Positions 1 to 64,000 of a stretch of DNA of 64,000 bases are shown here, in pieces. The position numbers and the translations under genes are program-made. This DNA comes from Anaerolineales bacterium. GTDB taxonomy: Bacteria; Chloroflexota; Anaerolineae; Anaerolineales; Villigracilaceae. The notes below the pieces were generated by a model that was not told the DNA's origin, did not search any database, and worked only from the letters and a program-made list of their open reading frames with translations. The stretch spans positions 124,001 through 188,000 of the forward strand of contig JAIXKJ010000001.1 of assembly GCA_026928255.1 (NCBI GenBank). The letters run 5' to 3'. Every line of letters starts with the position of its first letter. The stretch's first letter is position 1.

Positions 1-2
1 CC

Positions 3-1223
3 TACACGCCGACTCCGCTTTACGTTAACACGCCGCGCTCCGCCGCCGCCGTAGATCAATACCGCGTGGCGAAAGCCGCCTACAACGCGCAACAGTGGGA
101 CGAGTTCATCCAAAATATGAAATTGATCGAGCCGCTCGAACCCCAATCGGCGGACATCCCTTATTACATCGCCGAAGCCTATCGCTTCAAAGGCGAGGCT
201 TTCGACGCGAAAAAATATTACAACAAAGCGTTGGGCATTGATTCAAAATTTGCGCCCGCTTATTTAGGGTTGGCGCGGGCGGGGTTGATGGAAGACCCGA
301 AGCGCTTCGACCCGAAGAAATTGTTTAATCAAGCCGTCGAACTCGACCCTAACTTTGGCGAGACGTACATCGAGCGGGCGTTATGGCTCATCGAACGCGG
401 CAAATACAAAGACGCCATGCCCGACCTCGAACTTGCCGAAAAAATTATGCCCGGCTCGCCCGAAGTTTCGCTGGCGTACGCGCAAGCCTATCTCGGCGCG
501 GGCGACGCGGACAAAGCGCTTTCTTACGCGCAGAAGGCGCGAGAAGAAGACGTGCTTCACCTGCCGACGTATAAATTATTGGGCAACTTATATGTAGATC
601 GCAAAGAATACGACAGCGCGGTGGAAGCGCTGCTCGTTTACACGACCTACGCTTCGGGCGACGCCAGCGGATTTGGAAAATTAGGCGAGGCGTATTATCG
701 CTTGGGCGAATATAAAAACGCGGTCAACGCGATTAACGCGGGAGAAAAAATCAACCGCAACGGCATGAAGAAATATTTAATTTATCGCGGCTTGGCGAAC
801 GTCAAACTCGGAAACTTCCGCGACGCGGAAGGCGATTTGAACGCCGCCGTCGAAGACGACTCAACGTCGTTTGAAGCGCGGCTGGGTTACGCCGAAGCGC
901 TGTACGGCATCGAGAAATACGGCAGCGCCTTTTTGCAAGCCGAAGCCATGCGCGGGCTGGAAAGCAACAACGAAGAAAAAGCGCTCGAACTTTACTGGCG
1001 CGCGCGCATTCAAGAAAAGCGCAACGACATCCGCGACGCGATAAAATCGTGGAACGACCTTTTGAAGATGGATAAAAGCGCGATGACAAAAGAAATGCGC
1101 GACGAAGCGCAAGCGCGCCTCGCCGCGCTCGTCCCGCCGACGAATACGCCAAAAGGCTCGAAGCCGACTTCCACGCCGATGCCCAAAGCCAGCGCGACGC
1201 CGAAAGTTACGTCCACGCCGTAG
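3..1223 (+). CDS. TPR-repeat protein, 5' end outside the window
   Basis: The frame is open to the window edge, so this is the C-terminal part (406 visible residues) of a longer protein; the GTG at 66 is probably internal. The visible part is a run of about nine ~34-residue tetratricopeptide repeats with the usual small-aromatic spacing (for example AYRFKGEAFDAKKYYNKA near the start). It ends in a Thr/Pro/Lys-rich disordered tail of about 30 residues. Such solenoids mediate protein-protein contacts; the tail resembles those of envelope proteins in Chloroflexota. No enzyme domain is visible, and the missing N-terminus could hold a signal peptide, a membrane anchor or another domain. It converges on the DUF971 gene with 4 bases between the stops. 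Confidence 0.85.
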   Translation, partial: YTPTPLYVNTPRSAAAVDQYRVAKAAYNAQQWDEFIQNMKLIEPLEPQSADIPYYIAEAYRFKGEAFDAKKYYNKALGIDSKFAPAYLGLARAGLMEDPKRFDPKKLFNQAVELDPNFGETYIERALWLIERGKYKDAMPDLELAEKIMPGSPEVSLAYAQAYLGAGDADKALSYAQKAREEDVLHLPTYKLLGNLYVDRKEYDSAVEALLVYTTYASGDASGFGKLGEAYYRLGEYKNAVNAINAGEKINRNGMKKYLIYRGLANVKLGNFRDAEGDLNAAVEDDSTSFEARLGYAEALYGIEKYGSAFLQAEAMRGLESNNEEKALELYWRARIQEKRNDIRDAIKSWNDLLKMDKSAMTKEMRDEAQARLAALVPPTNTPKGSKPTSTPMPKASATPKVTSTP

Positions 1224-1227
1224 GGCG

Positions 1228-1569
1228 TTATTTCCCTTTGCGGCATTCCTCGCAGGGACATAACTTCCGCAGGTAATGCCAATTGTAGATTCCGTAATCG
1301 TGCCCGTCTTCCCAGACGATGGTCAGCGCGTAAGAGCCGACGGCGACCACGTTGGAAATGCGCGTGGATTCGTTATCGTCCATCTGGCGGACGAATACGT
1401 CTTCGTCGGGGTCGTCCTTCATGCGTTCGTGTCCGCCGCGACAAGAGGCGCAGGGACAGGCGGCGCGAAGCAGCCCGAACGGATAAACGCTGATATGCCC
1501 GCTGTCCCATTGAATGGTGAACAAGCGGGCGCTTTTTTCAACTTTGACAGATGTAGGTTTTTCGGTCAT
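1228..1569 (-). CDS. DUF971 family protein with two CPCxxC motifs
   Basis: 113 residues. Matches the DUF971 fold (gamma-butyrobetaine hydroxylase N-terminal-like domain): VKVEKSARLFTIQWDSGH at the start, then the domain's Cys motif CPCASCRGGHE near residue 38. A second cluster, CPCEECRKGK, forms the extreme C-terminus. The family is often encoded near Fe-S or Mrp-type proteins and is thought to bind metal; its role in bacteria is not settled. The two CPCxxC clusters are the striking part here and suggest a zinc or Fe-S site shared between them (inference). It is transcribed away from the SH3-like gene upstream with 37 bases between. Confidence 0.85.
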   Translation of the reverse strand: MTEKPTSVKVEKSARLFTIQWDSGHISVYPFGLLRAACPCASCRGGHERMKDDPDEDVFVRQMDDNESTRISNVVAVGSYALTIVWEDGHDYGIYNWHYLRKLCPCEECRKGK

Positions 1570-1606
1570 TGAATTTTCCTTCTACGAATAAAAAATATTT
1601 TGCGTT

Positions 1607-2080
1607 TTACGGCGAGGGGACGACGGCTAAAAATTCGGACGCCGCCCAGCCCGCGCGGGTTTCGTCGTAGGACGCGACCAAGCGCCACCAAGTATAACCG
1701 TCCGCTTCTTGCGGTCCGTCCGCGACGCGAAAGACTTCGGACTCTTCGCCGCGAAATTGCGTTTCGGAATTAAGCCCTGGCGCCGAGCGGATGCGAAGCC
1801 CGTCGCCGCCGGTGCCGCTGATTTGCACGAAGCCGTTGATCATAATCGTTACGCCGTCCGATGTGGGCGTCGCCAGCGGGTCGGGAGTCGCGGTGGCTGT
1901 GGCGGCGGGGGTGTGCGTCGGGGCGGGGATCATTGTCAGGTCGGCGGGGGCGAATCCAACGTCGAGAGAGCGGCGCGGCGCCGTCCAGCCGATGCGAATC
2001 AGCGCAATTAAAATCAAGATGGCGGCGACAATCAACGAGCCGACGAGGACGAAGCGGTTGAGGTAAGGGCGCAGGTTCAT
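1607..2080 (-). CDS. Membrane-anchored SH3-like (SH3b) domain protein
   Basis: 157 residues. Residues about 10-30 (RFVLVGSLIVAAILILIALI) form a single membrane segment with a short cytoplasmic N-terminus. A Pro/Thr/Ala spacer of about 30 residues follows, then a bacterial SH3-like domain (about 75-155) with the typical LRIRSAPGLNSETQ opening and the TWWRLV...AGWAASEFL strands. SH3b domains usually bind peptidoglycan or other envelope polymers, so an outward-facing wall-binding role is likely. Start: ATG one base after the stop of the lipid kinase gene (TAA-C-ATG), so the two are very probably translationally coupled. Confidence 0.8.
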   Translation of the reverse strand: MNLRPYLNRFVLVGSLIVAAILILIALIRIGWTAPRRSLDVGFAPADLTMIPAPTHTPAATATATPDPLATPTSDGVTIMINGFVQISGTGGDGLRIRSAPGLNSETQFRGEESEVFRVADGPQEADGYTWWRLVASYDETRAGWAASEFLAVVPSP

Positions 2081-2081
2081 G

Positions 2082-3026
2082 TTATCTTTGCGGCGTTTTG
2101 AGCAAGTATAAAGCGTTTTCGGGCATGAGCGTTTTTAGCGCGCGCGGCAAAACGCGGATGCGCGCCTTGCGCCCGCCGAAGGTCGGGTCGCCGTCGGCTT
2201 GCATGGAAAAATTCGCGTCGGATTCGACGAGCGCGTTGCGAAAGGGAATACATCGCGCTTGTTCGGAAGTCAAATGCTTTCCTGAAATTAATTCGTAAAA
2301 ATGGCGAAGAGCGTCGGCGAGGCTGTCGCCGCTGAGCAGCCAAAGTTCCATTTCGCCGTCGTCCAAAAAGGCGTTGGGCGAGATGAGCGACATGCCGCCG
2401 ACGTAATGGCGGATGTTGGACGCGAGCGCGACGAGGACATGCCCTTCAACCAGTTCGCCCTCGATATGGATGCGAAGGTCTAGCCCGTGCCAAAGGCTGG
2501 CTTCCAAAACGGTGGCGGCGAAGAAATGCGGCACGGCGAGATATTTGAAAAAACGCGGGCGCGGCTCGATGCGTCGGATGGCGCGCGCGTCTAAGCCGAT
2601 GCCCGCCCACAGCAAAAATGGAACGCCGTTGCAGTCGCCCACGTCCACCGCTTGCGGCGCGACGCGCGCCAGCGCTTTGGCGCTTTCGCGCAGGGCGTTG
2701 GGTCGCCGCCAACTGAACGGCTGCTGTCCTTGCTCTAACGCCCAAACGTTGGTCGTGCCGGCTGGCAGAACGGCGAGCGCCGTTTCGCTGTGGATTAATC
2801 CGCTGGCGACTTGCCCAACGGTGCCGTCGCCGCCAATGGCGAAGACCGCGTCGTATTTTTCTTGCGCGGCTTGATGGGCGGTCTGCGTGGCGTGCGTTCC
2901 GCTTAAGGTTTCGGCGACGTCCACGCGCCAATCGGCTTCTTGTAAAACGGAAACGATTCCGCGCAGATAGCGCCGCAGGGAATGCCTCCCTGCGGCGGGG
3001 TTGTAGAGCAACAAGCCGTTTCGCAT
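2082..3026 (-). CDS. Diacylglycerol/lipid kinase family protein
   Basis: 314 residues, normal for the DagK/YegS/BmrU family. It shows the ATP-binding motif GGDGTVGQVASGL at residues 65-77, the NPAAG start strand (9-13) and the LPAGTTNVWA motif. The family phosphorylates diacylglycerol or related lipids (sphingosine, undecaprenol-like) at the inner face of the membrane using ATP. The C-terminal beta-sandwich is complete (VESDANFSMQADGDPTF). It is the first gene of a two-gene unit with the SH3-like protein, which hints at an envelope-lipid function. The exact substrate cannot be told from sequence. Confidence 0.88.
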   Translation of the reverse strand: MRNGLLLYNPAAGRHSLRRYLRGIVSVLQEADWRVDVAETLSGTHATQTAHQAAQEKYDAVFAIGGDGTVGQVASGLIHSETALAVLPAGTTNVWALEQGQQPFSWRRPNALRESAKALARVAPQAVDVGDCNGVPFLLWAGIGLDARAIRRIEPRPRFFKYLAVPHFFAATVLEASLWHGLDLRIHIEGELVEGHVLVALASNIRHYVGGMSLISPNAFLDDGEMELWLLSGDSLADALRHFYELISGKHLTSEQARCIPFRNALVESDANFSMQADGDPTFGGRKARIRVLPRALKTLMPENALYLLKTPQR

Positions 3027-3048
3027 AAGCGCAAATTATAGCGGAATT

Positions 3049-3435
3049 TTATTGCGCTCGCCCCTTGCTAATTAACCATTGAATCGCTTCGTCGAGGTTG
3101 GCGAAGTAACTGATATTCAAATGTCCGCGATTGGCGGCGACCAATTTGGCGTGTTCATACGCTTCTGCATTTTGACCGTAAACGATGGCGACGCAAAGTT
3201 GAGGATATAACCCTTCTGCCTCTGGATGAGCGGCGGCAAGGTGTACCGTTGCAAACGAGTAGGTGATAGTCGCTTCGCTCAAATCCCAAATAGACAGGGA
3301 GAGTCCGTTGGCGCGCACGGTTTGAATCGCCTCTATTCCGATGCGCTTTCGATCTTCTTCGGACAGTTCGCCTTTGATGTAAGTGTGAGCCATCCGCTGT
3401 CCGCCGTGTTCTTCGATAACGATGCGATATTCCAT
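3049..3435 (-). CDS. Small STAS/SpoIIAA-like hypothetical protein
   Basis: 128 residues, no signal peptide or membrane segment. Alternating strands and helices with a first strand-turn (YRIVIEEHGGQRMAHTYIKG), a central hydrophobic strand LSIWDLSEATITYS and a final helix resemble the STAS/SpoIIAA-like fold, which would make it a soluble regulatory or lipid-binding protein. This is recognition of fold character only; no catalytic motif is visible. It stands alone between the lipid kinase and UbiA genes, about 70 bases from the latter's stop. Confidence 0.6.
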   Translation of the reverse strand: MEYRIVIEEHGGQRMAHTYIKGELSEEDRKRIGIEAIQTVRANGLSLSIWDLSEATITYSFATVHLAAAHPEAEGLYPQLCVAIVYGQNAEAYEHAKLVAANRGHLNISYFANLDEAIQWLISKGRAQ

Positions 3436-3505
3436 AAATGCCGCCTTTCATAATGTGAATAAACGATGACCGTTTGATTCTATCAGAAAGCCGACGCGGA
3501 AATTA

Positions 3506-4543
3506 TTAACGCCAGAAATTAGGCGCGAAAGTGCGGATTAACGTGTCCGCGACTAGCGCTAAAACGAAGTAATTGCTGAAAACGCGGTTATGCACAAAAC
3601 AAACCGTCGAAAACCAGCGCGGCCAGATGGGGTAATCGGCGGGCGGCTCGCTGGGGCGCGGTTTGGAAAGGCGCTGAATGGCGACGATAGCCGGCTTATA
3701 CGCTAGAAAGACCAGCGCCATAATCGGCGTGAAGAAGTGGATAAGAATCAAATAGAGGACGACGAGATACGAAATCACAATCGCGCCTATCGTTGCGTGG
3801 CGCGCGCCCGTTTCGCCGAGCAAAACGGGCAAGGTCCGCACGCCTTTGGCTTTATCTTCTTTGCCTTTGTCGGTGTGTTTGCCAAGGTTGATGGTGGTTA
3901 CGTTCAAGCCGACGGGAATGCTGGCGAGGACGACCAGCCAACTCCACGCGCCGGTTAAGACGTAGAACACGCCGCCAATCATCAGCGGTCCCCAGATGAT
4001 GAAGATGGACAGTTCGCCAATGCCGATGTATTTCAACGGGAAAGTGTAGAATAAAAGGATAAACGCGCCGACGGCAAAAAGCCAAACAACGATGGGCGCG
4101 AAGTGGGTAACGTAAAGCGCGTAGACTCCTGAAAGCGTCGCCAACAAACCGCTGACCGCAAACCAAACCAAATGCGTGGACTTGTTCCAAAAGCCTTGCG
4201 CCAGCGGGTGAACGCCGTATTGCGTGCGGAAGTAATTGTCCTTGTCAATGCCGCGACTGTAATCGGTGTAATCGTTAATCAAGTTGTTTGTGCCGTGCGC
4301 GATGAAAAGTCCCAGCGTGAGGATGAGCCAAGTGAGGAAGTTGAACGACGCACCTTCGGCTTTGAGATATTGCCAGGCTAACATCCCGCCGATCAAGCCC
4401 GAATAGATGGTAACCGTCCCGACGGCGGAGCGCGTGGCGATGAACCATTTTGAGAGGACGTCGAGTCCGTCCCATTCTTTTTTGTCTTCCATTTTGATTA
4501 ATTGCGAAAGCGACTTGCGCCACATAGAAAAAGTTGCGTTCAT
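3506..4543 (-). CDS. UbiA-family prenyltransferase (copy 1)
   Basis: 345 residues from the ATG at 4543, chosen because AAGGAG lies 7 bases upstream; a longer open frame exists but has no ribosome site. It is an integral membrane protein of about 8-9 helices. The first Asp-rich motif NDYTDYSRGID and the second, KHTDKGKEDKAKG, are both intact and would bind Mg-diphosphate of a prenyl donor. The family attaches prenyl chains to quinone, heme or other aromatic/glycerol acceptors. A close paralogue lies at 40521-41552 on the same strand with the same MWRK..LIKM.DKKEWD N-terminus, so the pair arose by duplication. No quinone or lipid pathway gene is adjacent, so the acceptor is unknown. Confidence 0.88.
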   Translation of the reverse strand: MNATFSMWRKSLSQLIKMEDKKEWDGLDVLSKWFIATRSAVGTVTIYSGLIGGMLAWQYLKAEGASFNFLTWLILTLGLFIAHGTNNLINDYTDYSRGIDKDNYFRTQYGVHPLAQGFWNKSTHLVWFAVSGLLATLSGVYALYVTHFAPIVVWLFAVGAFILLFYTFPLKYIGIGELSIFIIWGPLMIGGVFYVLTGAWSWLVVLASIPVGLNVTTINLGKHTDKGKEDKAKGVRTLPVLLGETGARHATIGAIVISYLVVLYLILIHFFTPIMALVFLAYKPAIVAIQRLSKPRPSEPPADYPIWPRWFSTVCFVHNRVFSNYFVLALVADTLIRTFAPNFWR

Positions 4544-4673
4544 TTTTTTCTCCTTGTGAAAAGATGCAGACAACGAGGCGTATTATATCCTTTGCTTTTT
4601 ATTTAGCGGCAGGAAAAGGTTGGGAATAAGGGGAAAAGAAAATCGGATAAAATGAGATTTGAAAGGAGAGGTT

Positions 4674-4931
4674 ATGAACGAAAAACTTGAAACGCTTTTA
4701 GAGCAAGTGCGCGAAGAACTGCAAAAAATGGACAAGGCGGACGCCGAGAGTTTGCAATTGTTGCAAAGTTTAGAACGCGACATTCAAACGCTGCTGGAAA
4801 AATCTGAAGCGCAAGCGCCGACGATAATAGACCAAATCCAAGCGGCGATTGAACGCTTCGAGGCGGACTATCCCGCGTTGACCGATTTGCTTTCAAAAAT
4901 TTCGGCGGTGTTGAGCAACGCTGGAATTTAG
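4674..4931 (+). CDS. DUF4404 family protein
   Basis: 85 residues from the ATG at 4674, which has GAAAGGAGAGG 3-10 bases upstream. Two amphipathic helical blocks rich in Leu, Glu and Lys (LETLLEQVREELQKMD and IQAAIERFEADYPALTDLL) match the small all-helical DUF4404 family, of unknown function. No membrane segment. The gene is monocistronic and converges on the rhodanese gene across a 15-bp-arm hairpin. Confidence 0.8.
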   Translation: MNEKLETLLEQVREELQKMDKADAESLQLLQSLERDIQTLLEKSEAQAPTIIDQIQAAIERFEADYPALTDLLSKISAVLSNAGI

Positions 4932-4937
4932 AAAAAT

Positions 4938-4974
4938 CGCAAAGGCGCAAAGGCAAAAACTTTGCGCCTTTGCG
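4938..4974. terminator. Bidirectional hairpin between convergent genes
   Basis: Perfect 15-bp arms (CGCAAAGGCGCAAAG and its complement) around a 7-base loop, between the DUF4404 stop and the rhodanese stop. Runs of A and T flank it on both sides, so it can end transcription from both directions. The GCGCCTTTGCG core is itself repetitive and recurs near 37530. Confidence 0.7.
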
Positions 4975-4988
4975 GTTAAGTTTTCAGA

Positions 4989-5456
4989 TTACGGCTCGAC
5001 GGGGTAGCCCGCGTTAATCCACGCTTCAAAGCCGCCGAGAATGGGATGAACGTTTGTAAATCCGTGTTGGTTGAGGATGAACGCCGCACGGGCGCTCGAT
5101 TCTTCGCTCGGTCAGGTGCAGTAGGTGATGATCCATTCGTTCGGGTCGAGTTCGCCGACTCGCACTTCCAACTCGGCCAGCGGAATATTAATCGCGCCGA
5201 CGATGCGCTTTTGGGCGAACGAGTCGGCGGAGCGCACGTCCACGAAGCGCGCTTGCTTTGCGTCAAACGCGGACTTGGCCTCAGCCAACGAGACGCGCGC
5301 AATTTCGGGGTGCGTCTCCTCTTCGTGCGAGGCGACGTTTGGCGCGACGGGCGAGACGTTTTGCATGGCGAGCAAAAAGCCGGCGACGAGCAACAGAAAT
5401 CCGCCGCCGATAAAAAGAAAAATCGGAAAAGGCGGGCGTTGTTTGTTTTGCGACAT
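4989..5456 (-). CDS. Membrane-anchored rhodanese with in-frame TGA (possible selenoprotein)
   Basis: The frame from the ATG at 5456 runs 155 codons to a TAA at 4989, with one in-frame TGA at codon 115 (5114-5112). Residues about 10-31 are a membrane anchor (PIFLFIGGGFLLLVAGFLLA). The rhodanese domain follows: FVDVRSADSFAQKRIVGAIN, then WIITYCT, the TGA, PSEESSARAA, and the C-terminal GGFEAWINAGYPVEP, all intact. From memory, relatives of this subfamily have YCxCP here, so TGA stands where a second Cys is expected. A SECIS-like hairpin lies at 5079-5097. The alternatives are selenocysteine, a fresh nonsense mutation, or a sequencing error (TGC or TGT to TGA). The ATG follows the ATPase stop by 8 bases with AAGGAT upstream, so it is co-transcribed with the metal pump. 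Confidence 0.7.
5079..5097 (-). promoter_or_regulatory. SECIS-like hairpin downstream of the rhodanese TGA
   Basis: In the mRNA sense, GAGCGCC pairs with GGCGTTC (7 bp, one G-U pair) around the loop CGTGC. The loop begins 22 bases after the TGA and has G at its second position. These values fall inside the loose consensus for bacterial SECIS elements (loop roughly 16-37 bases after UGA, a G in the first two loop bases). GC-rich coding DNA forms such stems by chance, so this is suggestive only. Confidence 0.4.
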
Positions 5457-5464
5457 AGAAAATT

Positions 5465-7816
5465 TTATCCTTGTTTATAACTTAATAAACGCAGCGCGTT
5501 GGCGACGACCACTAGCGTGCTGCCTTCGTGAAAGATGACGGCGACGCCAATGCCGACCAAACCAGTCAGCGAGGCGATCACCAAAAGCGCAATTACGCCG
5601 AGCGAGACGTAAAGATTTTGCACGATGATTTTGCGCGTGGCGCGCCCCAACCCGACGGCGAACGGCAGTTTGGAAAGGTCGTCGCCCATCAGCGCCACGT
5701 CGGCGGTTTCGAGCGCCACGTCCGTGCCTGCGCCGCCCATCGCAATGCCCACCGTCGCGTTCGCCAGCGCGGGCGCGTCGTTCACGCCGTCGCCGATCAT
5801 CGCGGTTTCGCCGTAGGTTTTTGTCAACTCGCGGATGATGTCTAACTTATGCTCTGGCAGCAAGTCGGCGCGGAACTCCGTCAGCCCAATTTGCGCGGCA
5901 ATTGCGGAAGCGGCGCGGGCATTGTCGCCGGTCAACATCACCGTGTGCTTGACGCCGATTTTTTTCAGCGCCTCCATCGTCGGCGCGGCGACGTCGCGCA
6001 AGGTGTCCGCCAGCGCAATCAGCCCCAACGCCGATTTTCCCCGCGCGACGAACATCAACGTTTTGCCTTCGCCTTGAAGCGCTTGCGCTTTTTCAATTAA
6101 TGCGGATGGAAGAGCCGCCCCGACTTCGCCCATCAACTTTTGGTTGCCAACCCAAAGCGCTTCGCCGCCGAGAGATTCGAAAGCGGCGCGCAAGCCGCGC
6201 CCGGTCAGCGCTTCAACCTCGTCTGCAACGCGGACGGCGATTCCCCGTTCCTGCGCGGCGCGGACGACCGCTTGCGCCAGCGGGTGCGCGGAACGCGATT
6301 CCGCGCCGGCGGCGAGCGCCAGCAAATCCGCTTCGGCGCTTGCGCCTTCGTCGAGCGGAACAACATCCGTTACCTGCGGCTGACCGTGAGTCAGCGTGCC
6401 CGTTTTATCAAAAGCGACCGCTTTCAACAAGCCAAGATTTTCAAGGTGCGCCCCGCCTTTGATTAACACGCCGTGCCGCGCCGCTTGCGCTACGCCCGCC
6501 AAAATGGACGCGGGCGTCCCCAGCGCCAACGCGCAGGGCGAGGCGGCCACGAGCAAGGTCATCGCCCGCAAAAACGATTCGCGGAAAGAAAGCCCAAACA
6601 GCGGCGGGACGAAAATTGCCAGCGCGGTAACGACGAAAACAGCCGGCACAAACACGCGCTGAAATTTGTCCACCGATTGTTGCGTCGGCGATTTTTGCGC
6701 TTGCGCCTCTTCGACCATTTTCATCACCTTTGCCAACGTCGAATCTTTGGCGAGGCGCGAGACCTTAACTTCCAACGCGCCCTCGCCGTTGACCGTCCCC
6801 GCGAAAACCGAATCGCCGACGGCTTTATCTACGGGCAGCGATTCGCCGGTGACGGAGGCTTGGTCTACGCTCGATGCGCCGCTTAAAATTTCGCCGTCAA
6901 TCGGGATGCGAACGCCAGGGCGGACGATGACCACGTCGGACAGTTGCAACGCGCCGACTGGCGTCTCTTGCTCTTTGCCGTCCCGTTTGACCAAAGCCGT
7001 TTTCGGCGTCAGGTCGGCTAAGGCGCGGACAGCGGCGCGCGCGCGGTCTAGCGCGCGTTCTTCCAGCGCGTGACCCAAACTGAAAAGGAAGAGCAGCAAC
7101 GCGCCTTCCGCAAATTCGCCCAGCGCCGCTGCGCCCAGCGCCGCCATGACCATCAGCAAATCGGTGTCAAAATGGCGCTCGCGGACGGCGTGCCAAGCGT
7201 GGAGCGAAACGTCCCAGCCGCCGAAGAGGTAAGCGGCGAGATAAAAGCCGACGCTGACGAGTTGCGGAAAATGGAAGAACGCGCCGCCCGCCCAGACGAT
7301 TAAGGTCAGCGCCCCCGCCAGCAGGCTAAAAATCAACACGCGGTTTTCTTGCCATTGGGCTTGCGCTTCGTTAAGCGGAATTTGATAGCCAAGCGAGCGC
7401 ACGCGCTTTTCGACGGCGGCGCGATTCGTTTTGCGTTTGTCATACTCGACCGCCATGCTTTCAGCCGCGTAGTTGACGCTGACCGAAAGCACGCCGTCCA
7501 TGCGCCCGACGCTGTGTTCGACGACCAACGCGCAATCGGAGCAGTCCATGCCTTCGATGCGGATGATGCGATGGTGAAAACGGTTGACGATTTCCGCGCC
7601 CGCTCGCTCGGCGAGGCGCTTCACGTCGGACAAATTAAGCGCGTTCGCGTCGTAATGCAAACATAAATTGACCGGCGATTTCTCGCGCTCTAAGTGGGCG
7701 CGCAAAATTCCCTTGCGGTTTTGCAGCGCGGACTCTAAACGGTCGAGACATTCGTCTTTTTCGTTTTCGACTCCCGGCAATAAAAGCGGAAGTTCCAGTT
7801 TGACGGTTTGCTCCAT
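5465..7816 (-). CDS. P1B-4-type heavy-metal exporting ATPase
   Basis: 783 residues. Order: a ferredoxin-like metal-binding domain lacking Cys (about 5-80), a second one with GMDCSDC (89-95), membrane helices, the actuator TGES loop, the metal-site motif [10 protein letters not shown], the phosphorylation site [11 protein letters not shown], the TGDN and [11 protein letters not shown] hinge motifs, and a last helix with [19 protein letters not shown] in the sixth helix plus HEGST near the end is the P1B-4 signature (CoaT/CtpD-like, exporting Co, Fe, Ni or Zn), rather than the CPC of copper or Zn/Cd pumps. It follows an ArsR/SmtB repressor and precedes the rhodanese, so metal-induced detoxification is likely. 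RBS AAGGAAAT lies next to an 18-bp palindrome. Confidence 0.92.
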
Positions 7817-7828
7817 GCGCGATTTCCT

Positions 7829-7846
7829 TAAGAAAATATTTTCTTA
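7829..7846. promoter_or_regulatory. 18-bp perfect AT-rich palindrome before the metal ATPase
   Basis: TAAGAAAATATTTTCTTA is a perfect palindrome directly upstream of the RBS of the ATPase gene, between it and arsR. Its placement suits an operator giving the pump its own control, or an RNA hairpin. It differs in sequence from the arsR operator at 8254-8279. Confidence 0.4.
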
Positions 7847-7854
7847 TTCATTTT

Positions 7855-7927
7855 GTCATTTCGACGAGCGCAACGAGGAGAAATCTGTTATTCGAGTCAA
7901 AGATTTCTCGCTGGCGCTCGAAATGAC
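7855..7927. repeat. Dispersed GTCATTTCGA palindromic repeat, copy 1
   Basis: Imperfect inverted repeat beginning GTCATTTCGACGAGCG and ending CGCTCGAAATGAC, with inner AGAAATCT / AGATTTCT boxes. Members of the same family lie at 46015-46247, 49395-49458, 51430-51527 and 52978-53066. It sits between arsR and the ATPase gene and would fold into a long hairpin in their transcript. Confidence 0.85.
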
Positions 7928-7957
7928 AACCCATTACGGAATTCTTGTAATGTTATT

Positions 7958-8248
7958 TCATCCGTGCTGAATGTGATCCCAACCCATCGTGAACAAATGC
8001 GAAACGTGTTCGTCCGCGATGGAGTAAAAAACCTGCCGCCCCGATTTGCGCGCGCGGACGATTTGCATTTGGCGCAGTCCGCGCAGTTGGTGCGAGACGG
8101 CCGATTCGCTCATGCCGATTCCCTGCGCGATGGCGCGCACGCTCATTTCGCCGCCCATCAACTGGGCGATGATACGCACGCGGCTGGCGTCGCTGAGGGC
8201 GCTAAAAAGTTCGGCAAGTTTGACGGCTTTAAGTTCGGTCAGTTTCAT
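7958..8248 (-). CDS. ArsR/SmtB family metal-sensing repressor
   Basis: 96 residues, a usual length. Winged-helix DNA-binding domain: LFSALSDASRVRIIAQL, the recognition helix region MSESAVSHQLRGLRQ and the wing VRARKSGRQVFYSI. The C-terminal helix DEHVSHLFTMGWDHIQH carries Asp and several His in the spacing of the alpha-5 metal site (D-x-H-x10-H-x2-H type) that binds Zn, Co or Ni in SmtB, CzrA and NmtR. It lacks the alpha-3 CxC of ArsR/CadC. It is the first gene before the P1B-4 pump, and a 12-2-12 type operator overlaps its start region, so it probably represses the operon until metal binds. Confidence 0.9.
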   Translation of the reverse strand: MKLTELKAVKLAELFSALSDASRVRIIAQLMGGEMSVRAIAQGIGMSESAVSHQLRGLRQMQIVRARKSGRQVFYSIADEHVSHLFTMGWDHIQHG

Positions 8249-8253
8249 AGTTG

Positions 8254-8279
8254 AATATATGAGCAGATATTCATATATT
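8254..8279. promoter_or_regulatory. ArsR/SmtB-type operator
   Basis: Inverted repeat with outer arms AATATATGA and TCATATATT (9 bp perfect) separated by GCAGATAT. This is the 12-2-12 shape of SmtB/CzrA operators (ATATGAxCAxxTxTTCATAT). It lies 5 bases upstream of the repressor's start codon and between the divergent repressor and queA genes. Confidence 0.7.
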
Positions 8280-8322
8280 AGCGCGAAAAATAAATTTTGT
8301 CAATACGGTTATACTTCGCCCC

Positions 8323-9339
8323 ATGCGAACTAAAGACTTTGATTATCGTCTGCCCGAATCGTCCATCGCCCAAACTCCGGCCGAGCCGCGCGATTCGGCG
8401 CGTTTGTTGGTTTTGAATCGAGAAACGGGAAAACTAGAACACCGCATCTTCCGCGACGTTTTGCATTTTCTTCGCCCCGACGATTTGCTCGTCCTCAATC
8501 AGACGCGCGTCATCCCCGCGCGAATTTTTGCGCGCAAAGAAAGCGGCGGCAAAGTGGAAGTGTTGCTTTTGCGCCGCCGCGCCGCGTTGACTTGGGAAGC
8601 GTTGGTCGGCGGCAAAGGCTTGGTCGTCGGCAAAAAAATTCAAATAGAGAACGGTCCCGCCGCTGAAATTGTCGAAGTCTTAGAAGGCTCGCAACGGCTG
8701 ATACAATTTTCCGAAGCCATCGAACCTTATTTTCCAAAAGCGGGCAACGTGCCGCTCCCGCCTTACATTCACGAAAAATTGAGCGACCCCGAGCGCTATC
8801 AAACGGTTTTCTCCAAAGAGTTGGGCTCCGCCGCCGCGCCGACGGCTGGCTTGCATTTCACGCCCGAACTGCTTGCCGAGATTCAAGCGCGGGGCGCGAA
8901 GATTGCGTACGTTACCTTGCACGTCGGCTTGGACACCTTTGCGCCGGTCAACGAGGACGACCCCGCAGCGCATAAAATCCACAGCGAGTGGTGCGAGTTG
9001 ACTCAACTTACGGCGGACTTAATCAACCAAACGAAACGCAACGGCGGACGAGTCATCGCCGTCGGCACAACGTCGGTGCGGACGTTAGAAGGCGCGGCGA
9101 GCGTTCAAGCGTCGAGTCCGTTGCAGCCGTTCGTCGGCTCCACGTCAATTTATATTTTGCCCGGTTACTCCTTCAAAATTGTGGACGCGATGATTACCAA
9201 TTTTCACTTGCCCAAATCCACGTTGTTGATGTTGGTCAGCGCTTTTGCAGGGCGCGAGAAAATTTTGCAAACCTACGAAACCGCCGTTGAAGAAGGCTAC
9301 CGCTTTTACTCTTTCGGCGACGCAATGTTGATTCTCTAA
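8323..9339 (+). CDS. queA: tRNA preQ1(34) S-adenosylmethionine ribosyltransferase-isomerase
   Basis: 338 residues, normal for QueA. It starts MRTKDFDYRLPESSIAQTPA, the standard opening. Further landmarks are PRDSARLLVL, the LVLNQTRVIPARI strand, AAPTAGLHFT and the late block MITNFHLPKSTLLMLVSAFAG. It transfers the ribosyl part of SAM to 7-aminomethyl-7-deazaguanine at the wobble base of tRNAs, giving epoxyqueuosine. Divergent from the ArsR gene. ATG at 8323 follows a TATACT box by only 7 bases and has no Shine-Dalgarno site, so the transcript may be leaderless. udg follows 5 bases after the stop. Confidence 0.96.
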   Translation: MRTKDFDYRLPESSIAQTPAEPRDSARLLVLNRETGKLEHRIFRDVLHFLRPDDLLVLNQTRVIPARIFARKESGGKVEVLLLRRRAALTWEALVGGKGLVVGKKIQIENGPAAEIVEVLEGSQRLIQFSEAIEPYFPKAGNVPLPPYIHEKLSDPERYQTVFSKELGSAAAPTAGLHFTPELLAEIQARGAKIAYVTLHVGLDTFAPVNEDDPAAHKIHSEWCELTQLTADLINQTKRNGGRVIAVGTTSVRTLEGAASVQASSPLQPFVGSTSIYILPGYSFKIVDAMITNFHLPKSTLLMLVSAFAGREKILQTYETAVEEGYRFYSFGDAMLIL

Positions 9340-9344
9340 TTCCC

Positions 9345-10040
9345 ATGAACCTCGACTCGCTTAACCAAGAAATCATTGCCTGCCGAAAATGTCCGCGCTT
9401 AGTGGCTTGGCGCGAAGAGGTGGCGCAGACCAAACGCAAAGCCTACGCGGACGAAGAATATTGGGGCAAGCCCGTTTCTGGCTTCGGCGACCCGCAAGCA
9501 AAAATTTTAGTCGTCGGCTTGGCGCCTGGCGCACACGGTTCAAACCGCACGGGACGCCAATTCACCGGTGACGCTTCGGGAAATTTTTTATATCCCGCCT
9601 TATACCGCGCTGGGTTTGCCAACCAGCCTAACGCCGAATCGCGCGCCGACGGTTTGCGCCTCATGGGCTTATACATCACGTCCGCCGCGCGTTGCGTTCC
9701 GCCGAACAACAAGCCGACAACCGAAGAGTTGAACAATTGTCAGCCGTACCTAGAGCGCGAGTTAGAGATATTGAAACCGAAAGTTATCGTCTGCTTGGGG
9801 CGCATTGCCTTCGAGCGGATTTTGAAAATCTACAACTTACGCGGCGCGGACTATAAATTCGCCCACAGCGCAACCTTCGACATTCAACCTTTAAACATTA
9901 AATCTTCGCCTTTAAACCTAAACCCCGCAACTCTAATTTGTTCCTATCATCCCAGTCAGCAAAACACGTCCACAAAAAAGTTGACCGTCGAAATGTTTGA
10001 CGCGATTTGGCAGAAGGTTAAAGAGTTGGCGGGTTTATAA
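9345..10040 (+). CDS. Type-5 (UDGb) uracil-DNA glycosylase
   Basis: 231 residues. It carries the family-5 motif GLAPGAHGSNRTGRQFTGD (about residues 62-80), in which the usual catalytic Asp/Asn of other UDGs is absent, and the late HPSQQNT motif. Four Cys suit the Fe-S cluster of families 4 and 5: CRKC near residue 13, a Cys in SAARCVPPNNKPT and one in NNCQPYL. It removes uracil and other deaminated bases from DNA. It shares an operon with queA (5-base gap) and its stop overlaps the convergent OB-fold gene by 6 bases. Confidence 0.93.
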   Translation: MNLDSLNQEIIACRKCPRLVAWREEVAQTKRKAYADEEYWGKPVSGFGDPQAKILVVGLAPGAHGSNRTGRQFTGDASGNFLYPALYRAGFANQPNAESRADGLRLMGLYITSAARCVPPNNKPTTEELNNCQPYLERELEILKPKVIVCLGRIAFERILKIYNLRGADYKFAHSATFDIQPLNIKSSPLNLNPATLICSYHPSQQNTSTKKLTVEMFDAIWQKVKELAGL

Positions 10041-10538
10041 AGTCTCCCAGTTTTCGTTTAGAATCCTTAAGGCGTCGTCGCGCTGACGTCCGCGCTGACG
10101 ATGGGTTATTTCAAATCGGTAACTATCCCGCTTAGGGGGTACAAGATTTTGAGGTCGAAACTTATACCCGTAAACAATCATCCCGCGTTCGTCGCCGTCG
10201 TCGCGCATTTTGCGCGTTACCATCTCGACGGGCATGCCAATCTCTACGGCGGAATTATCCACGTCGGTCAGTTGCGCCGTTACCAGCGGACCTTCGTCCA
10301 GTTTGATCAGCGCCACCGTGTAGGGCGCTTGCGATTCATAGCCGGCGGGCGCTTCGTAAATTGTCGTATAAGAGTAGACTTCGCCCTTGCCGCTGAACGC
10401 GAATAATTCCTTCGCCTCGTCGCCGCAGTTCGGGCAAACGTCGCGCGGCGGAAAAATTTTATAACTGCAATGCGGACACACTTCGCCAACGAGACTGTAG
10501 CGTTGTTTTTTGAGTCGCCAATGTCGAGAGATTTCCAT
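10035..10538 (-). CDS. Zn-ribbon/OB-fold (DUF35) acyl-CoA-associated protein
   Basis: 167 residues. An N-terminal rubredoxin-like zinc ribbon (CPHCSYKIFPPRDVCPNC, about 20-37) is followed by an OB-fold domain (GEVYSYTTIYEAPAGYE...PYTVALIKLDEG...VEMVTRKMRDDGDERG). Such proteins are small partners of thiolases, HMG-CoA synthases or polyketide-type enzymes and are thought to bind acyl-CoA. No thiolase or HMG-CoA synthase gene is adjacent here, which is unusual. The C-terminal ~35 residues are basic and extend past the domain. Confidence 0.85.
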   Translation of the reverse strand: MEISRHWRLKKQRYSLVGEVCPHCSYKIFPPRDVCPNCGDEAKELFAFSGKGEVYSYTTIYEAPAGYESQAPYTVALIKLDEGPLVTAQLTDVDNSAVEIGMPVEMVTRKMRDDGDERGMIVYGYKFRPQNLVPPKRDSYRFEITHRQRGRQRDDALRILNENWETL

Positions 10539-10614
10539 TTGCTATTTTCCTTTCGCTAAAAATAATTTTACGCTGGCAAACTGTCAAAGACTCTCAAAAA
10601 TCTTTTCCTGCGCG

Positions 10615-10672
10615 TAGGCAATCTATCAACCGCCAACTGTCAACCGCCAACCACTAACCGCCAACCGCCCAA
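10615..10672. repeat. Degenerate C/A-rich heptamer run upstream of the GT4 gene
   Basis: Successive variants of CAACCGC, CAACTGT and TAACCGC in about seven degenerate units, ending just before the -10 box of the next gene. The run therefore fills the -35 region of that promoter. Similar runs occur at 25918-25967 and 47724-47854. Confidence 0.6.
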
Positions 10673-10675
10673 TGC

Positions 10676-10681
10676 TATAAT
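10676..10681 (+). promoter_or_regulatory. Extended -10 box of the GT4 gene
   Basis: TGCTATAAT is an extended -10 (TGn plus TATAAT). The ATG at 10691 lies only 9 bases after the box, so transcription would begin at or next to the start codon: a leaderless mRNA. No Shine-Dalgarno site is present in the gap. Confidence 0.55.
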
Positions 10682-10690
10682 CCCAACCCA

Positions 10691-11902
10691 ATGAAAATTC
10701 TGCTCATCAACCAAGTCTTCGTCTCGCCCGAAGAGCCCGGCCACACGCGCCACTTTGAGATGGGGAAGCACCTCCGCGAGCGCGGACATGAACTCGTCAT
10801 CGTCGCCAGCGACTTAAATTATCAAACGGGACGGCGCGTAACGCAAAGCCGCGCCGAGCAAACTTTTGACGGAGTCCGCGTGTTGCGCGCCGCCATGCTT
10901 CCCGCCATTCACCGCAGTTACGTTTGGCGCGTCGCCGCCTTTCTGACCTTTATGCTTTCCTCTGTTTGGACGGCGCTTCGCGTCCGTGATGCGGATTTGA
11001 TTATGGGCACCACGCCGCCGATTTTCCAAGCGCTGTCGGCGTGGATGGTTGCGGCGTTGCGACGCAAACCGTTTTTGTTGGAAGTCCGCGACCTTTGGCC
11101 CGAGTTTGGCATCAGCATGGGCGTCTTGAAAAATCCGCTCGTCATCAAACTCTCGCGCGGATTGGAAAATTTTCTCTACCAACGCGCCGCGCATATTTTG
11201 GTCAACTCGCCCGCCTATAAAGAATATATGATTAACAAAAATGTGCCGGAAAATAAAATCACTTATATCCCTTACGGCACAGATATTGAAATGTTTAATC
11301 CCAGCGTAGACGGTTCGTTTATTCGTGAAGAATTAAATCTAAAAGATAAGTTTGTTGTGTTATATGCGGGCGCGTTGGGGCAAGCCAACGATTTGGACAC
11401 CTTGCTCCGCGCCGCAAAGCGCTTGAATGAAAACAATAAAATCCGATTTGTTTTATTCGGCGACGGCAAAGAACGCGAACGCTTGCAAAACGAAGCCAGA
11501 CAAATGAATTTATCCAATGTGATTTTTGCAGGCGTAAAAGCAAAAAAAGAAATGCCGGCGGTGATTGCCTCTGCGGACGTCTGTTTAGCAATTCTGCAAA
11601 ATATTTCCATGTTTCGGACGACCTACCCAAACAAAGTATTTGACTACATGGCGGCGGGCCGCGCAACCGTTCTCGTCATTGACGGCGTTTCGCGCCAATT
11701 GATTGAGTCTTCGCGCGGCGGCGTGTACGTCCCGCCGGCCGACGACGCGGCGCTCGCGCAAACCATTCTTGATTTGTCGCAAGACGCGCGGCGCGTCAAA
11801 GAGATGGGCGAAAACGCGCGCGCCTACCTCGTTCAACATCTAAACCGCCGCGATAAATTAAATGAAACGCTCGCTTTGTTTGAGCAATTGACAAAAGGGT
11901 AA
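10691..11902 (+). CDS. Family 4 (GT-B) glycosyltransferase
   Basis: 403 residues. N-terminal Rossmann half begins MKILLINQVFVSPEEPGHTR with the usual donor-side start; the WbuB-like opening (VFVSPEEPGHTRHFEMGKHL, then LLEVRDLWPEFG) is typical of GT4 enzymes of surface polysaccharide synthesis. The C-terminal donor domain shows FVVLYAGALGQANDLDTLL, FVLFGDGKERERL and the late acidic region FRTTYPNKVFDYMAAGR. It probably transfers a UDP- or GDP-activated sugar or N-acetylamino sugar to a lipid-linked acceptor at the cytoplasmic face. The next gene is an SDR epimerase, consistent with nucleotide-sugar metabolism. Confidence 0.9.
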   Translation: MKILLINQVFVSPEEPGHTRHFEMGKHLRERGHELVIVASDLNYQTGRRVTQSRAEQTFDGVRVLRAAMLPAIHRSYVWRVAAFLTFMLSSVWTALRVRDADLIMGTTPPIFQALSAWMVAALRRKPFLLEVRDLWPEFGISMGVLKNPLVIKLSRGLENFLYQRAAHILVNSPAYKEYMINKNVPENKITYIPYGTDIEMFNPSVDGSFIREELNLKDKFVVLYAGALGQANDLDTLLRAAKRLNENNKIRFVLFGDGKERERLQNEARQMNLSNVIFAGVKAKKEMPAVIASADVCLAILQNISMFRTTYPNKVFDYMAAGRATVLVIDGVSRQLIESSRGGVYVPPADDAALAQTILDLSQDARRVKEMGENARAYLVQHLNRRDKLNETLALFEQLTKG

Positions 11903-11967
11903 TGCCGTTCTGAACGAATGCGAAGAATCGCCGCGACGGTTTTAGAGACGCGACGTCATAGGAAATT

Positions 11968-12843
11968 ATGAAAATCTTTGTTACAGGCGCCACTGGATTT
12001 ACAGGTTCAAGAGTCGTCCCTTTGTTATTAAAGGAAAGACATCAAGTTCGTTGCTTATGCCGCCCGTCCAGCGATCGTTCGTCCCTTCCGCAACCTGAGA
12101 TTGAATGGGTTTTAGGCGATGTCTCTGACTCCCAGTCGTTGACCGCTGCCATGCAAGGGACGGAGGCTCTCGTTAATATCGCCTCGCTTGGATTTGGCCA
12201 TGCAGACTCAATTATCGCGTCCGCAAAAGCGGCGGGCGTGAGCCGCGCCATTTTCGTCAGCACGACGGCGATTTTTACGCAACTCGACGCGCAAAGCAAA
12301 TCAGTTCGTCTCGCCGCTGAAAGAGCTATCCAAACGAGCGGATTGAATTACACCATCCTGCGCCCGACGATGATTTACGGAAGTCCGCGAGACCGCAACA
12401 TGATTCGCTTGTTGCGTCTGCTAAACGTTACGCCTGTCTTGCCCATCTTCGGCGACGGCGAATCATTGCAACAACCCATTTTTGTGGACGACGTCGCCCA
12501 AGCGCTTTTGCTCGCGTTGCAAAACGACGCGACGGTTGGAAAGAGTTACAACATCGCGGGCAAATCCGCGCTGACCTATAACCAAGTTATTGACGCGGCG
12601 GCGTCCGCGTTGGGCAAGCGCGTTTGGAAGTTGCATCTGCCGCACAAGCCGTTCGTCCGCCTGTTGCAGTTTAGCGAACGAATGAACCTGCGCCTGCCGA
12701 TTAAGTCCGAGCAGATTTTGCGCCTGAACGAAAATAAAAATTTTTCCTACGAAGAAGCGCAAAGGGATTTTGGTTTTAGTCCGCGCAGTTTTGAAGAGGG
12801 GATAAACATCGAAGCGCGCAGTTTGTCTGACAAAGTGCGATAA
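11968..12843 (+). CDS. NAD-dependent epimerase/dehydratase (atypical SDR)
   Basis: 291 residues. The NAD-binding TGATGFTGSRVV (GxxGxxG, residues 7-18) starts a Rossmann domain, followed by VLGDVSDSQSLTAAM and the TILRPTMIYGSPRDRNM block. The usual YxxxK pair is not evident: around the expected place it reads SVRLAAERAIQTSG. The protein is therefore an atypical (NmrA/NDUFA9-like) SDR, which often binds NAD(P)H and a sugar or quinone-like ligand without classical catalysis. It stands 65 bases after the GT4 gene in the same direction. A role in sugar-nucleotide or lipid modification is inference. Confidence 0.8.
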   Translation: MKIFVTGATGFTGSRVVPLLLKERHQVRCLCRPSSDRSSLPQPEIEWVLGDVSDSQSLTAAMQGTEALVNIASLGFGHADSIIASAKAAGVSRAIFVSTTAIFTQLDAQSKSVRLAAERAIQTSGLNYTILRPTMIYGSPRDRNMIRLLRLLNVTPVLPIFGDGESLQQPIFVDDVAQALLLALQNDATVGKSYNIAGKSALTYNQVIDAAASALGKRVWKLHLPHKPFVRLLQFSERMNLRLPIKSEQILRLNENKNFSYEEAQRDFGFSPRSFEEGINIEARSLSDKVR

Positions 12844-12877
12844 AATAACCGCATGAATTTTTACAAGGAGATTTAAC

Positions 12878-14173
12878 ATGCGGGCGGCAGACGTTATCAT
12901 TAAGAAGCGCGACAAGCAAACCTTATCGGCGCAAGAGATTGATTTTTTCATCAACGGATTTACGAACGACGAAATTCCGGATTATCAAGCCGCCGCCTTT
13001 GCGATGGCGGTTTTGCTCAACGGCATGGACAGCCGCGAAACCACCGACCTGACTCTGGCGATGGCGCGTTCGGGGCAAACGCTCGACCTCTCCAAAATTG
13101 TGGATGTGGTTGTGGACAAACATTCCAGCGGCGGCGTCGGCGACAAAACCAGCATCTCCGTCATCCCGATGGTCGCCGCCTGCGGCTTGCCCGTCGGAAA
13201 AATGTCCGGGCGCGGATTAGGATTCAGCGGCGGCACGCTCGACAAACTCGAATCCATCCCCGGCTACCGCGTGAACTTAACCACCGAAGAATTCAAAACG
13301 CAATTAAAGGAAAAGGGCATTGTCCTCTCTGGGCAATCGCTCGACCTCGCGCCCGCCGACGGCAAACTCTACGCCCTGCGCGACGTAACAGGCACAGTGC
13401 CGTCCATGCCGTTGATCGCCTCCTCGATTATGAGCAAGAAAATTGCGGCGGGCGCCACAGCCATCGTCTTGGACGTCAAAGTCGGTTTGGGCGCGTTTAT
13501 GCAAACGCTGGAAGAAGGGCGCGAACTCGCCGCGCTGATGACTGACATCGGACATTTGGCGGGGCGCAAAACCGTCGCCTTGCTTTCGGACATGAATCAA
13601 CCGCTCGGCTCGGCGGTCGGCAACGCGCTCGAAATGGTCGAAGCCATTAACGCTTTGCGCTACGACGCTCCGCATGATTATATGGAACACATTTTGCACG
13701 TCTCGGCGCATGTGCTGACCTTAGGCGGACGCGCCCAAAACTTAGACGAAGGGCGCGCCCTCGCTCGACGTTCCATCGAAGACGGCAGCGCGTTGGAGAA
13801 GTTGCGTCTGCTGGTGGCGGCGCAAGGCGGGGACGTTTCCTATGTGGACGACGTTTCCAAATTTGAGCGCGCCAAATTTATCGAAGAAGTTTCAGCGCCG
13901 CAAAGCGGATTCGTCGCGCAAGTTAACGCTCGGGTTGTAGGAGAGGCTTCCGTCGCGTTGGGGGCGGGGCGAGCGAAGAAAGGCGACCCGATTGATCACG
14001 CCGTCGGCTTCCGCATCTTAAAGAAAGTCGGCGATTCGATTCAAGCGGGCGAAGCGCTTTGCGAAATCCACGCGGATAGTCCCGCCAAACTCGACGAAGC
14101 GCGCGCGGCGATTCTTTCCGCGTTTCAATATAGCGCCGAACCGATTTCGCCATTACCGTTGTTTTACGAGTAA
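12878..14173 (+). CDS. deoA/pdp: Pyrimidine-nucleoside (thymidine) phosphorylase
   Basis: 431 residues, normal for the family. Signature SGRGLGFSGGTLDKLESI (about residues 110-127) matches the thymidine/pyrimidine-nucleoside phosphorylase pattern; KHSSGGVGDKTS binds phosphate and SSIMSKKIAAGA is also present. It cleaves thymidine or uridine with phosphate to free base and (deoxy)ribose-1-phosphate. The ATG at 12878 has AAGGAGATTT upstream. No other nucleoside catabolism gene is near, so it appears to act alone. DeoA and Pdp differ mainly in substrate range and cannot be separated here. Confidence 0.95.
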   Translation: MRAADVIIKKRDKQTLSAQEIDFFINGFTNDEIPDYQAAAFAMAVLLNGMDSRETTDLTLAMARSGQTLDLSKIVDVVVDKHSSGGVGDKTSISVIPMVAACGLPVGKMSGRGLGFSGGTLDKLESIPGYRVNLTTEEFKTQLKEKGIVLSGQSLDLAPADGKLYALRDVTGTVPSMPLIASSIMSKKIAAGATAIVLDVKVGLGAFMQTLEEGRELAALMTDIGHLAGRKTVALLSDMNQPLGSAVGNALEMVEAINALRYDAPHDYMEHILHVSAHVLTLGGRAQNLDEGRALARRSIEDGSALEKLRLLVAAQGGDVSYVDDVSKFERAKFIEEVSAPQSGFVAQVNARVVGEASVALGAGRAKKGDPIDHAVGFRILKKVGDSIQAGEALCEIHADSPAKLDEARAAILSAFQYSAEPISPLPLFYE

Positions 14174-14235
14174 AATAGAGTATCGCCTTGCGATTTTGAA
14201 TGGAATCAGGCATACTTAATAAATAGGATTTAGCA

Positions 14236-17200
14236 ATGGCAAAAGTATCACTGCGAAGTTACAACCGCGAGACTGAACTACTCATCGAGCAGGGACATCT
14301 GGATGAGGCGATTGCTCATTGCCGCCATATTCTAAAAGTCTTCCCGAAACATCTTGAAACCTACCGCATGTTGGGCAAAGCCTATCTCGAAGCGCATCGC
14401 TACGAAGAGGCGGCGGACATCTTTGGGCGCTTGCTGATGGCGGTTCCGGACGATTTTGTGGCGCACGTCGGCTTGAGCATTATTAATGACGAAGCGGGCA
14501 AACTCGACGACGCCATCTGGCACATGGAACGCGCCTTTGAAAGTCAATCGTCCAACTCGGCGATTCAATCCGAATTGCAGCGCTTGTACGGTCGGCGCGA
14601 CGGAATGGAGCCGCCCAAAGTCCGCATGACTCGCGGCGCGCTGGCGCGCATCTACACGGCGGGCGAACTTTACCCGCAGGCGATTGCCGAAATTCGCGGA
14701 GTCCTCGCCGAAGACCCGCAACGCGCCGACATGCAAACTTTGTTGGCGTATTGCTATTTCAAAAATAATCAACGCGCCGACTCGACCGACGTTTGCAACC
14801 AACTGCTCAAACGCTACGCCTATTCTTTCGACGCGAATCGCATCTTAGTCGAATTATTGCCCGCCTCTGCCGCCGCCGAAAGCACGCAAGTTTACCGCAT
14901 GCACATCGCGGAAATGGACCCGTACTCCAACTTCGTCAAAGGCTCGATCTTCCAAACCGAAACCGTCGCCGACGCCGCCGTCAGCCTTGAACGCCTCGAC
15001 TACGTCGAAGAAGAAGTGCAAATGGGGCAAGACTGGAACAAGTCCGCCTTGGGCTACCCGTCCGCGCCCTCGCTTGAAAGCGGAGCGTCTTTTGTGGAAG
15101 AACAGCCTGATTGGTTGCGCTCCGAAGCGCCAACTTTGCCTGCGACGGATTCCGCAACAGAAGAACGACCCGACTGGCTTCTCTCCGAAACGACAGACGC
15201 GCCGCAGACTCCGCCCGCGGCGGAATCTCAAGTCCCGACTGTGGACGACATCCCCGACTTTTTGCGCGAAGCGGGTTGGGGGCAAGCAAGCGGACCCGAA
15301 CAGCCGACCTCCTTCTTTGACGAAGAACCGTCGGCGGGCATCATCGAAGCGGACATGCCCGATTGGCTAAAAGCCCAAACTCCGCCCGCCGATTCCTTAG
15401 CGCCGACTCTGCCGCCGATCTCTCACGCCAGCGAAGCCTCGAACTTTCTCGGCGACGACGGCTTCGACCCGTTTGAAGGCGAAGCCGTTTCTGGCGACGT
15501 CCCCGATTGGTTGAAGAGCGCCAGCGAAAGCGAAGTTGCGCCGTCGTTTGAAACGTCCGCGCCGCAACCCGTCAGCGAAGACATCAACGAAGCGGATTTG
15601 CCCGACTGGTTGAAAAGCGAAAATAATCCGACCGACGCCGCGACTGAAAGTTCGACCGACACGCCCGATTGGCTCAAAGGCTTTGACGAAACGCCGTCTG
15701 CTGAATCTGCAACCGACGCCGTAAGTCCCGCCGCAGAAGCAGGCGATTTGCCTGACTGGTTAGCGGGCGCAGAACCTGAAAGCGAAACTTCCCCATTTGG
15801 CGCGGAGACGAACGCTATTGCCGAGACGCCCGCCGCACAACCCAACGTCGAAAGTCTCGGCGCGTCCGCGCAAGAGCAAGACGACGCGGTGGCTTGGTTG
15901 GAATCTCTCGCCGCCAAACACGGCGCGAAACCCGAAGAACTCGTAACCGACCCGAACAAGCGAAGCGAAACTCCGCCCGAATGGGTGGCGCAAGCGCAAA
16001 GCGTCGGCGCGGAAATGCCCGCCGCGCAACCCAACGTCGAAAGTCTCGGCGCGTCCGCGCAAGAGCAGGACGACGCGGTGGCGTGGCTGGAATCTCTCGC
16101 CGCCAAACACGGCGCGAAACCCGAAGAACTCGTAACTGACCCGAACAAGCGAAGCGAAACTCCGCCCGAATGGGTGGCGCAAGCGCAGAGCGTCGGCGCG
16201 GAAACGCCCGCCGCGCAACCCAACGTCGAAAGTCTGGGCGCGTCCGCGCAGGAGCAGGACGACGCGGTGGCTTGGTTGGAATCTCTCGCCGCCAAACACG
16301 GCGCGAAACCCGAAGAACTCGTAACCGACCCGAACAAGCGAAGCGAAACTCCGCCCGAATGGGTGGCGCAAGCGCAAAGCGTCGGCGCGGAAACGCCCGC
16401 CAAAAAAGACGAACCCGAATCGGCGAAAACGGAATGGAGCGAAAACGCCGCCAACATTGGCGAAGAATTTTTCGCCGAGTTTGAAAAAGATTCGAGCGTC
16501 TCGTCCGCTGTGGACGAAACGGGCGTGTGGTTGAGCAGCCTCGAAGGCGAGCAAAAGGCGGCAGAAACGGCGGAAGAAGAAACGCGCCTCGAAAGCGGCG
16601 AAATTCCCGAATGGCTCAAAGAGGAAGAAACGCCGCCCGCTCCCGTCCGCAAGACGTCGCTGGACACCTCCAGCCTGTCGGGCTGGTTGGACGATCTAAA
16701 CAGCGGCGCGGATGAAGAAACGCCGACGACGGAAAAAACGCTGATTCAGAATCAAGACCTTTCAGAGTGGCTGGGCGGCTTGGACGACGAGCCTGGTCTC
16801 GATGTGGATATTGAAACCTTGCGCGCGCCGCAACCGCCGTTTGACGCTAAATTGGAACGAGAAGAAAAAGCGGAAGAACTGCCCGATTGGCTTGCAGGCG
16901 CGGACGAAGCGCGCAGCGAAAAAGAAGAATGGACGCCGCCGACCCCGCCCGCAGCGGATGCTGTTTCAGCGGCTGTCGTCTCCGCCGAAACAAGCGCCGA
17001 CGCCGAGTTGCCCGATTGGTTGCAAGGCATGGACGAAGACGAACCTATAGTCGAAACGACTCCGCAGCCGACTCTCCCGTCTGATTGGAAACCGGTTGCG
17101 GCGACGCAAAAAGCCGAAGAGGCGAATCCGCCGTCGGCGCAGCCCGGAAGCGAAGCGTCAAAAGACGCCAAACCGCTCTCGCTTGAAGCGCTTTCGCCCG

Positions 17201-17535
17201 AACCCGTCGCGTCCGTTGCGCGGAAGAAACCGTCCGTAAAATCGCAACCCAAGCCCGCGCGCCCGAAGAAAGAAGCGCAAGGCGGAACGAATTTGTTGGC
17301 GCTCGCCAAAGCAGAATTGGATCGCGGCGACATTCCAGAGGCTTTGGCGCATTACGGCAAATTGATTAAGCGCGGAAAATTTTTGGAAGAATCCATCGGA
17401 CATTTGTCCGAGTCGCTGTACCGCTACCCAGTGGAAGTGGGCGTGTGGCAAGCGTTGGGCGACGCCTACATGCGGGCGAATCGGTTGAAAGAGGCGCTTG
17501 AAGCCTACAACAAAGCGGAAGAATTGATACGGTAA
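14236..17535 (+). CDS. Large TPR protein with repeated PDWL-type motifs
   Basis: 1099 residues. Residues about 1-230 are tetratricopeptide repeats (EAIAHCRHILKVFPKHLETY), and two more close the protein (EVGVWQALGDAYMRANRL). Between them lie about 800 acidic, Pro/Ala/Ser-rich, probably disordered residues, in which a short motif, acidic-x-PDWL(K/A/Q/R), recurs about every 30-60 residues (at least ten clear copies, more with PEWL/PEWV/PDFL). Three 63-residue exact-frame repeats (189 bp each) lie at 15832-16398. No signal peptide is seen. The protein looks like a cytoplasmic scaffold with many identical short binding sites for one partner; the partner is unknown. ndk follows after a hairpin. Confidence 0.85.
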   Translation: MAKVSLRSYNRETELLIEQGHLDEAIAHCRHILKVFPKHLETYRMLGKAYLEAHRYEEAADIFGRLLMAVPDDFVAHVGLSIINDEAGKLDDAIWHMERAFESQSSNSAIQSELQRLYGRRDGMEPPKVRMTRGALARIYTAGELYPQAIAEIRGVLAEDPQRADMQTLLAYCYFKNNQRADSTDVCNQLLKRYAYSFDANRILVELLPASAAAESTQVYRMHIAEMDPYSNFVKGSIFQTETVADAAVSLERLDYVEEEVQMGQDWNKSALGYPSAPSLESGASFVEEQPDWLRSEAPTLPATDSATEERPDWLLSETTDAPQTPPAAESQVPTVDDIPDFLREAGWGQASGPEQPTSFFDEEPSAGIIEADMPDWLKAQTPPADSLAPTLPPISHASEASNFLGDDGFDPFEGEAVSGDVPDWLKSASESEVAPSFETSAPQPVSEDINEADLPDWLKSENNPTDAATESSTDTPDWLKGFDETPSAESATDAVSPAAEAGDLPDWLAGAEPESETSPFGAETNAIAETPAAQPNVESLGASAQEQDDAVAWLESLAAKHGAKPEELVTDPNKRSETPPEWVAQAQSVGAEMPAAQPNVESLGASAQEQDDAVAWLESLAAKHGAKPEELVTDPNKRSETPPEWVAQAQSVGAETPAAQPNVESLGASAQEQDDAVAWLESLAAKHGAKPEELVTDPNKRSETPPEWVAQAQSVGAETPAKKDEPESAKTEWSENAANIGEEFFAEFEKDSSVSSAVDETGVWLSSLEGEQKAAETAEEETRLESGEIPEWLKEEETPPAPVRKTSLDTSSLSGWLDDLNSGADEETPTTEKTLIQNQDLSEWLGGLDDEPGLDVDIETLRAPQPPFDAKLEREEKAEELPDWLAGADEARSEKEEWTPPTPPAADAVSAAVVSAETSADAELPDWLQGMDEDEPIVETTPQPTLPSDWKPVAATQKAEEANPPSAQPGSEASKDAKPLSLEALSPEPVASVARKKPSVKSQPKPARPKKEAQGGTNLLALAKAELDRGDIPEALAHYGKLIKRGKFLEESIGHLSESLYRYPVEVGVWQALGDAYMRANRLKEALEAYNKAEELIR
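15832..16398 (+). repeat. Three tandem 189-bp coding repeats
   Basis: Three head-to-tail units of 189 bp (63 codons) begin at 15832, 16021 and 16210 with almost only synonymous or single differences (for example ETPAAQPN against EMPAAQPN). A fourth unit starts at 16399 but diverges at once. Each unit encodes DAVAWLESLAAKHG and ETPPEWVAQAQSVGAE. The near identity means recent expansion. Confidence 0.93.
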
Positions 17536-17540
17536 CATTG

Positions 17541-17567
17541 CAAACGCCGCTGAACAAGCGGCGTTTG
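17541..17567 (+). terminator. Hairpin between the TPR gene and ndk
   Basis: Perfect 11-bp arms CAAACGCCGCT / AGCGGCGTTTG with loop GAACA, starting 5 bases after the TPR stop. The following sequence is only moderately T-rich, so it may be a weak terminator or an mRNA-stabilising hairpin. Confidence 0.5.
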
Positions 17568-17595
17568 ATTGCAAATAAATTTTGGAGGAACTTGA

Positions 17596-18048
17596 ATGGA
17601 AAAATCGTTAGTGCTTGTGAAGCCCGACGGCGTGCAACGCGGATTAATTGGCGAGGTGATTGCGCGTTTTGAGCGGCGCGGCTTGCGCTTAATTGGCGCG
17701 AAGTTTTTGCAAGTGAGCAAGGAATTGGCGGAACAGCATTACGCCGAACATAAAGGAAAAGCCTTTTATGACGGCTTAATTTCGTACATTACGTCCGCGC
17801 CGGTGATGGCGATGGTTTGGGAAGGTCCGAATGCGGTGGCGGCGATTCGCCAAACGGTCGGTTCGACGAAGCCCGCCGAAGCCGCGCCTGGAACAATTCG
17901 CCATGATTTTGCTTTGGAAGTGGGACGCAATTTGATTCACGCTTCGGATAAGCCTGAAACGGGCGAGCGCGAAGCGGCGCTTTGGTTCAAGGCGGAAGAG
18001 TTGGTCGCGTGGTCTCGCGCCGTTGACGCTTGGATTTTTGAACAATAA
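17596..18048 (+). CDS. ndk: Nucleoside diphosphate kinase
   Basis: 150 residues, full length. It begins EKSLVLVKPDGVQRGLIGE, carries the nucleotide-binding region GPNAVAAIRQTVGSTKPAEA and ends the active site with the catalytic His in GRNLIHASD. It moves the gamma-phosphate of ATP to other NDPs through a phospho-His, balancing (d)NTP pools. RBS GGAGG sits 7 bases before the ATG at 17596. Monocistronic, closed by a strong hairpin terminator. Confidence 0.97.
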   Translation: MEKSLVLVKPDGVQRGLIGEVIARFERRGLRLIGAKFLQVSKELAEQHYAEHKGKAFYDGLISYITSAPVMAMVWEGPNAVAAIRQTVGSTKPAEAAPGTIRHDFALEVGRNLIHASDKPETGEREAALWFKAEELVAWSRAVDAWIFEQ

Positions 18049-18061
18049 TTTTACGAGAACA

Positions 18062-18099
18062 TACAAAAAGCGACCTTTGCAAAAAGGTCGCTTTTTGTA
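18062..18099 (+). terminator. Strong intrinsic terminator after ndk
   Basis: Perfect 17-bp arms (TACAAAAAGCGACCTTT and complement) around GCAA, with the T-run inside the 3' arm. It is symmetrical and could also stop transcripts from the opposite strand. Confidence 0.88.
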
Positions 18100-18138
18100 T
18101 TAGACATTATCGGAAATGGCGCGGCGAATTGTCATTCT

Positions 18139-18573
18139 TCATTGAAGCGCGAGGACGATTACACCCAGCGCAACGAACCCAATTCCAAGCCATTGATTGA
18201 CGGTAACTTGTTCGCCTAAAAAGATGACTCCAAAAACTGCAACCAAAACGAGGCTAAATTTATCAATCGGAGCGACTTGCGAAGCATTTCCAATTTTCAA
18301 CGCTCTGAAATAACATATCCAAGAAGCCCCCGTAGCCAACCCAGATAAAACAAGAAATAAAAAACTCTTTGGCGAAATAGAATTTAAAGGTTGATATTGC
18401 CGCGTAAAAAAAATAAGCGCTCCTGTAATGATAAGGATGATGCAAGTCCGAATAAATGTAGCGAAATCGGAACTAATATTCTCGATCCCTATCTTTGCAA
18501 AAATTGTAGTTAATGCCGCAAAAATTGCGGAAAGAGCCGCCCATGTCTGCCAGGTTGTCAATAGGGTTTTCAT
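18139..18573 (-). CDS. EamA/DMT-type half transporter
   Basis: 144 residues with four to five membrane helices, for example ALSAIFAALTTIFAKIG at the start and IGFVALGVIVLALQ at the end. The central stretch YFRALKIGNASQVAPIDKFS is a hallmark of the EamA domain. Full-length EamA exporters have two such domains; this has one, so it would work as a dimer, like a small multidrug-resistance protein. The gene is more AT-rich in codon choice than its neighbours, which hints at transfer. Substrate unknown. Confidence 0.85.
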   Translation of the reverse strand: MKTLLTTWQTWAALSAIFAALTTIFAKIGIENISSDFATFIRTCIILIITGALIFFTRQYQPLNSISPKSFLFLVLSGLATGASWICYFRALKIGNASQVAPIDKFSLVLVAVFGVIFLGEQVTVNQWLGIGFVALGVIVLALQ

Positions 18574-18596
18574 AGAGATTTCCTGATATAAAAATA

Positions 18597-18941
18597 CTAC
18601 TTCAACCTTAACAAAATTTTTCCGTCAGACCAAAGTTCTTCGATTTGATAAAAATCGCGTTGATCGGGCGAGAAGAGATGGACGACGATGTCGCCGTAAT
18701 CTACGAGAACCCAGCCTGTGCTGGCTGTGCCTTGTCGTCTCGGCTTTTTGCGATATTTTTCGCGGATTGAATCTATCGCGCCTTCGGCGAGCGCGTCCAA
18801 CATGCGGTCGCTGCTGCCGGTGCAGATGACAAAATAATCGGCGAACGGCGCGACGTTTTGAATGTCTAATAGAACGATATTTTCGCCCTTTTTATCTTCC
18901 AGAGCGTCCACGATGTCTCGCGCAATGTTTAGTGCGTTCAG
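18597..18941 (-). CDS. rsfS: Ribosomal silencing factor RsfS
   Basis: 114 residues if it begins at the CTG at 18941. The fold is clear: VDALEDKKGENIVLLDIQNV, FADYFVICTGSSDRMLDAL, STGWVLVDYGDIVVHLF and DFYQIEELWSDG. RsfS binds ribosomal protein uL14 and blocks subunit joining in starved cells. The first canonical start in frame is GTG at 18911, but family members have about ten more residues matching the codons between an in-frame TGA (18947) and this GTG (LNALNIARDI). GAGGT lies 5 bases upstream of CTG, so a CTG (or ATT at 18944) start is likely. Confidence 0.9.
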   Translation of the reverse strand: MNALNIARDIVDALEDKKGENIVLLDIQNVAPFADYFVICTGSSDRMLDALAEGAIDSIREKYRKKPRRQGTASTGWVLVDYGDIVVHLFSPDQRDFYQIEELWSDGKILLRLK

Positions 18942-18959
18942 AATTCACCTCGATAAATT

Positions 18960-19346
18960 TTATTTTGAGTCCGCGTTTTTTAGCGTTTTTTCCACCGCGT
19001 CTTTAAGGTCTTGAAAGCCGACGGGTTTGGTGAGATACATCGAAGCGCCCGCGTCCAATCCGACTTTGATGTCGTTGGGCATGCTCTTGGCAGAAAGGAT
19101 GATGACCGGAATGGAAGAAAGGCTCGGCTCGCGGCGGATGTAGCGCAACACTTCCAACCCCGAAATGTCGGGCATCATAATGTCGAGCAGAATTAGATCC
19201 GGTTTTTCTTGCGCGATGATGGGGATGGCGGGCGCGCTGGAAAACATTTTGATAACGCGAAAGCCGTTAATTCGCATCATTTCCGAAAAGAGTTCGGCGG
19301 CGTCCGCTTCGTCCTCGATAATCATTACGGTTTTTTGTTTTGCCAT
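18960..19346 (-). CDS. Single-domain response regulator (CheY-like)
   Basis: 128 residues from the ATG at 19346, preceded by GAGGAAAC. Receiver domain only: acidic pair in MIIEDEADAAEL, phospho-acceptor Asp in LILLDIMMPDISGLE (about residue 53), Ser/Thr switch in VIILSAKS and Lys in YLTKPVG. No output domain, so it acts through protein-protein contact or as a phosphorelay step. No histidine kinase gene is adjacent; the nearest sensor-like gene, at 23475, lacks a normal phosphoacceptor. Confidence 0.92.
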   Translation of the reverse strand: MAKQKTVMIIEDEADAAELFSEMMRINGFRVIKMFSSAPAIPIIAQEKPDLILLDIMMPDISGLEVLRYIRREPSLSSIPVIILSAKSMPNDIKVGLDAGASMYLTKPVGFQDLKDAVEKTLKNADSK

Positions 19347-19456
19347 TCTGTTTCCTCTGTCCGCTAAAAATAGCATAAAGATATAAAAAATACAAGGGGC
19401 TTAATGTAAGGTTTGCAGTTTGGGCTGCGTCCAAACGAAAAAGATTTGGAGATGAT

Positions 19457-19963
19457 ATGAGCGAATTAGACACGTTCCGCGCGGAGAAAGATAAATTTTT
19501 TGGAAGCCATTCGCAAAGCCCGCTGACGCAAGAGCAAAAAAAAGATTTTCAAGGGCTGAATTATTTTCCCGAAGACGAAGCGCTTCGCCTCGAAACGCGG
19601 ATTGAAGAATTTCCCGTCAAAGACGAAATCGTGATTCAAACGACGACGGGCGGCGCGCAACAGTACGAGCGCTTCGGCAAGTTCTCTTTTGAAGCGGAAG
19701 GTCAAACGGCGGAGTTGACGATTTATCGCGGCGAACACGGATTCTTTTTGCCCTTCGCAGACGCGCTGGCTGGCAAAGAGACCTATCCCGCCGGGCGTTA
19801 CCTCGAACCGCAAGCGCTTCCGAACGGTCTCTTTTTGGTGGATTTCAATCTCGCGTATAACCCGTACTGCGCCTATAACGAGATGTGGTCTTGCCCAATT
19901 ACCCCCGCAGAAAATCGAATTGCGGTTGCGATTCGCGCCGGAGAAAAAGTCTTCCATCCTTAA
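19457..19963 (+). CDS. DUF1684 family protein
   Basis: 168 residues. DUF1684 landmarks are all present: FRAEKDKFF at the start, FQGLNYFPEDEALRLE, the FLPFADALAGKETYPAGRYL strand pair and the C-terminal FNLAYNPYCAYNEMWSCPI block with conserved Asn, Tyr and two Cys. The family is widespread and uncharacterised. No signal peptide, so a cytoplasmic location is expected. It converges on the zinc-finger gene with 11 bases between stops. RBS is GGAGAT. Confidence 0.9.
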   Translation: MSELDTFRAEKDKFFGSHSQSPLTQEQKKDFQGLNYFPEDEALRLETRIEEFPVKDEIVIQTTTGGAQQYERFGKFSFEAEGQTAELTIYRGEHGFFLPFADALAGKETYPAGRYLEPQALPNGLFLVDFNLAYNPYCAYNEMWSCPITPAENRIAVAIRAGEKVFHP

Positions 19964-19974
19964 AAGCGGCAGAG

Positions 19975-20283
19975 TTAGTTCGTCCCTTTGGAATCCGCTT
20001 CGTCGTCGGCGTGTTCGATGACGTCGAGCAACGCTTCGTATTCGTCGCAACAATCGGAACACATGTTCAAATGTTCGCGGATGAGCGGCGTGAGGACTTT
20101 TGCGTCTTTGCCTTCTTTGATTTCGGCTTCGACGAATTCGTCCAAGCGTTCGTACATGTCGCCGCAAGAAAGGTCTTCTTTGCGAACGTCTTCTAGGATT
20201 TGCAAGAAGCGCAAAATTACCGCATCCGTAATTTCAGGCTGAACGGGTTGGACGTTTGAGGCGGGCGTTTTTTTATGAGTCAT
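19975..20283 (-). CDS. Putative zinc-finger anti-sigma-like protein
   Basis: 102 residues. A Cys and His set in the order of zinc-binding anti-sigma factors is seen: LSCGDMYERLDEFVEAEI, then REHLNMCSDCCDEYEALLDV (His-x3-Cys-x2-Cys). There is no membrane segment, so it would be a soluble ZAS-like regulator. It starts about 50 bases downstream of the ECF sigma-factor gene in the same direction, the usual order of a sigma/anti-sigma pair. Redox control through the Cys residues is possible but inferred. Confidence 0.75.
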   Translation of the reverse strand: MTHKKTPASNVQPVQPEITDAVILRFLQILEDVRKEDLSCGDMYERLDEFVEAEIKEGKDAKVLTPLIREHLNMCSDCCDEYEALLDVIEHADDEADSKGTN

Positions 20284-20333
20284 TCTATAAGCGAGACGAT
20301 TGCTAAATTTTTATTCTTACGTCGAGATTATAC

Positions 20334-20972
20334 TTACTTTTGCTCGAAAGCCAAAAGGACGTCTTGCGGGGTGAGGTCTTCCAACGCCAGCCGCTTTTTT
20401 AAGCGCAGACGCGCGTCGTGCAGCAGTTTGTACAGGGCGTTGCGATTGGTCTTCATGCGTTTGACGGCGTCTTCCATCGAGGCGTTTTGCACGCCGAGAA
20501 GCATGAGCGCGTCGCGCTGTTTGGGCGTGAGTTCTTCGTCTAAAATGCGGCGGACTCGGGCAATCATGTCGTTGCGTTCGGCGTAAAGTTCGGGCGAGGC
20601 TTGCGGGTCGGCGAGCAGTCCGGGCGGCGGGGGGGCGTCTTCGTTTTCGGTCAACTCGTCGAGCGAAGCGTCGCGCCAGCGTTTGCGGCGCAGTTCGGTC
20701 AACGCGATGCGGATGGCGATTTTGTGCACCCACGTTGTGAATAGGCTGCGCCCTTGAAACGTGTCCAGTTGGTCTAATACGCGCAACAAGGTTTCTTGCG
20801 TTACTTCTTCAACCAGCGGCGGAAATAGCGGGTCGTCGGGCGAGAGCCAGCGCGAGAGGGCGTAGGGCAGCCCCTTTTCGATGACGACGCGCAAATCGCC
20901 GATTGCTTCTTCGTGGATGTCGCCTTCGGCGCGTAAATCGTTTAGCCAAGATTGGTTTGTGCGGACGCTCAT
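20334..20972 (-). CDS. ECF-type RNA polymerase sigma factor
   Basis: 212 residues. Region 2 reads PLVEEVTQETLLRVLDQLDT, then SLFTTWVHKIAIRIALTELRR. Region 4 helix-turn-helix is ELTPKQRDALMLLGVQNASM, followed by EDAVKRMKTNRNALYKLLHDA. The N-terminal ~35 residues precede the sigma-2 domain. It directs transcription of an unknown regulon; the downstream zinc-finger gene is its likely antagonist. Target promoters cannot be named from this window. Confidence 0.93.
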   Translation of the reverse strand: MSVRTNQSWLNDLRAEGDIHEEAIGDLRVVIEKGLPYALSRWLSPDDPLFPPLVEEVTQETLLRVLDQLDTFQGRSLFTTWVHKIAIRIALTELRRKRWRDASLDELTENEDAPPPPGLLADPQASPELYAERNDMIARVRRILDEELTPKQRDALMLLGVQNASMEDAVKRMKTNRNALYKLLHDARLRLKKRLALEDLTPQDVLLAFEQK

Positions 20973-21032
20973 ATTTTTGTATTATAAAGGAAAGGCGGGC
21001 GGCTTCGCTTAATTCTGATAGGATGTTTATAA

Positions 21033-21063
21033 AACGAAAACCGTCTGTTGGACGGTTTTCGTT
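21033..21063 (-). terminator. Intrinsic terminator of the tRNA-Val transcript
   Basis: Perfect 13-bp arms (AACGAAAACCGTC and complement) around TGTTG, one base past the tRNA 3' end in its transcription direction, with a T-rich 3' side. Confidence 0.85.
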
Positions 21064-21064
21064 G

Positions 21065-21138
21065 TGGGCGCGCAGGGACTCGAACCCCGGACCTCTTGTG
21101 TGTGATACAAGCGCTCTAACCAGCTGAGCTACGCGCCC
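21065..21138 (-). tRNA. tRNA-Val (anticodon CAC)
   Basis: The minus strand folds into a full cloverleaf: acceptor GGGCGCG/CGCGCCC, D-arm GCTCAGCTGGTTAGAGC, anticodon stem CTTGT/ACAAG with loop ATCACAC (anticodon CAC, reading GUG), T-arm CGGGGTTCGAGTCCCTG (one mismatch). CCA is not encoded. It is followed by its own terminator. Confidence 0.95.
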
Positions 21139-21180
21139 GACGATGGGGCATTATATCCGAGCCTTTTGTCTTTTGCAAGC

Positions 21181-22644
21181 CTAATGCGTCAAATCTTCGG
21201 GGCGGAAGCAGGATTCGTAGTCCGCGCCGAGAATGACGCGGTATTGCGCTTTGCGATTCGGGTCGGGCATGGAAAGCACGTTTGCCGAAGGCGTTCCTAA
21301 AATGTTGAGAATCGTCTCGCGTTGGACGGGGTCTTGCGCGGAGGTGTAATCCACGAGGACGGTATTTCCGTAATTGCGGTTATCGGCAGGGCTGACTGTC
21401 GTTTCGTACCCGGCGTAATTGAGGCGGGCGGCGGCGAGGGCGTCCATCGTGTCGAAGTACGAACCGTTTTGAACTTCAACGGTGATTGTTTCTCGCGCCG
21501 CCGCATAAGCGGATAAAGTGGTCGCTTCGACCAGTAATGAATTGAGCGAATCTTGCGGAAGCAAAACGGCGGCGCCGCCGTCCGTCGTCCACGGTTGGAC
21601 GTAAGGCGGGCGGATGTAATATCCGCGAATGTTGGCGTTAGTGAAGTTGACGGCATACGGCGCAAGACGCAACATATCGCCCAAACTCATGTCGGTAACG
21701 ATAGCGCTGGAAAAATCGTTGTACAACTGCGGAATTTTAGAAAGCGTTCCGCTTTGCAGCGTCTTTTGAAACGCGGCGCGGATGACTTCTTGCTGGCGGC
21801 GTTCGCGGTCAAAGTCGCTGGATTTAGAACGCGAACGGGCGTACCACAGCGCGAGGTCGCCATCCAAGTGGACTTGACCCGGACCGATAGTGAAGAGTTG
21901 CCAATTGTCTTCGTCGTTTTCGTCGAGGTTAGGCGCAATCAAACGCCAGTCGGTGTAGGGGCAGGCGATAGGCACGTCAAACCCGCCAAGCGTATCCACG
22001 AGGTTGCGAAAGCCGTCAAACTCAATCATGGCGGTGTGGTCAATGCGGATGCCGAAATTTTCTAAAATGGTTTCTTTGAGGAGCGCCATTCCGCCGCCAG
22101 GGTAGCCGAGTTCGCCGCTTTGGTAGGCGGTGTTGATACGCTGCATTCCGACAGTCGGGATGTTGAGCCAAGTGTCTCGCGGAATGGAGATGAGCGAAAT
22201 TTGTCCTTCTCGAAACCAGACGACGGCGATGATTAATGTGTCGGTGCGATGCGACGTTCCGCCTGGGCGACGGTCTGAGCCGATGAGCAAAAAATTGACG
22301 GTTTCGTTTTCAGTAGTTAGCGGCGGCAAAGCAGTGGGGACGACGGCGGCTTGGGCGGGAGATAAAGTTTCAGTTGGCGGAAGCGCCGTCGGCGGGGGAA
22401 GCGGCGAAGCGGGAGGCTGTTCAAACGTCGCCGTGTCTTGCGGCGCAAAGGTTGGCATTTCCGCCAACGCAGGCGGGGTTAACGTCGCCAGCGAGGGTTG
22501 AAAAGGCGTAGGCGTGGGCGAGGCGTTTGGCGCGGAGGTAACGAGGATGAAGGGAAGGGTTACTTGGTCTTGCGGGGGCGTTCCGCAGGAGGAGATGAAA
22601 ACGGCAAAGCAGACGGCGAATGTAAATAATTTTGAAATTTTCAT
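21181..22644 (-). CDS. LytR-CpsA-Psr family ligase with lipoprotein signal
   Basis: 487 residues. The N-terminus is a lipoprotein-type signal ending FISSC (Cys about 20), where most LCP enzymes have a membrane helix. A ~100-residue Pro/Thr/Ala spacer follows, then the LCP catalytic domain: GSDRRPGGTSHRTDTL, SIPRDTWLNIP, MQRINTAYQSG and ARSRSKSSDFDRERRQQ, holding the Arg and Asp residues that bind the polyprenyl pyrophosphate. A LytR_C domain closes it (ITVEVQNGS...AGYETTVS). LCP proteins attach glycopolymers from a polyprenyl carrier to peptidoglycan or protein. Last gene of an operon with LysM and sensor-like genes (14-base and 3-base gaps). Confidence 0.93.
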   Translation of the reverse strand: MKISKLFTFAVCFAVFISSCGTPPQDQVTLPFILVTSAPNASPTPTPFQPSLATLTPPALAEMPTFAPQDTATFEQPPASPLPPPTALPPTETLSPAQAAVVPTALPPLTTENETVNFLLIGSDRRPGGTSHRTDTLIIAVVWFREGQISLISIPRDTWLNIPTVGMQRINTAYQSGELGYPGGGMALLKETILENFGIRIDHTAMIEFDGFRNLVDTLGGFDVPIACPYTDWRLIAPNLDENDEDNWQLFTIGPGQVHLDGDLALWYARSRSKSSDFDRERRQQEVIRAAFQKTLQSGTLSKIPQLYNDFSSAIVTDMSLGDMLRLAPYAVNFTNANIRGYYIRPPYVQPWTTDGGAAVLLPQDSLNSLLVEATTLSAYAAARETITVEVQNGSYFDTMDALAAARLNYAGYETTVSPADNRNYGNTVLVDYTSAQDPVQRETILNILGTPSANVLSMPDPNRKAQYRVILGADYESCFRPEDLTH

Positions 22645-22658
22645 TGACGGGCGAACGG

Positions 22659-23471
22659 TTAGGGCGATGCGGTTGTCGCCGTCGGTGGGACGGCGGGTTC
22701 GGAGGGGAGGAAGGTCGGCGTGGGCGGAAGGGTCGGCGCGGAGGTTTCGCTGGGGGCGGAAGTCGGCGGAGGCGCTGTCGGCGTGAAGGTGGCGGTGAAG
22801 GGGATGACGGTTTGCGTGAGCGGCTCAGTCAGGAGCGGCGCGGGGGTGTAGGTGATGCCCGGCTGCGGCGTGAAAGTCAGCGTGCGGGTGGGGACGTTCG
22901 GCACATAGAGCGCTTCGCCGACGTAGATTTGGTCGCTGACGCGGCAGTTGACGAGTTTGAGCAGGTTAGCGCCGACGCCGTAGCGCAAGCCGATGTTGTA
23001 GAAGGTGTCGCCCGCGATGACAATGTAATTTTTGATCCAACCCGCCGCGCCTTGAATGCAGGCGGCGACGGTGCTGGTCGGCGAGGCGCTGGGGACGTAG
23101 AGCAGCGTGCCGACGATGAGGTTTTCGGAGAAGAGGCAATTTCCGCTTTTGAGGGATTCTTTGTCCACGCGGTATTTGGCGGCGAGGCTGTCGAGCGTGT
23201 CGCCTGCTTGAATGCCGACGGCGATCCAGCCGACGGGCGGCTGACAGGAAACGGCGGTGAAGGGCGGCGTGGAGGTGGCGGTGTCGGCGGCGACGAAAAA
23301 TAAGGTGTTGGTTGCGGTGATGGGAATTGGCGAAAGAATCGGCGTTGTCGTCGGCGCGGGCGGTTTTTCAGGAGAGAAGCCGAGCAGAGAAATGGACAGC
23401 GCGCCGAGCGTCAGCAAAATGGAGAAGGCGACGGCGATGAGCGCGTTTCCAAATCCGCGCGCGTTTTGCAT
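22659..23471 (-). CDS. Membrane-anchored protein with two LysM domains
   Basis: 270 residues. One membrane helix at about 8-30 (ALIAVAFSILLTLGALSISL). Two LysM modules follow: IQAGDTLDSLAAKYRVDKE...VGTLLYVPS and IVIAGDTFYNIGLRYGVGA...VGEALYVP. Each also contains a Cys before the L-x-NC-like loop. The tail is about 75 residues of Thr/Pro/Ser, typical of extracellular linkers. LysM binds the GlcNAc-X backbone of peptidoglycan. It starts 3 bases after the stop of the sensor-like gene, so it is translationally coupled to it. Confidence 0.9.
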   Translation of the reverse strand: MQNARGFGNALIAVAFSILLTLGALSISLLGFSPEKPPAPTTTPILSPIPITATNTLFFVAADTATSTPPFTAVSCQPPVGWIAVGIQAGDTLDSLAAKYRVDKESLKSGNCLFSENLIVGTLLYVPSASPTSTVAACIQGAAGWIKNYIVIAGDTFYNIGLRYGVGANLLKLVNCRVSDQIYVGEALYVPNVPTRTLTFTPQPGITYTPAPLLTEPLTQTVIPFTATFTPTAPPPTSAPSETSAPTLPPTPTFLPSEPAVPPTATTASP

Positions 23472-23474
23472 GGC

Positions 23475-25811
23475 TTATTTCCTTTTTTGTTTGGCGACTT
23501 CGACGCCCGCAATGGGAAGAAGCACGCTGAAGGTCGAGCCTGCGCCCATTTTGCTCTCGACCCAAATGCGCCCGTGCTGGGCTTCGGTGAGCGTTTTGGC
23601 GATGGAGAGTCCGATGCCTGTGTCGCCCACGCCTTGAATGAGGACGTTGTCGGCGCGGTGCAGGCGGGCGAACACGCGCGGAATGTCTTCGGACGGGATT
23701 CCGCCGCCTTGATCGGTGATTTGGATGAGGATGTAGTCCACGCCGTCTTCGTTTTGCGTTTGGATTTTGAGGCGAATTGCGCCTTCGTGCGGCGTGGCTG
23801 CGCCCGCGTTTTGCAAGAGGTGAATGAAAATTTGTTGCAGGGATTCTCTGTCGGCGCGGATGGTCGAGGGCGATTTGGGCGTGTCGAGATGAATGGAGAT
23901 ATTTTTTTCGCGGATGTAGGAACTGGTGTACGCCATCGCGTTGTCTATGATGGCGTTCAAATCTACGGTTTCGGGGTTGAGCGCGTTGAGATCGGTGGCG
24001 AGGGTCGTCATGCGGATGATGTCGTCGGTCAGGCTTTGAACGCGCTCGGTGGAGATTTTGATGCGGTCCATAAATTTGCGCTGCAACGCGCCAAGAATGC
24101 CGACCGATTCGCCGAGCAATAAATCGGTATAGCCGACGATGGACGAAAGCGGCTGACGAAGTTCTTGCGAGATGGAAGCGAGGATTTCGGCTTGTTCGTT
24201 TTTCTCCGCGCCGCGCGATCTTTCCGCGTCAATGAGGCGCATGTTCGATTCGGCGAGTTGATTTTGCAGGAGCGCCACGTCTTGCAATGTGGATTTCAAT
24301 TCTCGTTCGACTTGCGAGACGGGAGTTTTTTTCCCTGCGCGAAGTTCGTTGTTTTCGCGTTGCAATTGTTGGATGATGGATTGCGATTCTTCTTGCGCGG
24401 CGCGAAGCGAGGCGATTTCGGCGGGATTTCCGCGAGAGGGTTCGGCTTTTGCCGCGTCCGCTTTTTTTTGCAAACTGCGGACTTTCGCTTCCAAATCTTC
24501 GATTTGGATTTTGGCCATGTCGCTTTGCGATTCAAGGTCGCTGATTTTTTGGTTGCGTTGAATAATTGGCACGAGCGAAGCGGCGATGTTGGCTAAGAAG
24601 GCTTGGTCTTCCGCGCTCCAGGTTCTGTCGGAATAAGGCGAAAGGAGCAGGATGCCGCCCAGCGGCTCTTTTTCTTGCGTCAAAATGGGGACGTAGAGCA
24701 AATGACCGGGGTTGGTCAAGCCGAAGAGGTCGCCCAAGCCTTTGATGTCGGCGGAGGTGCTGCTGGCGGGCAGGCGCAGGGCGCGTCCGCGTTGGATGGA
24801 ATTTGCCAGCATGGGAATCGCGTTTTTGGTGAGCGGTCCGCCGGGCAGGCTGTCTTCGCGGATTAAGTCGTAGCCGCCAGCGATGACCATTTTATTTCCG
24901 CCGTCGGTGAGGTAAATCATAAAGCCCAAGTCGGCGAGCATGGCTTGAGCGACGGCGCGAATCAGCGCTTGACTCATTTTGGTCGAGTTGCTTTCCGCCG
25001 CGACCGCCAGCAACGAGTGGAAGGTTTTCGGGTCGGCGCTGTATCGTCGGCGTTCGACGCGCCCCGTGTCTTGTTTGAAGGTAATCGGTTTGGACGGGGC
25101 GGGGGACGAAGCGTTCGTCCCGTCCATCATGCCGAAGCGTTGAGGCAAAGTCAACAAGATGGGAAATGCCGCCATGTAAGCGAGGCGGACGATTCCGGAG
25201 TAGTCGCCTTCTGCGCCGAAGAAAATTTGCCCAAAATGACCAAGCAGACCGAGCGTCAGAAGGAGGAAGCCGTACCACATGCCGTCTGGTCGGCGGAAGA
25301 GGAGCGCGACGATGCCGACGAAGGCGATGGCGGCGGAGGCAATCTGCCAGATGAAGTTGTCGGTCGTTAGGTTGTAACTGACGGCGGCGATAGGGTTGGC
25401 GATTTGCTGTTGCCAGGAAACTAAACTTAAGCCCAAGCCGATTAAGACAAGCAGACTCAACAGCGCGACGACGGCGTCGCCTTGACGGTTGGGTTCGGGG
25501 AAAACGTAAAGCCAGGCGATCCAGACGACGCTAAATGCAAGAAAGGCGCGATCCATGGGCGGCAAGATGGCTTTGGAGTTGACGACTCCTTGCCAGCCTA
25601 GCCCGCTGAAAACGAACATCAAAATTTGCGCGCCGAGCAAAATGCCTAAGCCGACGAAGGCGCGTTTGGCTTGCGGAAATTCGCTTGCCCGCCAGTGATT
25701 AAACGCGGACTGCAACGCGCTGGCGATGGAGAAGGCGAGGACGATGTAGTAGATTACGTCGCCCGGCGGAACGGTGAGTTGATTTAACGCCAATTGAATG
25801 AAGTCGTTCAT
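23475..25811 (-). CDS. 7TM-GAF histidine-kinase-like protein, phosphoacceptor His replaced by Gln
   Basis: 778 residues. Seven to eight membrane helices fill about 1-235, then a GAF domain (about 265-420), a long coiled coil (about 420-535), a dimerisation helix and a C-terminal ATPase domain (N-box IFIHLLQNAGAATP, G1 DQGGGIP, G2 GDTGIGLSIAKTL). In the dimerisation helix the usual SHELRTPL reads SQELRQPLSSIVGY: Gln549 stands where the phosphorylated His should be. The ATPase domain looks intact, so it may bind ATP and signal by conformation or through a partner. First gene of the operon with LysM and LCP genes, which suggests a cell-envelope sensor. Confidence 0.88.
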   Translation of the reverse strand: MNDFIQLALNQLTVPPGDVIYYIVLAFSIASALQSAFNHWRASEFPQAKRAFVGLGILLGAQILMFVFSGLGWQGVVNSKAILPPMDRAFLAFSVVWIAWLYVFPEPNRQGDAVVALLSLLVLIGLGLSLVSWQQQIANPIAAVSYNLTTDNFIWQIASAAIAFVGIVALLFRRPDGMWYGFLLLTLGLLGHFGQIFFGAEGDYSGIVRLAYMAAFPILLTLPQRFGMMDGTNASSPAPSKPITFKQDTGRVERRRYSADPKTFHSLLAVAAESNSTKMSQALIRAVAQAMLADLGFMIYLTDGGNKMVIAGGYDLIREDSLPGGPLTKNAIPMLANSIQRGRALRLPASSTSADIKGLGDLFGLTNPGHLLYVPILTQEKEPLGGILLLSPYSDRTWSAEDQAFLANIAASLVPIIQRNQKISDLESQSDMAKIQIEDLEAKVRSLQKKADAAKAEPSRGNPAEIASLRAAQEESQSIIQQLQRENNELRAGKKTPVSQVERELKSTLQDVALLQNQLAESNMRLIDAERSRGAEKNEQAEILASISQELRQPLSSIVGYTDLLLGESVGILGALQRKFMDRIKISTERVQSLTDDIIRMTTLATDLNALNPETVDLNAIIDNAMAYTSSYIREKNISIHLDTPKSPSTIRADRESLQQIFIHLLQNAGAATPHEGAIRLKIQTQNEDGVDYILIQITDQGGGIPSEDIPRVFARLHRADNVLIQGVGDTGIGLSIAKTLTEAQHGRIWVESKMGAGSTFSVLLPIAGVEVAKQKRK

Positions 25812-25917
25812 ACTGGGCGATTATAATGCCAGTTCGCCCTTCGCGTAGAATTGAAATTACGTTGTAATGGGGGAAATTTTAGCAGATTTGTTTTTTAGTA
25901 AGGGCGAAGCGATGCCC

Positions 25918-25967
25918 CCCGCGCACCCTTCACCCTTCAACCTATAACCTATAACCTGCAACCTATT
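25918..25967. repeat. Degenerate C/A-rich heptamer run
   Basis: Tandem variants of CACCCTT, CAACCTA and TAACCTA/CAACCTG between the sensor-like gene and the nrdJ stop. It has the same C/A-strand style as the runs at 10615 and 47724. No coding capacity. Confidence 0.6.
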
Positions 25968-25969
25968 GC

Positions 25970-28900
25970 CTAACACTCGCTATATCCGCAAGCGTAGCAC
26001 TTGCGGCAGCCTTCTTCGTTGATCACCGCCGCTTCGCCGCATTCGGGGCAAAGGTCGCCGATTTTCATCGCGGGCGCGTGATGATGACCGTTTCCGTTAG
26101 ATTTGACTTCCTCGAAAACTACGCCGTCTTTCTCGCGCAGATATTGGTCGAAGACTTGACCGATTCCGTCGGGCAGCGACTTGACGCGATTCGCGCCGAA
26201 GCCGAGCGAGCGTCCGCCGCCGATGCCAATCAGTTGAATCACCACCTCGCGCAGACGGTCTAACGGCGCGACGGGCGACGCCATGCGTAAGATGTACGAA
26301 ATCAAGCGCCCAATCGCTTCCGAGACGGCGGCGGTTTCCGAACCCGCTTTGGCGGTGTTGATGAACGCCTCAAAAGGCTGCGTCCCGCCGTTTTCGTTGA
26401 CGGTGATAAACGCCTTGCCGACGGGCGTTTCGATGTTGTACGTTTTGCCCGCCAGCGCTTTCGGGCGCGGTTTCTTCGCCCCGTGCCAAATCGTCGGCGC
26501 GGCTTGCGGCGTTTCTTTTTTCTCCGCCGTCGCTTTCGTCTCCAACACGACGACATCGCGCGAGCCGGTAACGTAAACCGTCAAGCCTTTGCAGCCGAGT
26601 TCCCACGCCGTTTGATAGGCGAGCGCTACGTCGGCTTCGGTTGCGCCTTCGGGGAAGTTGACCGTTTTGGAGAGCGAGTTGTCCACAAAGGCTTGCAGCG
26701 CGGCTTGCATACGCACATGCTCCTCCGCTGAAACGTCCGCTGAAACGACGAAGGTGTCGCGCGCGTGTTGCGGCAGTTCCTCGATGTGTTGACAAGTGCC
26801 TTCGTTCATCACCTGCTCGACGATCTCTTGTCGCTTCTCTTCGCCCAAGCCAAGCCCTTTCAACGCTTCGTCGAAACGCGGGCTGGCGTAAGTCAGCGTT
26901 AGATCTTTGCCGTTGTCGTTGACGTGGCGGATGTACGCCAGCGCGAAGACGGGTTCGCAACCGTAGCCTTCGCAGCCCGCGACGGTGGCAATCGTCCCCG
27001 TCGGCGCGACGGTGGTCTGCGCCGCGTTGCGGATGCCATGTTCGCGGATGCCTTTCTCCACCGCCTCCCAGCGGACTTCGGGTCTGTTCCAGTTATGCTG
27101 ATAGCGAGTCAGCGCTTTGGGCGCTTTCCATTGCACGTCGTCCATGTCGTAAATCGAGCCTTGAATGGCGGGGAAGGGTCCGCGTTCTTCCGCCAGTTTG
27201 ACGCTGGTCAGCATGGCGTGATAACGCACGAACTCCATCACCTGCGCCCCAAATTCTTGACCTTCGTCCGAGCCGTAGCGGACTCCCGCGTGGTACATCA
27301 AATCCGCCAGCCCCATAATCCCCAAGCCGATGCGCCGCGCTTTGTGCGCCGCTTCGCGCAGTTGCGGCACAGCGGGGACGTAGGCGTTGGCTTCCACCAC
27401 GTCGTCGAGGAAGCGCGTCGCCGTCTCCACCGAATGTTGCAGAGTCTCCCAGTCCACGCCGCCGTTGGGGGCGCAATGTTCGTTAAGGTTCACCGAGCCG
27501 AGACAGCAGTTTTCAAACGGACCAAGCCACTGCTCGCCGCATTGGTGCGCGACAATTCCGTTTGCGATCACGCTGTGCGTTTGCATTTCAGTCAAATCGT
27601 AAACGTCCGCAAACCCCGCCTCTTCGATTGAAACAATAGACGTTTCAAAAGTCTCTGTGTTGGAACGGCGCGCTTTGTTTTCGATAAACGCTTCAACTTT
27701 GCTTTGTTTTGTCGAATCGAAGAATCCAATTTCCGTTGCAAATAGGTCGCGGTTTGCTTTGTCAATCAGCAATTCATAATCTGCCTGAGCGAAGTATTCT
27801 TTCATTCCGCCTTTGCCGTTCGGCAGATTTCTATATCCGCTGTTGCGGCGCTTATGAATGCGGCTGACAATGCCGAAGTTCGACAAAAGCATTTGAACTT
27901 CTTGCAACATTTCAAACGACGCGCTGGCAAGGCGAATAGAACATGATTTTTTGTAAGCGGAAAGGTTGACCGTGCCGTCTGCGGTGAACAACCCTTGCAA
28001 GAAGCCGACGACCGCCTCTCTGGGCGCATTCCAAAGAGACGCGGGGACTCGTTTTTCATGCGCTCGCGCAGAATTCACGCCCAACGATTCAAAGAAAAGA
28101 TAAGGAACTTTTCCGTAAGTTAATTGACGGACTGAATCGCGTTCGTGAATGTGCCCCGCTCCAAAGTATTCTTGCATCGCGGCATGGACGCTGTTAAGCA
28201 ATTCGTCCGACTCATAATTAAAGACCATGCCTAGCGGCGAATTGCTGGACGGACTTAACCAACCGTCGCCAACTAACGTTCCCAAGACTAAGCCCAACTC
28301 GTGCGACCAACGCTGCGGCAAGTTGGCATATTGTTTAGAAAAATCGCCGCGAGTAACCGTATGCCCAGAGGCGCGGTCGCCGCCGTGCGCCATGACTAAA
28401 AGTTTTTCTTGCATAAATTGAACGTTGGGCAATTCTGAATTTTGACTCCAAACGCCCGCGCCTGACTGCAAGAGCAGCGTATCGTCTAATTTCAAATCTT
28501 TTAGTTCGACGTAGCCGCGCTTTGAAGTTAAGAATTTATGGTCGAGCGTGGCGGTAACGGAATAACCATGTTTCGTCGTCAGTTTTAATACTTGAGCGTT
28601 TTCTCGCGTTTTCCAAGCGGGCGATGAAATGCGATAGGCAACGCCGTTATTTTTCTCCATAGCGCCCGCGCCGCCAAACGGAGCGCGCAAATCTGTGGCA
28701 ACCATGAAGGACGCTTCAGTGTCCGCAAGTTCTTGAATTGTGAGCAAACCTAAATTTGTCGCAATTCTTGTCGAGCCAATAAAGCACGGATTGGTCGACT
28801 CCAACGGGTACAAATGCGGAACGGGGTTGTCGCGATTCGCCGCGTCGAGGAAGAGAATGCCGGGCTCGCCGTTATGATGCGCCTGCTTGACGATCTTATC

Positions 28901-29746
28901 GAACAACGCGCGCGCGTTCACCGTCTTATAAGTGTGAATCGTAATCCCCGCCGCTTCCGCTTGTTCGAGCGTGCCTTTGAATTCTTTTTGCTTCATCTCC
29001 GCCATGTCGGGGAAACGCAACGCCCATTCTTTATCATCGCGCACCGCTTCCATGAAAGCGTCCGTAATGCCGACCGAGATGTTGAAATTGGTAATCGAAT
29101 TTTCATTCGTCTTGCAGGTGATAAATTCTTCCACATCCGGATGGTCCACGCGCAAGACAGCCATATTGGCGCCCCTTCTTGTCCCGCCCTGGGCAATCTC
29201 GCCGAAGGCGTGATCGTAAACGCGCAAAAAGCCGACGGGTCCCGTCGCCTGTCCCGCCGAAGTTTGCACCATCGCCCCGTGCGGGCGCAAACGCGAAAAG
29301 GAGAATCCGTTGCCGCCGCCCGTTTGTTGAATCAGCGCCGCGTTGCGCAGAGTCTGAAAAATGCCCGCGTCGTCGCGCCCCATGTCGTCGGTGATGGGCA
29401 GCACGAAACACGCCGCCAGTTGACCGAGCGGAGTCCCCGCGCCGGTAAAGGTTGGAGAATTCGGGAAAAATTTTTTGCTGGATAATAAATGGTAATATTC
29501 CACCGCGCGTTCTTGCACGTTCGCGCCCCATTGCGCTTCCACTTTGGCGACGTGATACGCCACGCGCCAAAACATCTCTTCGACGTTTTCGGCGGGCTTG
29601 CCGTCGTCGCCGCGGCGGACGTAACGCTTCGTCAACACCTGACGCGCGTTGTCTGTCAGCGCGGCTTTGGGCAGTCCCTTTGGCATCGGCGCGGTCGGCA
29701 ATAAGCCGTTCTTCACGATTTTATTGTCAGCGGATTTTGTTGCCAT
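25970..29746 (-). CDS. nrdJ: B12-dependent (class II) ribonucleotide reductase, with intein
   Basis: 1258 residues as translated; residues 321-735 are an intein, leaving an 843-residue enzyme. Extein landmarks are [43 protein letters not shown], the joined active-site motif [17 protein letters not shown], and the C-terminal [18 protein letters not shown] plus CYACGYSEC, whose Cys residues re-reduce the active site. There is no N-terminal ATP cone. It makes deoxynucleotides from ribonucleotides using adenosylcobalamin, with or without oxygen. RBS TAGGAGAA lies 8 bases before the ATG. nrdR lies just upstream in the same direction. Confidence 0.96.
27542..28786 (-). mobile_element. Intein with LAGLIDADG endonuclease inside nrdJ
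   Basis: 415 residues, in frame. It begins Cys-Phe-Ile-Gly ([20 protein letters not shown], splicing block A) and ends [11 protein letters not shown] before Cys736 of the host. Block B-like [17 protein letters not shown] is present. Two endonuclease motifs are visible, [13 protein letters not shown] and [15 protein letters not shown], both with the key Asp. The last intein residue is Gln rather than Asn, a known but uncommon variant. The insertion splits NP from CGEQ, so splicing restores the radical-forming cysteine. Confidence 0.95.
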
Positions 29747-29809
29747 AACGAGTTCTCCTATAAAAAGTTTTTAAGCCGTCCCGACAAACGACTTAATTAG
29801 CGATACGAA

Positions 29810-29849
29810 AAGGCAAAGACATTTCGCCCTTAGCGAAAAACTTTGCCTT
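29810..29849 (-). terminator. Hairpin between nrdR and nrdJ
   Basis: Arms AAGGCAAAG / CTTTGCCTT (9 bp) with an inner stem TTTCGC / GCGAAA. It begins 1 base after the nrdR stop and has a short T-run in the minus direction. It may end or dampen the nrdR transcript before nrdJ. Confidence 0.6.
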
Positions 29850-29850
29850 G

Positions 29851-30300
29851 CTAATCTTCAAGCAATTGGTCAATTTCAGTGCGAATAGATTGCAAATCGT
29901 CCAAGCCTAAATACACAATCGCATAACGAATATACGCGACTTGATCCACCTCTTTTAAGGTTTCCATCACCAAATCTCCCACCACCCGCGAAGAGACTTC
30001 AGACTTCCCTAATTTGGTTAATTTCGATTCGACTTGACCGATCATGCGCTCGATGTCCGCCGCCGAAACGGGGCGCTTCGCGCACGAAATGCGAATGCCG
30101 CGCGCCATTTTTTCGCGGTCAAATTCTTCGCGGTTGCCGTCTTGCTTAATAATCAACGGCGTGGCGAGAATGGCGCGTTCATAACTGCTGAAACGCTGAC
30201 GGCATTTCAAGCATTCGCGGCGGCGGCGAATCCCGCCGTGATTATCATGCGAGGTGTCCAATACTTTTGAATCTTGATGTTTACAATAAGGGCAACGCAT
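29851..30300 (-). CDS. nrdR: Transcriptional repressor NrdR
   Basis: 149 residues from the ATG at 30300, chosen because NrdR always begins MRCPYC; the open frame extends 38 codons further without homology. Zinc ribbon: CPYCKHQDSKVLDT ... RRRRECLKCRQRF. ATP-cone domain: VIKQDGNREEFDREKMARGI onward. NrdR senses ATP/dATP and represses ribonucleotide reductase genes. Located next to nrdJ, its usual target. NrdR-box-like sites may lie just upstream. Confidence 0.96.
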   Translation of the reverse strand: MRCPYCKHQDSKVLDTSHDNHGGIRRRRECLKCRQRFSSYERAILATPLIIKQDGNREEFDREKMARGIRISCAKRPVSAADIERMIGQVESKLTKLGKSEVSSRVVGDLVMETLKEVDQVAYIRYAIVYLGLDDLQSIRTEIDQLLED

Positions 30301-30330
30301 CGAGCAATCTCCAAATAAGAACAAATGATC

Positions 30331-30376
30331 TAACCATATATGGGCGTTATAGCGCTGCATCCCCGTATATCTGGCT
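30331..30376. promoter_or_regulatory. Possible NrdR-box pair upstream of nrdR
   Basis: CCATATATGG at 30334-30343 matches 8 of 10 core positions of the NrdR box (C-w-ATATAT-w-G). A weaker element, CCGTATATCT, lies about 29 bases further (centre to centre), close to the helical spacing of paired NrdR boxes. Only the first element is convincing. It would imply autoregulation. Confidence 0.3.
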
Positions 30377-30501
30377 AGGTTGGGCATTTTAGCGCTATGA
30401 CGTTTTACGCGCAAGTTAGATTTGGAAACTGCAATCTTAAAATATCTCGACTCGCTTTGCGCCCCCTTTCTTAATTTTGCCTGATTCTGCTCCTCGACTT
30501 T

Positions 30502-31356
30502 TTACGCCGTCCGCAGGAATTCCATCACATACGGATTCAACTCGGCGGGATGACACTGATGCGGCGTGTGTCCGCAGACGGGGAATTCGTGCGCCGCTTT
30601 CAAATTGGGCAACATCGCTTTCAATTGCGGAAACGACGACGGCGAAAGCGTTGAGTCGTGTCCGCCCCAAAGCAGCAGAGTCGGCTGAGTAACGCGCGAA
30701 AAGTCTAAGTCCACATTTTGAAGCGTGTAGGGGATGTTGTAAATTCCCGACGCCGCGCGTTTGTAATCCAACGCCGTTTGACGGCGAATGTGTTGCGGCA
30801 GTCGGTGCGTTTTTTGCGCGCCAATGGGCGCGTTATAACTGCCGATTTCCACCATAAAACGAAAGAGGAGGTAAGGCGTGTGTTCTATCCAACTTGTTTT
30901 GACGAGTTGATGTTGAAAGACAGTTTGCAAAGCGAACGAAAGTTGTTTGAGCGAATAGAACGGGTTGATTAACGTCAGCGCTTTAACTTTGTGCGGGTTG
31001 CGATTTGCGTAAAGCATGGAAAGTCCGCCGCCGAGCGAATGGCCGACGAGCGTAAAAGGGGAGGCGAGATTCAGCGAATCGATCCACGCCGAAAAATCTT
31101 CGTACATCGCTTCGACGGAATACTCGCGGAAATTATTCGGTTTGGCGCTTTCGCCGTGGCCGAGCAAGTCAATGGCATACCCCGCGTAGCCCGCGGCGGA
31201 TAGTTCGGGCAGCAGGTCGTCCCAATCGTGCAACGAAGCCGCGAAGCCGTGCGTCAACACGACCGCCTCGCCCTCGCCTTGACTTGTGTAATTGACCTTG
31301 CGTCCGTTGGATAAAAATGCTTGCTGATATTGAAAATGGTTTGTTGTTGCGCTCAT
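30502..31356 (-). CDS. Alpha/beta hydrolase
   Basis: 284 residues. Oxyanion motif VLTHGFAASLHDWDDLLP, nucleophile elbow GHSLGGGLSML (Ser at about 106), acid in LLLWGGHDSTLSP and the C-terminal His in FPVCGHTPHQCHP complete the triad. There is no signal peptide, so it acts in the cytoplasm as an esterase, lactonase or similar; substrate unknown. It lies 130 bases downstream of the hydrolase-ligase fusion on the same strand, whose N-terminal domain is of the same fold, so duplication or a shared pathway is possible. Confidence 0.9.
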   Translation of the reverse strand: MSATTNHFQYQQAFLSNGRKVNYTSQGEGEAVVLTHGFAASLHDWDDLLPELSAAGYAGYAIDLLGHGESAKPNNFREYSVEAMYEDFSAWIDSLNLASPFTLVGHSLGGGLSMLYANRNPHKVKALTLINPFYSLKQLSFALQTVFQHQLVKTSWIEHTPYLLFRFMVEIGSYNAPIGAQKTHRLPQHIRRQTALDYKRAASGIYNIPYTLQNVDLDFSRVTQPTLLLWGGHDSTLSPSSFPQLKAMLPNLKAAHEFPVCGHTPHQCHPAELNPYVMEFLRTA

Positions 31357-31487
31357 TGACTTTTATCTCTAAAAATTTTTCTGCGATTTTAATTCAATTT
31401 TATTCGATGTGAATAAACATATCTGTTAATACCGTGTCCGTTTACCCGTCCGTTTGCTTCCGTGAATCCGCGACAAAGTCCGTTTAC

Positions 31488-33959
31488 CTATTCGCTTGCA
31501 ATCTTATCTCCATAGCGCTTCGCCAATTCCCGACGCAACACCTTGCCGATAAACGTGCGCGGAAACTCGTCCATGAAAATCACAAAGCGCGGAACGAGGT
31601 GCGGCGGCAGGCGGCGTTTGCAATAGGCGATGACCGACTCGGGACTCGGCTTTTCCTTTCCCGCGATGACGAACGCAAAAGGATGTCCCGCCACAGCCAC
31701 TACCGCCGCTTCCTTCACTTGCGGAATTTCGTAAATCACCTCTTCCACGTCTCGCGGAAAAGCCGGCTCTTTGGCGCTTTTTTCGGGATACCACATATCC
31801 GCCTTGCGAGCGACAATGCGGCAGAATCCGTCTTCGTCCATTTGCGCCACGTCGCCAGTCAACAGCCAGCCGTCGTCGGTCAGCGTCGCGCGAGTCGCCG
31901 CCTCGTTTTTCCAATAACCCAACATCACTTGCGGACCGCGAATCGCCAACTCGCCAATTTGACCGGGCTCTACTTCCCTGCGCCCCGTCGCCAAATCCAC
32001 AACCGCCGCTTCGGTGGACGGAAGCGGAACGCCAATCGTCCCCAGCCGCCGATTTTTATTCATCGGGTTGGCGTGCGTAATCGGCGAAGCCTCTGTCAGC
32101 CCGTAGCCTTCCACAAGTTTGCCCTTCGTCAATTTCTCAAAGGCTTCTTGCACTTCGACCGGCAACGGCGCAGACCCGCTGATGCACGCCTTAATCGAAC
32201 GAATGCCGTATTTTCGCACGCGCGGAAAATCGTTAATTGCCATATACATGCTCGGCGAGCCGGGAAAAATCGTCGGCTTATACTTTTGAATCGTTTTTAG
32301 CGTGTCTAACGTTTTGAACTGCGGCTTAAGAATCAACGCCGCGCCGAGAGAAATCGGCACGTTCAGCGCCGCCGTCAACCCGTAACTGTGAAAGAACGGT
32401 ACGACGCACAAAAAGCGTTCGCGCCCTTCTTCGGCGGTCGGTAGCCAATGGCGGGTTTGTAGCGCGTTGGCGACCAGATTGCGATGCGACAACATCACGC
32501 CTTTGGATTGCGCCGTCGTGCCGCCCGTGTAAATAATCGCCGCCAAATCGTCGGGATGCGAATCCACCGTCGGTGATTTGACGTCCTGTTGCGCCAGCCA
32601 GCGATTCCAGCGCAGCGCGTCGCGTGTGTTTAATCCGCGATTGCGCCAGCGCGAGACGAAGCGCTTCAACAGCGGAAGATACTGACCAGGGTCGGTCAAC
32701 ACAATATGCGGAACGCCCGCCTCGTCCTGAACGCGCCGCGCCAGCCCCGCCCAAGTGGATAGCGTAATCAGCGCGCTCGCGTCCGCTTCTTTGATTTGGC
32801 GAATCAACTCTTCGGGTTCGGTCATCGGCGGAATTAAGACCGCCGTCGCGCCCGCTTTGAGGATGCCGTAAAATCCAATCGCCATTTGCGGCACGTTCGG
32901 CAGCAACAACACGACGCGCGCGCCTTTGCCGATTCCCTGCGCCAGCAGCGCGTTGGCAAAACGGTTGACTTCGTGATTCAACGCGCGGTACGACATCTTC
33001 GCGCCTTCAAAGAAAAGCGCGGGGCGCTTTGGATAACGTCGCACCGCCGAACGCAGTAAATGATGCGCGGGAATGCGCGGCACGTCCACCGTGTAAGGTA
33101 CGCCGTCTTCGTAATTGTGCAGCCACACGCGCCGACGTTTCAAATCGTCGCGTTGAGTTTTCGGGGCGACGAAAGAATGGTCGCGCCACGATTTCTTCGA
33201 TTCGCCTTTGAGGAAATTTTCGATGGCGCGATCTACCGCTTCGCGCCGCTCCAACATGACCATATGCCCCGAAACGCCGATGTCAACGTCTTCCGCGTCG
33301 GGGATGGACGCCGCCACCTGCTCAAACAGCGGACGGTCGAAGACCAAATCGCGGTGTCCGCGAATGACCAGCGTCGGCATGGACAGTTGCGCGAACTTCT
33401 CCCATCCGCGCCATTTGGACATGTTGTTTTGATAATACGCTCGCAAAGCGTAAAGCGGCGCGTGCAGCCATTTGCGCGTGAAAGGGGCGATGAGCCGCAA
33501 AACGGGCGCGGGCAGACTCAACCCAAACTTCAATAACGGGCTGAGTTTGAACTCGCCCGCCGTCGCAATCAAGATTAACTTTTCGACGTTTTCTGGGCGG
33601 TTGACGGCGTATTCCGTAACAATCGCGCCGCCGTAGGAGTGGCCGATCAAAATAAAAGGCGCGGACACTTTCAGTTGGGTCAGCGCAGTTTCAATGTCCA
33701 GTTGGATGCGCTCCATGTCGTAGCCGCTCGACGGCTTGTCCGAGAGTCCGTGTCCGCGCATATCCAACGCAACGACGCGATTGTCCATCGCAAATTTTTG
33801 CATTTGATATTGCCATTGCTCGGCTTTGCCGCCGAAGCCGTGAATGAAGACGAGGGTATTTTGCGGGCTGGGCGGCGAAACGTCAATGGCGGAGAGGCGC
33901 ACCAACGGCTCGGAGGAAACGCGCGCTTCGTAACGGTAGAGGTCGAAATCGATGTCCAT
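31488..33959 (-). CDS. Fusion of alpha/beta hydrolase and acyl-CoA synthetase
   Basis: 823 residues from the ATG at 33959; the open frame runs 26 codons further but reads back into the promoter region. Residues about 1-255 are an alpha/beta hydrolase (FIHGFGGKAEQW, elbow GHSYGGAIVTEY with Ser nucleophile, His in GVSGHMVML). About 290-823 is an AMP-forming acyl-CoA synthetase: YTGGTTAQSKGVMLSHRN (P-loop), GYGLTEASP, LLTGDVAQMDEDGF, and the C-terminal catalytic Lys in FIGKVLRREL. The ligase half would activate a fatty or aryl acid to its CoA ester; the hydrolase half could supply the acid from an ester. It is not OleBC, since OleB has Asp as nucleophile. Confidence 0.88.
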   Translation of the reverse strand: MDIDFDLYRYEARVSSEPLVRLSAIDVSPPSPQNTLVFIHGFGGKAEQWQYQMQKFAMDNRVVALDMRGHGLSDKPSSGYDMERIQLDIETALTQLKVSAPFILIGHSYGGAIVTEYAVNRPENVEKLILIATAGEFKLSPLLKFGLSLPAPVLRLIAPFTRKWLHAPLYALRAYYQNNMSKWRGWEKFAQLSMPTLVIRGHRDLVFDRPLFEQVAASIPDAEDVDIGVSGHMVMLERREAVDRAIENFLKGESKKSWRDHSFVAPKTQRDDLKRRRVWLHNYEDGVPYTVDVPRIPAHHLLRSAVRRYPKRPALFFEGAKMSYRALNHEVNRFANALLAQGIGKGARVVLLLPNVPQMAIGFYGILKAGATAVLIPPMTEPEELIRQIKEADASALITLSTWAGLARRVQDEAGVPHIVLTDPGQYLPLLKRFVSRWRNRGLNTRDALRWNRWLAQQDVKSPTVDSHPDDLAAIIYTGGTTAQSKGVMLSHRNLVANALQTRHWLPTAEEGRERFLCVVPFFHSYGLTAALNVPISLGAALILKPQFKTLDTLKTIQKYKPTIFPGSPSMYMAINDFPRVRKYGIRSIKACISGSAPLPVEVQEAFEKLTKGKLVEGYGLTEASPITHANPMNKNRRLGTIGVPLPSTEAAVVDLATGRREVEPGQIGELAIRGPQVMLGYWKNEAATRATLTDDGWLLTGDVAQMDEDGFCRIVARKADMWYPEKSAKEPAFPRDVEEVIYEIPQVKEAAVVAVAGHPFAFVIAGKEKPSPESVIAYCKRRLPPHLVPRFVIFMDEFPRTFIGKVLRRELAKRYGDKIASE

Positions 33960-34030
33960 TGACGAAGTGTACAGGAGAGCGGCGCGGATGTCAATTTGGC
34001 GAACGTTAACGTTTTTACAACGCGCCCGCT

Positions 34031-34059
34031 TTGACAAAATTCGCGCGCCCTGCTATACT
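34031..34059 (+). promoter_or_regulatory. Strong sigma-70-type promoter of the rnj leader
   Basis: TTGACA (34031-34036), a 17-base spacer, then TGCTATACT with TATACT at 34054-34059 and an extended -10 TG. It is the best promoter in the window. Predicted start of transcription is near 34066, about 255 bases before the rnj start codon. Confidence 0.85.
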
Positions 34060-34065
34060 TCCGCG

Positions 34066-34320
34066 CAGTTAAGTTGACTTTTCCGACGCATGGCGTCGTT
34101 TGTTTGAGAAATATCGAGTTTTACCGAGACCGATCTTCGCGAGCAAGTCAGCGAAGGTCTTTTATTTTAGAGGGGAAGACCCGTTGCTTGTCCGCTTTTG
34201 TAAAACCTGAAATCAGACAACGGAACGAGAGTTCCGCTTTGTCGCGCTTAATTCATTTGACTTTTACCGCATAGGCGGTTTATAAATTTTTGAAACTTAA
34301 GAGGTTGATAGAAAAACAAT
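34066..34320 (+). ncRNA. Structured 5' leader of rnj (candidate regulatory RNA)
   Basis: Non-coding stretch between the promoter and rnj with many short stems: CGACGC-ATG-GCGTCG (34084-34098); GATCTTCGC / GCGAAGGTC (34132-34159) followed by TTTTATTTT; CCGTTG / CAACGG (34181-34223); CGGAAC-GAGA-GTTCCG with a GNRA loop (34221-34236); ACCGC-ATAG-GCGGT (34266-34279). TTGACTTTT precedes both the first and the last hairpin. The last 40 bases are AT-rich, with GAGG 16 bases before the ATG, a poor ribosome site. I recognise no known riboswitch here. Confidence 0.55.
34132..34168 (+). terminator. Terminator/attenuator hairpin inside the rnj leader
   Basis: 9-bp stem GATCTTCGC / GCGAAGGTC (one G-T pair) with a 10-base loop, followed by TTTTATTTT. 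If used, it would release a ~105-nt RNA before rnj. GGTCTT of its 3' arm can instead pair with AAGACC at 34176-34181, which would break the terminator. Confidence 0.6.
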
Positions 34321-35964
34321 ATGGCAAAAAAAAATAAATTAAGAATCATCCCGCTGGGGGGGCTGGGCGAAGTGGGAAAAAATATGATGGCGTACGAGTA
34401 TGGAAACGACGTCATCGTAGTGGACGCGGGCATTATGTTCCCGACCAACGACATGCTCGGCGTGGATTACATCATCCCCGACTACGAATATTTGAAGAAA
34501 AAAGCCAACCGCGTTTTGGGGCTTTTCATCACGCACGGACACGAAGATCACATCGGCGCGATTCAACATTTCATCGAGGACATTCCCGTCCCCGTTTACG
34601 CCACGCCGCTGACTCGCGGATTAATCGAAGCGAAACTGCATCGCAACGGGGCGCAGCACAAGGCGCAACTAAAAACCATCCACGCGGGAGAAACGACGCG
34701 CGTCGGACCTTTCACGTTGGAATATTTCCACGTCAACCATTCGATTCCCGATTGCGTCGGCATGGGAATCACCACGCCCGCCGGACTCGTCGTCCACATG
34801 AGCGATTTCAAATTTGACCAAACGCCGGTAGACGGCTGGCCCACCGATTTTGCCAAACTCGCCGAGTTTGCCAATCGCGGCGTGGACTTGCTGCTCTCCG
34901 ATTCGACCAACGCCGAACGGCCAGGCTGGACTCCTTCCGAAGCGGTCATTCAACCCGCCTTTGAAAAAGTCTTCGCCGAAGCCAAAGGGCGCGTCATCGT
35001 CGCCACGTTTGCCTCGCTAATTTCGCGCGTGCAACAAGTGGCGGACGCCGCCGCCAAGCACGGGCGCAAACTCGCCTTCGCCGGACCGAGCATGGTGGAC
35101 AACGTCAAAATTGCGCGCAAGATGAAATACCTCGACATCGCCGACGATTTGATCGTCTCCATCGAGCAGGCGCAACAAATGCAAAATCACAAAGTGGCGA
35201 TTATGTGCACCGGCTCGCAAGGCGAACCGTCGTCCATCGTCGGCAGGTTATCGGCAGGGACGAATCGTCAATTCGACCTGAAAGACGGCGACACGATTGT
35301 TCTTTCTTCGCACCCGATTCCGGGCAACGAAGAAACCATCAGCAAGACGATAAACCGTCTCTTGCGGCGCGGCGCGAAAGTGATTCACGACGGCATCATG
35401 CCGATTCACGTTTCCGGTCACGCGGCGCAAGAAGAGCAAAAATTGCTCATCAACATTGTGCGCCCAAAACACTTTATGCCCATTCACGGCGAACTGCGTC
35501 AACTGATGCGCCACGCCGAACACGCGCAACAACTCGGCGTCGCGCCTGAAAATACGATTGTTGTGGAAAACGGTCAAGTCGTGGAGTTAGTCGGCAAGAG
35601 AGTTTTACGCGCCGAGCGCATCCCTGGCGATTATATTTTCGTAACGGGCGAATCTATCGGCGATATTGATCACGACGTAATGCGCGAGCGCAGTCAATTG
35701 GCGCGCAACGGCATCATGCTCATTGACATCAGCGTGGACAAACGCAACGGGCGCGTGCTGCACAAACCCGAAATTATCACGCGCGGGTTTGTCTCGCCCG
35801 AAGACGCCGAAGCGCTGATTCCCGAAGTCCGCAACGTGGTGATGCGTATGATTCACGAAGACGGTTTTGAAAGCGAAAGAGACATCATCAGCGCCGTCAA
35901 AAGTTATTTGCATCAGCAAACCAAACGCCGCCCGATGGTTTTCGTTACATTGAGCAAAGCGTAA
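34321..35964 (+). CDS. rnj: Ribonuclease J
   Basis: 547 residues, typical length. Metallo-beta-lactamase core with GGLGEVGKNMMAYEY, zinc-binding THGHEDHIGAI (residues about 62-72) and the HVNHSIPD and HMSDFKFD motifs; beta-CASP region with the MCTGSQGEPSSI and SSHPIPGNEE motifs; the RNase J C-terminal domain to the end. It acts as a 5'-to-3' exonuclease and endonuclease in mRNA turnover and rRNA maturation, in the cytoplasm. The long structured leader suggests feedback control of its own mRNA, as known for RNases in other bacteria (inference). Confidence 0.96.
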   Translation: MAKKNKLRIIPLGGLGEVGKNMMAYEYGNDVIVVDAGIMFPTNDMLGVDYIIPDYEYLKKKANRVLGLFITHGHEDHIGAIQHFIEDIPVPVYATPLTRGLIEAKLHRNGAQHKAQLKTIHAGETTRVGPFTLEYFHVNHSIPDCVGMGITTPAGLVVHMSDFKFDQTPVDGWPTDFAKLAEFANRGVDLLLSDSTNAERPGWTPSEAVIQPAFEKVFAEAKGRVIVATFASLISRVQQVADAAAKHGRKLAFAGPSMVDNVKIARKMKYLDIADDLIVSIEQAQQMQNHKVAIMCTGSQGEPSSIVGRLSAGTNRQFDLKDGDTIVLSSHPIPGNEETISKTINRLLRRGAKVIHDGIMPIHVSGHAAQEEQKLLINIVRPKHFMPIHGELRQLMRHAEHAQQLGVAPENTIVVENGQVVELVGKRVLRAERIPGDYIFVTGESIGDIDHDVMRERSQLARNGIMLIDISVDKRNGRVLHKPEIITRGFVSPEDAEALIPEVRNVVMRMIHEDGFESERDIISAVKSYLHQQTKRRPMVFVTLSKA

Positions 35965-35992
35965 AAAATGACCGCCGTAAGGCGGTCATTTT
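35965..35992. terminator. Bidirectional terminator between rnj and mutY
   Basis: Perfect 12-bp arms AAAATGACCGCC / GGCGGTCATTTT around GTAA, right after the rnj stop. The mutY stop codon (35988-35986) lies inside the 3' arm, so the hairpin serves both convergent genes. Confidence 0.88.
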
Positions 35993-37023
35993 ATTTGAAG
36001 CGCAATTTGCCGATCCACTTTGCCCATCGGGTAAGCGCTTAACTCTGAAAGCCATACCCATTTCAAATTTTTATTTTTGGGAATGAAAATCCGCTCGCAT
36101 AAAAACGGATGAACTTCGACTCGAAAATGACTGTACGCATGACGCACGACGTTTAACGCCGCCCCGCGCTTGACTTCAATTTGAGTTGCCGCCTTCAAAC
36201 TTTGAGTCAACGCCTGAGCCGCTTCGCCCTCCACCCGCGCGTTGGGGAATTCCCACAACCCGCCTAGCAGACCGTCCGCCGCGCGTTGACCGATCAACGC
36301 CCGCCCGCGCTCGACGATGACCGCCGCCGCGTGAACGTAAAGCGGAGTCGCCTTCTTCGGCTTCATGCGCGGACGCAATTCCTGCGTCCCGCGCCGCCGC
36401 GCGAGACAAAGCGCTTTCAACGGGCAAACCGCGCAACGCGGATTTTTCGGCAGACAAATCGTCGCGCCCAAATCCATCAGCGCTTGGTTGTAATCGCCCG
36501 CTTCGCCTTTGGGCAAATTCTGCGCCGCCAACTGCCAGAGGATTTTTTCGCCCGCCGCCGAGTCGGCGAATTCGTCCACGTCGAAGAGGCGCGAGTAAAT
36601 GCGGCGAATGTTGCCGTCGAGAGTCGCTTCGTCCATGCCGAATGCCATCGAAGCGATAGCGCCGACGGTGTAACGCCCAACGCCCGGCAGGCTGCGTAAA
36701 TCGTCCAAATTGCGCGGGAGTTCGCCGTCGAATTTTTCGAGGACGATTTTTGCGGCTTTGTGCAAATTGCGCGCGCGGCTGTAATAGCCCAAACCTTCCC
36801 AGAGGTTGAGCGCGTCGCGCTCGTCGGCGCTTGCCAGCGCTTTTACCGTCGGAAATAATTTCATCCACTTTTCAAAGTAGGGGATGACCGTATCCACCCG
36901 CGTTTGTTGCAGCATGATTTCCGAAACCCAAACGGCGTAGGGGTCGGGCGAATCGCGCCAGGGGAGAGTCCGCTTTTGGGAGCGGTACCAGGCTAGAAGT
37001 CGAGGGGCGAGGCGGTTCTTCAT
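35986..37023 (-). CDS. mutY: A/G-specific adenine glycosylase
   Basis: 345 residues from the ATG at 37023. Catalytic Glu in VSEIMLQQTRVDTVIPYF, helix-hairpin-helix LPGVGRYTVGAIASMAFG, catalytic Asp in ATLDGNIRRIYSRLF and the Fe-S cluster Cys in the C-x6-C-x2-C-x5-C pattern (CLPKNPRCAVCPLKALC). The C-terminal NUDIX-like domain (GLLGGLWEFPNARVE) recognises 8-oxoguanine. It removes adenine mispaired with 8-oxoG. The start codon lies 1 base after the stop of the membrane glycosyltransferase gene (TAA-G-ATG), so it is translated by coupling to an unrelated gene. Confidence 0.95.
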   Translation of the reverse strand: MKNRLAPRLLAWYRSQKRTLPWRDSPDPYAVWVSEIMLQQTRVDTVIPYFEKWMKLFPTVKALASADERDALNLWEGLGYYSRARNLHKAAKIVLEKFDGELPRNLDDLRSLPGVGRYTVGAIASMAFGMDEATLDGNIRRIYSRLFDVDEFADSAAGEKILWQLAAQNLPKGEAGDYNQALMDLGATICLPKNPRCAVCPLKALCLARRRGTQELRPRMKPKKATPLYVHAAAVIVERGRALIGQRAADGLLGGLWEFPNARVEGEAAQALTQSLKAATQIEVKRGAALNVVRHAYSHFRVEVHPFLCERIFIPKNKNLKWVWLSELSAYPMGKVDRQIALQIK

Positions 37024-37024
37024 C

Positions 37025-39445
37025 TTAAGGGCAAGGCTCGTCGAGCGGCGCGTTTTGATAAGTTGCGCCGTCAAAAAGAATGACGCGCACGAGGGGCAAA
37101 CCGTAGTCGCTTTTGCAGGCGAGCAGAATCGCGTCCGCGCCTTGCGGGAAGTTTAATAATTGGTCGGTTGGAAAGGCGAAGTGCTGAAAACGCGCGTTGA
37201 GCAGCGTGAAGCCGATGCGCGAGAAGTTTTGCGCGGCGTAAGCCGGCCACGGGTTGGCGGACGCCAGCCCTTCGCCGCGCCAATACATGCGCGGATAAAG
37301 CAGCCGCCCTTCTTCTAAAATGGCGTTTGGCTGTTGAAGAAACGCCGCGACTTCGTTTTGAGCGTAACCAGCTGCGACGAATTTCTGCGTCAACTCGCCT
37401 TGCGCGGACGCATAACGCGGGGCGGCGAACCCTTCCGCCAGCCAGGGCGCCGCGCCGACGAAAATAAAAATCAGCAAAGGCGCGAGGGCGCGAAGTGAAA
37501 ATCTTTCTTGCGCGCCTTCAAGATTTTGCGCCTTTGCGTTTAGATTAACTTTGATATTAAACGAGGAAAATGCGAGCGCAAATAATTCAACGACGCCGAT
37601 GGCGAAATAAAAATAGAAGACCCAGTCCACAGGCAGGTTGTAGCGCCAACTGGAAAAACGCGCTATGCCGTTGGAAACCGCGTAGCCGACGTTGAAGGTT
37701 AACGGAATTAACCCCGCCCACTTTAAGCGTCGCCATGCGCCGCCGATTCCGCAAGCGGCGATAAAGAGGTAGAAAAGAACGAGCAGGGCGTTATGGCATT
37801 CGAGCGAACCGTTCCAATCTACCCAATATAAATTGACCGGTTTTTGCAACCCGTTAAACGGTTTGATTAATGGAAGCGCCAACACCCCGCCGATTTCAGT
37901 GTTGAGGAAGTGCGCGGCGAAGAAGTTGGCCACATAAGCGGGGTGCGCGAGCGTGAACGAAATAATCCGCTCGCGGACGCTGTCGGTTTCGGGGTCGAAT
38001 TGGCTGAGGTCGAGGTTGCCGGTCAGCGAGTATTGGCTGTAAATTACCGCCACTTGTTTGGGATCGTCGAAGGAGAATTTGCCGGAGATTTGGCGGTTAT
38101 GAATCAGCCAAGGGCTGACGGTTAAGGTCAGCGCGAGGGTAAAGATGATTCCCGTTTGAATCCACTTGCGCCAGTTGAAGTTGAAGGCGAGCAGAATTAA
38201 AAGGAATAAAAAGGGCAAAGTCAACGCGGACTGCGTGCGGAGGAGAAGCAACGCGCCGAACGCCCCGCCAGCGACGACGGTCGAGCGCAGGTCGCGGCGT
38301 TCCAACATCCGCAAGCAGACGAGGCAAATTAATGCGACGCCGAAAGCCGTCGGCAAATCGGTGGTGAAAATTTTGGAGTTGGCGACGCGCGTGTTGGACG
38401 CGATCCACAAGCCCGTGTATTCGCGGAAGACGGCGAAGAGGGCGACGAGGACGCCCGCGGCGGGCGAGTGAATCCGCTTTGCGAGAAAATATAAGACGAC
38501 GGGAAAAAGCGCTAAAACTAAAACTTGGGCGTTGATGATGGCGGGGTAATTTTGCCCGAAGAAAAAATGCAAAACGGCGAGGAACAACACATACAGCGGA
38601 CGCGGCGGAATGCCGCCGACGTATTTTGTGCCAATCAGCAGGCTTTGGGCAAGGTAATCGTAAAAGCCGGCGTCCGAGTAGGGCAGGGATATATTCGTCG
38701 GCGCGGAGGCGGGGGCGTAGAAACTGCCCCTCAGCGTTTCGAGCGGAACGCTCAGCCAAAGGGCGGCGGCGACGAGATAAATAGCAAACGGCAAATAGCG
38801 CGTTTCAAAATGCGGATTTTTTTGGGCGAAATTTTTTGCAGAAAAAAACAGAAGGCTTATTCCAATTAACAAAGAAAGGATGAAATGCCAACCTTGAATG
38901 GCGACGCCCGGCTCGCCCCAGTAGCCCGTGTCGGGCGTGACGCCGATTTTTGTCAGGGCGACGAAAAGGAAGAGGAGCAGGAAAGCGCCAAAGGGCAAAA
39001 GCGCGGCGCGGAAAAGGTCGCGGCGTTCTGTCAGCGCTTGAAGACGAAATCCGTTTTTGAGATAGAGGAGAAAGAAGGCGCTTTCCAGCGCGAGGAAGAA
39101 GAGCAACCCCAAAAGCGGACTCAGCCGTTCGTAGTAGGGGAGCAGCCGTTCGGGGGCGAGATAACGCAGAAGGAAGAGCGAAATCCCAAAGGTCAGGGAA
39201 AGCAGCGCGGAGGAAAAAATAATCGGCGTCGAGAGCAGACGTTCAAAGCGTAAGGAATCACGGCGCGAATAAAATCCTAATCCAATCCCCGATAAAAAGA
39301 GGAAAATAATCGCGCCGAATAAAATCAGTCGCGCAAACGAAAGCCCTTCGGCGGGGACGCGCCAAAGGGCGACGGCGGCAAGCGCAGATTGAAACGCCGC
39401 GCAGAAAAAAAACGGCGGAAAATATTTAAGGGAAGGGCGAAACAT
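37025..39445 (-). CDS. GT39/ArnT-like membrane glycosyltransferase
   Basis: 806 residues with about 15 membrane helices. The GT-C character shows in the acidic first loop (SLPYSDAGFYDYLAQSLLIG), the loop that normally carries the catalytic Asp, and in RVANSKIFTTDLP and LLLLRTQSALTLPFLF. A soluble domain of ~180 residues closes the protein. Such enzymes use polyprenyl-phosphate sugars on the outer face of the membrane. The acceptor is unknown. It precedes mutY (1-base gap) and follows a small hypothetical gene. Confidence 0.78.
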   Translation of the reverse strand: MFRPSLKYFPPFFFCAAFQSALAAVALWRVPAEGLSFARLILFGAIIFLFLSGIGLGFYSRRDSLRFERLLSTPIIFSSALLSLTFGISLFLLRYLAPERLLPYYERLSPLLGLLFFLALESAFFLLYLKNGFRLQALTERRDLFRAALLPFGAFLLLFLFVALTKIGVTPDTGYWGEPGVAIQGWHFILSLLIGISLLFFSAKNFAQKNPHFETRYLPFAIYLVAAALWLSVPLETLRGSFYAPASAPTNISLPYSDAGFYDYLAQSLLIGTKYVGGIPPRPLYVLFLAVLHFFFGQNYPAIINAQVLVLALFPVVLYFLAKRIHSPAAGVLVALFAVFREYTGLWIASNTRVANSKIFTTDLPTAFGVALICLVCLRMLERRDLRSTVVAGGAFGALLLLRTQSALTLPFLFLLILLAFNFNWRKWIQTGIIFTLALTLTVSPWLIHNRQISGKFSFDDPKQVAVIYSQYSLTGNLDLSQFDPETDSVRERIISFTLAHPAYVANFFAAHFLNTEIGGVLALPLIKPFNGLQKPVNLYWVDWNGSLECHNALLVLFYLFIAACGIGGAWRRLKWAGLIPLTFNVGYAVSNGIARFSSWRYNLPVDWVFYFYFAIGVVELFALAFSSFNIKVNLNAKAQNLEGAQERFSLRALAPLLIFIFVGAAPWLAEGFAAPRYASAQGELTQKFVAAGYAQNEVAAFLQQPNAILEEGRLLYPRMYWRGEGLASANPWPAYAAQNFSRIGFTLLNARFQHFAFPTDQLLNFPQGADAILLACKSDYGLPLVRVILFDGATYQNAPLDEPCP

Positions 39446-39454
39446 GCGACGCGA

Positions 39455-39757
39455 TTAAAACTGAAACCCTTTTCGCGCAACGACGATTTTATAAGAAAAA
39501 TTTTTGATGTACCCGAACAGGCGGTCTTGCAACAGAGACCATTCGGGCGAGGCGAGGACGCGCTGCGCCGCCGACACGTCGGGCGCGAGCAGCGCCACTT
39601 GAATTTGCGGGTACTCGCCGAACATCGTCGCCCAGGCTTCCGTCGGCTGCAAGCCAAGCCGTTGCACGCCCGGCACGAACTCGCCGATGACGAACTCGAA
39701 ATACTCGCGGTCGCGCTCGGCGGCGATGTCCCAGATCAAAATGATTTTTACAGGCAT
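39455..39757 (-). CDS. Small ferredoxin-like-fold hypothetical protein
   Basis: 100 residues. Alternating strands and helices (MPVKIILIWDIAAERDREYF, VGE-like helix FEFVIGEFVPGVQRL, IQVALLAPDVSAAQRVL) resemble dimeric alpha/beta barrel (NIPSNAP/ABM-like) proteins. No catalytic motif. It begins 1 base before the stop region of the upstream MBL gene and ends 9 bases before the glycosyltransferase start, so it is part of the same transcript. Function unknown. Confidence 0.6.
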   Translation of the reverse strand: MPVKIILIWDIAAERDREYFEFVIGEFVPGVQRLGLQPTEAWATMFGEYPQIQVALLAPDVSAAQRVLASPEWSLLQDRLFGYIKNFSYKIVVARKGFQF

Positions 39758-39758
39758 G

Positions 39759-40406
39759 CTATCCTTGCTGATAATCGAGGACGACGACCTTCGTCTCTTG
39801 CGGCAACGAAGAGCGCGTCGCCTTCAAAGAAGGCTGCGGCTCGACTTTTCCCAGCCCCATTTCTTTAAGGAACTTGCTCAACGGGTCGAGTTTGATTTTT
39901 GAAGCGTCGGAGGCGTAATGCATCGGCACGACGATATTCGGCTCGATGACGCTGACCGTTTCGGCGGCTTTGGCGGCGTTTAGGCTCGCGCCGCCGCCAA
40001 CCGGGACGAGGAGGATGTTCACCGTCCCCAGCGCTTCGACTTCGCTTTGAGTCGGCGTTTCTTGAATGTCGCCCAAATGCGCGACGGTAATGCCTTCGTA
40101 ATCGAAAACGTAAAGCGTGTTGCGGATTTTCTCTTTGCTCTTTTTGCCGTGTTCGTTTGATTGAACCGCCGTGATGAACACGCCGCCGATTTCAAATTCG
40201 CCCGCGCCGCTGAGGACGTGTTGCGCGCCTTTGACCCCGTCCGCGTGGGCGTGACCGGGCGCGTCGTGGCTGATGGCGACGATGTCCGCTTTTAGTTTGA
40301 GCGGGTTGTATCCCGCCGTTTTTGAATCGAAAGGGTCGGTAACGACTGTGGCGTAATTGCGTTCAGTCAGTCGAAAACAAGAATGTCCGTACCAAGTAAT
40401 TTCCAT
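39759..40406 (-). CDS. Metallo-beta-lactamase fold hydrolase (UlaG/YtkL-like)
   Basis: 215 residues. Starts ITWYGHSCFRLTERNYATVV, the UlaG/YtkL-type opening. The metal motif is incomplete: where HxHxDH is expected the protein reads ISHDAPGHAHADGV. Later residues AHLGDIQETP and VVPMHYASDASK supply the remaining His and Asp. Enzymes of this type (COG2220) hydrolyse lactones or phosphate esters, but with a changed first motif the activity is uncertain. It is one base upstream of the small hypothetical gene on the same strand. Confidence 0.82.
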   Translation of the reverse strand: MEITWYGHSCFRLTERNYATVVTDPFDSKTAGYNPLKLKADIVAISHDAPGHAHADGVKGAQHVLSGAGEFEIGGVFITAVQSNEHGKKSKEKIRNTLYVFDYEGITVAHLGDIQETPTQSEVEALGTVNILLVPVGGGASLNAAKAAETVSVIEPNIVVPMHYASDASKIKLDPLSKFLKEMGLGKVEPQPSLKATRSSLPQETKVVVLDYQQG

Positions 40407-40468
40407 GCAGTAGCGCCTCCAAAGAGAATATTATACCTGATGGAAAACTTGGCTTTGACGAATTAATA

Positions 40469-40508
40469 GCGTTGTCATTCCGCTATCGCATCTGCGAAAT
40501 GACAACGC
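40469..40508. repeat. Palindrome after the second UbiA gene
   Basis: Arms GCGTTGTCATT / AATGACAACGC (11 bp perfect, 14 of 15 if extended) around a ~14-base loop. It contains the GTCATT(T)CG core of the dispersed repeats and lies in the 3' region of the UbiA transcript, where it may act as a terminator or stability hairpin. Confidence 0.6.
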
Positions 40509-40520
40509 GCGAAACGCGCT

Positions 40521-41552
40521 CTAAAACAGCCCCGTCCAAAACGTCGGCGCGAAGTGATGAATCAGCGCGTCGAGGATGAGGGCGAGGATGAGCAATCCGC
40601 CGAATTTGCGGTTGTGCTGAAAGGCGAATCCTGAAAACCAGACGGGCCAAGCGGGCCAGCCTGCGGGGGCTTGCGCGGGCTTGGGCTGGTTCAACACGCG
40701 GATGGTCGCCAGCGCTTCTTTGTAAGCGAGGAAGATTAACAGCATAACGGGCGTGAAGAATCCGTCGAGGACGAGATAAAGCGTTACGACGTAAATCAAG
40801 ACGATGGAAATTTGCGTAACGCGGCGGGCGTTCGCTTCGCCCACGCGGACGGGGAACGTGCCGACTCCCTTCGCTTTGTCGGGGTCGTGTTTGTCAATGT
40901 GCTTCGCCAGATTAATGCTGACGACGCTTAAGCCGAACGGAACGCCGGCGACGAAGACGTTCCAATCCCAAACTTGCGTCAGCACGAAGTACACGCCGCC
41001 AATGAGGACCGGCCCCCAGATGATGAAAATCATCAATTCGCCTAAGCCCCAATATTTAAGCGGGTAGGTATAGGCGAGCAAAATGATCGCGCCGAAGATA
41101 AACAAACCGATGGTGGTCGGGCTGAAGCGGGTGTGAATCAGCGCGTAGAGTCCCGCCAGCGAAGCCAGCGCCCCGCTGACGACGAACCAACGCAGCGAAG
41201 TTTTGCCGTCCCAAAATTTTTGCACGAGCGGATGCACGCCGTATTCGGTGCGGAAGTAATTGTTGCGATCCACGCCGCGCGTGAAGTCGGTGTAATCGTT
41301 GAGCAGGTTATTCGTCCCATGCGCGATGAACAACCCGAACGTAACGACGAGGAAGGTCAGCCAATCGAAAGTCCCGTGTCGGGCGGCGAGAATGCCGGCG
41401 ATGACGCAGGAATAAACCGTAACCATCGTTACGGCGGAGCGCGTGGCGATTAGCCACTTGGAAACGACGTCGAGCGCGTCCCACTCTTTTTTGTCGTCCA
41501 TTTTGATTAATTGCCACGAGGCTTTGCGCCACATAGCGAAATTGATGCTCAC
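40521..41552 (-). CDS. UbiA-family prenyltransferase (copy 2)
   Basis: 343 residues from a GTG at 41552, which has AAGGAG 9 bases upstream; the longer open frame lacks a ribosome site. About 8 membrane helices. Asp motifs NDYTDFTRGVD and KHIDKHDPDKAKG are intact. It is a paralogue of the gene at 3506-4543 with the same N-terminal MWRK and DKKEWD segments. It lacks quinone-biosynthesis neighbours, as copy 1 does. The two copies may differ in prenyl donor or acceptor. Confidence 0.88.
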   Translation of the reverse strand: MSINFAMWRKASWQLIKMDDKKEWDALDVVSKWLIATRSAVTMVTVYSCVIAGILAARHGTFDWLTFLVVTFGLFIAHGTNNLLNDYTDFTRGVDRNNYFRTEYGVHPLVQKFWDGKTSLRWFVVSGALASLAGLYALIHTRFSPTTIGLFIFGAIILLAYTYPLKYWGLGELMIFIIWGPVLIGGVYFVLTQVWDWNVFVAGVPFGLSVVSINLAKHIDKHDPDKAKGVGTFPVRVGEANARRVTQISIVLIYVVTLYLVLDGFFTPVMLLIFLAYKEALATIRVLNQPKPAQAPAGWPAWPVWFSGFAFQHNRKFGGLLILALILDALIHHFAPTFWTGLF

Positions 41553-41646
41553 TAGATTCTCTCCTTGTGTGTAAATTCGCAGGGGATTATACGACGGTTT
41601 GTCTATAAGGCGCATTATGATTGAAAATCGCGTCAAGCGGGCGCGA

Positions 41647-41711
41647 TATAATTCACGCGGAGGTTGCCATGAAACGCATTTTTCCCGTCCTTGTCATTTT
41701 TCTGCTTGTCG
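41647..41711 (+). repeat. Duplicated promoter and lipoprotein start, copy A
   Basis: A 65-base block with TATAAT (41647), CGGAGG, ATG and the first 15 codons of the lipoprotein is repeated almost exactly at 41774-41838. The copy breaks off at the lipobox. The TATAAT-plus-CGCGG cassette recurs once more at 42692-42705. Confidence 0.88.
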
Positions 41712-41752
41712 CACCTGTGCCACGAAGTGGTATGAGCCGCGCCGACGGTTAG
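41669..41752 (+). pseudogene. Truncated duplicate of the lipoprotein signal peptide
   Basis: 28 codons: MKRIFPVLVIFLLVA, identical to the start of the next gene, then unrelated sequence and a TAG. The lipobox Cys is missing. It is a fragment from the local duplication; the leader could still be translated because its ribosome site GGAGG is intact. Confidence 0.8.
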
Positions 41753-41795
41753 CCCTTCGGGACGCTTTCGTCATATAATCAACGCGGAGGTTGCC

Positions 41796-42629
41796 ATGAA
41801 GCGCATTTTTCCCGTCCTTGTCATTTTTCTGCTCGTCGCCTGTTCCGCGCCCGTTACTCAGACCTCCGAGTTTTCTAAAAACTCGGAGGTCTCAACCCCT
41901 ACCCTCACGCCCACCGCAACCCAAACTCTCCCGCCAACGGCGACGCCCACCGAAACGCTCACGCCGACGCCGACCGCGCTGCCCATCCCGCCTGAGGCGC
42001 GGACGCTGGTTGAGCAGGGCGCCGTCTACGACGACGAGAAAAAACTTGCCTACGACCCGTCAACTGGCGCGGTGTTAGCCATGCTTGGCGCAAACGAAAA
42101 ATGGTACTACTACGAAAACGGCATTTTATCTATCCCCGCAGGCGACGGCTCGGGCGACCCGCCCCTTGACGTGCCTATCTACAACACCATAGAGGACGCA
42201 CTTTGGGGAGAGAAGGATAAATTCCCTTGGAATGACGAGGCGGGAGTAATTTTTAATTTTAATAGAAGTACTGCAGAATATAATCGAATAGGTCGCGTTT
42301 ACTTCGGTCCGATGCATATGAACGAACCTACTGAGTGGTTATTTATGGAAGATTTCTTTAGCACAAATAACTTTGCCTTAGAGTCCACTAATAATCCTGA
42401 CGATAGCTTTAAATTTGTTATCTCTAATTGGCAGATAACGGGCGGTCGAGTAATAACAGAATTGGATTTCGAATCAAAAGTGTCAAACTATATGCCTATG
42501 TACGCTTTTGTCGTTGGTGATGTTAGGGTAATATATGATGAATTGATAAATGGGGAGATTTTTATTCCTGGACCCGATGAAGTGCGAGATGATGTGAGCG
42601 CTACGCCTGCCGCAACCCCAACTCCATAA
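41796..42629 (+). CDS. Lipoprotein with Thr/Pro spacer, AT-rich C-terminal half
   Basis: 277 residues. Signal peptide with lipobox LLVAC (Cys16), a 60-residue Thr/Pro spacer and a ~190-residue globular domain with no recognised family (about LVEQGAVYDDEKKLAYDP to MPMYAFVVGDVRVIYDEL). A perfect 14-bp palindrome is embedded in the spacer reading frame. Codons from about 42186 to 42600 are clearly more AT-rich than neighbouring genes, while the 5' part is not, so the distal part may have been acquired. Own TATAAT at 41774 and GGAGG. Confidence 0.75.
   Translation: MKRIFPVLVIFLLVACSAPVTQTSEFSKNSEVSTPTLTPTATQTLPPTATPTETLTPTPTALPIPPEARTLVEQGAVYDDEKKLAYDPSTGAVLAMLGANEKWYYYENGILSIPAGDGSGDPPLDVPIYNTIEDALWGEKDKFPWNDEAGVIFNFNRSTAEYNRIGRVYFGPMHMNEPTEWLFMEDFFSTNNFALESTNNPDDSFKFVISNWQITGGRVITELDFESKVSNYMPMYAFVVGDVRVIYDELINGEIFIPGPDEVRDDVSATPAATPTP
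41861..41891. repeat. Perfect 14-bp-arm palindrome inside the lipoprotein gene
   Basis: GACCTCCGAGTTTT / AAAACTCGGAGGTC with a CTA loop, in frame (encodes TSEFSKNSEV region) directly after the lipobox. It has the same arm and loop lengths as the palindrome at 42654-42685. Confidence 0.9.
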
Positions 42630-42956
42630 TTCGCGGACGGGTTTCGCCCTCCACCGTCCCGAAGGTTCAAAAACCTTCGGGACGGTTTCGCCATATAATC
42701 AACGCGGCGAGACTCGCTCCCTGAAACCGAATCCGCCGTCCCTTAGGAAAGCGGCGCGGCGAATTTGGGGAGAAAATGCCAAAAGTCGAGATAAATTCGT
42801 CGCTTTCGGAAAATTCAAGTTGTAGAAAAATCCGCCCATTCGTTATAATCAAAGAAGCGAAAGTTTCTGATTATGTGATTTTTTACCGCAGGGAAAAACT
42901 CTGTGTTCTCCGCGCGCTCTGTGGTGAAAATACAAAAAACTTCTTTCGGAGGAAGC
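42630..42956. other. Intergenic region with palindrome and promoter cassette
   Basis: 327 bases without a convincing gene. It holds the palindrome CCGTCCCGAAGGTT / AACCTTCGGGACGG (42654-42685), then CATATAATCAACGCGG (42690-42705), the third copy of the TATAAT cassette, then unremarkable sequence and a GGAGGAAGC ribosome site for the aldehyde dehydrogenase at 42957. The TATAAT could start that operon's transcript, giving a leader of about 255 bases. Confidence 0.6.
42654..42685. repeat. Perfect 14-bp-arm palindrome after the lipoprotein gene
   Basis: Arms CCGTCCCGAAGGTT and AACCTTCGGGACGG around CAAA, 24 bases after the lipoprotein stop. Without a T-run it is a poor terminator by itself. It is the same size as the palindrome at 41861. 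Confidence 0.88.
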
Positions 42957-44399
42957 ATGACGTGGAAGCTTTGGATTGACGGGAAGTGGACGGACTCGCA
43001 GGGCGGCGGGACGATGCAAATAGAAAACCCCGCCACAGGAGAGAAGATCGCGGAAACGCAAGACGCGACGCGCGCGGACGTGGATCGCGCCGTGCAAGCC
43101 GCGAAGACCGCTTTTTACGACGGGCGCTGGTCGCGCCTGACGGCGGGGGAACGCTCAAAAGCCATCTGGAAATTGGCAGATTTGCTCGAAGAAAAAACCG
43201 AAGAGTTTGCGCGCGTCGAAAGCGAGAACACGGGCAAACCGTATAAAAACCTCAGCCTGATCAACGACGTGCCGTTCACGGTGGACAACCTGCGCTTCTT
43301 CGCCACAGCGGCGCGCGACACGCACGGCTCGCACGCGGGCGAATTCGCAAAAGGCTACACCTCCATTTATCGCCGCGAACCCGTCGGCGTGGTCGGGCAG
43401 ATCACCCCGTGGAATTATCCGCTCAACATGGCGGGCTGGAAGATCGGACCCGCGCTCGCGGCGGGCTGTACGATTGTGTTGAAGCCCGCGCCAGGCACGC
43501 CGCTGACGACCCTCATGCTGGCGGAACTCGCCCAAGCCGCAGGCATCCCCGACGGCGTGTTGAACATCCTCAGCGGCGGCAACGACGCGGGGCAAGCCAT
43601 CGCCGAACACCCCGACGTTCGCATGGTCTGCGTTACGGGTTCGGTCGGCACGGGCAAAAAGGTGATGAAAACCGCCGCGGACACGTTGAAGCGCGTCCAC
43701 CTGGAATTGGGCGGCAAAGCGCCCTTCATCATCTTCGACGACTCCGACCCCGAACTGGCGGCGGCGAAAGCGTCCTTCGCGGCGACGATGAACACAGGGC
43801 AAGATTGCACGGCGGCGACTCGCGTGTACGTCGAGAAGGGACGCGCCAAGGTCATGCGCGAAGCGATTGTCGAAGCGATGAAGAGCGTCAAGGTCGGCTC
43901 GCCGTTCGACGACGATGTGATGATGGGTCCGTTGATTTCGGGCGTTCAGCGCGAGCGCGTCAGCGGATTTGTCGAACGCGCCAAAGCGGCGGGCGCGAAG
44001 ATCCTCGCGGGCGGCGGAGCGCCAAAGAAACTCGACGCGGGCTATTACTTCGAGCCGACGGTCATTTCCGACGTGCAACAAGATTCGGAGATTGTGCAGA
44101 ACGAAGTCTTCGGTCCCGTGATTACGATTCAGGAATTCGACGACGAAGCGCAGGCGCTGCATTTCGGCAACGACGTGTTGTACGGGCTGGCGGCTTCGGT
44201 CTTCACCAAAGACGTAGGACGCGCCATGCGCCTGTCCGCGCAGTTGGAATTTGGCACAGTCTGGATCAACGACCATCTGCCGATTGCGTCTGAAACGCCG
44301 CACGGCGGATTTAAGCAATCGGGCTTCGGCAAAGATTTATCCGCCGAGTCGGTGGGCGATTATCAAATCACCAAGCATGTGATGATCGCGCAAGAATAA
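42957..44399 (+). CDS. Aldehyde dehydrogenase (aminobutyraldehyde type), copy 1
   Basis: 480 residues from the ATG at 42957 with CGGAGGAAGC upstream. NAD-binding fold, catalytic Glu in LELGGKAPFIIFDD and Cys in NTGQDCTAATRVYVEKG; PWNYPLNMAGWKIGPAL and FGPVITIQEFDDE are typical. The GQDCTAA context resembles gamma-aminobutyraldehyde/betaine-aldehyde dehydrogenases, which oxidise aminoaldehydes to acids with NAD. It is a close paralogue of 46281-47723, equal in length and almost identical around the active site. Likely member of a putrescine/GABA pathway with the transaminase at 49519 (inference). Confidence 0.9.
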   Translation: MTWKLWIDGKWTDSQGGGTMQIENPATGEKIAETQDATRADVDRAVQAAKTAFYDGRWSRLTAGERSKAIWKLADLLEEKTEEFARVESENTGKPYKNLSLINDVPFTVDNLRFFATAARDTHGSHAGEFAKGYTSIYRREPVGVVGQITPWNYPLNMAGWKIGPALAAGCTIVLKPAPGTPLTTLMLAELAQAAGIPDGVLNILSGGNDAGQAIAEHPDVRMVCVTGSVGTGKKVMKTAADTLKRVHLELGGKAPFIIFDDSDPELAAAKASFAATMNTGQDCTAATRVYVEKGRAKVMREAIVEAMKSVKVGSPFDDDVMMGPLISGVQRERVSGFVERAKAAGAKILAGGGAPKKLDAGYYFEPTVISDVQQDSEIVQNEVFGPVITIQEFDDEAQALHFGNDVLYGLAASVFTKDVGRAMRLSAQLEFGTVWINDHLPIASETPHGGFKQSGFGKDLSAESVGDYQITKHVMIAQE

Positions 44400-44405
44400 A
44401 TTTAT

Positions 44406-44492
44406 CCCTCGCCCTAAACCCTCTACCCTTACGGCGCGCGCTGTTGGAGAGGAAATCCCTTCTCCTTTTGGGAGAAGGGTAGGGATGAGGGC
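44406..44492. repeat. CCCTC-type intergenic repeat, copy 1
   Basis: Begins CCCTCGCCCTAAACCCTCT and ends GGGTAGGGATGAGGGC: an imperfect inverted repeat between two aldehyde dehydrogenase genes. Related copies lie at 45940-46002 and 46070-46150. Confidence 0.7.
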
Positions 44493-44509
44493 AACTTTTT
44501 GGAGGCAAT

Positions 44510-45931
44510 ATGGACTATAAACTTTTGATTGACGGTCAATGGGTAAGCGGCGGAACGATTTTGGAAGTGAAGAATAAATACAACGGCAAAATCATTGGGA
44601 CGCTTCCCGCCGCCAGCAGCGAAATGTTAGACGCCGCCATCGCCGCCGCCGAACGTGCCGAAGACGCGATGGCGGAAATGCCCGCGCACAAACGCGCAGA
44701 CATTCTGTTGAAGACCGCCGCGCTCATCCGCGAACGCGCCGACGATTTGGCGAAAACCATCGCGGCGGAAGCGGGCAAGGCGTTGAAGTTCGCCCGCGCC
44801 GAAGTGGATCGCGCTCAAAGCACGTTCACCATCGCGGCGGAAGAAGCCAAACGCATGGGCGGAGAAGTCTTCCCATTGGACGCCGTCCCTTCGGGCGAAG
44901 GCTATTTCGGATTCTGGACGCGCCGCCCCGTCGGTGTGATTGCGGCGATCAGCCCGTTCAACTTCCCGTTGAATTTGGTCGCGCACAAAGTCGCGCCCGC
45001 GCTGGCGGCGGGAAATACGCTCGTGTTAAAACCCGCCACGACGACTCCGCTGGCGGCGGTGAAGTTGTGCGAAATTTTGATGGAAGCGGGTTTGCCCAAA
45101 GGCGCGATCAACCTCGTGGCGGGTTCGGGCGCGACGGTGGGCGAATGGCTCATCACCGATCCGCGCGTGGACAAAATTACGTTTACGGGCAGTCCGCCCG
45201 TGGGGGCGCACATCCTCGCGGTGGCGGGCATCAAAAAAGTAACGCTCGAATTGGGCAACACTTCGCCCGTCGTCGTCGCCCCCGACGCGGATTTGGATTT
45301 TGTCGCCAAACGCTGCGCCGTCGGCGCGTTCTATAATTCGGGGCAGGTCTGCATTTCCGTGCAACGAATTTACAGCGAGAAAAACGTCTTCGAGCCGTTT
45401 GCGGAAAAATTCGTCCAAGCGACGGAAGCGCTGGTGGTGGGCGATCCGCTCGACGAGCGCGTGGATGTCGGTCCGATGATTGATTCAAAGGAAGTGGATC
45501 GCATCGAAGGCTGGGTCAACGAGGCGCAGGGAAGCGGCGCGAAAGTGTTGACGGGCGGCAAGCGCGACGGAACGGTCTATTACCCGACGGTGTTGACGAG
45601 CGTCGAAGCCGACATGAAGGTTGTGGCGGAAGAGACCTTCGCGCCCGTCGCGTCGGTCATTCAAAGCGACGACTTCGAGTCCGCGCTGCAACAGGCGAAC
45701 GACTCGAAGTTTGGTTTGCAAGTCGGCGTGTTCACCAACGACGTGAACCGCGTCTTCCGCGCCGTCAAGAAGTTGAACTTCGGCGGCGTGATCGTCAACG
45801 ACACGCCGAACTTCCGCGCCGACCACATGCCCTACGGCGGCAACCGTCAAAGCGGGCTGGGGCGCGAAGGCGTGAAGTTTGCGATGGAAGATATGACCAA
45901 CATCCAAATGGTGGCGATTCGGACGAGTTAA
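44510..45931 (+). CDS. Aldehyde dehydrogenase (lactaldehyde/semialdehyde type)
   Basis: 473 residues. Short N-terminus (MDYKLLIDGQWVSGG), catalytic Glu in VTLELGNTSPVVVAPDA and Cys in YNSGQVCISVQRIYSEK, and FGGVIVNDTPNFRADHMPYG near the end. NSGQVCISVQR is the pattern of lactaldehyde, phosphonoacetaldehyde and related NAD(P)-dependent dehydrogenases. It is only distantly related to the flanking paralogues. As succinate-semialdehyde enzymes share this subfamily, it is a candidate for the last step of GABA breakdown. RBS TGGAGG. Confidence 0.9.
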   Translation: MDYKLLIDGQWVSGGTILEVKNKYNGKIIGTLPAASSEMLDAAIAAAERAEDAMAEMPAHKRADILLKTAALIRERADDLAKTIAAEAGKALKFARAEVDRAQSTFTIAAEEAKRMGGEVFPLDAVPSGEGYFGFWTRRPVGVIAAISPFNFPLNLVAHKVAPALAAGNTLVLKPATTTPLAAVKLCEILMEAGLPKGAINLVAGSGATVGEWLITDPRVDKITFTGSPPVGAHILAVAGIKKVTLELGNTSPVVVAPDADLDFVAKRCAVGAFYNSGQVCISVQRIYSEKNVFEPFAEKFVQATEALVVGDPLDERVDVGPMIDSKEVDRIEGWVNEAQGSGAKVLTGGKRDGTVYYPTVLTSVEADMKVVAEETFAPVASVIQSDDFESALQQANDSKFGLQVGVFTNDVNRVFRAVKKLNFGGVIVNDTPNFRADHMPYGGNRQSGLGREGVKFAMEDMTNIQMVAIRTS

Positions 45932-45939
45932 TCATTTTG

Positions 45940-46002
45940 CCCTCGCCCGCCTTTCGGACGTCTGCCCTTGCGGGCGCACGTCCCAATGAGAGAGGGCGAG
46001 GG
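45940..46002. repeat. CCCTC-type intergenic repeat, copy 2
   Basis: Outer arms CCCTCGCCC and GGGCGAGGG, with inner GGACGT(C) / (G)CACGTCC. It sits 8 bases after the aldehyde dehydrogenase stop and is shorter than the other copies. Confidence 0.6.
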
Positions 46003-46052
46003 GAAAGAAAAATTGTCATTTCGAGGAAGCGCCAGCGACCGAGAAATCTAAT

Positions 46053-46184
46053 AGACCTCTTGCAAAAGTCGCCCTCACCTTAGCCCTCTCCCGTTGGAGA
46101 GGGGACTCAATCTCCCTTCTCCAACGGGAGAAGGGTTGGGGATGAGGGCGAACGAAAGCAAAATAATTGCGTATGCTACTTATG
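46053..46184. mobile_element. 132-bp insertion flanked by a 13-bp direct repeat
   Basis: CGAGAAATCTAAT occurs at 46040-46052 and again at 46185-46197, bracketing 132 bases that contain a CCCTC-type inverted repeat (46070-46150). This is what a small transposed, MITE-like element with target duplication looks like. The insert ends are not clear inverted repeats, and it has no gene. Confidence 0.6.
46070..46150. repeat. CCCTC-type repeat, copy 3 (inside the insertion)
   Basis: CGCCCTCACCTTAGCCCTCT, CCCGTTGGAGAG / CTCCAACGGGAG and a closing GGGGATGAGGGCG form a long imperfect hairpin. It closely resembles copy 1 at 44406-44492. Confidence 0.7.
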
Positions 46185-46280
46185 CGAGAAATCTAATTTA
46201 TAACGACAAAGATTTCTCCTCGCCGCAGAGCGGCTCGTCGAAATGACACGGATTGTAAATTCACAAAATAAGGAGAATTT

Positions 46281-47723
46281 ATGGAACACAAACTCTGGAT
46301 TGACGGAAAATGGGAAGACACGCAAGGCGGCAAGCGCATGTCGGTGGAAGACCCGACGACGGGCAAGCTCATCGCCGAAGTGATAGACGCTTCGTCCGCC
46401 GACGTGGACCGCGCCGTGCAAGCCGCGAAACGCGCCTTCTACGACGGGCGCTGGTCGCGCCTGACTCCCGCCGAGCGCTCAAAAGCGCTTTGGAAACTCG
46501 CCGACGTGATCGAAGCCAACAGCGAAGCGATCGCCAAACTCGAATCCGAAAACACGGGCAAGCCTTACGCCTTCGTCAGTCTCGGCGGCGACATTCCCTT
46601 CGCGGTGGACAATCTGCGTTTCTTTGCGGCGGCGGCGCGCGACACGCACGGCTCGCACGCGGGCGAATTCGCCGCGGGCTACACCTCCATCTATCGCCGC
46701 GAACCCGTCGGCGTGGTCGGGCAAGTCGCGCCGTGGAACTATCCCTTTATGATGGCGGTGTGGAAAATCGGACCCGCGCTCGCGGCGGGCTGCACGATTG
46801 TATTGAAGCCCGCGCCTGGCACGCCGCTGACGACCCTCATGCTGGCGGACTTCGTCAAAGAGGCGGGCATCCCCGACGGCGTGGTGAACATCGTTACGGG
46901 CGGCAACGACACGGGACAAGCCATCGTCGAACACCCTGACGTGCGGATGGTCAGCCTGACGGGTTCGGTCGGCACGGGCAAGAAGATTATGAAAACGGCG
47001 GCGGACACGTTGAAGCGCGTCCACTTGGAATTGGGCGGCAAAGCGCCGTTCATCGTCTTTGACGACTCCGATCCCGAATTGGTGGCGGCGAAGGCTTCGC
47101 TGGCGGCGACGCTCAACACAGGTCAAGATTGCACGGCGGCGACGCGGCTTTACGTCGAAAAGAGCAAGGTCAAGGTTATGCAAGAGGCGGTGGTCGAGGC
47201 GGTGAAGAACGTCAAGGTGGGGTTGCCGTTTGAAGACGGCGTGCAGATGGGTCCGCTGATTTCGGGCGTTCAGCGCGAGCGCGTCAGCGGATTTGTCGAA
47301 CGCGCCAAAGCGGCGGGAGCGAAAATTCTCACGGGCGGCGGAACGCCGAAGGGATTTGAGTCGGGCTACTACTTCGAGCCGACGGTCATCACGAACGTTC
47401 AACAAGATTCGGAGATTGTGCAGAACGAGGTCTTCGGTCCCGTGATTACGGTTCAAGCGTTTGACGACGAAGCCGACGCGCTGACCAAAGGCAACGACGT
47501 TCTCTACGGACTCGCCGCTTCGGTCTTCACCCGCGACATCGGGCGCGCCATGCGCCTTTCCGCGCAATTGGAATTTGGCACAGTTTGGATTAACGATCAC
47601 CTGCCGCTCGCGTCCGAAACCCCGCACGGCGGATTCAAGCAATCGGGCTTCGGCAAAGATTTATCCGCCGAGGCGATTGGCGATTATCAAATCACGAAAC
47701 ATGTGATGGTGGCGCAGAGTTAG
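46281..47723 (+). CDS. Aldehyde dehydrogenase (aminobutyraldehyde type), copy 2
   Basis: 480 residues, the same length as copy 1 at 42957. It begins MEHKLWIDGKWEDTQGG; catalytic Cys in NTGQDCTAATRLYVEKS and Glu in LELGGKAPFIVFDD; end GDYQITKHVMVAQS. Differences from copy 1 are spread through the N-terminal third, and long stretches such as GFVERAKAAGAKIL are unchanged, so the duplication is moderately old or kept similar. Its RBS is AAGGAGAA. The pair may serve different aminoaldehydes. It converges on the gene at 47855 across the heptamer array. Confidence 0.9.
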   Translation: MEHKLWIDGKWEDTQGGKRMSVEDPTTGKLIAEVIDASSADVDRAVQAAKRAFYDGRWSRLTPAERSKALWKLADVIEANSEAIAKLESENTGKPYAFVSLGGDIPFAVDNLRFFAAAARDTHGSHAGEFAAGYTSIYRREPVGVVGQVAPWNYPFMMAVWKIGPALAAGCTIVLKPAPGTPLTTLMLADFVKEAGIPDGVVNIVTGGNDTGQAIVEHPDVRMVSLTGSVGTGKKIMKTAADTLKRVHLELGGKAPFIVFDDSDPELVAAKASLAATLNTGQDCTAATRLYVEKSKVKVMQEAVVEAVKNVKVGLPFEDGVQMGPLISGVQRERVSGFVERAKAAGAKILTGGGTPKGFESGYYFEPTVITNVQQDSEIVQNEVFGPVITVQAFDDEADALTKGNDVLYGLAASVFTRDIGRAMRLSAQLEFGTVWINDHLPLASETPHGGFKQSGFGKDLSAEAIGDYQITKHVMVAQS

Positions 47724-47854
47724 GTAGTTGGGAAATGGGTGATTGGGTAATGGGTAAATAGGTAATTGGGAAATAGGTAATTGGGAAATTGGGATTGCAC
47801 TTTCCTAATCCCTAATTGCCTAATCCCTAATCACCTAATTGCCTAATCACCTAA
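47724..47854. repeat. Inverted heptamer minisatellite between convergent genes
   Basis: First half: about nine degenerate units like GTAATTG, GGAAATA and GGGTGATT. Second half: the complement style, CCTAATC, CCTAATTG, CCTAATCA in about nine units. The two halves can pair along their length to form a large hairpin or cruciform. It fills the gap between the aldehyde dehydrogenase stops and probably ends both transcripts. Confidence 0.8.
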
Positions 47855-49378
47855 TCACTTCTTACCAAAGAATTCAGAAAGCGCATCCGCCTTCTGTTTG
47901 AACGTCGCGCCGAAGAGAACGCCCATGATGACCGTCGCCAGTTTGTAATGTCCGCTTTCGCGCAAGATGGTGGCGATGTCAAATTTGACGGGGACGCCGC
48001 CGAGCGCGTAACTGTGCGAACAGGTGAATTGCAGCAAGCCGTCTTTTCCGTGCGCGCGCCCGAAGCCTGAATCTTTCACGCCGCCGAAGGGCAGCATCGG
48101 CACGCCGAATTGGGCGAGCGCGTCGTTGACGATGATCGCGCCCGCGTTGATTTGCTCCGCGACTCGTTTGGCGCGTTGCGCGTCGTCGCTCCACACCGAA
48201 GCGCACAAGCCGAAGGCGCTGTCGTTGGCGAGGCGAATCGCTTCTTCTTCATTTCGCACCTTTACAATCGGCATCACGGGACCAAACGTCTCGTCGCGCA
48301 TAATCTTCATGTCGGCGTTCACGTCCACCATCACGATTGGGTCGTAAAACATCCCTTCGCGTTTTCCGCCCGTCAAAATTTTCGCGCCTTTGCTGGTCGC
48401 GTCTTGGATGTGATCGTCAATAATTTTGACTTGGCGCGGGTCGGTGATCGGTCCCATAAAATACGGGCTGTCCAGAGCGGCGGAATAGCCGCTCTTCAAC
48501 GACGCGGCTTGTTGCGTCGCCAACTTGACGAATTCGTCGTATTTCGATTCGACGACGTAAGCGCGCTCGATCGCCATGCAAGTTTGACCCGCGTGGAAGA
48601 ATGCGCCCCACGCGCCCCAACGCGCCGCGGCGGGAAGGTTCGCGTCGTCGAGGACGATCATCGCGTCTTTGCCGCCTAACTCCAACGAGACGGGCGTCAG
48701 GTTCTCGGCGGCGGCTTGCATGATTTTTCTGCCCGTCGCGGTCGAACCCGTCAGGAAGATGTAATCGGGTTTGGCGGAAGTCAACGCCGCGCCGACTTTG
48801 CCGTCGCCGTGAATGACGCGCACGAACGGCGCGAGTTCAGGCACGCTCTGGACGAGTCGCTCGATCAACGCGCCAGTGGCGGGCGTTACTTCCGACGGCT
48901 TCAAAACGACGGTGTTTCCCGCCAACAGCGCGGAAATCATCGGCGGCAGAGAGAGCGTGAACGGATAATTCCACGGCGAGATGATGACTGCCGCGCCGTA
49001 AGGGCGGCGCTCGACGACGCTGCGCTTGAAGAAATACAGCCCCGACGAAACGCGCTGAGGCTTGAGCCATTTTTTGGCTTTGACGCGATATTGCGCGAGC
49101 ATGTCGAGCGTGATGAAAAGCTCGATCAGCGCGTCCTGACGGCTTTTGCCGCAATCCTGATTCAGCACGCTGCTGATTTCGTCGCGGCGCTCGACGAGCA
49201 CGGCTTGCAGTTTGCCCAAAATGTCGGCGCGTTCGCGGACGCTTTTCGCGCTCCATTCGGGGAAGGCGCGTTTCATCTCTTCGACGGCTTGCCGCGCTTC
49301 CTCTGGCGTGTGAGCGGCGATTTCGCCGAAGATGGAATGGTCGGCTGGATTGATAAACGATAATTTTTCGCGTTCCAT
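47855..49378 (-). CDS. Aldehyde dehydrogenase (semialdehyde/coniferyl type)
   Basis: 507 residues from the ATG at 49378. N-terminus MEREKLSFINPADHSIFGEI, catalytic Glu in SLELGGKDAMIVLDDA and Cys in FHAGQTCMAIERAYVVES; the C-terminal segment HYKLATVIMGVLFGATF is hydrophobic and could touch the membrane. It resembles the broad-specificity NAD(P) enzymes that include succinate-semialdehyde and coniferyl-aldehyde dehydrogenases. It is transcribed divergently from the gabT-like gene with a repeat between, a setting that suits shared regulation. Substrate is inferred, not shown. Confidence 0.88.
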   Translation of the reverse strand: MEREKLSFINPADHSIFGEIAAHTPEEARQAVEEMKRAFPEWSAKSVRERADILGKLQAVLVERRDEISSVLNQDCGKSRQDALIELFITLDMLAQYRVKAKKWLKPQRVSSGLYFFKRSVVERRPYGAAVIISPWNYPFTLSLPPMISALLAGNTVVLKPSEVTPATGALIERLVQSVPELAPFVRVIHGDGKVGAALTSAKPDYIFLTGSTATGRKIMQAAAENLTPVSLELGGKDAMIVLDDANLPAAARWGAWGAFFHAGQTCMAIERAYVVESKYDEFVKLATQQAASLKSGYSAALDSPYFMGPITDPRQVKIIDDHIQDATSKGAKILTGGKREGMFYDPIVMVDVNADMKIMRDETFGPVMPIVKVRNEEEAIRLANDSAFGLCASVWSDDAQRAKRVAEQINAGAIIVNDALAQFGVPMLPFGGVKDSGFGRAHGKDGLLQFTCSHSYALGGVPVKFDIATILRESGHYKLATVIMGVLFGATFKQKADALSEFFGKK

Positions 49379-49394
49379 AGGATTGTCCTTATAT

Positions 49395-49458
49395 GTCATT
49401 TCGAGCGGAGCAAAAAATCTTTCAAATAAAATTTTTTAGTCGTTGCGCTCGAAATGAC
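49395..49458. repeat. GTCATTTCGA repeat, copy 3
   Basis: Short member: GTCATTTCGAGCG ... CGCTCGAAATGAC with loop-side ATCTTTCAAATAAAATTTTT. It occupies the divergent promoter region between the 47855 dehydrogenase and the gabT-like gene. Confidence 0.85.
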
Positions 49459-49518
49459 AAGAATAGGTAAGATGAGCAATTATAACAAAATCAATTTGAC
49501 AAAAAGAAAGGCTGACTT

Positions 49519-50802
49519 ATGACCGACCAACTCTATCAAGATAATTTTCCGCACCTCGCCCCCGCCTGGAGTCGCATCTTCAACTTTGTGGCGGAGCGCG
49601 CCGAAGGCTCGTACATCTACGCCGACGACGGGCGCAAACTGCTGGATTTCACCAGCGGCATCGGCGTAACGAATACGGGACATTGCCACCCGAAAGTCGT
49701 CGAGGCGATTCAGGCGCAAGCCGCGAACTTCATCCACGCGCAGGCGAACATCGTCATCCACAAGCCGATGTTGCAACTGGTCGAAGAACTTCGCAAAGTT
49801 GTCCCGCCTGCGATTGATTCGTTCTTCTTCGCCAACTCTGGCGCGGAGGCGGTCGAGAACGCCGTCAAAATTGCGAAAGTCGCCACAGGACGGCAGAATG
49901 TCATCGTCTTCAACGGCTCGTTTCACGGGCGGACTCACTCCACGATGGCGCTGACCACGTCCAAGACGATTTATCGCGCAGGCTTCGCGCCGCTGCCTGC
50001 GGGCGTGTACGTCGCGCCGTTTCCGTACGCCTTCAATTTGCACATGAGCGAAGAAGAAGCCAGCGCCTACGCTTTGAATCAACTGGAATATTTGCTCGCC
50101 TCGCAGACCGCGCCGAAAGAGACGGCGGCGATTCTGATTGAATCCGTTTTGGGCGAAGGCGGATACATTGTCCCGCCCGCTTCGTTTATGAAAGGGCTGC
50201 GCGAAATCTGCGACAAGCACGGCATCATGCTCATCTTCGACGAGGTGCAATCGGGCTTTGGGCGCACGGGCAAATGGTTCGCGCTGGAACACTTCGGCGT
50301 GGCGCCAGACATCATTATCGCCGCGAAGGGCATCGCTTCGGGTATGCCGCTTTCGGGCGTGTTCAGCCGCACGGAGATTTTCAAAAAAGCGGACACAGGC
50401 TCCGTCGGCGGGACCTACGGCGGGAACGTCCTCGCCTGCGCGGCGGCGGTCGCCACCATCCGCGCGATGCGCGAAGAGAAGATGATCGAAAACGCCGCCG
50501 AACGCGGAATCCAATTGATGACGGGCTTGCACAAATTGCAGGAAGAATATCCGCAGATTGGCGACGTGCGCGGCAAAGGCTTGATGGTCGGCACGGAATT
50601 TATCGTGGACAACAGTCAGGCGAAAGCCAAGCCGCTGGTCAAGGACATTATCCACAAGGCGGAGGAACAGGGCTTGCTGTTGCTCTCATGTGGGACGCAC
50701 GACAACACCCTGCGTTGGATTCCGCCGCTGAACGTAACCAGCGAGCAAATCAACGACGGGTTGAAGGTGTTCGAGTCCGCTTTGGAGGCGGTGGTAAAAT
50801 AG
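49519..50802 (+). CDS. gabT: Class III aminotransferase, 4-aminobutyrate type
   Basis: 427 residues. PLP site with Lys270 in IIIAAKGIASGMPL; the DEVQSGFGRTG block (Asp binds the PLP nitrogen) and FTSGIGVTNTGHCHP at the start are characteristic of GABA/ornithine-type class III transaminases. It would convert GABA and 2-oxoglutarate (or pyruvate) to succinate semialdehyde and an amino acid. The aldehyde dehydrogenases around it could make GABA and remove the semialdehyde, so a GABA route is plausible. The exact amino donor remains open. RBS AAAGAAAGG region upstream. Confidence 0.87.
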   Translation: MTDQLYQDNFPHLAPAWSRIFNFVAERAEGSYIYADDGRKLLDFTSGIGVTNTGHCHPKVVEAIQAQAANFIHAQANIVIHKPMLQLVEELRKVVPPAIDSFFFANSGAEAVENAVKIAKVATGRQNVIVFNGSFHGRTHSTMALTTSKTIYRAGFAPLPAGVYVAPFPYAFNLHMSEEEASAYALNQLEYLLASQTAPKETAAILIESVLGEGGYIVPPASFMKGLREICDKHGIMLIFDEVQSGFGRTGKWFALEHFGVAPDIIIAAKGIASGMPLSGVFSRTEIFKKADTGSVGGTYGGNVLACAAAVATIRAMREEKMIENAAERGIQLMTGLHKLQEEYPQIGDVRGKGLMVGTEFIVDNSQAKAKPLVKDIIHKAEEQGLLLLSCGTHDNTLRWIPPLNVTSEQINDGLKVFESALEAVVK

Positions 50803-50811
50803 TTTTGTGTT

Positions 50812-51066
50812 ATGAAAATTCGTTTTCACCCTCACGCTCTCGAACGCCTTGCGGAACGCGGCGCAACCGAAGAAGAAGTTCGCGCCGCCATTGAATTGGG
50901 CGAGAAATTTCCCGCGAAGTTTGAACGATTTGGGTTTCGACGTAATTTTCCATACGACAGTCAATGGCGCGGGCGTTTCTATCCCACGAAACAGGTTGAA
51001 GTGTTTGCCGTTGAAGAATCTCCGCAAGATTGGCTGGTGATTACCGTGATTACTCGTTTCTTTTAG
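50812..51066 (+). CDS. DUF4258 protein (possible toxin)
   Basis: 84 residues. Starts KIRFHPHALERLAERGATEE, typical of DUF4258, with basic residues in FERFGFRRNFPYDSQWRGRF and a final strand VITVITRFF. DUF4258 proteins are commonly found directly before a DUF2283 gene in a pair regarded as toxin-antitoxin-like, and the fold is related to RelE-type toxins. The gene begins 9 bases after gabT and 10 bases before the DUF2283 gene, so it is in the same transcript. Activity not shown. Confidence 0.8.
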   Translation: MKIRFHPHALERLAERGATEEEVRAAIELGEKFPAKFERFGFRRNFPYDSQWRGRFYPTKQVEVFAVEESPQDWLVITVITRFF

Positions 51067-51076
51067 GAGTGTTGCC

Positions 51077-51316
51077 ATGAAGTTTACTTACGATCCGCGT
51101 TACAACATTGCCTACATTCGCTTTCAGGAAAAAAACGCTGAAGTGGAAGCCATTCGCCTTAGCGACGAATTGGTGGTTGATATCGCGCCTGACGGCACGG
51201 TGTACGGAATCGAATTGCTGAACGCTAACGAACAGGTCAGCCGCGACGACTCTGGCGAGTTCGTGATCGTCAACGAGGCGACGGGAAAACGGGCGGAATT
51301 TTCGCTCGTTCAGTAG
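51077..51316 (+). CDS. DUF2283 protein (possible antitoxin)
   Basis: 79 residues. Matches the short beta-rich DUF2283 family: KFTYDPRYNIAYIRFQEK, then VVDIAPDGTVYGIELLNA. It follows the DUF4258 gene by 10 bases with AGGAG 8 bases before its ATG. In other genomes such proteins are paired with DUF4258, where they are taken to be the antitoxin. Here the pair may be a remnant addiction module in the accessory region. Confidence 0.82.
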   Translation: MKFTYDPRYNIAYIRFQEKNAEVEAIRLSDELVVDIAPDGTVYGIELLNANEQVSRDDSGEFVIVNEATGKRAEFSLVQ

Positions 51317-51611
51317 AATGCAGAAAGAGAATTGTGTCCAATGGCGCGCTTGACAAAGCGCGTAAAAATCGCAATATATAAAAGACTCTATCGGAAATTA
51401 GAAATAAGGTTTTTTTGCCTTCTAGATTTGTCATTTCGACGAGCGTAGCGAGGAGAAATCTGACTTCCTGACACAAAGATTTCTCGCCAGTTCCCTCACG
51501 TTCGTTCGGGGCAAGGCTCGAAATGACAATCTGCCGCGCTATATCCGATAATGTATAAAGGGCTTCCGAATCTCGGAAGTCCTTTATATAAAAATCGAAC
51601 CCTCAAAAACC
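51317..51611. other. Intergenic region with a repeat
   Basis: 295 bases without a gene. It contains GTCATTTCGA repeat copy 4 (51430-51527) and, further on, CTTCCGAATCTCGGAAG (51566-51582), a small hairpin. No clear ribosome site precedes the next gene's ATG. Confidence 0.6.
51430..51527. repeat. GTCATTTCGA repeat, copy 4
   Basis: GTCATTTCGACGAGCGTAGC ... GGCTCGAAATGAC, 98 bases, longer than other copies because of an extra TCGCCAGTTCCCTCACGTTC stretch in the right half. The left half matches copy 1 nearly exactly. Confidence 0.85.
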
Positions 51612-52970
51612 ATGAACAAAACACTTGACCGCTCCAAACTTAAATCTTTGTTACAAGCGGAAGAAGCCCTCTTCCACAAGACTCATCCGAAGTCCTACGA
51701 ACTGTATCAGCGCGCGCGCAAGTCCTTGCACGGCGGCGTGCCGATGTTGTGGATGGTGCGCTGGGCGGGTTCGTTTCCCGTCTTCGTCAAAGAGGCGAAG
51801 GGCGCGCATTTCACCGATGTGGACGGCAACGCCTACGTTGACTTTTGTCTCGGCGACACGGGCGCAATGACGGGGCACGCGCCCGAGGCGACAGTCAAAG
51901 CCATCGGCGAACAAATTCAAAAAGGCATCACGCTCATGCTGCCCTACGAAGACGCGATTTGGGTCGGCGAAGAATTGCAACGCCGCTTCAAACTTCCGTA
52001 TTGGCAGTTCACACTCACCGCCACCGACGCCAATCGTTTCGCGCTCCGCATGGCGCGTCTGCTCACGGGGCGTCCGAAAATTTTGGTTTTCAACTATTGC
52101 TATCACGGCTCGGTGGATGAAACCTTTATCACGCTCGACGAAGAAGGCACGCCGACCGCGCGCGCCAACAACATGGGTCCGCAAGTGGACCCGCGCGAGA
52201 CGACCAAAGTCATCGAGTTCAACGACATCGCCGCGCTGGAAACCGCGCTCTCGTCGCGGGACGTCGCCGCCGTCCTCGCCGAACCCGCCATGACCAACAT
52301 CGGCATCATCCATCCTGACGAAGGCTATCATCAAGCCTTGCGCGAAATCACCCGCAAATACGGAACCTATCTCATCATTGACGAGACGCACACCATCTGC
52401 GCGGGCGTGGGCGGATACACCGCCGCCTTCGGACTTGAACCTGACTTTTTCACCCTCGGCAAACCTCTGGCTGGGGGCGTGCCCGCCGCCGTGTACGGGT
52501 TCACCGAAGCAGTCGCGCAAGCCTTCTCCGCCAAACTGGACCTCGACGACGCGGACGTGGGCGGCATCGGCGGGACGTTGGCGGGCAACGCCCTGTCCAT
52601 TGCGGCGATGAAAGCCACGCTGCAACACGTCTTGACGGACGAGTTTTACGCGAAAGCGATTGCGCTGCAAGAACAATTTACCGCAGGCGTGGAAGGCGTG
52701 ATTGAGGAATTCAACCTGCCGTGGATCGTCAAGCGGCTCGGCAACCGTTCCGAATATTGGTTTCGCCCGACTCCGCCGCGCAACGGAGGCGAAGCCGCCG
52801 CCGCGGTTGACCATGAACTGGATCGCTACATGCATCTCTTTTCGCTCAATCGCGGCATCCTGATGACGCCCTTTCACAACATGGCGCTCATCTCGCCCGA
52901 AACCACCCAAGCGGACGTGGATCATCACACGCAGGTTTTCCGCGAGGCGGTGAAAAGTTTGTGGGGCTAA
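51612..52970 (+). CDS. Class III aminotransferase, GSA-aminomutase-like
   Basis: 452 residues. PLP Lys in FFTLGKPLAGGVPAAVYG, cofactor Asp in LIIDETHTICAGVGGYT, and an N-terminal block SLHGGVPMLWMVRWAGSF. The overall style is that of glutamate-1-semialdehyde 2,1-aminomutase relatives (HemL-like), but HemL itself is usually in a heme cluster and shorter (~430), and none is near. It is more likely an aminotransferase of a less common amino acid or amine. It follows the putative TA pair and belongs with the aldehyde dehydrogenase region. Confidence 0.85.
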   Translation: MNKTLDRSKLKSLLQAEEALFHKTHPKSYELYQRARKSLHGGVPMLWMVRWAGSFPVFVKEAKGAHFTDVDGNAYVDFCLGDTGAMTGHAPEATVKAIGEQIQKGITLMLPYEDAIWVGEELQRRFKLPYWQFTLTATDANRFALRMARLLTGRPKILVFNYCYHGSVDETFITLDEEGTPTARANNMGPQVDPRETTKVIEFNDIAALETALSSRDVAAVLAEPAMTNIGIIHPDEGYHQALREITRKYGTYLIIDETHTICAGVGGYTAAFGLEPDFFTLGKPLAGGVPAAVYGFTEAVAQAFSAKLDLDDADVGGIGGTLAGNALSIAAMKATLQHVLTDEFYAKAIALQEQFTAGVEGVIEEFNLPWIVKRLGNRSEYWFRPTPPRNGGEAAAAVDHELDRYMHLFSLNRGILMTPFHNMALISPETTQADVDHHTQVFREAVKSLWG

Positions 52971-52977
52971 ACACATT

Positions 52978-53066
52978 GTCATTTCGAGGGAGCGTTAGCG
53001 ACCGAGAAATCTTGTCTTGCATAAGTAAAGATTTCTCCTCGCCGCGAAGCGGCTTGTCGAAATGAC
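52978..53066. repeat. GTCATTTCGA repeat, copy 5
   Basis: Complete 89-base member: GTCATTTCGAGGGAGCGTTA ... GGCTTGTCGAAATGAC. It lies between the stops of the convergent aminotransferase and nitroreductase genes and so can act as a two-way terminator. Confidence 0.88.
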
Positions 53067-53076
53067 AATGACTTGA

Positions 53077-53667
53077 TTACCACTTCTCGTAGTGAACATA
53101 CTCCGCGTCGGGTTTGCGCCCGCGTTTGAGCGAAGGCGAGCGCTTGTCTTCGGCGCGGTAGCCGACGGCGATCACGCCGACGGGCGTTACTTCGTCGGGG
53201 ATGTTCAGCAGCGCGCGTAGCGCTTTCAAATCTTTCGAGCCGACGAACGCGCCGACCAAGCCTTCGTCCACGACGGCGAGCAGGGCAAGCATCGCCGCGC
53301 ATCCCGCGTCCATAAACCAGTAGGGGACGGGCCATTCGATTTCGTTGCCTTGCTCGTCCACTTTGTCCGCTTGTTGATAGCGGCGGTGATAGGCGATTTC
53401 GCTCGTGCAGGGAATGAGCAAGACGGGCGCTTTGGAGATGAACGGGTCAAACCCGCCTTTGACGTATTCTTCCTCTTCGCAAGTTTGCGCGACGGCGCGG
53501 CGCGTGTTCGCGTCGGTAACGATGATGAAGGCTTGTCCCTGCGTAAAGCCCGCGCTCGGCGCGTGGCGCGTCAGGTCAACGATGCGCTCGATGGTTTGTT
53601 TATCTACGGCTTTGTCGGCGAAGTTGCGAACCATGCGGCGTTTGAGAACGGCGTCTTTGAATTCCAT
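53077..53667 (-). CDS. Nitroreductase family flavoprotein
   Basis: 196 residues from the ATG at 53667. The opening MEFKDAVLKRRMVRNFADKA is the FMN phosphate-binding Arg cluster of nitroreductases. HAPSAGFTQGQAFIIVTD and the late FVGSKDLKALRALLNIPDEV with PVGVIAVGYRAEDKRSPS complete the fold. It probably reduces nitro compounds, quinones or flavins with NAD(P)H, as an FMN dimer. It is alone on its strand between a repeat and the lipoprotein gene. Confidence 0.9.
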   Translation of the reverse strand: MEFKDAVLKRRMVRNFADKAVDKQTIERIVDLTRHAPSAGFTQGQAFIIVTDANTRRAVAQTCEEEEYVKGGFDPFISKAPVLLIPCTSEIAYHRRYQQADKVDEQGNEIEWPVPYWFMDAGCAAMLALLAVVDEGLVGAFVGSKDLKALRALLNIPDEVTPVGVIAVGYRAEDKRSPSLKRGRKPDAEYVHYEKW

Positions 53668-53798
53668 TGTGAGTCTCCTGTGATGATTTTTTTGCAAGTA
53701 TAACGCCGCGTTTATCTTAAACGATAAAATTAACGCGAATGACGATTCGAGTCATTCGCGTTAAAACTCCTCATCTGCCTTCGTCGTTCTAAAAGCGA

Positions 53799-54644
53799 TT
53801 ACGGAATTGAATACGAAACTAATTCGGAGGTACTGTCAAATCCATCCCATGTAGCGACTATCTTCACCGCGCCGACGCCTTCCGCATACCATTCTTTATT
53901 CGTAATATTGATGGTTGTCGGCGGCATGTCCATCCCTTCAAAGGAAATAACGACGGAGATTGTGGTTTGACAATCAATGCGAATCGCGTTAAACGTTCCC
54001 GCTTCGACGCTAACGGTTTCTTTGCCAATATAAGCGCGCTCGCGGACGCCCTCTTCCTTTGCGGGATATTTCGCATTGTTGGAGTTGACAACGCCTTCCA
54101 GCGCAATAGTTTGCTTCCACGTATCGCCGTCGTTTAGGGAAGCGGGAATCGTAAAGCCTTCGGCGCTCGACGCTTGCATTTCAACATCAAGCCCGCCCGC
54201 CGTAACGGATGCGGCGCTGCCGTTCGGGTCGAGCATGACTAAATTGCCTTCTTCGCATAGCCAGCGTCCATAGCGCGTTACGCCAAAATCGTAAACGTCT
54301 TTATCAAGAAATGCGTTGTCTTCGCCTTCAATTTTTTCGATGGTGCGCGTAAAAGATGTAACGTCGCCTTGAGTAGTCGTCTTGTAAATCCATTCCGCGC
54401 CGACGACAATCGGCCAGTAGGGGTTATCGCAGACGGAGGCGGGCTTTTCAACTTCAGAGTTAGATTCGCTTGCGCTTTCCTCTTCGACGGAAGCGCTTTG
54501 CGCCTCCCCCCGCGATTCATTTCTGGCCGTTTCAGTCTCTTCAATAACGCTCGCGTTTGGCGCGGACTTTCCCAAGTTGCAAGCCATGACAAATAAAATC
54601 ATAGCAACGCTCGTAAGAATTGTAAACAGTTTGTTGTTTTTCAT
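53799..54644 (-). CDS. Lipoprotein of unknown function
   Basis: 281 residues from the second of two nearby ATGs (54644), which is the better spaced from GGAGG. Signal peptide ends FVMAC (Cys about 22). An acidic Ser/Glu linker (EEESASESNSEVEKP) precedes a beta-rich domain, VCDNPYWPIVVGAEWIY to GVGAVKIVATWDGFDSTSEL. The WPI-x5-W opening and the late EWYAEGVGAVK block resemble secreted beta-strand proteins of unknown function in many bacteria. No catalytic residue is evident. Confidence 0.8.
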   Translation of the reverse strand: MKNNKLFTILTSVAMILFVMACNLGKSAPNASVIEETETARNESRGEAQSASVEEESASESNSEVEKPASVCDNPYWPIVVGAEWIYKTTTQGDVTSFTRTIEKIEGEDNAFLDKDVYDFGVTRYGRWLCEEGNLVMLDPNGSAASVTAGGLDVEMQASSAEGFTIPASLNDGDTWKQTIALEGVVNSNNAKYPAKEEGVRERAYIGKETVSVEAGTFNAIRIDCQTTISVVISFEGMDMPPTTINITNKEWYAEGVGAVKIVATWDGFDSTSELVSYSIP

Positions 54645-54730
54645 TAACATCCTCCAAAAGATGATGAATCAGTATAACGTCTAAAAGGAGCGTTTTTGTA
54701 AAATAGGAGGAATGGGGGATTAGATAAAAA

Positions 54731-54759
54731 AACAGCGCTTGCTTTTGACAAGCGCTGTT
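54731..54759 (-). terminator. Intrinsic terminator of alaS
   Basis: 11-bp perfect arms AACAGCGCTTG / CAAGCGCTGTT with a 7-base loop and, in the minus direction, a run of at least five T. It starts 15 bases after the alaS stop. Confidence 0.9.
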
Positions 54760-54774
54760 ATGACTATTTGCTAT

Positions 54775-57489
54775 TTATTTAACCTTCGCCGCCAGCGCCT
54801 GCGGAAGTTTCGCCAACGCTTCTTGCGCGTCGCCCGCGAGGCTGCCCTGCGCGAGGTTCGGACGTCCGCCGCCCTTGCCGCCCGCGCCGACGATTAAATC
54901 CCCGGCTTTCAACCCGCGTTTGACGAGGTCTTCGGTAACGGTTGCGATGACGACATTGCCAGAGATGAAAAGCGCCGCGCCGTTCTGCGGGTACTTCTCG
55001 CGGAATTTATCCGCCAGCGAGCGCAAAGCGTCCGCGTTGGCGTTGGGGATTTCCGCGCCGAGCAAGGTAACGCCGTGAACGGTCTGCGCGGCGGCCAGTT
55101 GCGCGTCGAAGGCAGAAAGCGCCAACTGCGAGCGCAACGCGGCGAGTTCTTTCTTCAACTCGGAGGCTTCGTCTTGTAGCGCGTCCGCTTTGGCGGGGAC
55201 TTCGTCGAGCGAAGTTTTGAGCGACGCGGCGGTCTGTTTTAAGGTTTTGAAGCGCTTATTGATTAAGTCATACGCGCCGCGCCCGGTAACCGCTTCGATG
55301 CGCCGCACGCCCGCCGCCGCCGAGCCTTCGCTGACGATGAGGAACGCGCCCACGTCGGAGGTGCGCTCCAAGTGCGTGCCGCCGCACAGTTCGTAGGAGT
55401 AGCGTTCGCCGTGGGCTTCTATGATCGAAATTGTGCGAACGATGTCGCCGTATTTTTCGCCGAAGAGCGCCGTCGCGCCTTCGCGTTTGGCTTCGTCCAA
55501 CGATTTGATTTTCTTCACGACCGCCATGTCCGCCGCGACCGCTTCGTTGACCATGCGCTCGACGCGCTCGATTTGTTCGGCGCTCAGCGCTTCGGGGTGA
55601 TTGAAGTCGAAGCGCAGGCGGTCGGGCGCGACGAGAGAACCCGCCTGCGTGGCCTGGTCGCTGACGACTTCGTGCAAGGCTTTGTGCAGAAGGTGCGTGG
55701 CGGTGTGATTGCGCATGATGTCGCGGCGGCGCGTCGCGTCCACTTCGGCGACGGCTTTCTCGCCAACTTTGGGTTGACCGGAGATGACCGTGCCGACGTG
55801 CGTGATGACTCCCGCCGAAGCGCGGCGCATGGCGGTTACTTCGATTTCCCAGCCCGCGCCGCGAATGTAACCGTGATCGTCCACCTGACCGCCCGCTTCG
55901 AGGTAGAAGCCGCTCTTGGGCAAAATCACTTCGACGCGGTCGTCCAGCGCGGCGGACTGAACCGAGCGCCCATCCACAACTAAGGCGAGGACTTCCAAAT
56001 CAGAGTAGCGCGAAACGTCCGTGCCGTGATAGGGATCGTACTCCACGCCGTCGGCGCCGAGTTTGTTTTTGGCTTGCAAATCTTTGAGAATTTCGGCGTA
56101 GAACTCCGCGTCCTCGCCGCCGAGTTTGCCCATTGCCTTGCCGCCGCCGGAAGCGAGGGAGTGTTTCTCTTTGGCTTGGTTGAATCCGCTCTCGTCCACG
56201 TCCATGCCTTGTTCGCGGGCGATGTCGCGCGAAATTTCAAAGGGCAAGCCGTAGGTGGCGTACAGGTCGAAGGCTTCGCGCCCGTCTAGGACGCGGGCGT
56301 CGGCGGCGCGCAATTCGGCGAGCAGATTCTCCAAATGGGCGCTGCCCGCTTCGACGGTGCGCGCGAAGCGAATTTCTTCGCGCGTTAAGTTGTCTAAAAT
56401 TGATGGTTGGGCTTTTTTTAGTTCGGGATAATGCTCGCCGTAATAGTTGATGACCGCTTGCGCGACTTTGGCGAGGAAGGGTTCGGTCAGCCCGAGTTTG
56501 GCGCCGAAACGCGCCGCGCGGCGGATGATCATGCGCGAGACGTAATTGCGCTGGGCGTTGCCGGGCACCACGCCGTCGGCGATGAGGAATGCGGCGGAGC
56601 GGACGTGGTCGCAGACGACGCGATAAGGCGTGAAGTTGGCGAGCATTTCGGCTTCGCTGTGGCCGGTCAACGCGCGCAAGACGGCGAGCGAGTCGGCGAA
56701 GAGGTCGGTCAGGTAGTTGGAGTCGGCGCCTTGCAACATCGAGACGATGCGCTCGAAGCCCATGCCGGTGTCCACATGTTTGGCGGGCAGCGCTTCGAGA
56801 CGACCGTCTTCAAAGAGGTTGTATTGGATGAAGACCAGATTCCACAGTTCGAGGAAGCGCGTGCATTCGCCGTTGACGCCGCATTTGTGCGGCTGTCCGC
56901 GCAGGTTGTCGCGTTCTTCGCCGAGGTCAATGTGGATTTCGGAGCAAGGTCCGCAGGGGCCGGTCTCCGCCATTTGCCAGAAGTTGTCTTTGCGCCCGAA
57001 GAAAAGGATGTGATCGGGGTTGATGCCGGGCTGTTTGCGCCAAGCATCGGCGGCTTCGTCGTCTTGCGGCACGTCGCCTTTGTCGTCTTTGAAGCAGGTG
57101 GCGTAGAGTTTGTCTTTGGGCAAGCCCCACACGTCGGTGAGGAGTTGCCAAGCCCAAGTCGCGGCTTCTTCTTTGTAGTAGTCGCCGAAAGACCAGTTGC
57201 CGAGCATTTCAAAAAAAGTGTGATGCGTGTCGTCGCGCCCGACGTCTTCGAGGTCGTTGTGCTTGCCAGCCACGCGCATGCACTTTTGCGAATCAACGGC
57301 GCGGGTGTAGGGGCGTTTGTCTGTGCCGACGAAGACGTCTTTGAATTGCACCATGCCCGAATTGGTGAACAGCAACGTGGCGTCGCCGCCCGGCACAAGG
57401 GACATGGACGGCACGGCGGTATGTCCGCGCGCGACGAAGAAATCAATATAATCTTGACGAATTTGGTTGCCGCTGTAATGTTTGGTCAT
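54775..57489 (-). CDS. alaS: Alanyl-tRNA synthetase
   Basis: 904 residues, full length. Class II catalytic core: NQIRQDYIDFFVARGHTAVP, LLFTNSGMVQFKDVFVG, FFEMLGNWSFGDYYKEEA and the ETGPCGPCSEIH zinc/ATP block. Editing domain: HTATHLLHKALHEVV and CGGTHLERTSDVGAFLI, which clears Ser and Gly from tRNA-Ala. C-Ala domain ends with GGKGGGRPNLAQGSL. A TATAAT box lies 34 bases upstream of the ATG (57523-57528). It ends at a strong terminator. Confidence 0.98.
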   Translation of the reverse strand: MTKHYSGNQIRQDYIDFFVARGHTAVPSMSLVPGGDATLLFTNSGMVQFKDVFVGTDKRPYTRAVDSQKCMRVAGKHNDLEDVGRDDTHHTFFEMLGNWSFGDYYKEEAATWAWQLLTDVWGLPKDKLYATCFKDDKGDVPQDDEAADAWRKQPGINPDHILFFGRKDNFWQMAETGPCGPCSEIHIDLGEERDNLRGQPHKCGVNGECTRFLELWNLVFIQYNLFEDGRLEALPAKHVDTGMGFERIVSMLQGADSNYLTDLFADSLAVLRALTGHSEAEMLANFTPYRVVCDHVRSAAFLIADGVVPGNAQRNYVSRMIIRRAARFGAKLGLTEPFLAKVAQAVINYYGEHYPELKKAQPSILDNLTREEIRFARTVEAGSAHLENLLAELRAADARVLDGREAFDLYATYGLPFEISRDIAREQGMDVDESGFNQAKEKHSLASGGGKAMGKLGGEDAEFYAEILKDLQAKNKLGADGVEYDPYHGTDVSRYSDLEVLALVVDGRSVQSAALDDRVEVILPKSGFYLEAGGQVDDHGYIRGAGWEIEVTAMRRASAGVITHVGTVISGQPKVGEKAVAEVDATRRRDIMRNHTATHLLHKALHEVVSDQATQAGSLVAPDRLRFDFNHPEALSAEQIERVERMVNEAVAADMAVVKKIKSLDEAKREGATALFGEKYGDIVRTISIIEAHGERYSYELCGGTHLERTSDVGAFLIVSEGSAAAGVRRIEAVTGRGAYDLINKRFKTLKQTAASLKTSLDEVPAKADALQDEASELKKELAALRSQLALSAFDAQLAAAQTVHGVTLLGAEIPNANADALRSLADKFREKYPQNGAALFISGNVVIATVTEDLVKRGLKAGDLIVGAGGKGGGRPNLAQGSLAGDAQEALAKLPQALAAKVK

Positions 57490-57522
57490 TCAGGAACTCC
57501 GAGTTTGATAAATAGCGGACGA

Positions 57523-57528
57523 ATTATA
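57523..57528 (-). promoter_or_regulatory. -10 box upstream of alaS
   Basis: TATAAT on the minus strand (plus strand ATTATA), 34 bases before the alaS ATG. No convincing -35 lies 16-18 bases further up. Confidence 0.4.
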
Positions 57529-57562
57529 CCAAGCGGACGGGGAGGGAGCGGCAACCAAAAAA

Positions 57563-58309
57563 TTATTGCGCGAAAATTACGTTGTGTTCGTTTTTTGGCA
57601 GCTTGTCTTTTCCCTCGCGGTAGGCGCGCGCGGCGAGGACGTAGGGCGTTAAGAGCATGTAGAACGTAACGGCAGGCGTAATGAAAATTAACAAACAAGC
57701 GAAAATTAATGTCAGCATGACGAATTGAGTGGCAATGCTTAACAAGAATCCGACGATGTAAGTAAAGACGAGGACGATGGCAAATCCGCCGATGTTGGCT
57801 CGAAAAATCTTCCACCACTCGCGGACGCGAAAAGCGGAGGAAAGGTCTTCCGTATCGATGAAGCGCATTTCAATGGCGGGCAGAAATAGAGACAACGCAA
57901 TGACGGCCACGATAATCAAAAGGAGAATGACCGGTAAGAGCAAGGGGGCTAGCATTAACATTCCGCTGAACAGGTCGCTGTCGGAGTCTGTTAAGAGCAG
58001 AGGAACAAACACGAAGAGAAGCGGCAAAGCGAGCAGGACAATCGGCAGAGCGTAAACGAAACGGATGACGAAAAGTTTGAACCCGTCCGTAAATAATTTC
58101 TCCCAATCCGTCCAGGCAATCATGCGCGGCGATTCATAACGCAGCGTCTGCCGCGCGATTTGAGCGGCGTAGCCCACTAAGAGAAAGTAAGGCAAGATGG
58201 GAATGACAAAACTGGCGAGGGCAATCGCGCAACCGATAAAAAAATGTTTGCGCGCTTCGTCGTCTTTGAAGGGAAAGAAAAGAACTTCTTCGAGATTTAA
58301 TCCAACCAT
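57563..58309 (-). CDS. DUF4013 membrane protein
   Basis: 248 residues with about six membrane segments. It begins GLNLEEVLFFPFKDDEARKH, a soluble N-terminus, followed by FFIGCAIALASFVIPIL and the amphipathic segment PRMIAWTDWEKLFTDGFKLF, which is characteristic of DUF4013. The family is widespread in archaea and some bacteria and of unknown function. Its start lies 11 bases after the hemolysin III stop, so both are likely one transcript. Confidence 0.85.
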   Translation of the reverse strand: MVGLNLEEVLFFPFKDDEARKHFFIGCAIALASFVIPILPYFLLVGYAAQIARQTLRYESPRMIAWTDWEKLFTDGFKLFVIRFVYALPIVLLALPLLFVFVPLLLTDSDSDLFSGMLMLAPLLLPVILLLIIVAVIALSLFLPAIEMRFIDTEDLSSAFRVREWWKIFRANIGGFAIVLVFTYIVGFLLSIATQFVMLTLIFACLLIFITPAVTFYMLLTPYVLAARAYREGKDKLPKNEHNVIFAQ

Positions 58310-58320
58310 TTATAAACTCC

Positions 58321-58962
58321 TTAAGAGAGCGCCACGCCCATTACGGCGACGAAATGCGCGGCGGCGGCGAGCAGGACGAAAATGTGCCACACTTCGTGAA
58401 AGCCGAAAACGCCCGGCTTGAAGTTGAAAATCTTCGTGATGTAAACTATCGCGCCGAGCGTGTAAATCACGCCGCCGACGACAAGCCAAGCCAGCACCCA
58501 AGCGGGGAGAGTCGCCAGCATTTGACCGGCGGCGGCGACGCTGATCCAGCCCATGAGGACGTAAATGCCGGCGTTCAGCCAGCGCGGCGCGCGGATGTAA
58601 AAAATCTTGACGACGATGCCAATCAACGCCAACGACCAGACGATGGAGAGCATGCCCCACTTCCAGAAACCTTCAAAGGCGTTGATGCAAAACGGCGTGT
58701 ACGTCCCCGCAATGAGGGCGTAAATGGCGGAGTGATCCACCTTGCGGAAAATTTCCAGCGCTTTATCTTTGACGCGCACCATGTGGTAGGTTGCGCTGGC
58801 GGAAAACATGAAAATTAAACTGACTCCGTACACGACGAGCGAGATGATTTTTGCGGGCGCGCTCCAACCGACGACGAGCAAAGCGATTAACCCCGCCAAA
58901 GCGAGAATTGCGCCGCCCCAATGCGTCAAACTGTTGACGGGTTCGCGTAATTTCTTAAACAT
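58321..58962 (-). CDS. Hemolysin III / TrhA-type membrane protein
   Basis: 213 residues, seven membrane helices, the PAQR/hemolysin III family. Conserved residues: MREPVNSLTHWGGAILALAG-like opening, SASATYHMV in helix 3, HSAIYALIAGTYTPF in helix 4 and the metal-site HEVWHIFVLLAAAAHF near the end. Members are thought to affect membrane lipid order or act as hydrolases with a zinc site (Ser, His and Asp residues are kept). It leads the DUF4013 gene. The pair is membrane-related; a joint role is inferred. Confidence 0.9.
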   Translation of the reverse strand: MFKKLREPVNSLTHWGGAILALAGLIALLVVGWSAPAKIISLVVYGVSLIFMFSASATYHMVRVKDKALEIFRKVDHSAIYALIAGTYTPFCINAFEGFWKWGMLSIVWSLALIGIVVKIFYIRAPRWLNAGIYVLMGWISVAAAGQMLATLPAWVLAWLVVGGVIYTLGAIVYITKIFNFKPGVFGFHEVWHIFVLLAAAAHFVAVMGVALS

Positions 58963-59140
58963 GTGAACATCCTTTTTTGAAAACGAATACGATATAACGA
59001 TTATAAGGCGCTTAACTTAAATAGCGGTACTAATGTCTCATGCGCGGTTTGCGCGAATCAGCGTACAATAAAAACTCGGTTTTTCCTTAGGACGCGGGAC
59101 GACTCGAATTAGAGAATAAAATTTTATTTTGGAGGAAAGA

Positions 59141-60553
59141 GTGACTCAAACATTTAACTGTCCAAATTGCGGCGCGCCGCTGGATTATCAAGGGAACGAT
59201 CCCATCATCCGTTGCCCTTATTGCCAAACGTCGGTCATTGTGCCTGACAACTTGCGCGCCAGACCGAACTTCTCGCCCGACTCGCATCAGTTTGCCGTCG
59301 GCGGTTCAAACAATTTAGCGGACTTAATCGGTCAAGCCAAGAAGTTGAGCGAAGCGAAAAAATTTGCCCAAGCGGGCGAAACCGAAAAAGCCGTCAGCGC
59401 TTATCGAGAAGCCACCGGTGCGGACGAAGCCGCCGCGCATTTGGCGGTCGGCAAATTGGCGGCGGGAATGCCAATCAGGTTAAACGCGACGTCGTCGAAT
59501 ATTGACTTTTCGTCCGCGCCGCCGATTCAAATCGGGACGAACGTCTCCATGTCGTCGAACGCGAAGCCCGCTCGAAAAGGCGGATGCTTAATTCCGATTG
59601 TTGCGATTATTATTTTGATTACGTCGCTGAGCCGCTTCGCCACGAATTGGGGAATCTCGTCCATTACAAAAATGTTCGGCGTAAATGGAGACGGAAAACC
59701 GAGCGTCAGCATCGACCTTTCCAACCTGCCAGTGGATATTCCCAACGTCGCTTCGGGCGTTGCGACGAAAGAATTATCTTTCGGCGGCGAAGGGAACGGC
59801 GCGGGATTCTTCGACGACGCGCGCGCCATCGCCGTCAACCCGAGCGACGGCGCGATTTACGTCGCCGAATACAGCACGGGCAGAATTCAAGCCTTTGACG
59901 CGGAAGGCACGTTCCTTACGCAATGGATTATTCCAAAAGAAAATAAGAACAAGCCGTACATCAACGAGATGGCAGTTATGCGCGACGGTTCGGTGTTCGT
60001 CCCCGTGTGGGGCAATTTGAAAGCGTTCAACGCCGACGGAACGTTTGCGCGAGATATTAACATGGGGAACGATTACGTCGAAAGTTTGGTCGTCGCCCCC
60101 GACGGCAACTTAATCGCCATCGCCAACGGCGAGGACATTCTCTGGCTTTCGCCGCAGGGAAAAGTTTTGCAGCGTGTCAATGACGCCGTCTCTACAATCT
60201 CCGAAGATTCTGAATTGGATTCCAAAGTGGCGGTGGACGGGTTGGGCAAAGTCTACGTTTTGGGGACGTTCAATAACGCGGTCTTCGTTTATGACTCGAC
60301 TGGCAAATACCTTAACCGCTTCGGCAGTACCGGCGACCAGCCTGGCCAATTCCGCGCGCCGATGGCGATTGCCGTGGACGGTCAGGGGCGCGTTTACGTC
60401 AGCGATATAAGAAGCGTTCAAATTTTTAGCGACGACGGGCGCTACTTGGACGCGATCAAAATGAGCGGCGTCTTGGGCATTCGCTTCGACAATCAAGGTT
60501 ATTTGTACGCCGTTGGAAATAATCAAGTTGCAAAATATAAATTGAATAAGTAG
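59141..60553 (+). CDS. Zinc-ribbon, membrane-anchored NHL beta-propeller protein
   Basis: 470 residues from a GTG at 59141 with GGAGG 7 bases upstream. It starts with a zinc ribbon (CPNCGAPLDYQGNDPIIRCP YCQ, Cys pairs at about 7/10 and 25/28), an alanine-rich region, one membrane helix (CLIPIVAIIILITSL, about 150-165), then about six NHL-type propeller repeats: AIYVAEYSTGRIQAFDAEG, GLGKVYVLGTFNNAVFVYD, GQGRVYVSDIRSVQIFSDD. The propeller would lie outside the cell and the ribbon inside, so a signal or adaptor role is possible. No close family name can be given. Confidence 0.8.
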   Translation: MTQTFNCPNCGAPLDYQGNDPIIRCPYCQTSVIVPDNLRARPNFSPDSHQFAVGGSNNLADLIGQAKKLSEAKKFAQAGETEKAVSAYREATGADEAAAHLAVGKLAAGMPIRLNATSSNIDFSSAPPIQIGTNVSMSSNAKPARKGGCLIPIVAIIILITSLSRFATNWGISSITKMFGVNGDGKPSVSIDLSNLPVDIPNVASGVATKELSFGGEGNGAGFFDDARAIAVNPSDGAIYVAEYSTGRIQAFDAEGTFLTQWIIPKENKNKPYINEMAVMRDGSVFVPVWGNLKAFNADGTFARDINMGNDYVESLVVAPDGNLIAIANGEDILWLSPQGKVLQRVNDAVSTISEDSELDSKVAVDGLGKVYVLGTFNNAVFVYDSTGKYLNRFGSTGDQPGQFRAPMAIAVDGQGRVYVSDIRSVQIFSDDGRYLDAIKMSGVLGIRFDNQGYLYAVGNNQVAKYKLNK

Positions 60554-60666
60554 GGTTAAGCCTTGTCTGTTTGCTCGTCGAAATAACAACCGCGACAAAC
60601 GATGTTGTATTTCAAATTGAAATATGCTAATCTTGTAAGAACGAACCCTCAACATAGGAGAACATC

Positions 60667-61692
60667 ATGGACTTAATACACGGCGTGGACGTTAGTTATT
60701 GGGAGCCGATTATTGATTGGCAATCGGTGCGGACTCAAAATTTCAAATTTGCGCTCATTCGCGCCACTTCCGGCGTCGGCTATGTAGACCCGAAATTCGC
60801 ATCGCATTGGGAAGGCGCGCGCAAAGCGGGCATCTTGCGCGGCGCGTATCATTATCTGATTGCGAATCAAGACCCGAAACAACAAGCGGATTTATTCATC
60901 GCCGCGCTCAGCGACGACCGCGGCGAATTGCCGCCCATTATTGATTTGGAAGATAAATACAACGAAGCCGCATCCAATAAGCAAATTATAGACGCTTGCA
61001 AATTTATGCTCGACCGCGTGGAGAAAGCCTTCGGCGTGAAGCCGATGATTTACTCGCGCACGCAATATTTGAATTTGCACGTTTCGCAGGGCGGCGCCGC
61101 GCCGTCGTGGGCGAGTAATTATCCGCTTTGGCTGGCGCAATATCCTTATGTGTTCGACCCGAAGATTCATCCCAATAAAAATATGCCGACGCAAACGGCG
61201 GGCTGGCAAGATTGGAAATTTTGGCAATACACCGAATCCGCGATTGTTAAAGGCATCACCAACGACAGCGGACAGCCGACCGAATGCGACTTAAACTGGT
61301 TTCGCGGCACGGAAGAAGAGTTGTACGCCTTCGCCAACGTCAAGCCGAAAGAATCCGTAACCTACACGGTAAAGGACGGCGATTCGTTTAAGTCCATTGC
61401 CGATAAATATAAAATTACGGTGGACGAATTGCTGACGGCGAATCCGCAACTGTTGGCGGCGGGATCGAAATTCACGATTCCCGTGCCGACGATTTCAAAG
61501 CCGGTCGCCAGCGACAACGCGACGACGAACAAAGCGGCGGCGTCGACTCGAATTCACACCGTGCGCTTGGGCGAGACGGTCAGCTCTATCGCGCAACGGT
61601 ACGGCGTAACGGTGGACGCCATCCGAGCCATCAACCCGAATATGACCAACCCGAATTTGATTTTCCTTGGGCAAGTAATCGTCATTCCGTAA
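60667..61692 (+). CDS. GH25 muramidase with two LysM domains, no signal peptide
   Basis: 341 residues. GH25 domain at about 1-210: MDLIHGVDVSYWEPIIDW (catalytic-site Asp of the DVS motif), RGAYHYLIA, PIIDLEDKYNEA (catalytic Asp-x-Glu) and FWQYTESAIVKGI. LysM 1 is YTVKDGDSFKSIADKYKITV and LysM 2 is HTVRLGETVSSIAQRYGVTV. It would cleave the beta-1,4 bond of peptidoglycan between MurNAc and GlcNAc. ATAGGAGA lies 6 bases before the ATG, and the protein starts at the domain itself. Export by an unusual route or release on lysis is implied. It ends at a terminator. Confidence 0.9.
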   Translation: MDLIHGVDVSYWEPIIDWQSVRTQNFKFALIRATSGVGYVDPKFASHWEGARKAGILRGAYHYLIANQDPKQQADLFIAALSDDRGELPPIIDLEDKYNEAASNKQIIDACKFMLDRVEKAFGVKPMIYSRTQYLNLHVSQGGAAPSWASNYPLWLAQYPYVFDPKIHPNKNMPTQTAGWQDWKFWQYTESAIVKGITNDSGQPTECDLNWFRGTEEELYAFANVKPKESVTYTVKDGDSFKSIADKYKITVDELLTANPQLLAAGSKFTIPVPTISKPVASDNATTNKAAASTRIHTVRLGETVSSIAQRYGVTVDAIRAINPNMTNPNLIFLGQVIVIP

Positions 61693-61711
61693 AAGCGTTG
61701 CAACTGAAATA

Positions 61712-61743
61712 AAAAAACTTCCAAAGAGATTTGGAAGTTTTTT
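61712..61743. terminator. Bidirectional terminator after the GH25 gene
   Basis: 14-bp arms AAAAAACTTCCAAA / TTTGGAAGTTTTTT around GAGA, 20 bases after the GH25 stop. It also sits 24 bases past the stop of the convergent membrane-protein gene. Confidence 0.9.
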
Positions 61744-61766
61744 GTTGCCATAGATTTCGATAAAAG

Positions 61767-62843
61767 TTAATTTGTGATGATGTTGCCCGCCACGTTGACA
61801 AAAATTTCAAAGAGGACGATGAAAAACGGCGAGATAATCGTAACCGCCATGCGGTAGAAGGTCGTCCCTTGAAAGGGCCAATCGGGCGCGTCGGAAACGG
61901 TCTTGATCGCTTCGCTAAGTTGATTGAGCGTGCGCGCTTCTTCAAGGTAATCTGTCAGCGTTTCGTTTTTGCGAAACTTGCGGTAGAGTTTTTGCGACTC
62001 TTCTTGAAAGTCGTAGTTGAGGCGCGTCAGCATTTCTTCTTTGATCTCCATCATCCGTGCGTGCGCGCCCCAAATTGGCAGGAAGAAAGAAATCGGCGCG
62101 ACGATTAAATAAAGCGCGACGTAAAAAAAGTATTCGACGACCGGCGGGTTGAACAGGGGCTGCAAACCCAAATTCAAGGCGATGATGGCCGCCACGCCGA
62201 TAAATTCCAGCGCGAAGTTTTTGATGCTGCGAAAAACCGCCAGTTGATCCGCGTCCGCCGCCAGCGGCAGGTCGGCGCGTTTGAACAGTCGATTCATCTC
62301 GACCGAAGCGGCGATGTGTCGCGCCGCCGAAACGGCGATGCAGTAATAAGCGACGAAGCGAACCGAAAAAACGAGGACGATTTCAAACCAATTGGCGCTG
62401 TACCAAAACTGCTTAAAGTGTTGAGCGCTGTAGGCGACGCCAAACGCCGCGCCTAAGAGTCCGAAAATTACGCCGATCAACCACCACGATTTTTTGGCGT
62501 GCGTGTGAATAATTTTTTCCGCGCGGAAGTCGTCCTCCGCGTCCTCTTCGCGCAAAAATTGGGCGATGTTGCGGTAAACGCTTAAGATGCTTTTGGGCTG
62601 ATAAACGTAGAAATATCCCGCGACCGGATAAACCAGCAGGTGTCCGAGCAACAAATTAGCCCCGTCTTGTTCAAAAGATAATGAATATCCTTCTAAATAG
62701 GGGATGATGCCCGCGTAGAGAAGCGTCGCCAATAAGAAAAAAAGACCCGCGCCAATCGGCGATAAATTCAAGCGCAGAAAGACCAACTTGGCGAGCGGGT
62801 CTGAGCCGTAAATGTGCGGGAAGGTTAATTTTTTAGGCGGCAT
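61767..62843 (-). CDS. Multi-pass membrane protein of unknown function
   Basis: 358 residues. About six to seven membrane segments, for example PIGAGLFFLLATLLYAGIIP, SWWLIGVIFGLLGAAFGVAY, FVAYYCIAVSAARHI and APISFFLPIWGA. Two cytoplasmic charged stretches (KSILSVYRNIAQFLREEDAE and FQEESQKLYRKFRKNETL) could be coiled. No family is recognised. The start is 11 bases from the stop of the MFS gene upstream, so it is in that operon. Confidence 0.7.
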   Translation of the reverse strand: MPPKKLTFPHIYGSDPLAKLVFLRLNLSPIGAGLFFLLATLLYAGIIPYLEGYSLSFEQDGANLLLGHLLVYPVAGYFYVYQPKSILSVYRNIAQFLREEDAEDDFRAEKIIHTHAKKSWWLIGVIFGLLGAAFGVAYSAQHFKQFWYSANWFEIVLVFSVRFVAYYCIAVSAARHIAASVEMNRLFKRADLPLAADADQLAVFRSIKNFALEFIGVAAIIALNLGLQPLFNPPVVEYFFYVALYLIVAPISFFLPIWGAHARMMEIKEEMLTRLNYDFQEESQKLYRKFRKNETLTDYLEEARTLNQLSEAIKTVSDAPDWPFQGTTFYRMAVTIISPFFIVLFEIFVNVAGNIITN

Positions 62844-62854
62844 GTCAACCTGCC

Positions 62855-64000
62855 TTAATGCGCCGCGTTCTCGTAGCTCTTCGCGTCTTCAATCGCTTTT
62901 TTGACGTTGACCATTGGCAGCACAATTAACCCTGCGATGAAGAAAAAAATCAACGAGAGAATGCCCATGCGTAAGTTGTTGAAAATTTGATTCGCCAAGC
63001 CAAAGACGACGGGACCAATCCACGATGTGCCGCGCTCGCTGACTTCGTAAAAGGCGAAGAATTCCGCTTCTTTTCCGCTGGGAATCATCTGCGCGAATAA
63101 ACTGCGGCTGATGGCTTGCGACCCGCCCATGACCAGCGCGATGAAGACGCCGAGAATAGTAAATTGCAACGTTACGTTCGAGCCTTTTAATCCGACGTAA
63201 GCGTAGATGACCACGCCCGCCCAAATGAACAGGCTGACGATAACCGATTCTTTCGCGCCAATCCAACCCGCCAGTTTGCCCCAAAATAAAGCGCCGAAGA
63301 ACGCGACGAATTGAATCATCAAGATGATGGCGGTTAGCGTGGTTTGGTCTTGTTCCAAGCCGCCTTGAATGAGCGGCGCGGCGGCGAAGGTGGCGGCGAC
63401 GGCGATGACGGTTTGGATGCCGTCGTTGTAGAGGAAGTACGCCAGCAAAAATTTCATCGTTTCGGGGTAATGGCGCACTTCGCGGAAAGTCTTCTTCAAT
63501 TGCTTGAAGCCGAGACTCGTGTAGGATTCGCCGGCGGGCAACGTCCGCGCCGCGTGGCGCGAACGCAGACGCGCCCAAGTGAAGAAGGAAAATCCCAGCC
63601 ACCAGACGCCGGCTGAGGCGAGGTTGATTCGCACCGCTAAATTGCCGGGCACGCCGAGTTTGTCGCTGAACATGTAAAAGGCGAGGTTGAGCGCCAGCAG
63701 AAGTCCGCCGCCCAAGTAGCCCAGCGCCCAGCCGTAGGAAGAGACGCGGTCGCGTTCTTCTTCGCTGGCGATGTCGGGCAGATAGGCGTTATAAAAAACG
63801 CTTGCCGCGCCGAAGGCTAAGTTGGCGACGATGAACAGCAAGCCGCCCAGCCACCATAAATTGCCGACGATGAAGAACATCAAAATTGTGGCGATTGCGC
63901 CGATAGTGGCGAAGAGGCGCATCAGCGTTTTTCGCATGTGCGAATAGTCGGCGACCGCGCCGAGAATGGGCAGAAATAAAACTTGCATCCCGACCGAAAT
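62855..64000 (-). CDS. UMF1/Atg22-type MFS transporter, 5' end outside the window
   Basis: The frame is open to the window edge, so the N-terminus is missing; the ATG at 63988 is probably internal, since family members begin with two more membrane helices before LGAVADYSHMRKTL. 381 visible codons hold about nine to ten helices. LGAVADYSHMRK is the MFS loop 2-3 motif and GGGLLLALNLAFY is typical. The UMF1 family resembles vacuolar amino-acid exporters of fungi; bacterial substrates are unknown. The stop is 11 bases before the start of the membrane-protein gene on the same strand. Confidence 0.85.
   Translation of the reverse strand: MSVGMQVLFLPILGAVADYSHMRKTLMRLFATIGAIATILMFFIVGNLWWLGGLLFIVANLAFGAASVFYNAYLPDIASEEERDRVSSYGWALGYLGGGLLLALNLAFYMFSDKLGVPGNLAVRINLASAGVWWLGFSFFTWARLRSRHAARTLPAGESYTSLGFKQLKKTFREVRHYPETMKFLLAYFLYNDGIQTVIAVAATFAAAPLIQGGLEQDQTTLTAIILMIQFVAFFGALFWGKLAGWIGAKESVIVSLFIWAGVVIYAYVGLKGSNVTLQFTILGVFIALVMGGSQAISRSLFAQMIPSGKEAEFFAFYEVSERGTSWIGPVVFGLANQIFNNLRMGILSLIFFFIAGLIVLPMVNVKKAIEDAKSYENAAH

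Follow-up and report, generated by a model that had tools for sequence, protein, structure and literature searches.

A probable selenocysteine-containing, membrane-anchored rhodanese encoded beside a heavy-metal ATPase in an Anaerolineales bacterium

A minus-strand gene at 4989-5456 of the analyzed stretch of Anaerolineales DNA (64,000 nts, hereafter the window) very probably encodes a selenoprotein, a rhodanese in which the in-frame UGA at codon 115 would be read as selenocysteine (Sec). The conservation of this TGA in relatives, a complete set of Sec-decoding genes in the same genome and a SECIS-like structure downstream of the codon all support the selenocysteine interpretation that had been suggested in an initial annotation of this DNA. 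The features of the gene are as follows.

4989..5456 (-), Sec-rhodanese gene; 155 residues including the putative selenocysteine at 115, with an N-terminal membrane anchor followed by a single rhodanese domain
5112..5114 (-), UGA codon for the putative selenocysteine U115 (motif Y112-C113-T114-U115-P116); every close relative has TGA here, and 10 of the 80 broader loci among the matches listed have Cys
5118..5120 (-), TGC codon for C113, the canonical catalytic Cys of rhodaneses; the whole alignment has Cys here, replaced by Sec in some relatives
5079..5097 (-), bacterial SECIS-like stem-loop, with a 7-bp stem here and the loop CGUGC at 5090-5086; 17-35 nts after the first base of the UGA
4932..4974 (-), intrinsic-terminator-like hairpin read from the sequence, with a perfect 15-bp stem and then ATTTTT, directly 3' of the TAA
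5358..5420 (-), predicted N-terminal transmembrane helix (residues 13-33), with basic residues ahead of it

Reading of the minus strand from the ATG at 5456 to 4989 gives MSQNKQRPPFPIFLFIGGG...EWIITYCT-TGA-PSEESSARAAFILNQHGFTNVHPILGGFEAWINAGYPVEP-TAA. The initial annotation had placed the TGA at codon 115, two codons past the catalytic Cys, and had counted 40 more residues to a TAA without a frameshift, and both statements hold: the triplet lies at 5114-5112 in the context TYC-T-TGA-PSEE and is followed by 40 sense codons and the TAA at 4991-4989. The Pfam Rhodanese family (PF00581; 60 bits, cut-off 22) covers residues 57-148 of the read-through translation on both sides of the TGA, and the conserved domain end, GGF.AW..AGYP, lies 3' of it. 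Since the terminator-like hairpin is found just after the TAA, the transcript apparently ends there and not at the TGA. An AlphaFold2 model from 24 relatives, in which U was modeled as C, contains a confident rhodanese domain (pLDDT of about 97 from residue 51 on, 87 for the whole model) and a helix at residues 13-33, and its matches in the PDB are rhodaneses. By both the PF00581 cut-off and the fold, the protein belongs to the rhodanese superfamily.

Comparison of codon 115 in close relatives, which had been proposed as a check, revealed TGA rather than only Cys codons, in genes that are not decayed. When 298 genomes of the same class were searched, all of the best 50 homologues had the in-frame TGA, and the first match without it appeared at E = 8.9e-19; in the 44 of these class loci that were read, the active site is C[TA]U (42 loci) or UTU (two loci). 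Relatives at 35-60% identity keep both the TGA and the coding sequence on its two flanks, which excludes a chance in-frame TGA. We also scanned GTDB species genomes with a DNA pattern carrying TGN at the key codon, which allows Sec, Cys or Trp. A sample of 80 loci among the matches listed comes from at least seven phyla (Chloroflexota, Acidobacteriota, Rokubacteria, Myxococcota, Nitrospirota, Thermodesulfobacteriota, Pseudomonadota and others) and comprises 70 loci with TGA, nine with TGC, one with TGT and none with TGG. Thus, as is expected of a bacterial selenoprotein, an in-frame UGA occupies a position at which homologues have Cys. The earlier expectation that this position is normally Cys (YCxCP) is correct insofar as a Cys form, YC[TA]CP, exists in other phyla, but the close relatives have TGA. 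In this class, the relatives that lack Sec carry a single active Cys, set in a CRxGxRS-type loop. In a tree of 124 sequences, which rests on few columns and has many weak branches, the Sec/Cys state needs at least six changes.

Six relatives (L066, L067, L214, L215, L216 and L217) have TGA at both active-site positions, giving a putative double selenocysteine, UxU (YUTU); a SECIS-like stem-loop follows in these genes too, in the position seen in the other relatives. Neither the paper search nor the accessible part of the review PMC13188914 yielded a UxU rhodanese. Two other variations were observed among the relatives. Three loci (L218, L219 and L224) have a longer loop in which Sec immediately follows Cys (YCSDCUPP, YCGRCUPP and YGDRCUPP), and a double CxxC zinc-ribbon-like start (FCPNCGAKL...FCPSCGA) precedes the membrane helix in the Chloroflexota relatives L084, L085, L090, L091, L032, L045, L053 and L064.

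The region downstream of the TGA was examined in 111 distinct Sec sequences. In 88% of them, five or more pairs form a stem at exactly the same position, whereas the expectation is 4.3% (sd 1.9%, maximum 11.7%, 300 draws) under a null model that keeps the amino acids and redraws synonymous codons from local usage. The loop CGUGY occurs in 88% of the Sec sequences versus 14% of the redrawn ones, and the Arg codon is CGT in 100 of the 111 Sec sequences versus three of the 10 Cys sequences, in which the codons are relaxed. Compensatory swaps are seen at the top pair (C-G, G-C and T-A) and at the fourth pair (C-G, T-A, G-C and A-T). The free energy of the single stem-loop of the window is unremarkable compared with shuffles (z -0.33), and an Rfam scan of the region gave no SECIS family match, only chance matches. 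Because the single copy is not unusually stable, the SECIS call rests on comparison across sequences. On that comparative basis, the stem-loop that closely follows the UGA is a SECIS element, maintained by compensatory changes and by synonymous codons that have stayed fixed.

The genome from which the window comes (2.7 Mb, 99% complete) contains all four genes for which a search had been recommended: tRNA-Sec (74 bits, cut-off 47; anticodon TCA by ARAGORN), SelB (338 bits), SelA (531 bits, about 1.6 kb past the right edge of the window) and SelD (363 bits; L021, G000 C2:506137-507069). SelD has one in-frame TGA of its own and is probably a selenoprotein itself. SelB is above the cut-off in 239 of the 298 genomes of the class and is so common there that its co-occurrence with the Sec-rhodanese adds little. 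The genome also has prfB (release factor 2), and TGA ends other genes, so UGA is not generally reassigned. Of the stop codons in the window, TGA is used least (two of 39 genes of at least 200 codons) and is rarer there than in other Anaerolineae loci (149 of 402). A second candidate for readthrough, a MutY-like gene ending with TGA at 35986 and having 126 open codons beyond, was rejected; the MutY-like protein ends where the TGA lies, and the stretch beyond it does not look like coding sequence.

Two explanations without selenocysteine were weighed against these data. According to the initial annotation, a fresh nonsense mutation or a read error in an ordinary rhodanese, which would leave it truncated, was an equally simple explanation. 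A single change does convert TGC or TGT to TGA, and Cys versions of the protein exist, but the TGA conserved in relatives refutes this equality: a read error could not recur as the identical triplet in dozens of independent genomes, and with the downstream sequence intact, the SECIS codons frozen and the Sec machinery complete, the truncation reading can practically be dismissed. It is also very improbable that UGA specifies Trp or Cys, whether because the code has changed more widely or because a suppressor tRNA is at work. The rarity of TGA stops in the window would suit such a change, but prfB is present together with tRNA-Sec, SelA, SelB and SelD, TGA still terminates genes such as the MutY-like one, none of the 80 loci listed has TGG, and the SECIS-like element is conserved. 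Sec is therefore the preferred reading of codon 115.

The predicted helix would anchor the protein in the membrane, and paralogues have a lipobox-like LAC[NQ] at the same place. Both kinds of anchor, the single helix and the lipobox, point to an outward-facing domain, and from the predicted topology we infer that the rhodanese domain lies on the outer face of the membrane.

Two genes precede the Sec-rhodanese gene on the same strand, in the order regulator, ATPase and Sec-rhodanese, and the three likely form one operon.

7958..8248 (-), ArsR/SmtB-family metalloregulator, first gene of the likely operon
5465..7816 (-), P1B-type heavy-metal ATPase with an N-terminal HMA domain (GMDCSDC), the membrane motif SPC and HEGST near the C-terminus; 8 nts upstream of the Sec-rhodanese gene

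At 19 of 124 loci, the Sec-rhodanese gene has a metal ATPase gene no more than 5 kb away, compared with about 1% expected from the density of these genes in the family (about 0.8 per Mb; 44 over the cut-off in 15 genomes, about 53 Mb). The neighboring pumps are of several subtypes, including SPC/HEGST and CPC types, which argues against a single inherited arrangement, although the 124 loci are not independent. Further metal-related neighbors (PCuAC, SCO1, CopC and a cation-efflux protein) were observed at single loci each. The gene thus shares its likely operon with a pump and a metalloregulator, an association that recurs in relatives and is that of a metal-homeostasis operon. The link to a metal pump and the membrane anchor had been flagged initially as new; both are real and recur, and a literature search for a metal-pump link of Sec-rhodaneses found nothing. 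An analogy with thioredoxins near the mycobacterial P1B4 pump CtpD found no confirmation when looked for and is not used as evidence here.

The same genome has a second Sec-rhodanese (L057, G000 C8:548722-549078) with a lipobox-like N-terminus and the motif YCTURNE. It has no metal pump beside it but adjoins an M3-family peptidase, an arrangement that recurs in other genomes of the family; a role with metals may therefore not extend to all of these proteins. Other neighboring genes were also recorded. At L066, a methyltransferase (L066:9396-10154), which we take to be arsenite-methyltransferase-like from its SCCSC N-terminus, lies directly upstream of the double-Sec rhodanese, with a copper-type ATPase downstream. 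In the window, a small convergent gene of the DUF4404 family (4659-4931, plus strand) lies just downstream of the operon.

CxU rhodaneses as such are already known. They are catalogued in NCBIfam as NF041203 (rhodanese_LYCAU, '(seleno)protein'), and the accessible part of PMC13188914 lists a 'Rhodanese-like domain-containing protein form 3, CxU' and attributes it to Zhang & Gladyshev 2005; the CxU motif is also given in PMC9312934. In their accessible parts, neither article assigns a function to these proteins. The window protein shares with NF041203 a single rhodanese domain and a UGA-encoded Sec two residues past the canonical Cys (C113-T114-U115), and NF041203 is its best NCBIfam match, though its score (68.4 bits) is below the cut-off of 115 bits. 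The Chloroflexota relatives L115 and L103 also score below 115 (70 and 78 bits, respectively), and sequences of Desulfobacterales, Desulfarculales and Nitrospiraceae from the scan reach 167-183 bits. The window protein further differs in having an N-terminal anchor, CTU instead of CAU, and a position among other Chloroflexota in the tree. Judging from sequence features, it is related to the NF041203 kind and would work like it, yet it falls below the membership score.

Other selenocysteine rhodaneses are more different. Forms 1, 2 and 4 (UxxS, UxxG) also carry Sec in a rhodanese domain, but the motifs listed in the accessible part of PMC13188914 have no Cys two residues ahead of the Sec, whereas the window protein keeps the canonical Cys and would have Sec as a second chalcogen. 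TsoB (NF045694), a rhodanese/DsbD-fusion-like protein with two Sec residues, is matched by the window protein with 21 bits only; the latter has no DsbD-like part, and its motif is CxU rather than UxxxxU. NCBIfam also includes an ArsR-type regulator family, TsoR. Canonical single-domain rhodaneses (GlpE, PDB 1gmx; 3gk5) have the same fold (1.4 Å to 3gk5 over about 100 columns), but the active-site loop of the window protein is two residues longer than the CRxGxRS-type loop of the relatives without Sec and holds the CxU. We found no description of the Chloroflexota branch with its anchor and metal-pump link.

Based on these observations, a mechanism may be proposed. SelB and tRNA-Sec would decode UGA 115 as Sec, guided by the stem-loop within the coding sequence 17-35 nts downstream, and the product would be a single rhodanese domain held by one N-terminal helix on the outer face of the cytoplasmic membrane, as the inferred topology suggests. 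Its active-site loop would contain a Cys-Thr-Sec pair, in which Cys113 forms the persulfide and Sec115, two residues on, either joins Cys113 in a selenenylsulfide or accepts or reduces the Cys113 persulfide, allowing a fast redox or sulfur-transfer cycle. The protein might thus act as an extracytoplasmic thiol/persulfide reductase which, made together with the ArsR-controlled P1B pump, keeps thiols or metal sites reduced or frees metal-bound sulfur in metal stress. Such a redox/persulfide role is quite possible, and we favor it tentatively.

It is rather unlikely, but deserves consideration, that Sec serves instead as a soft-metal ligand, with the CxU binding an exported metal or metalloid and passing it between the P1B pump and outer-face carriers without redox catalysis. 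The recurrent neighbors, namely ArsR regulators, several types of metal pump and, at single loci, PCuAC, SCO1, CopC and the cation-efflux protein, agree with this idea, and for several metal-linked families the accessible part of PMC13188914 raises metal binding as something that Sec may do. Against this putative site, the protein has a rhodanese fold and keeps the canonical Cys, both of which suit sulfur chemistry, and the paralogue group beside the M3 peptidase has no metal genes nearby. The UxU relatives are compatible with the redox role and the metal-ligand role alike. A selenium-dependent switch, in which low selenium yields a membrane-anchored fragment ending at Thr114 and selenium yields the full enzyme, appears improbable. 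Every Sec UGA competes with termination, prfB is present, and such a switch is compatible with a selenoprotein; but there is no sign of selection on the 114-residue fragment, and the terminator-like hairpin is located 3' of the TAA.

These proteins could form a widespread Chloroflexota clade of membrane-anchored Sec-rhodaneses that acts as a selenium-dependent outer-face partner of metal export, with a tunable chalcogen pair (CxC, CxU or UxU) as its site and with the UxU of six genomes as an undescribed catalytic or metal-binding site; we offer this broader view with caution, as a quite possible one. Standard gene calling stops at UGA, so members of this widespread selenoprotein branch are likely annotated as truncated rhodaneses in uncultured Chloroflexota, Acidobacteria, Rokubacteria and others. 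The swaps among CxC, CxU and UxU provide a natural series for asking why a rhodanese uses Sec, and the recurrent P1B pump link points to a selenium-dependent step in extramembrane metal handling.
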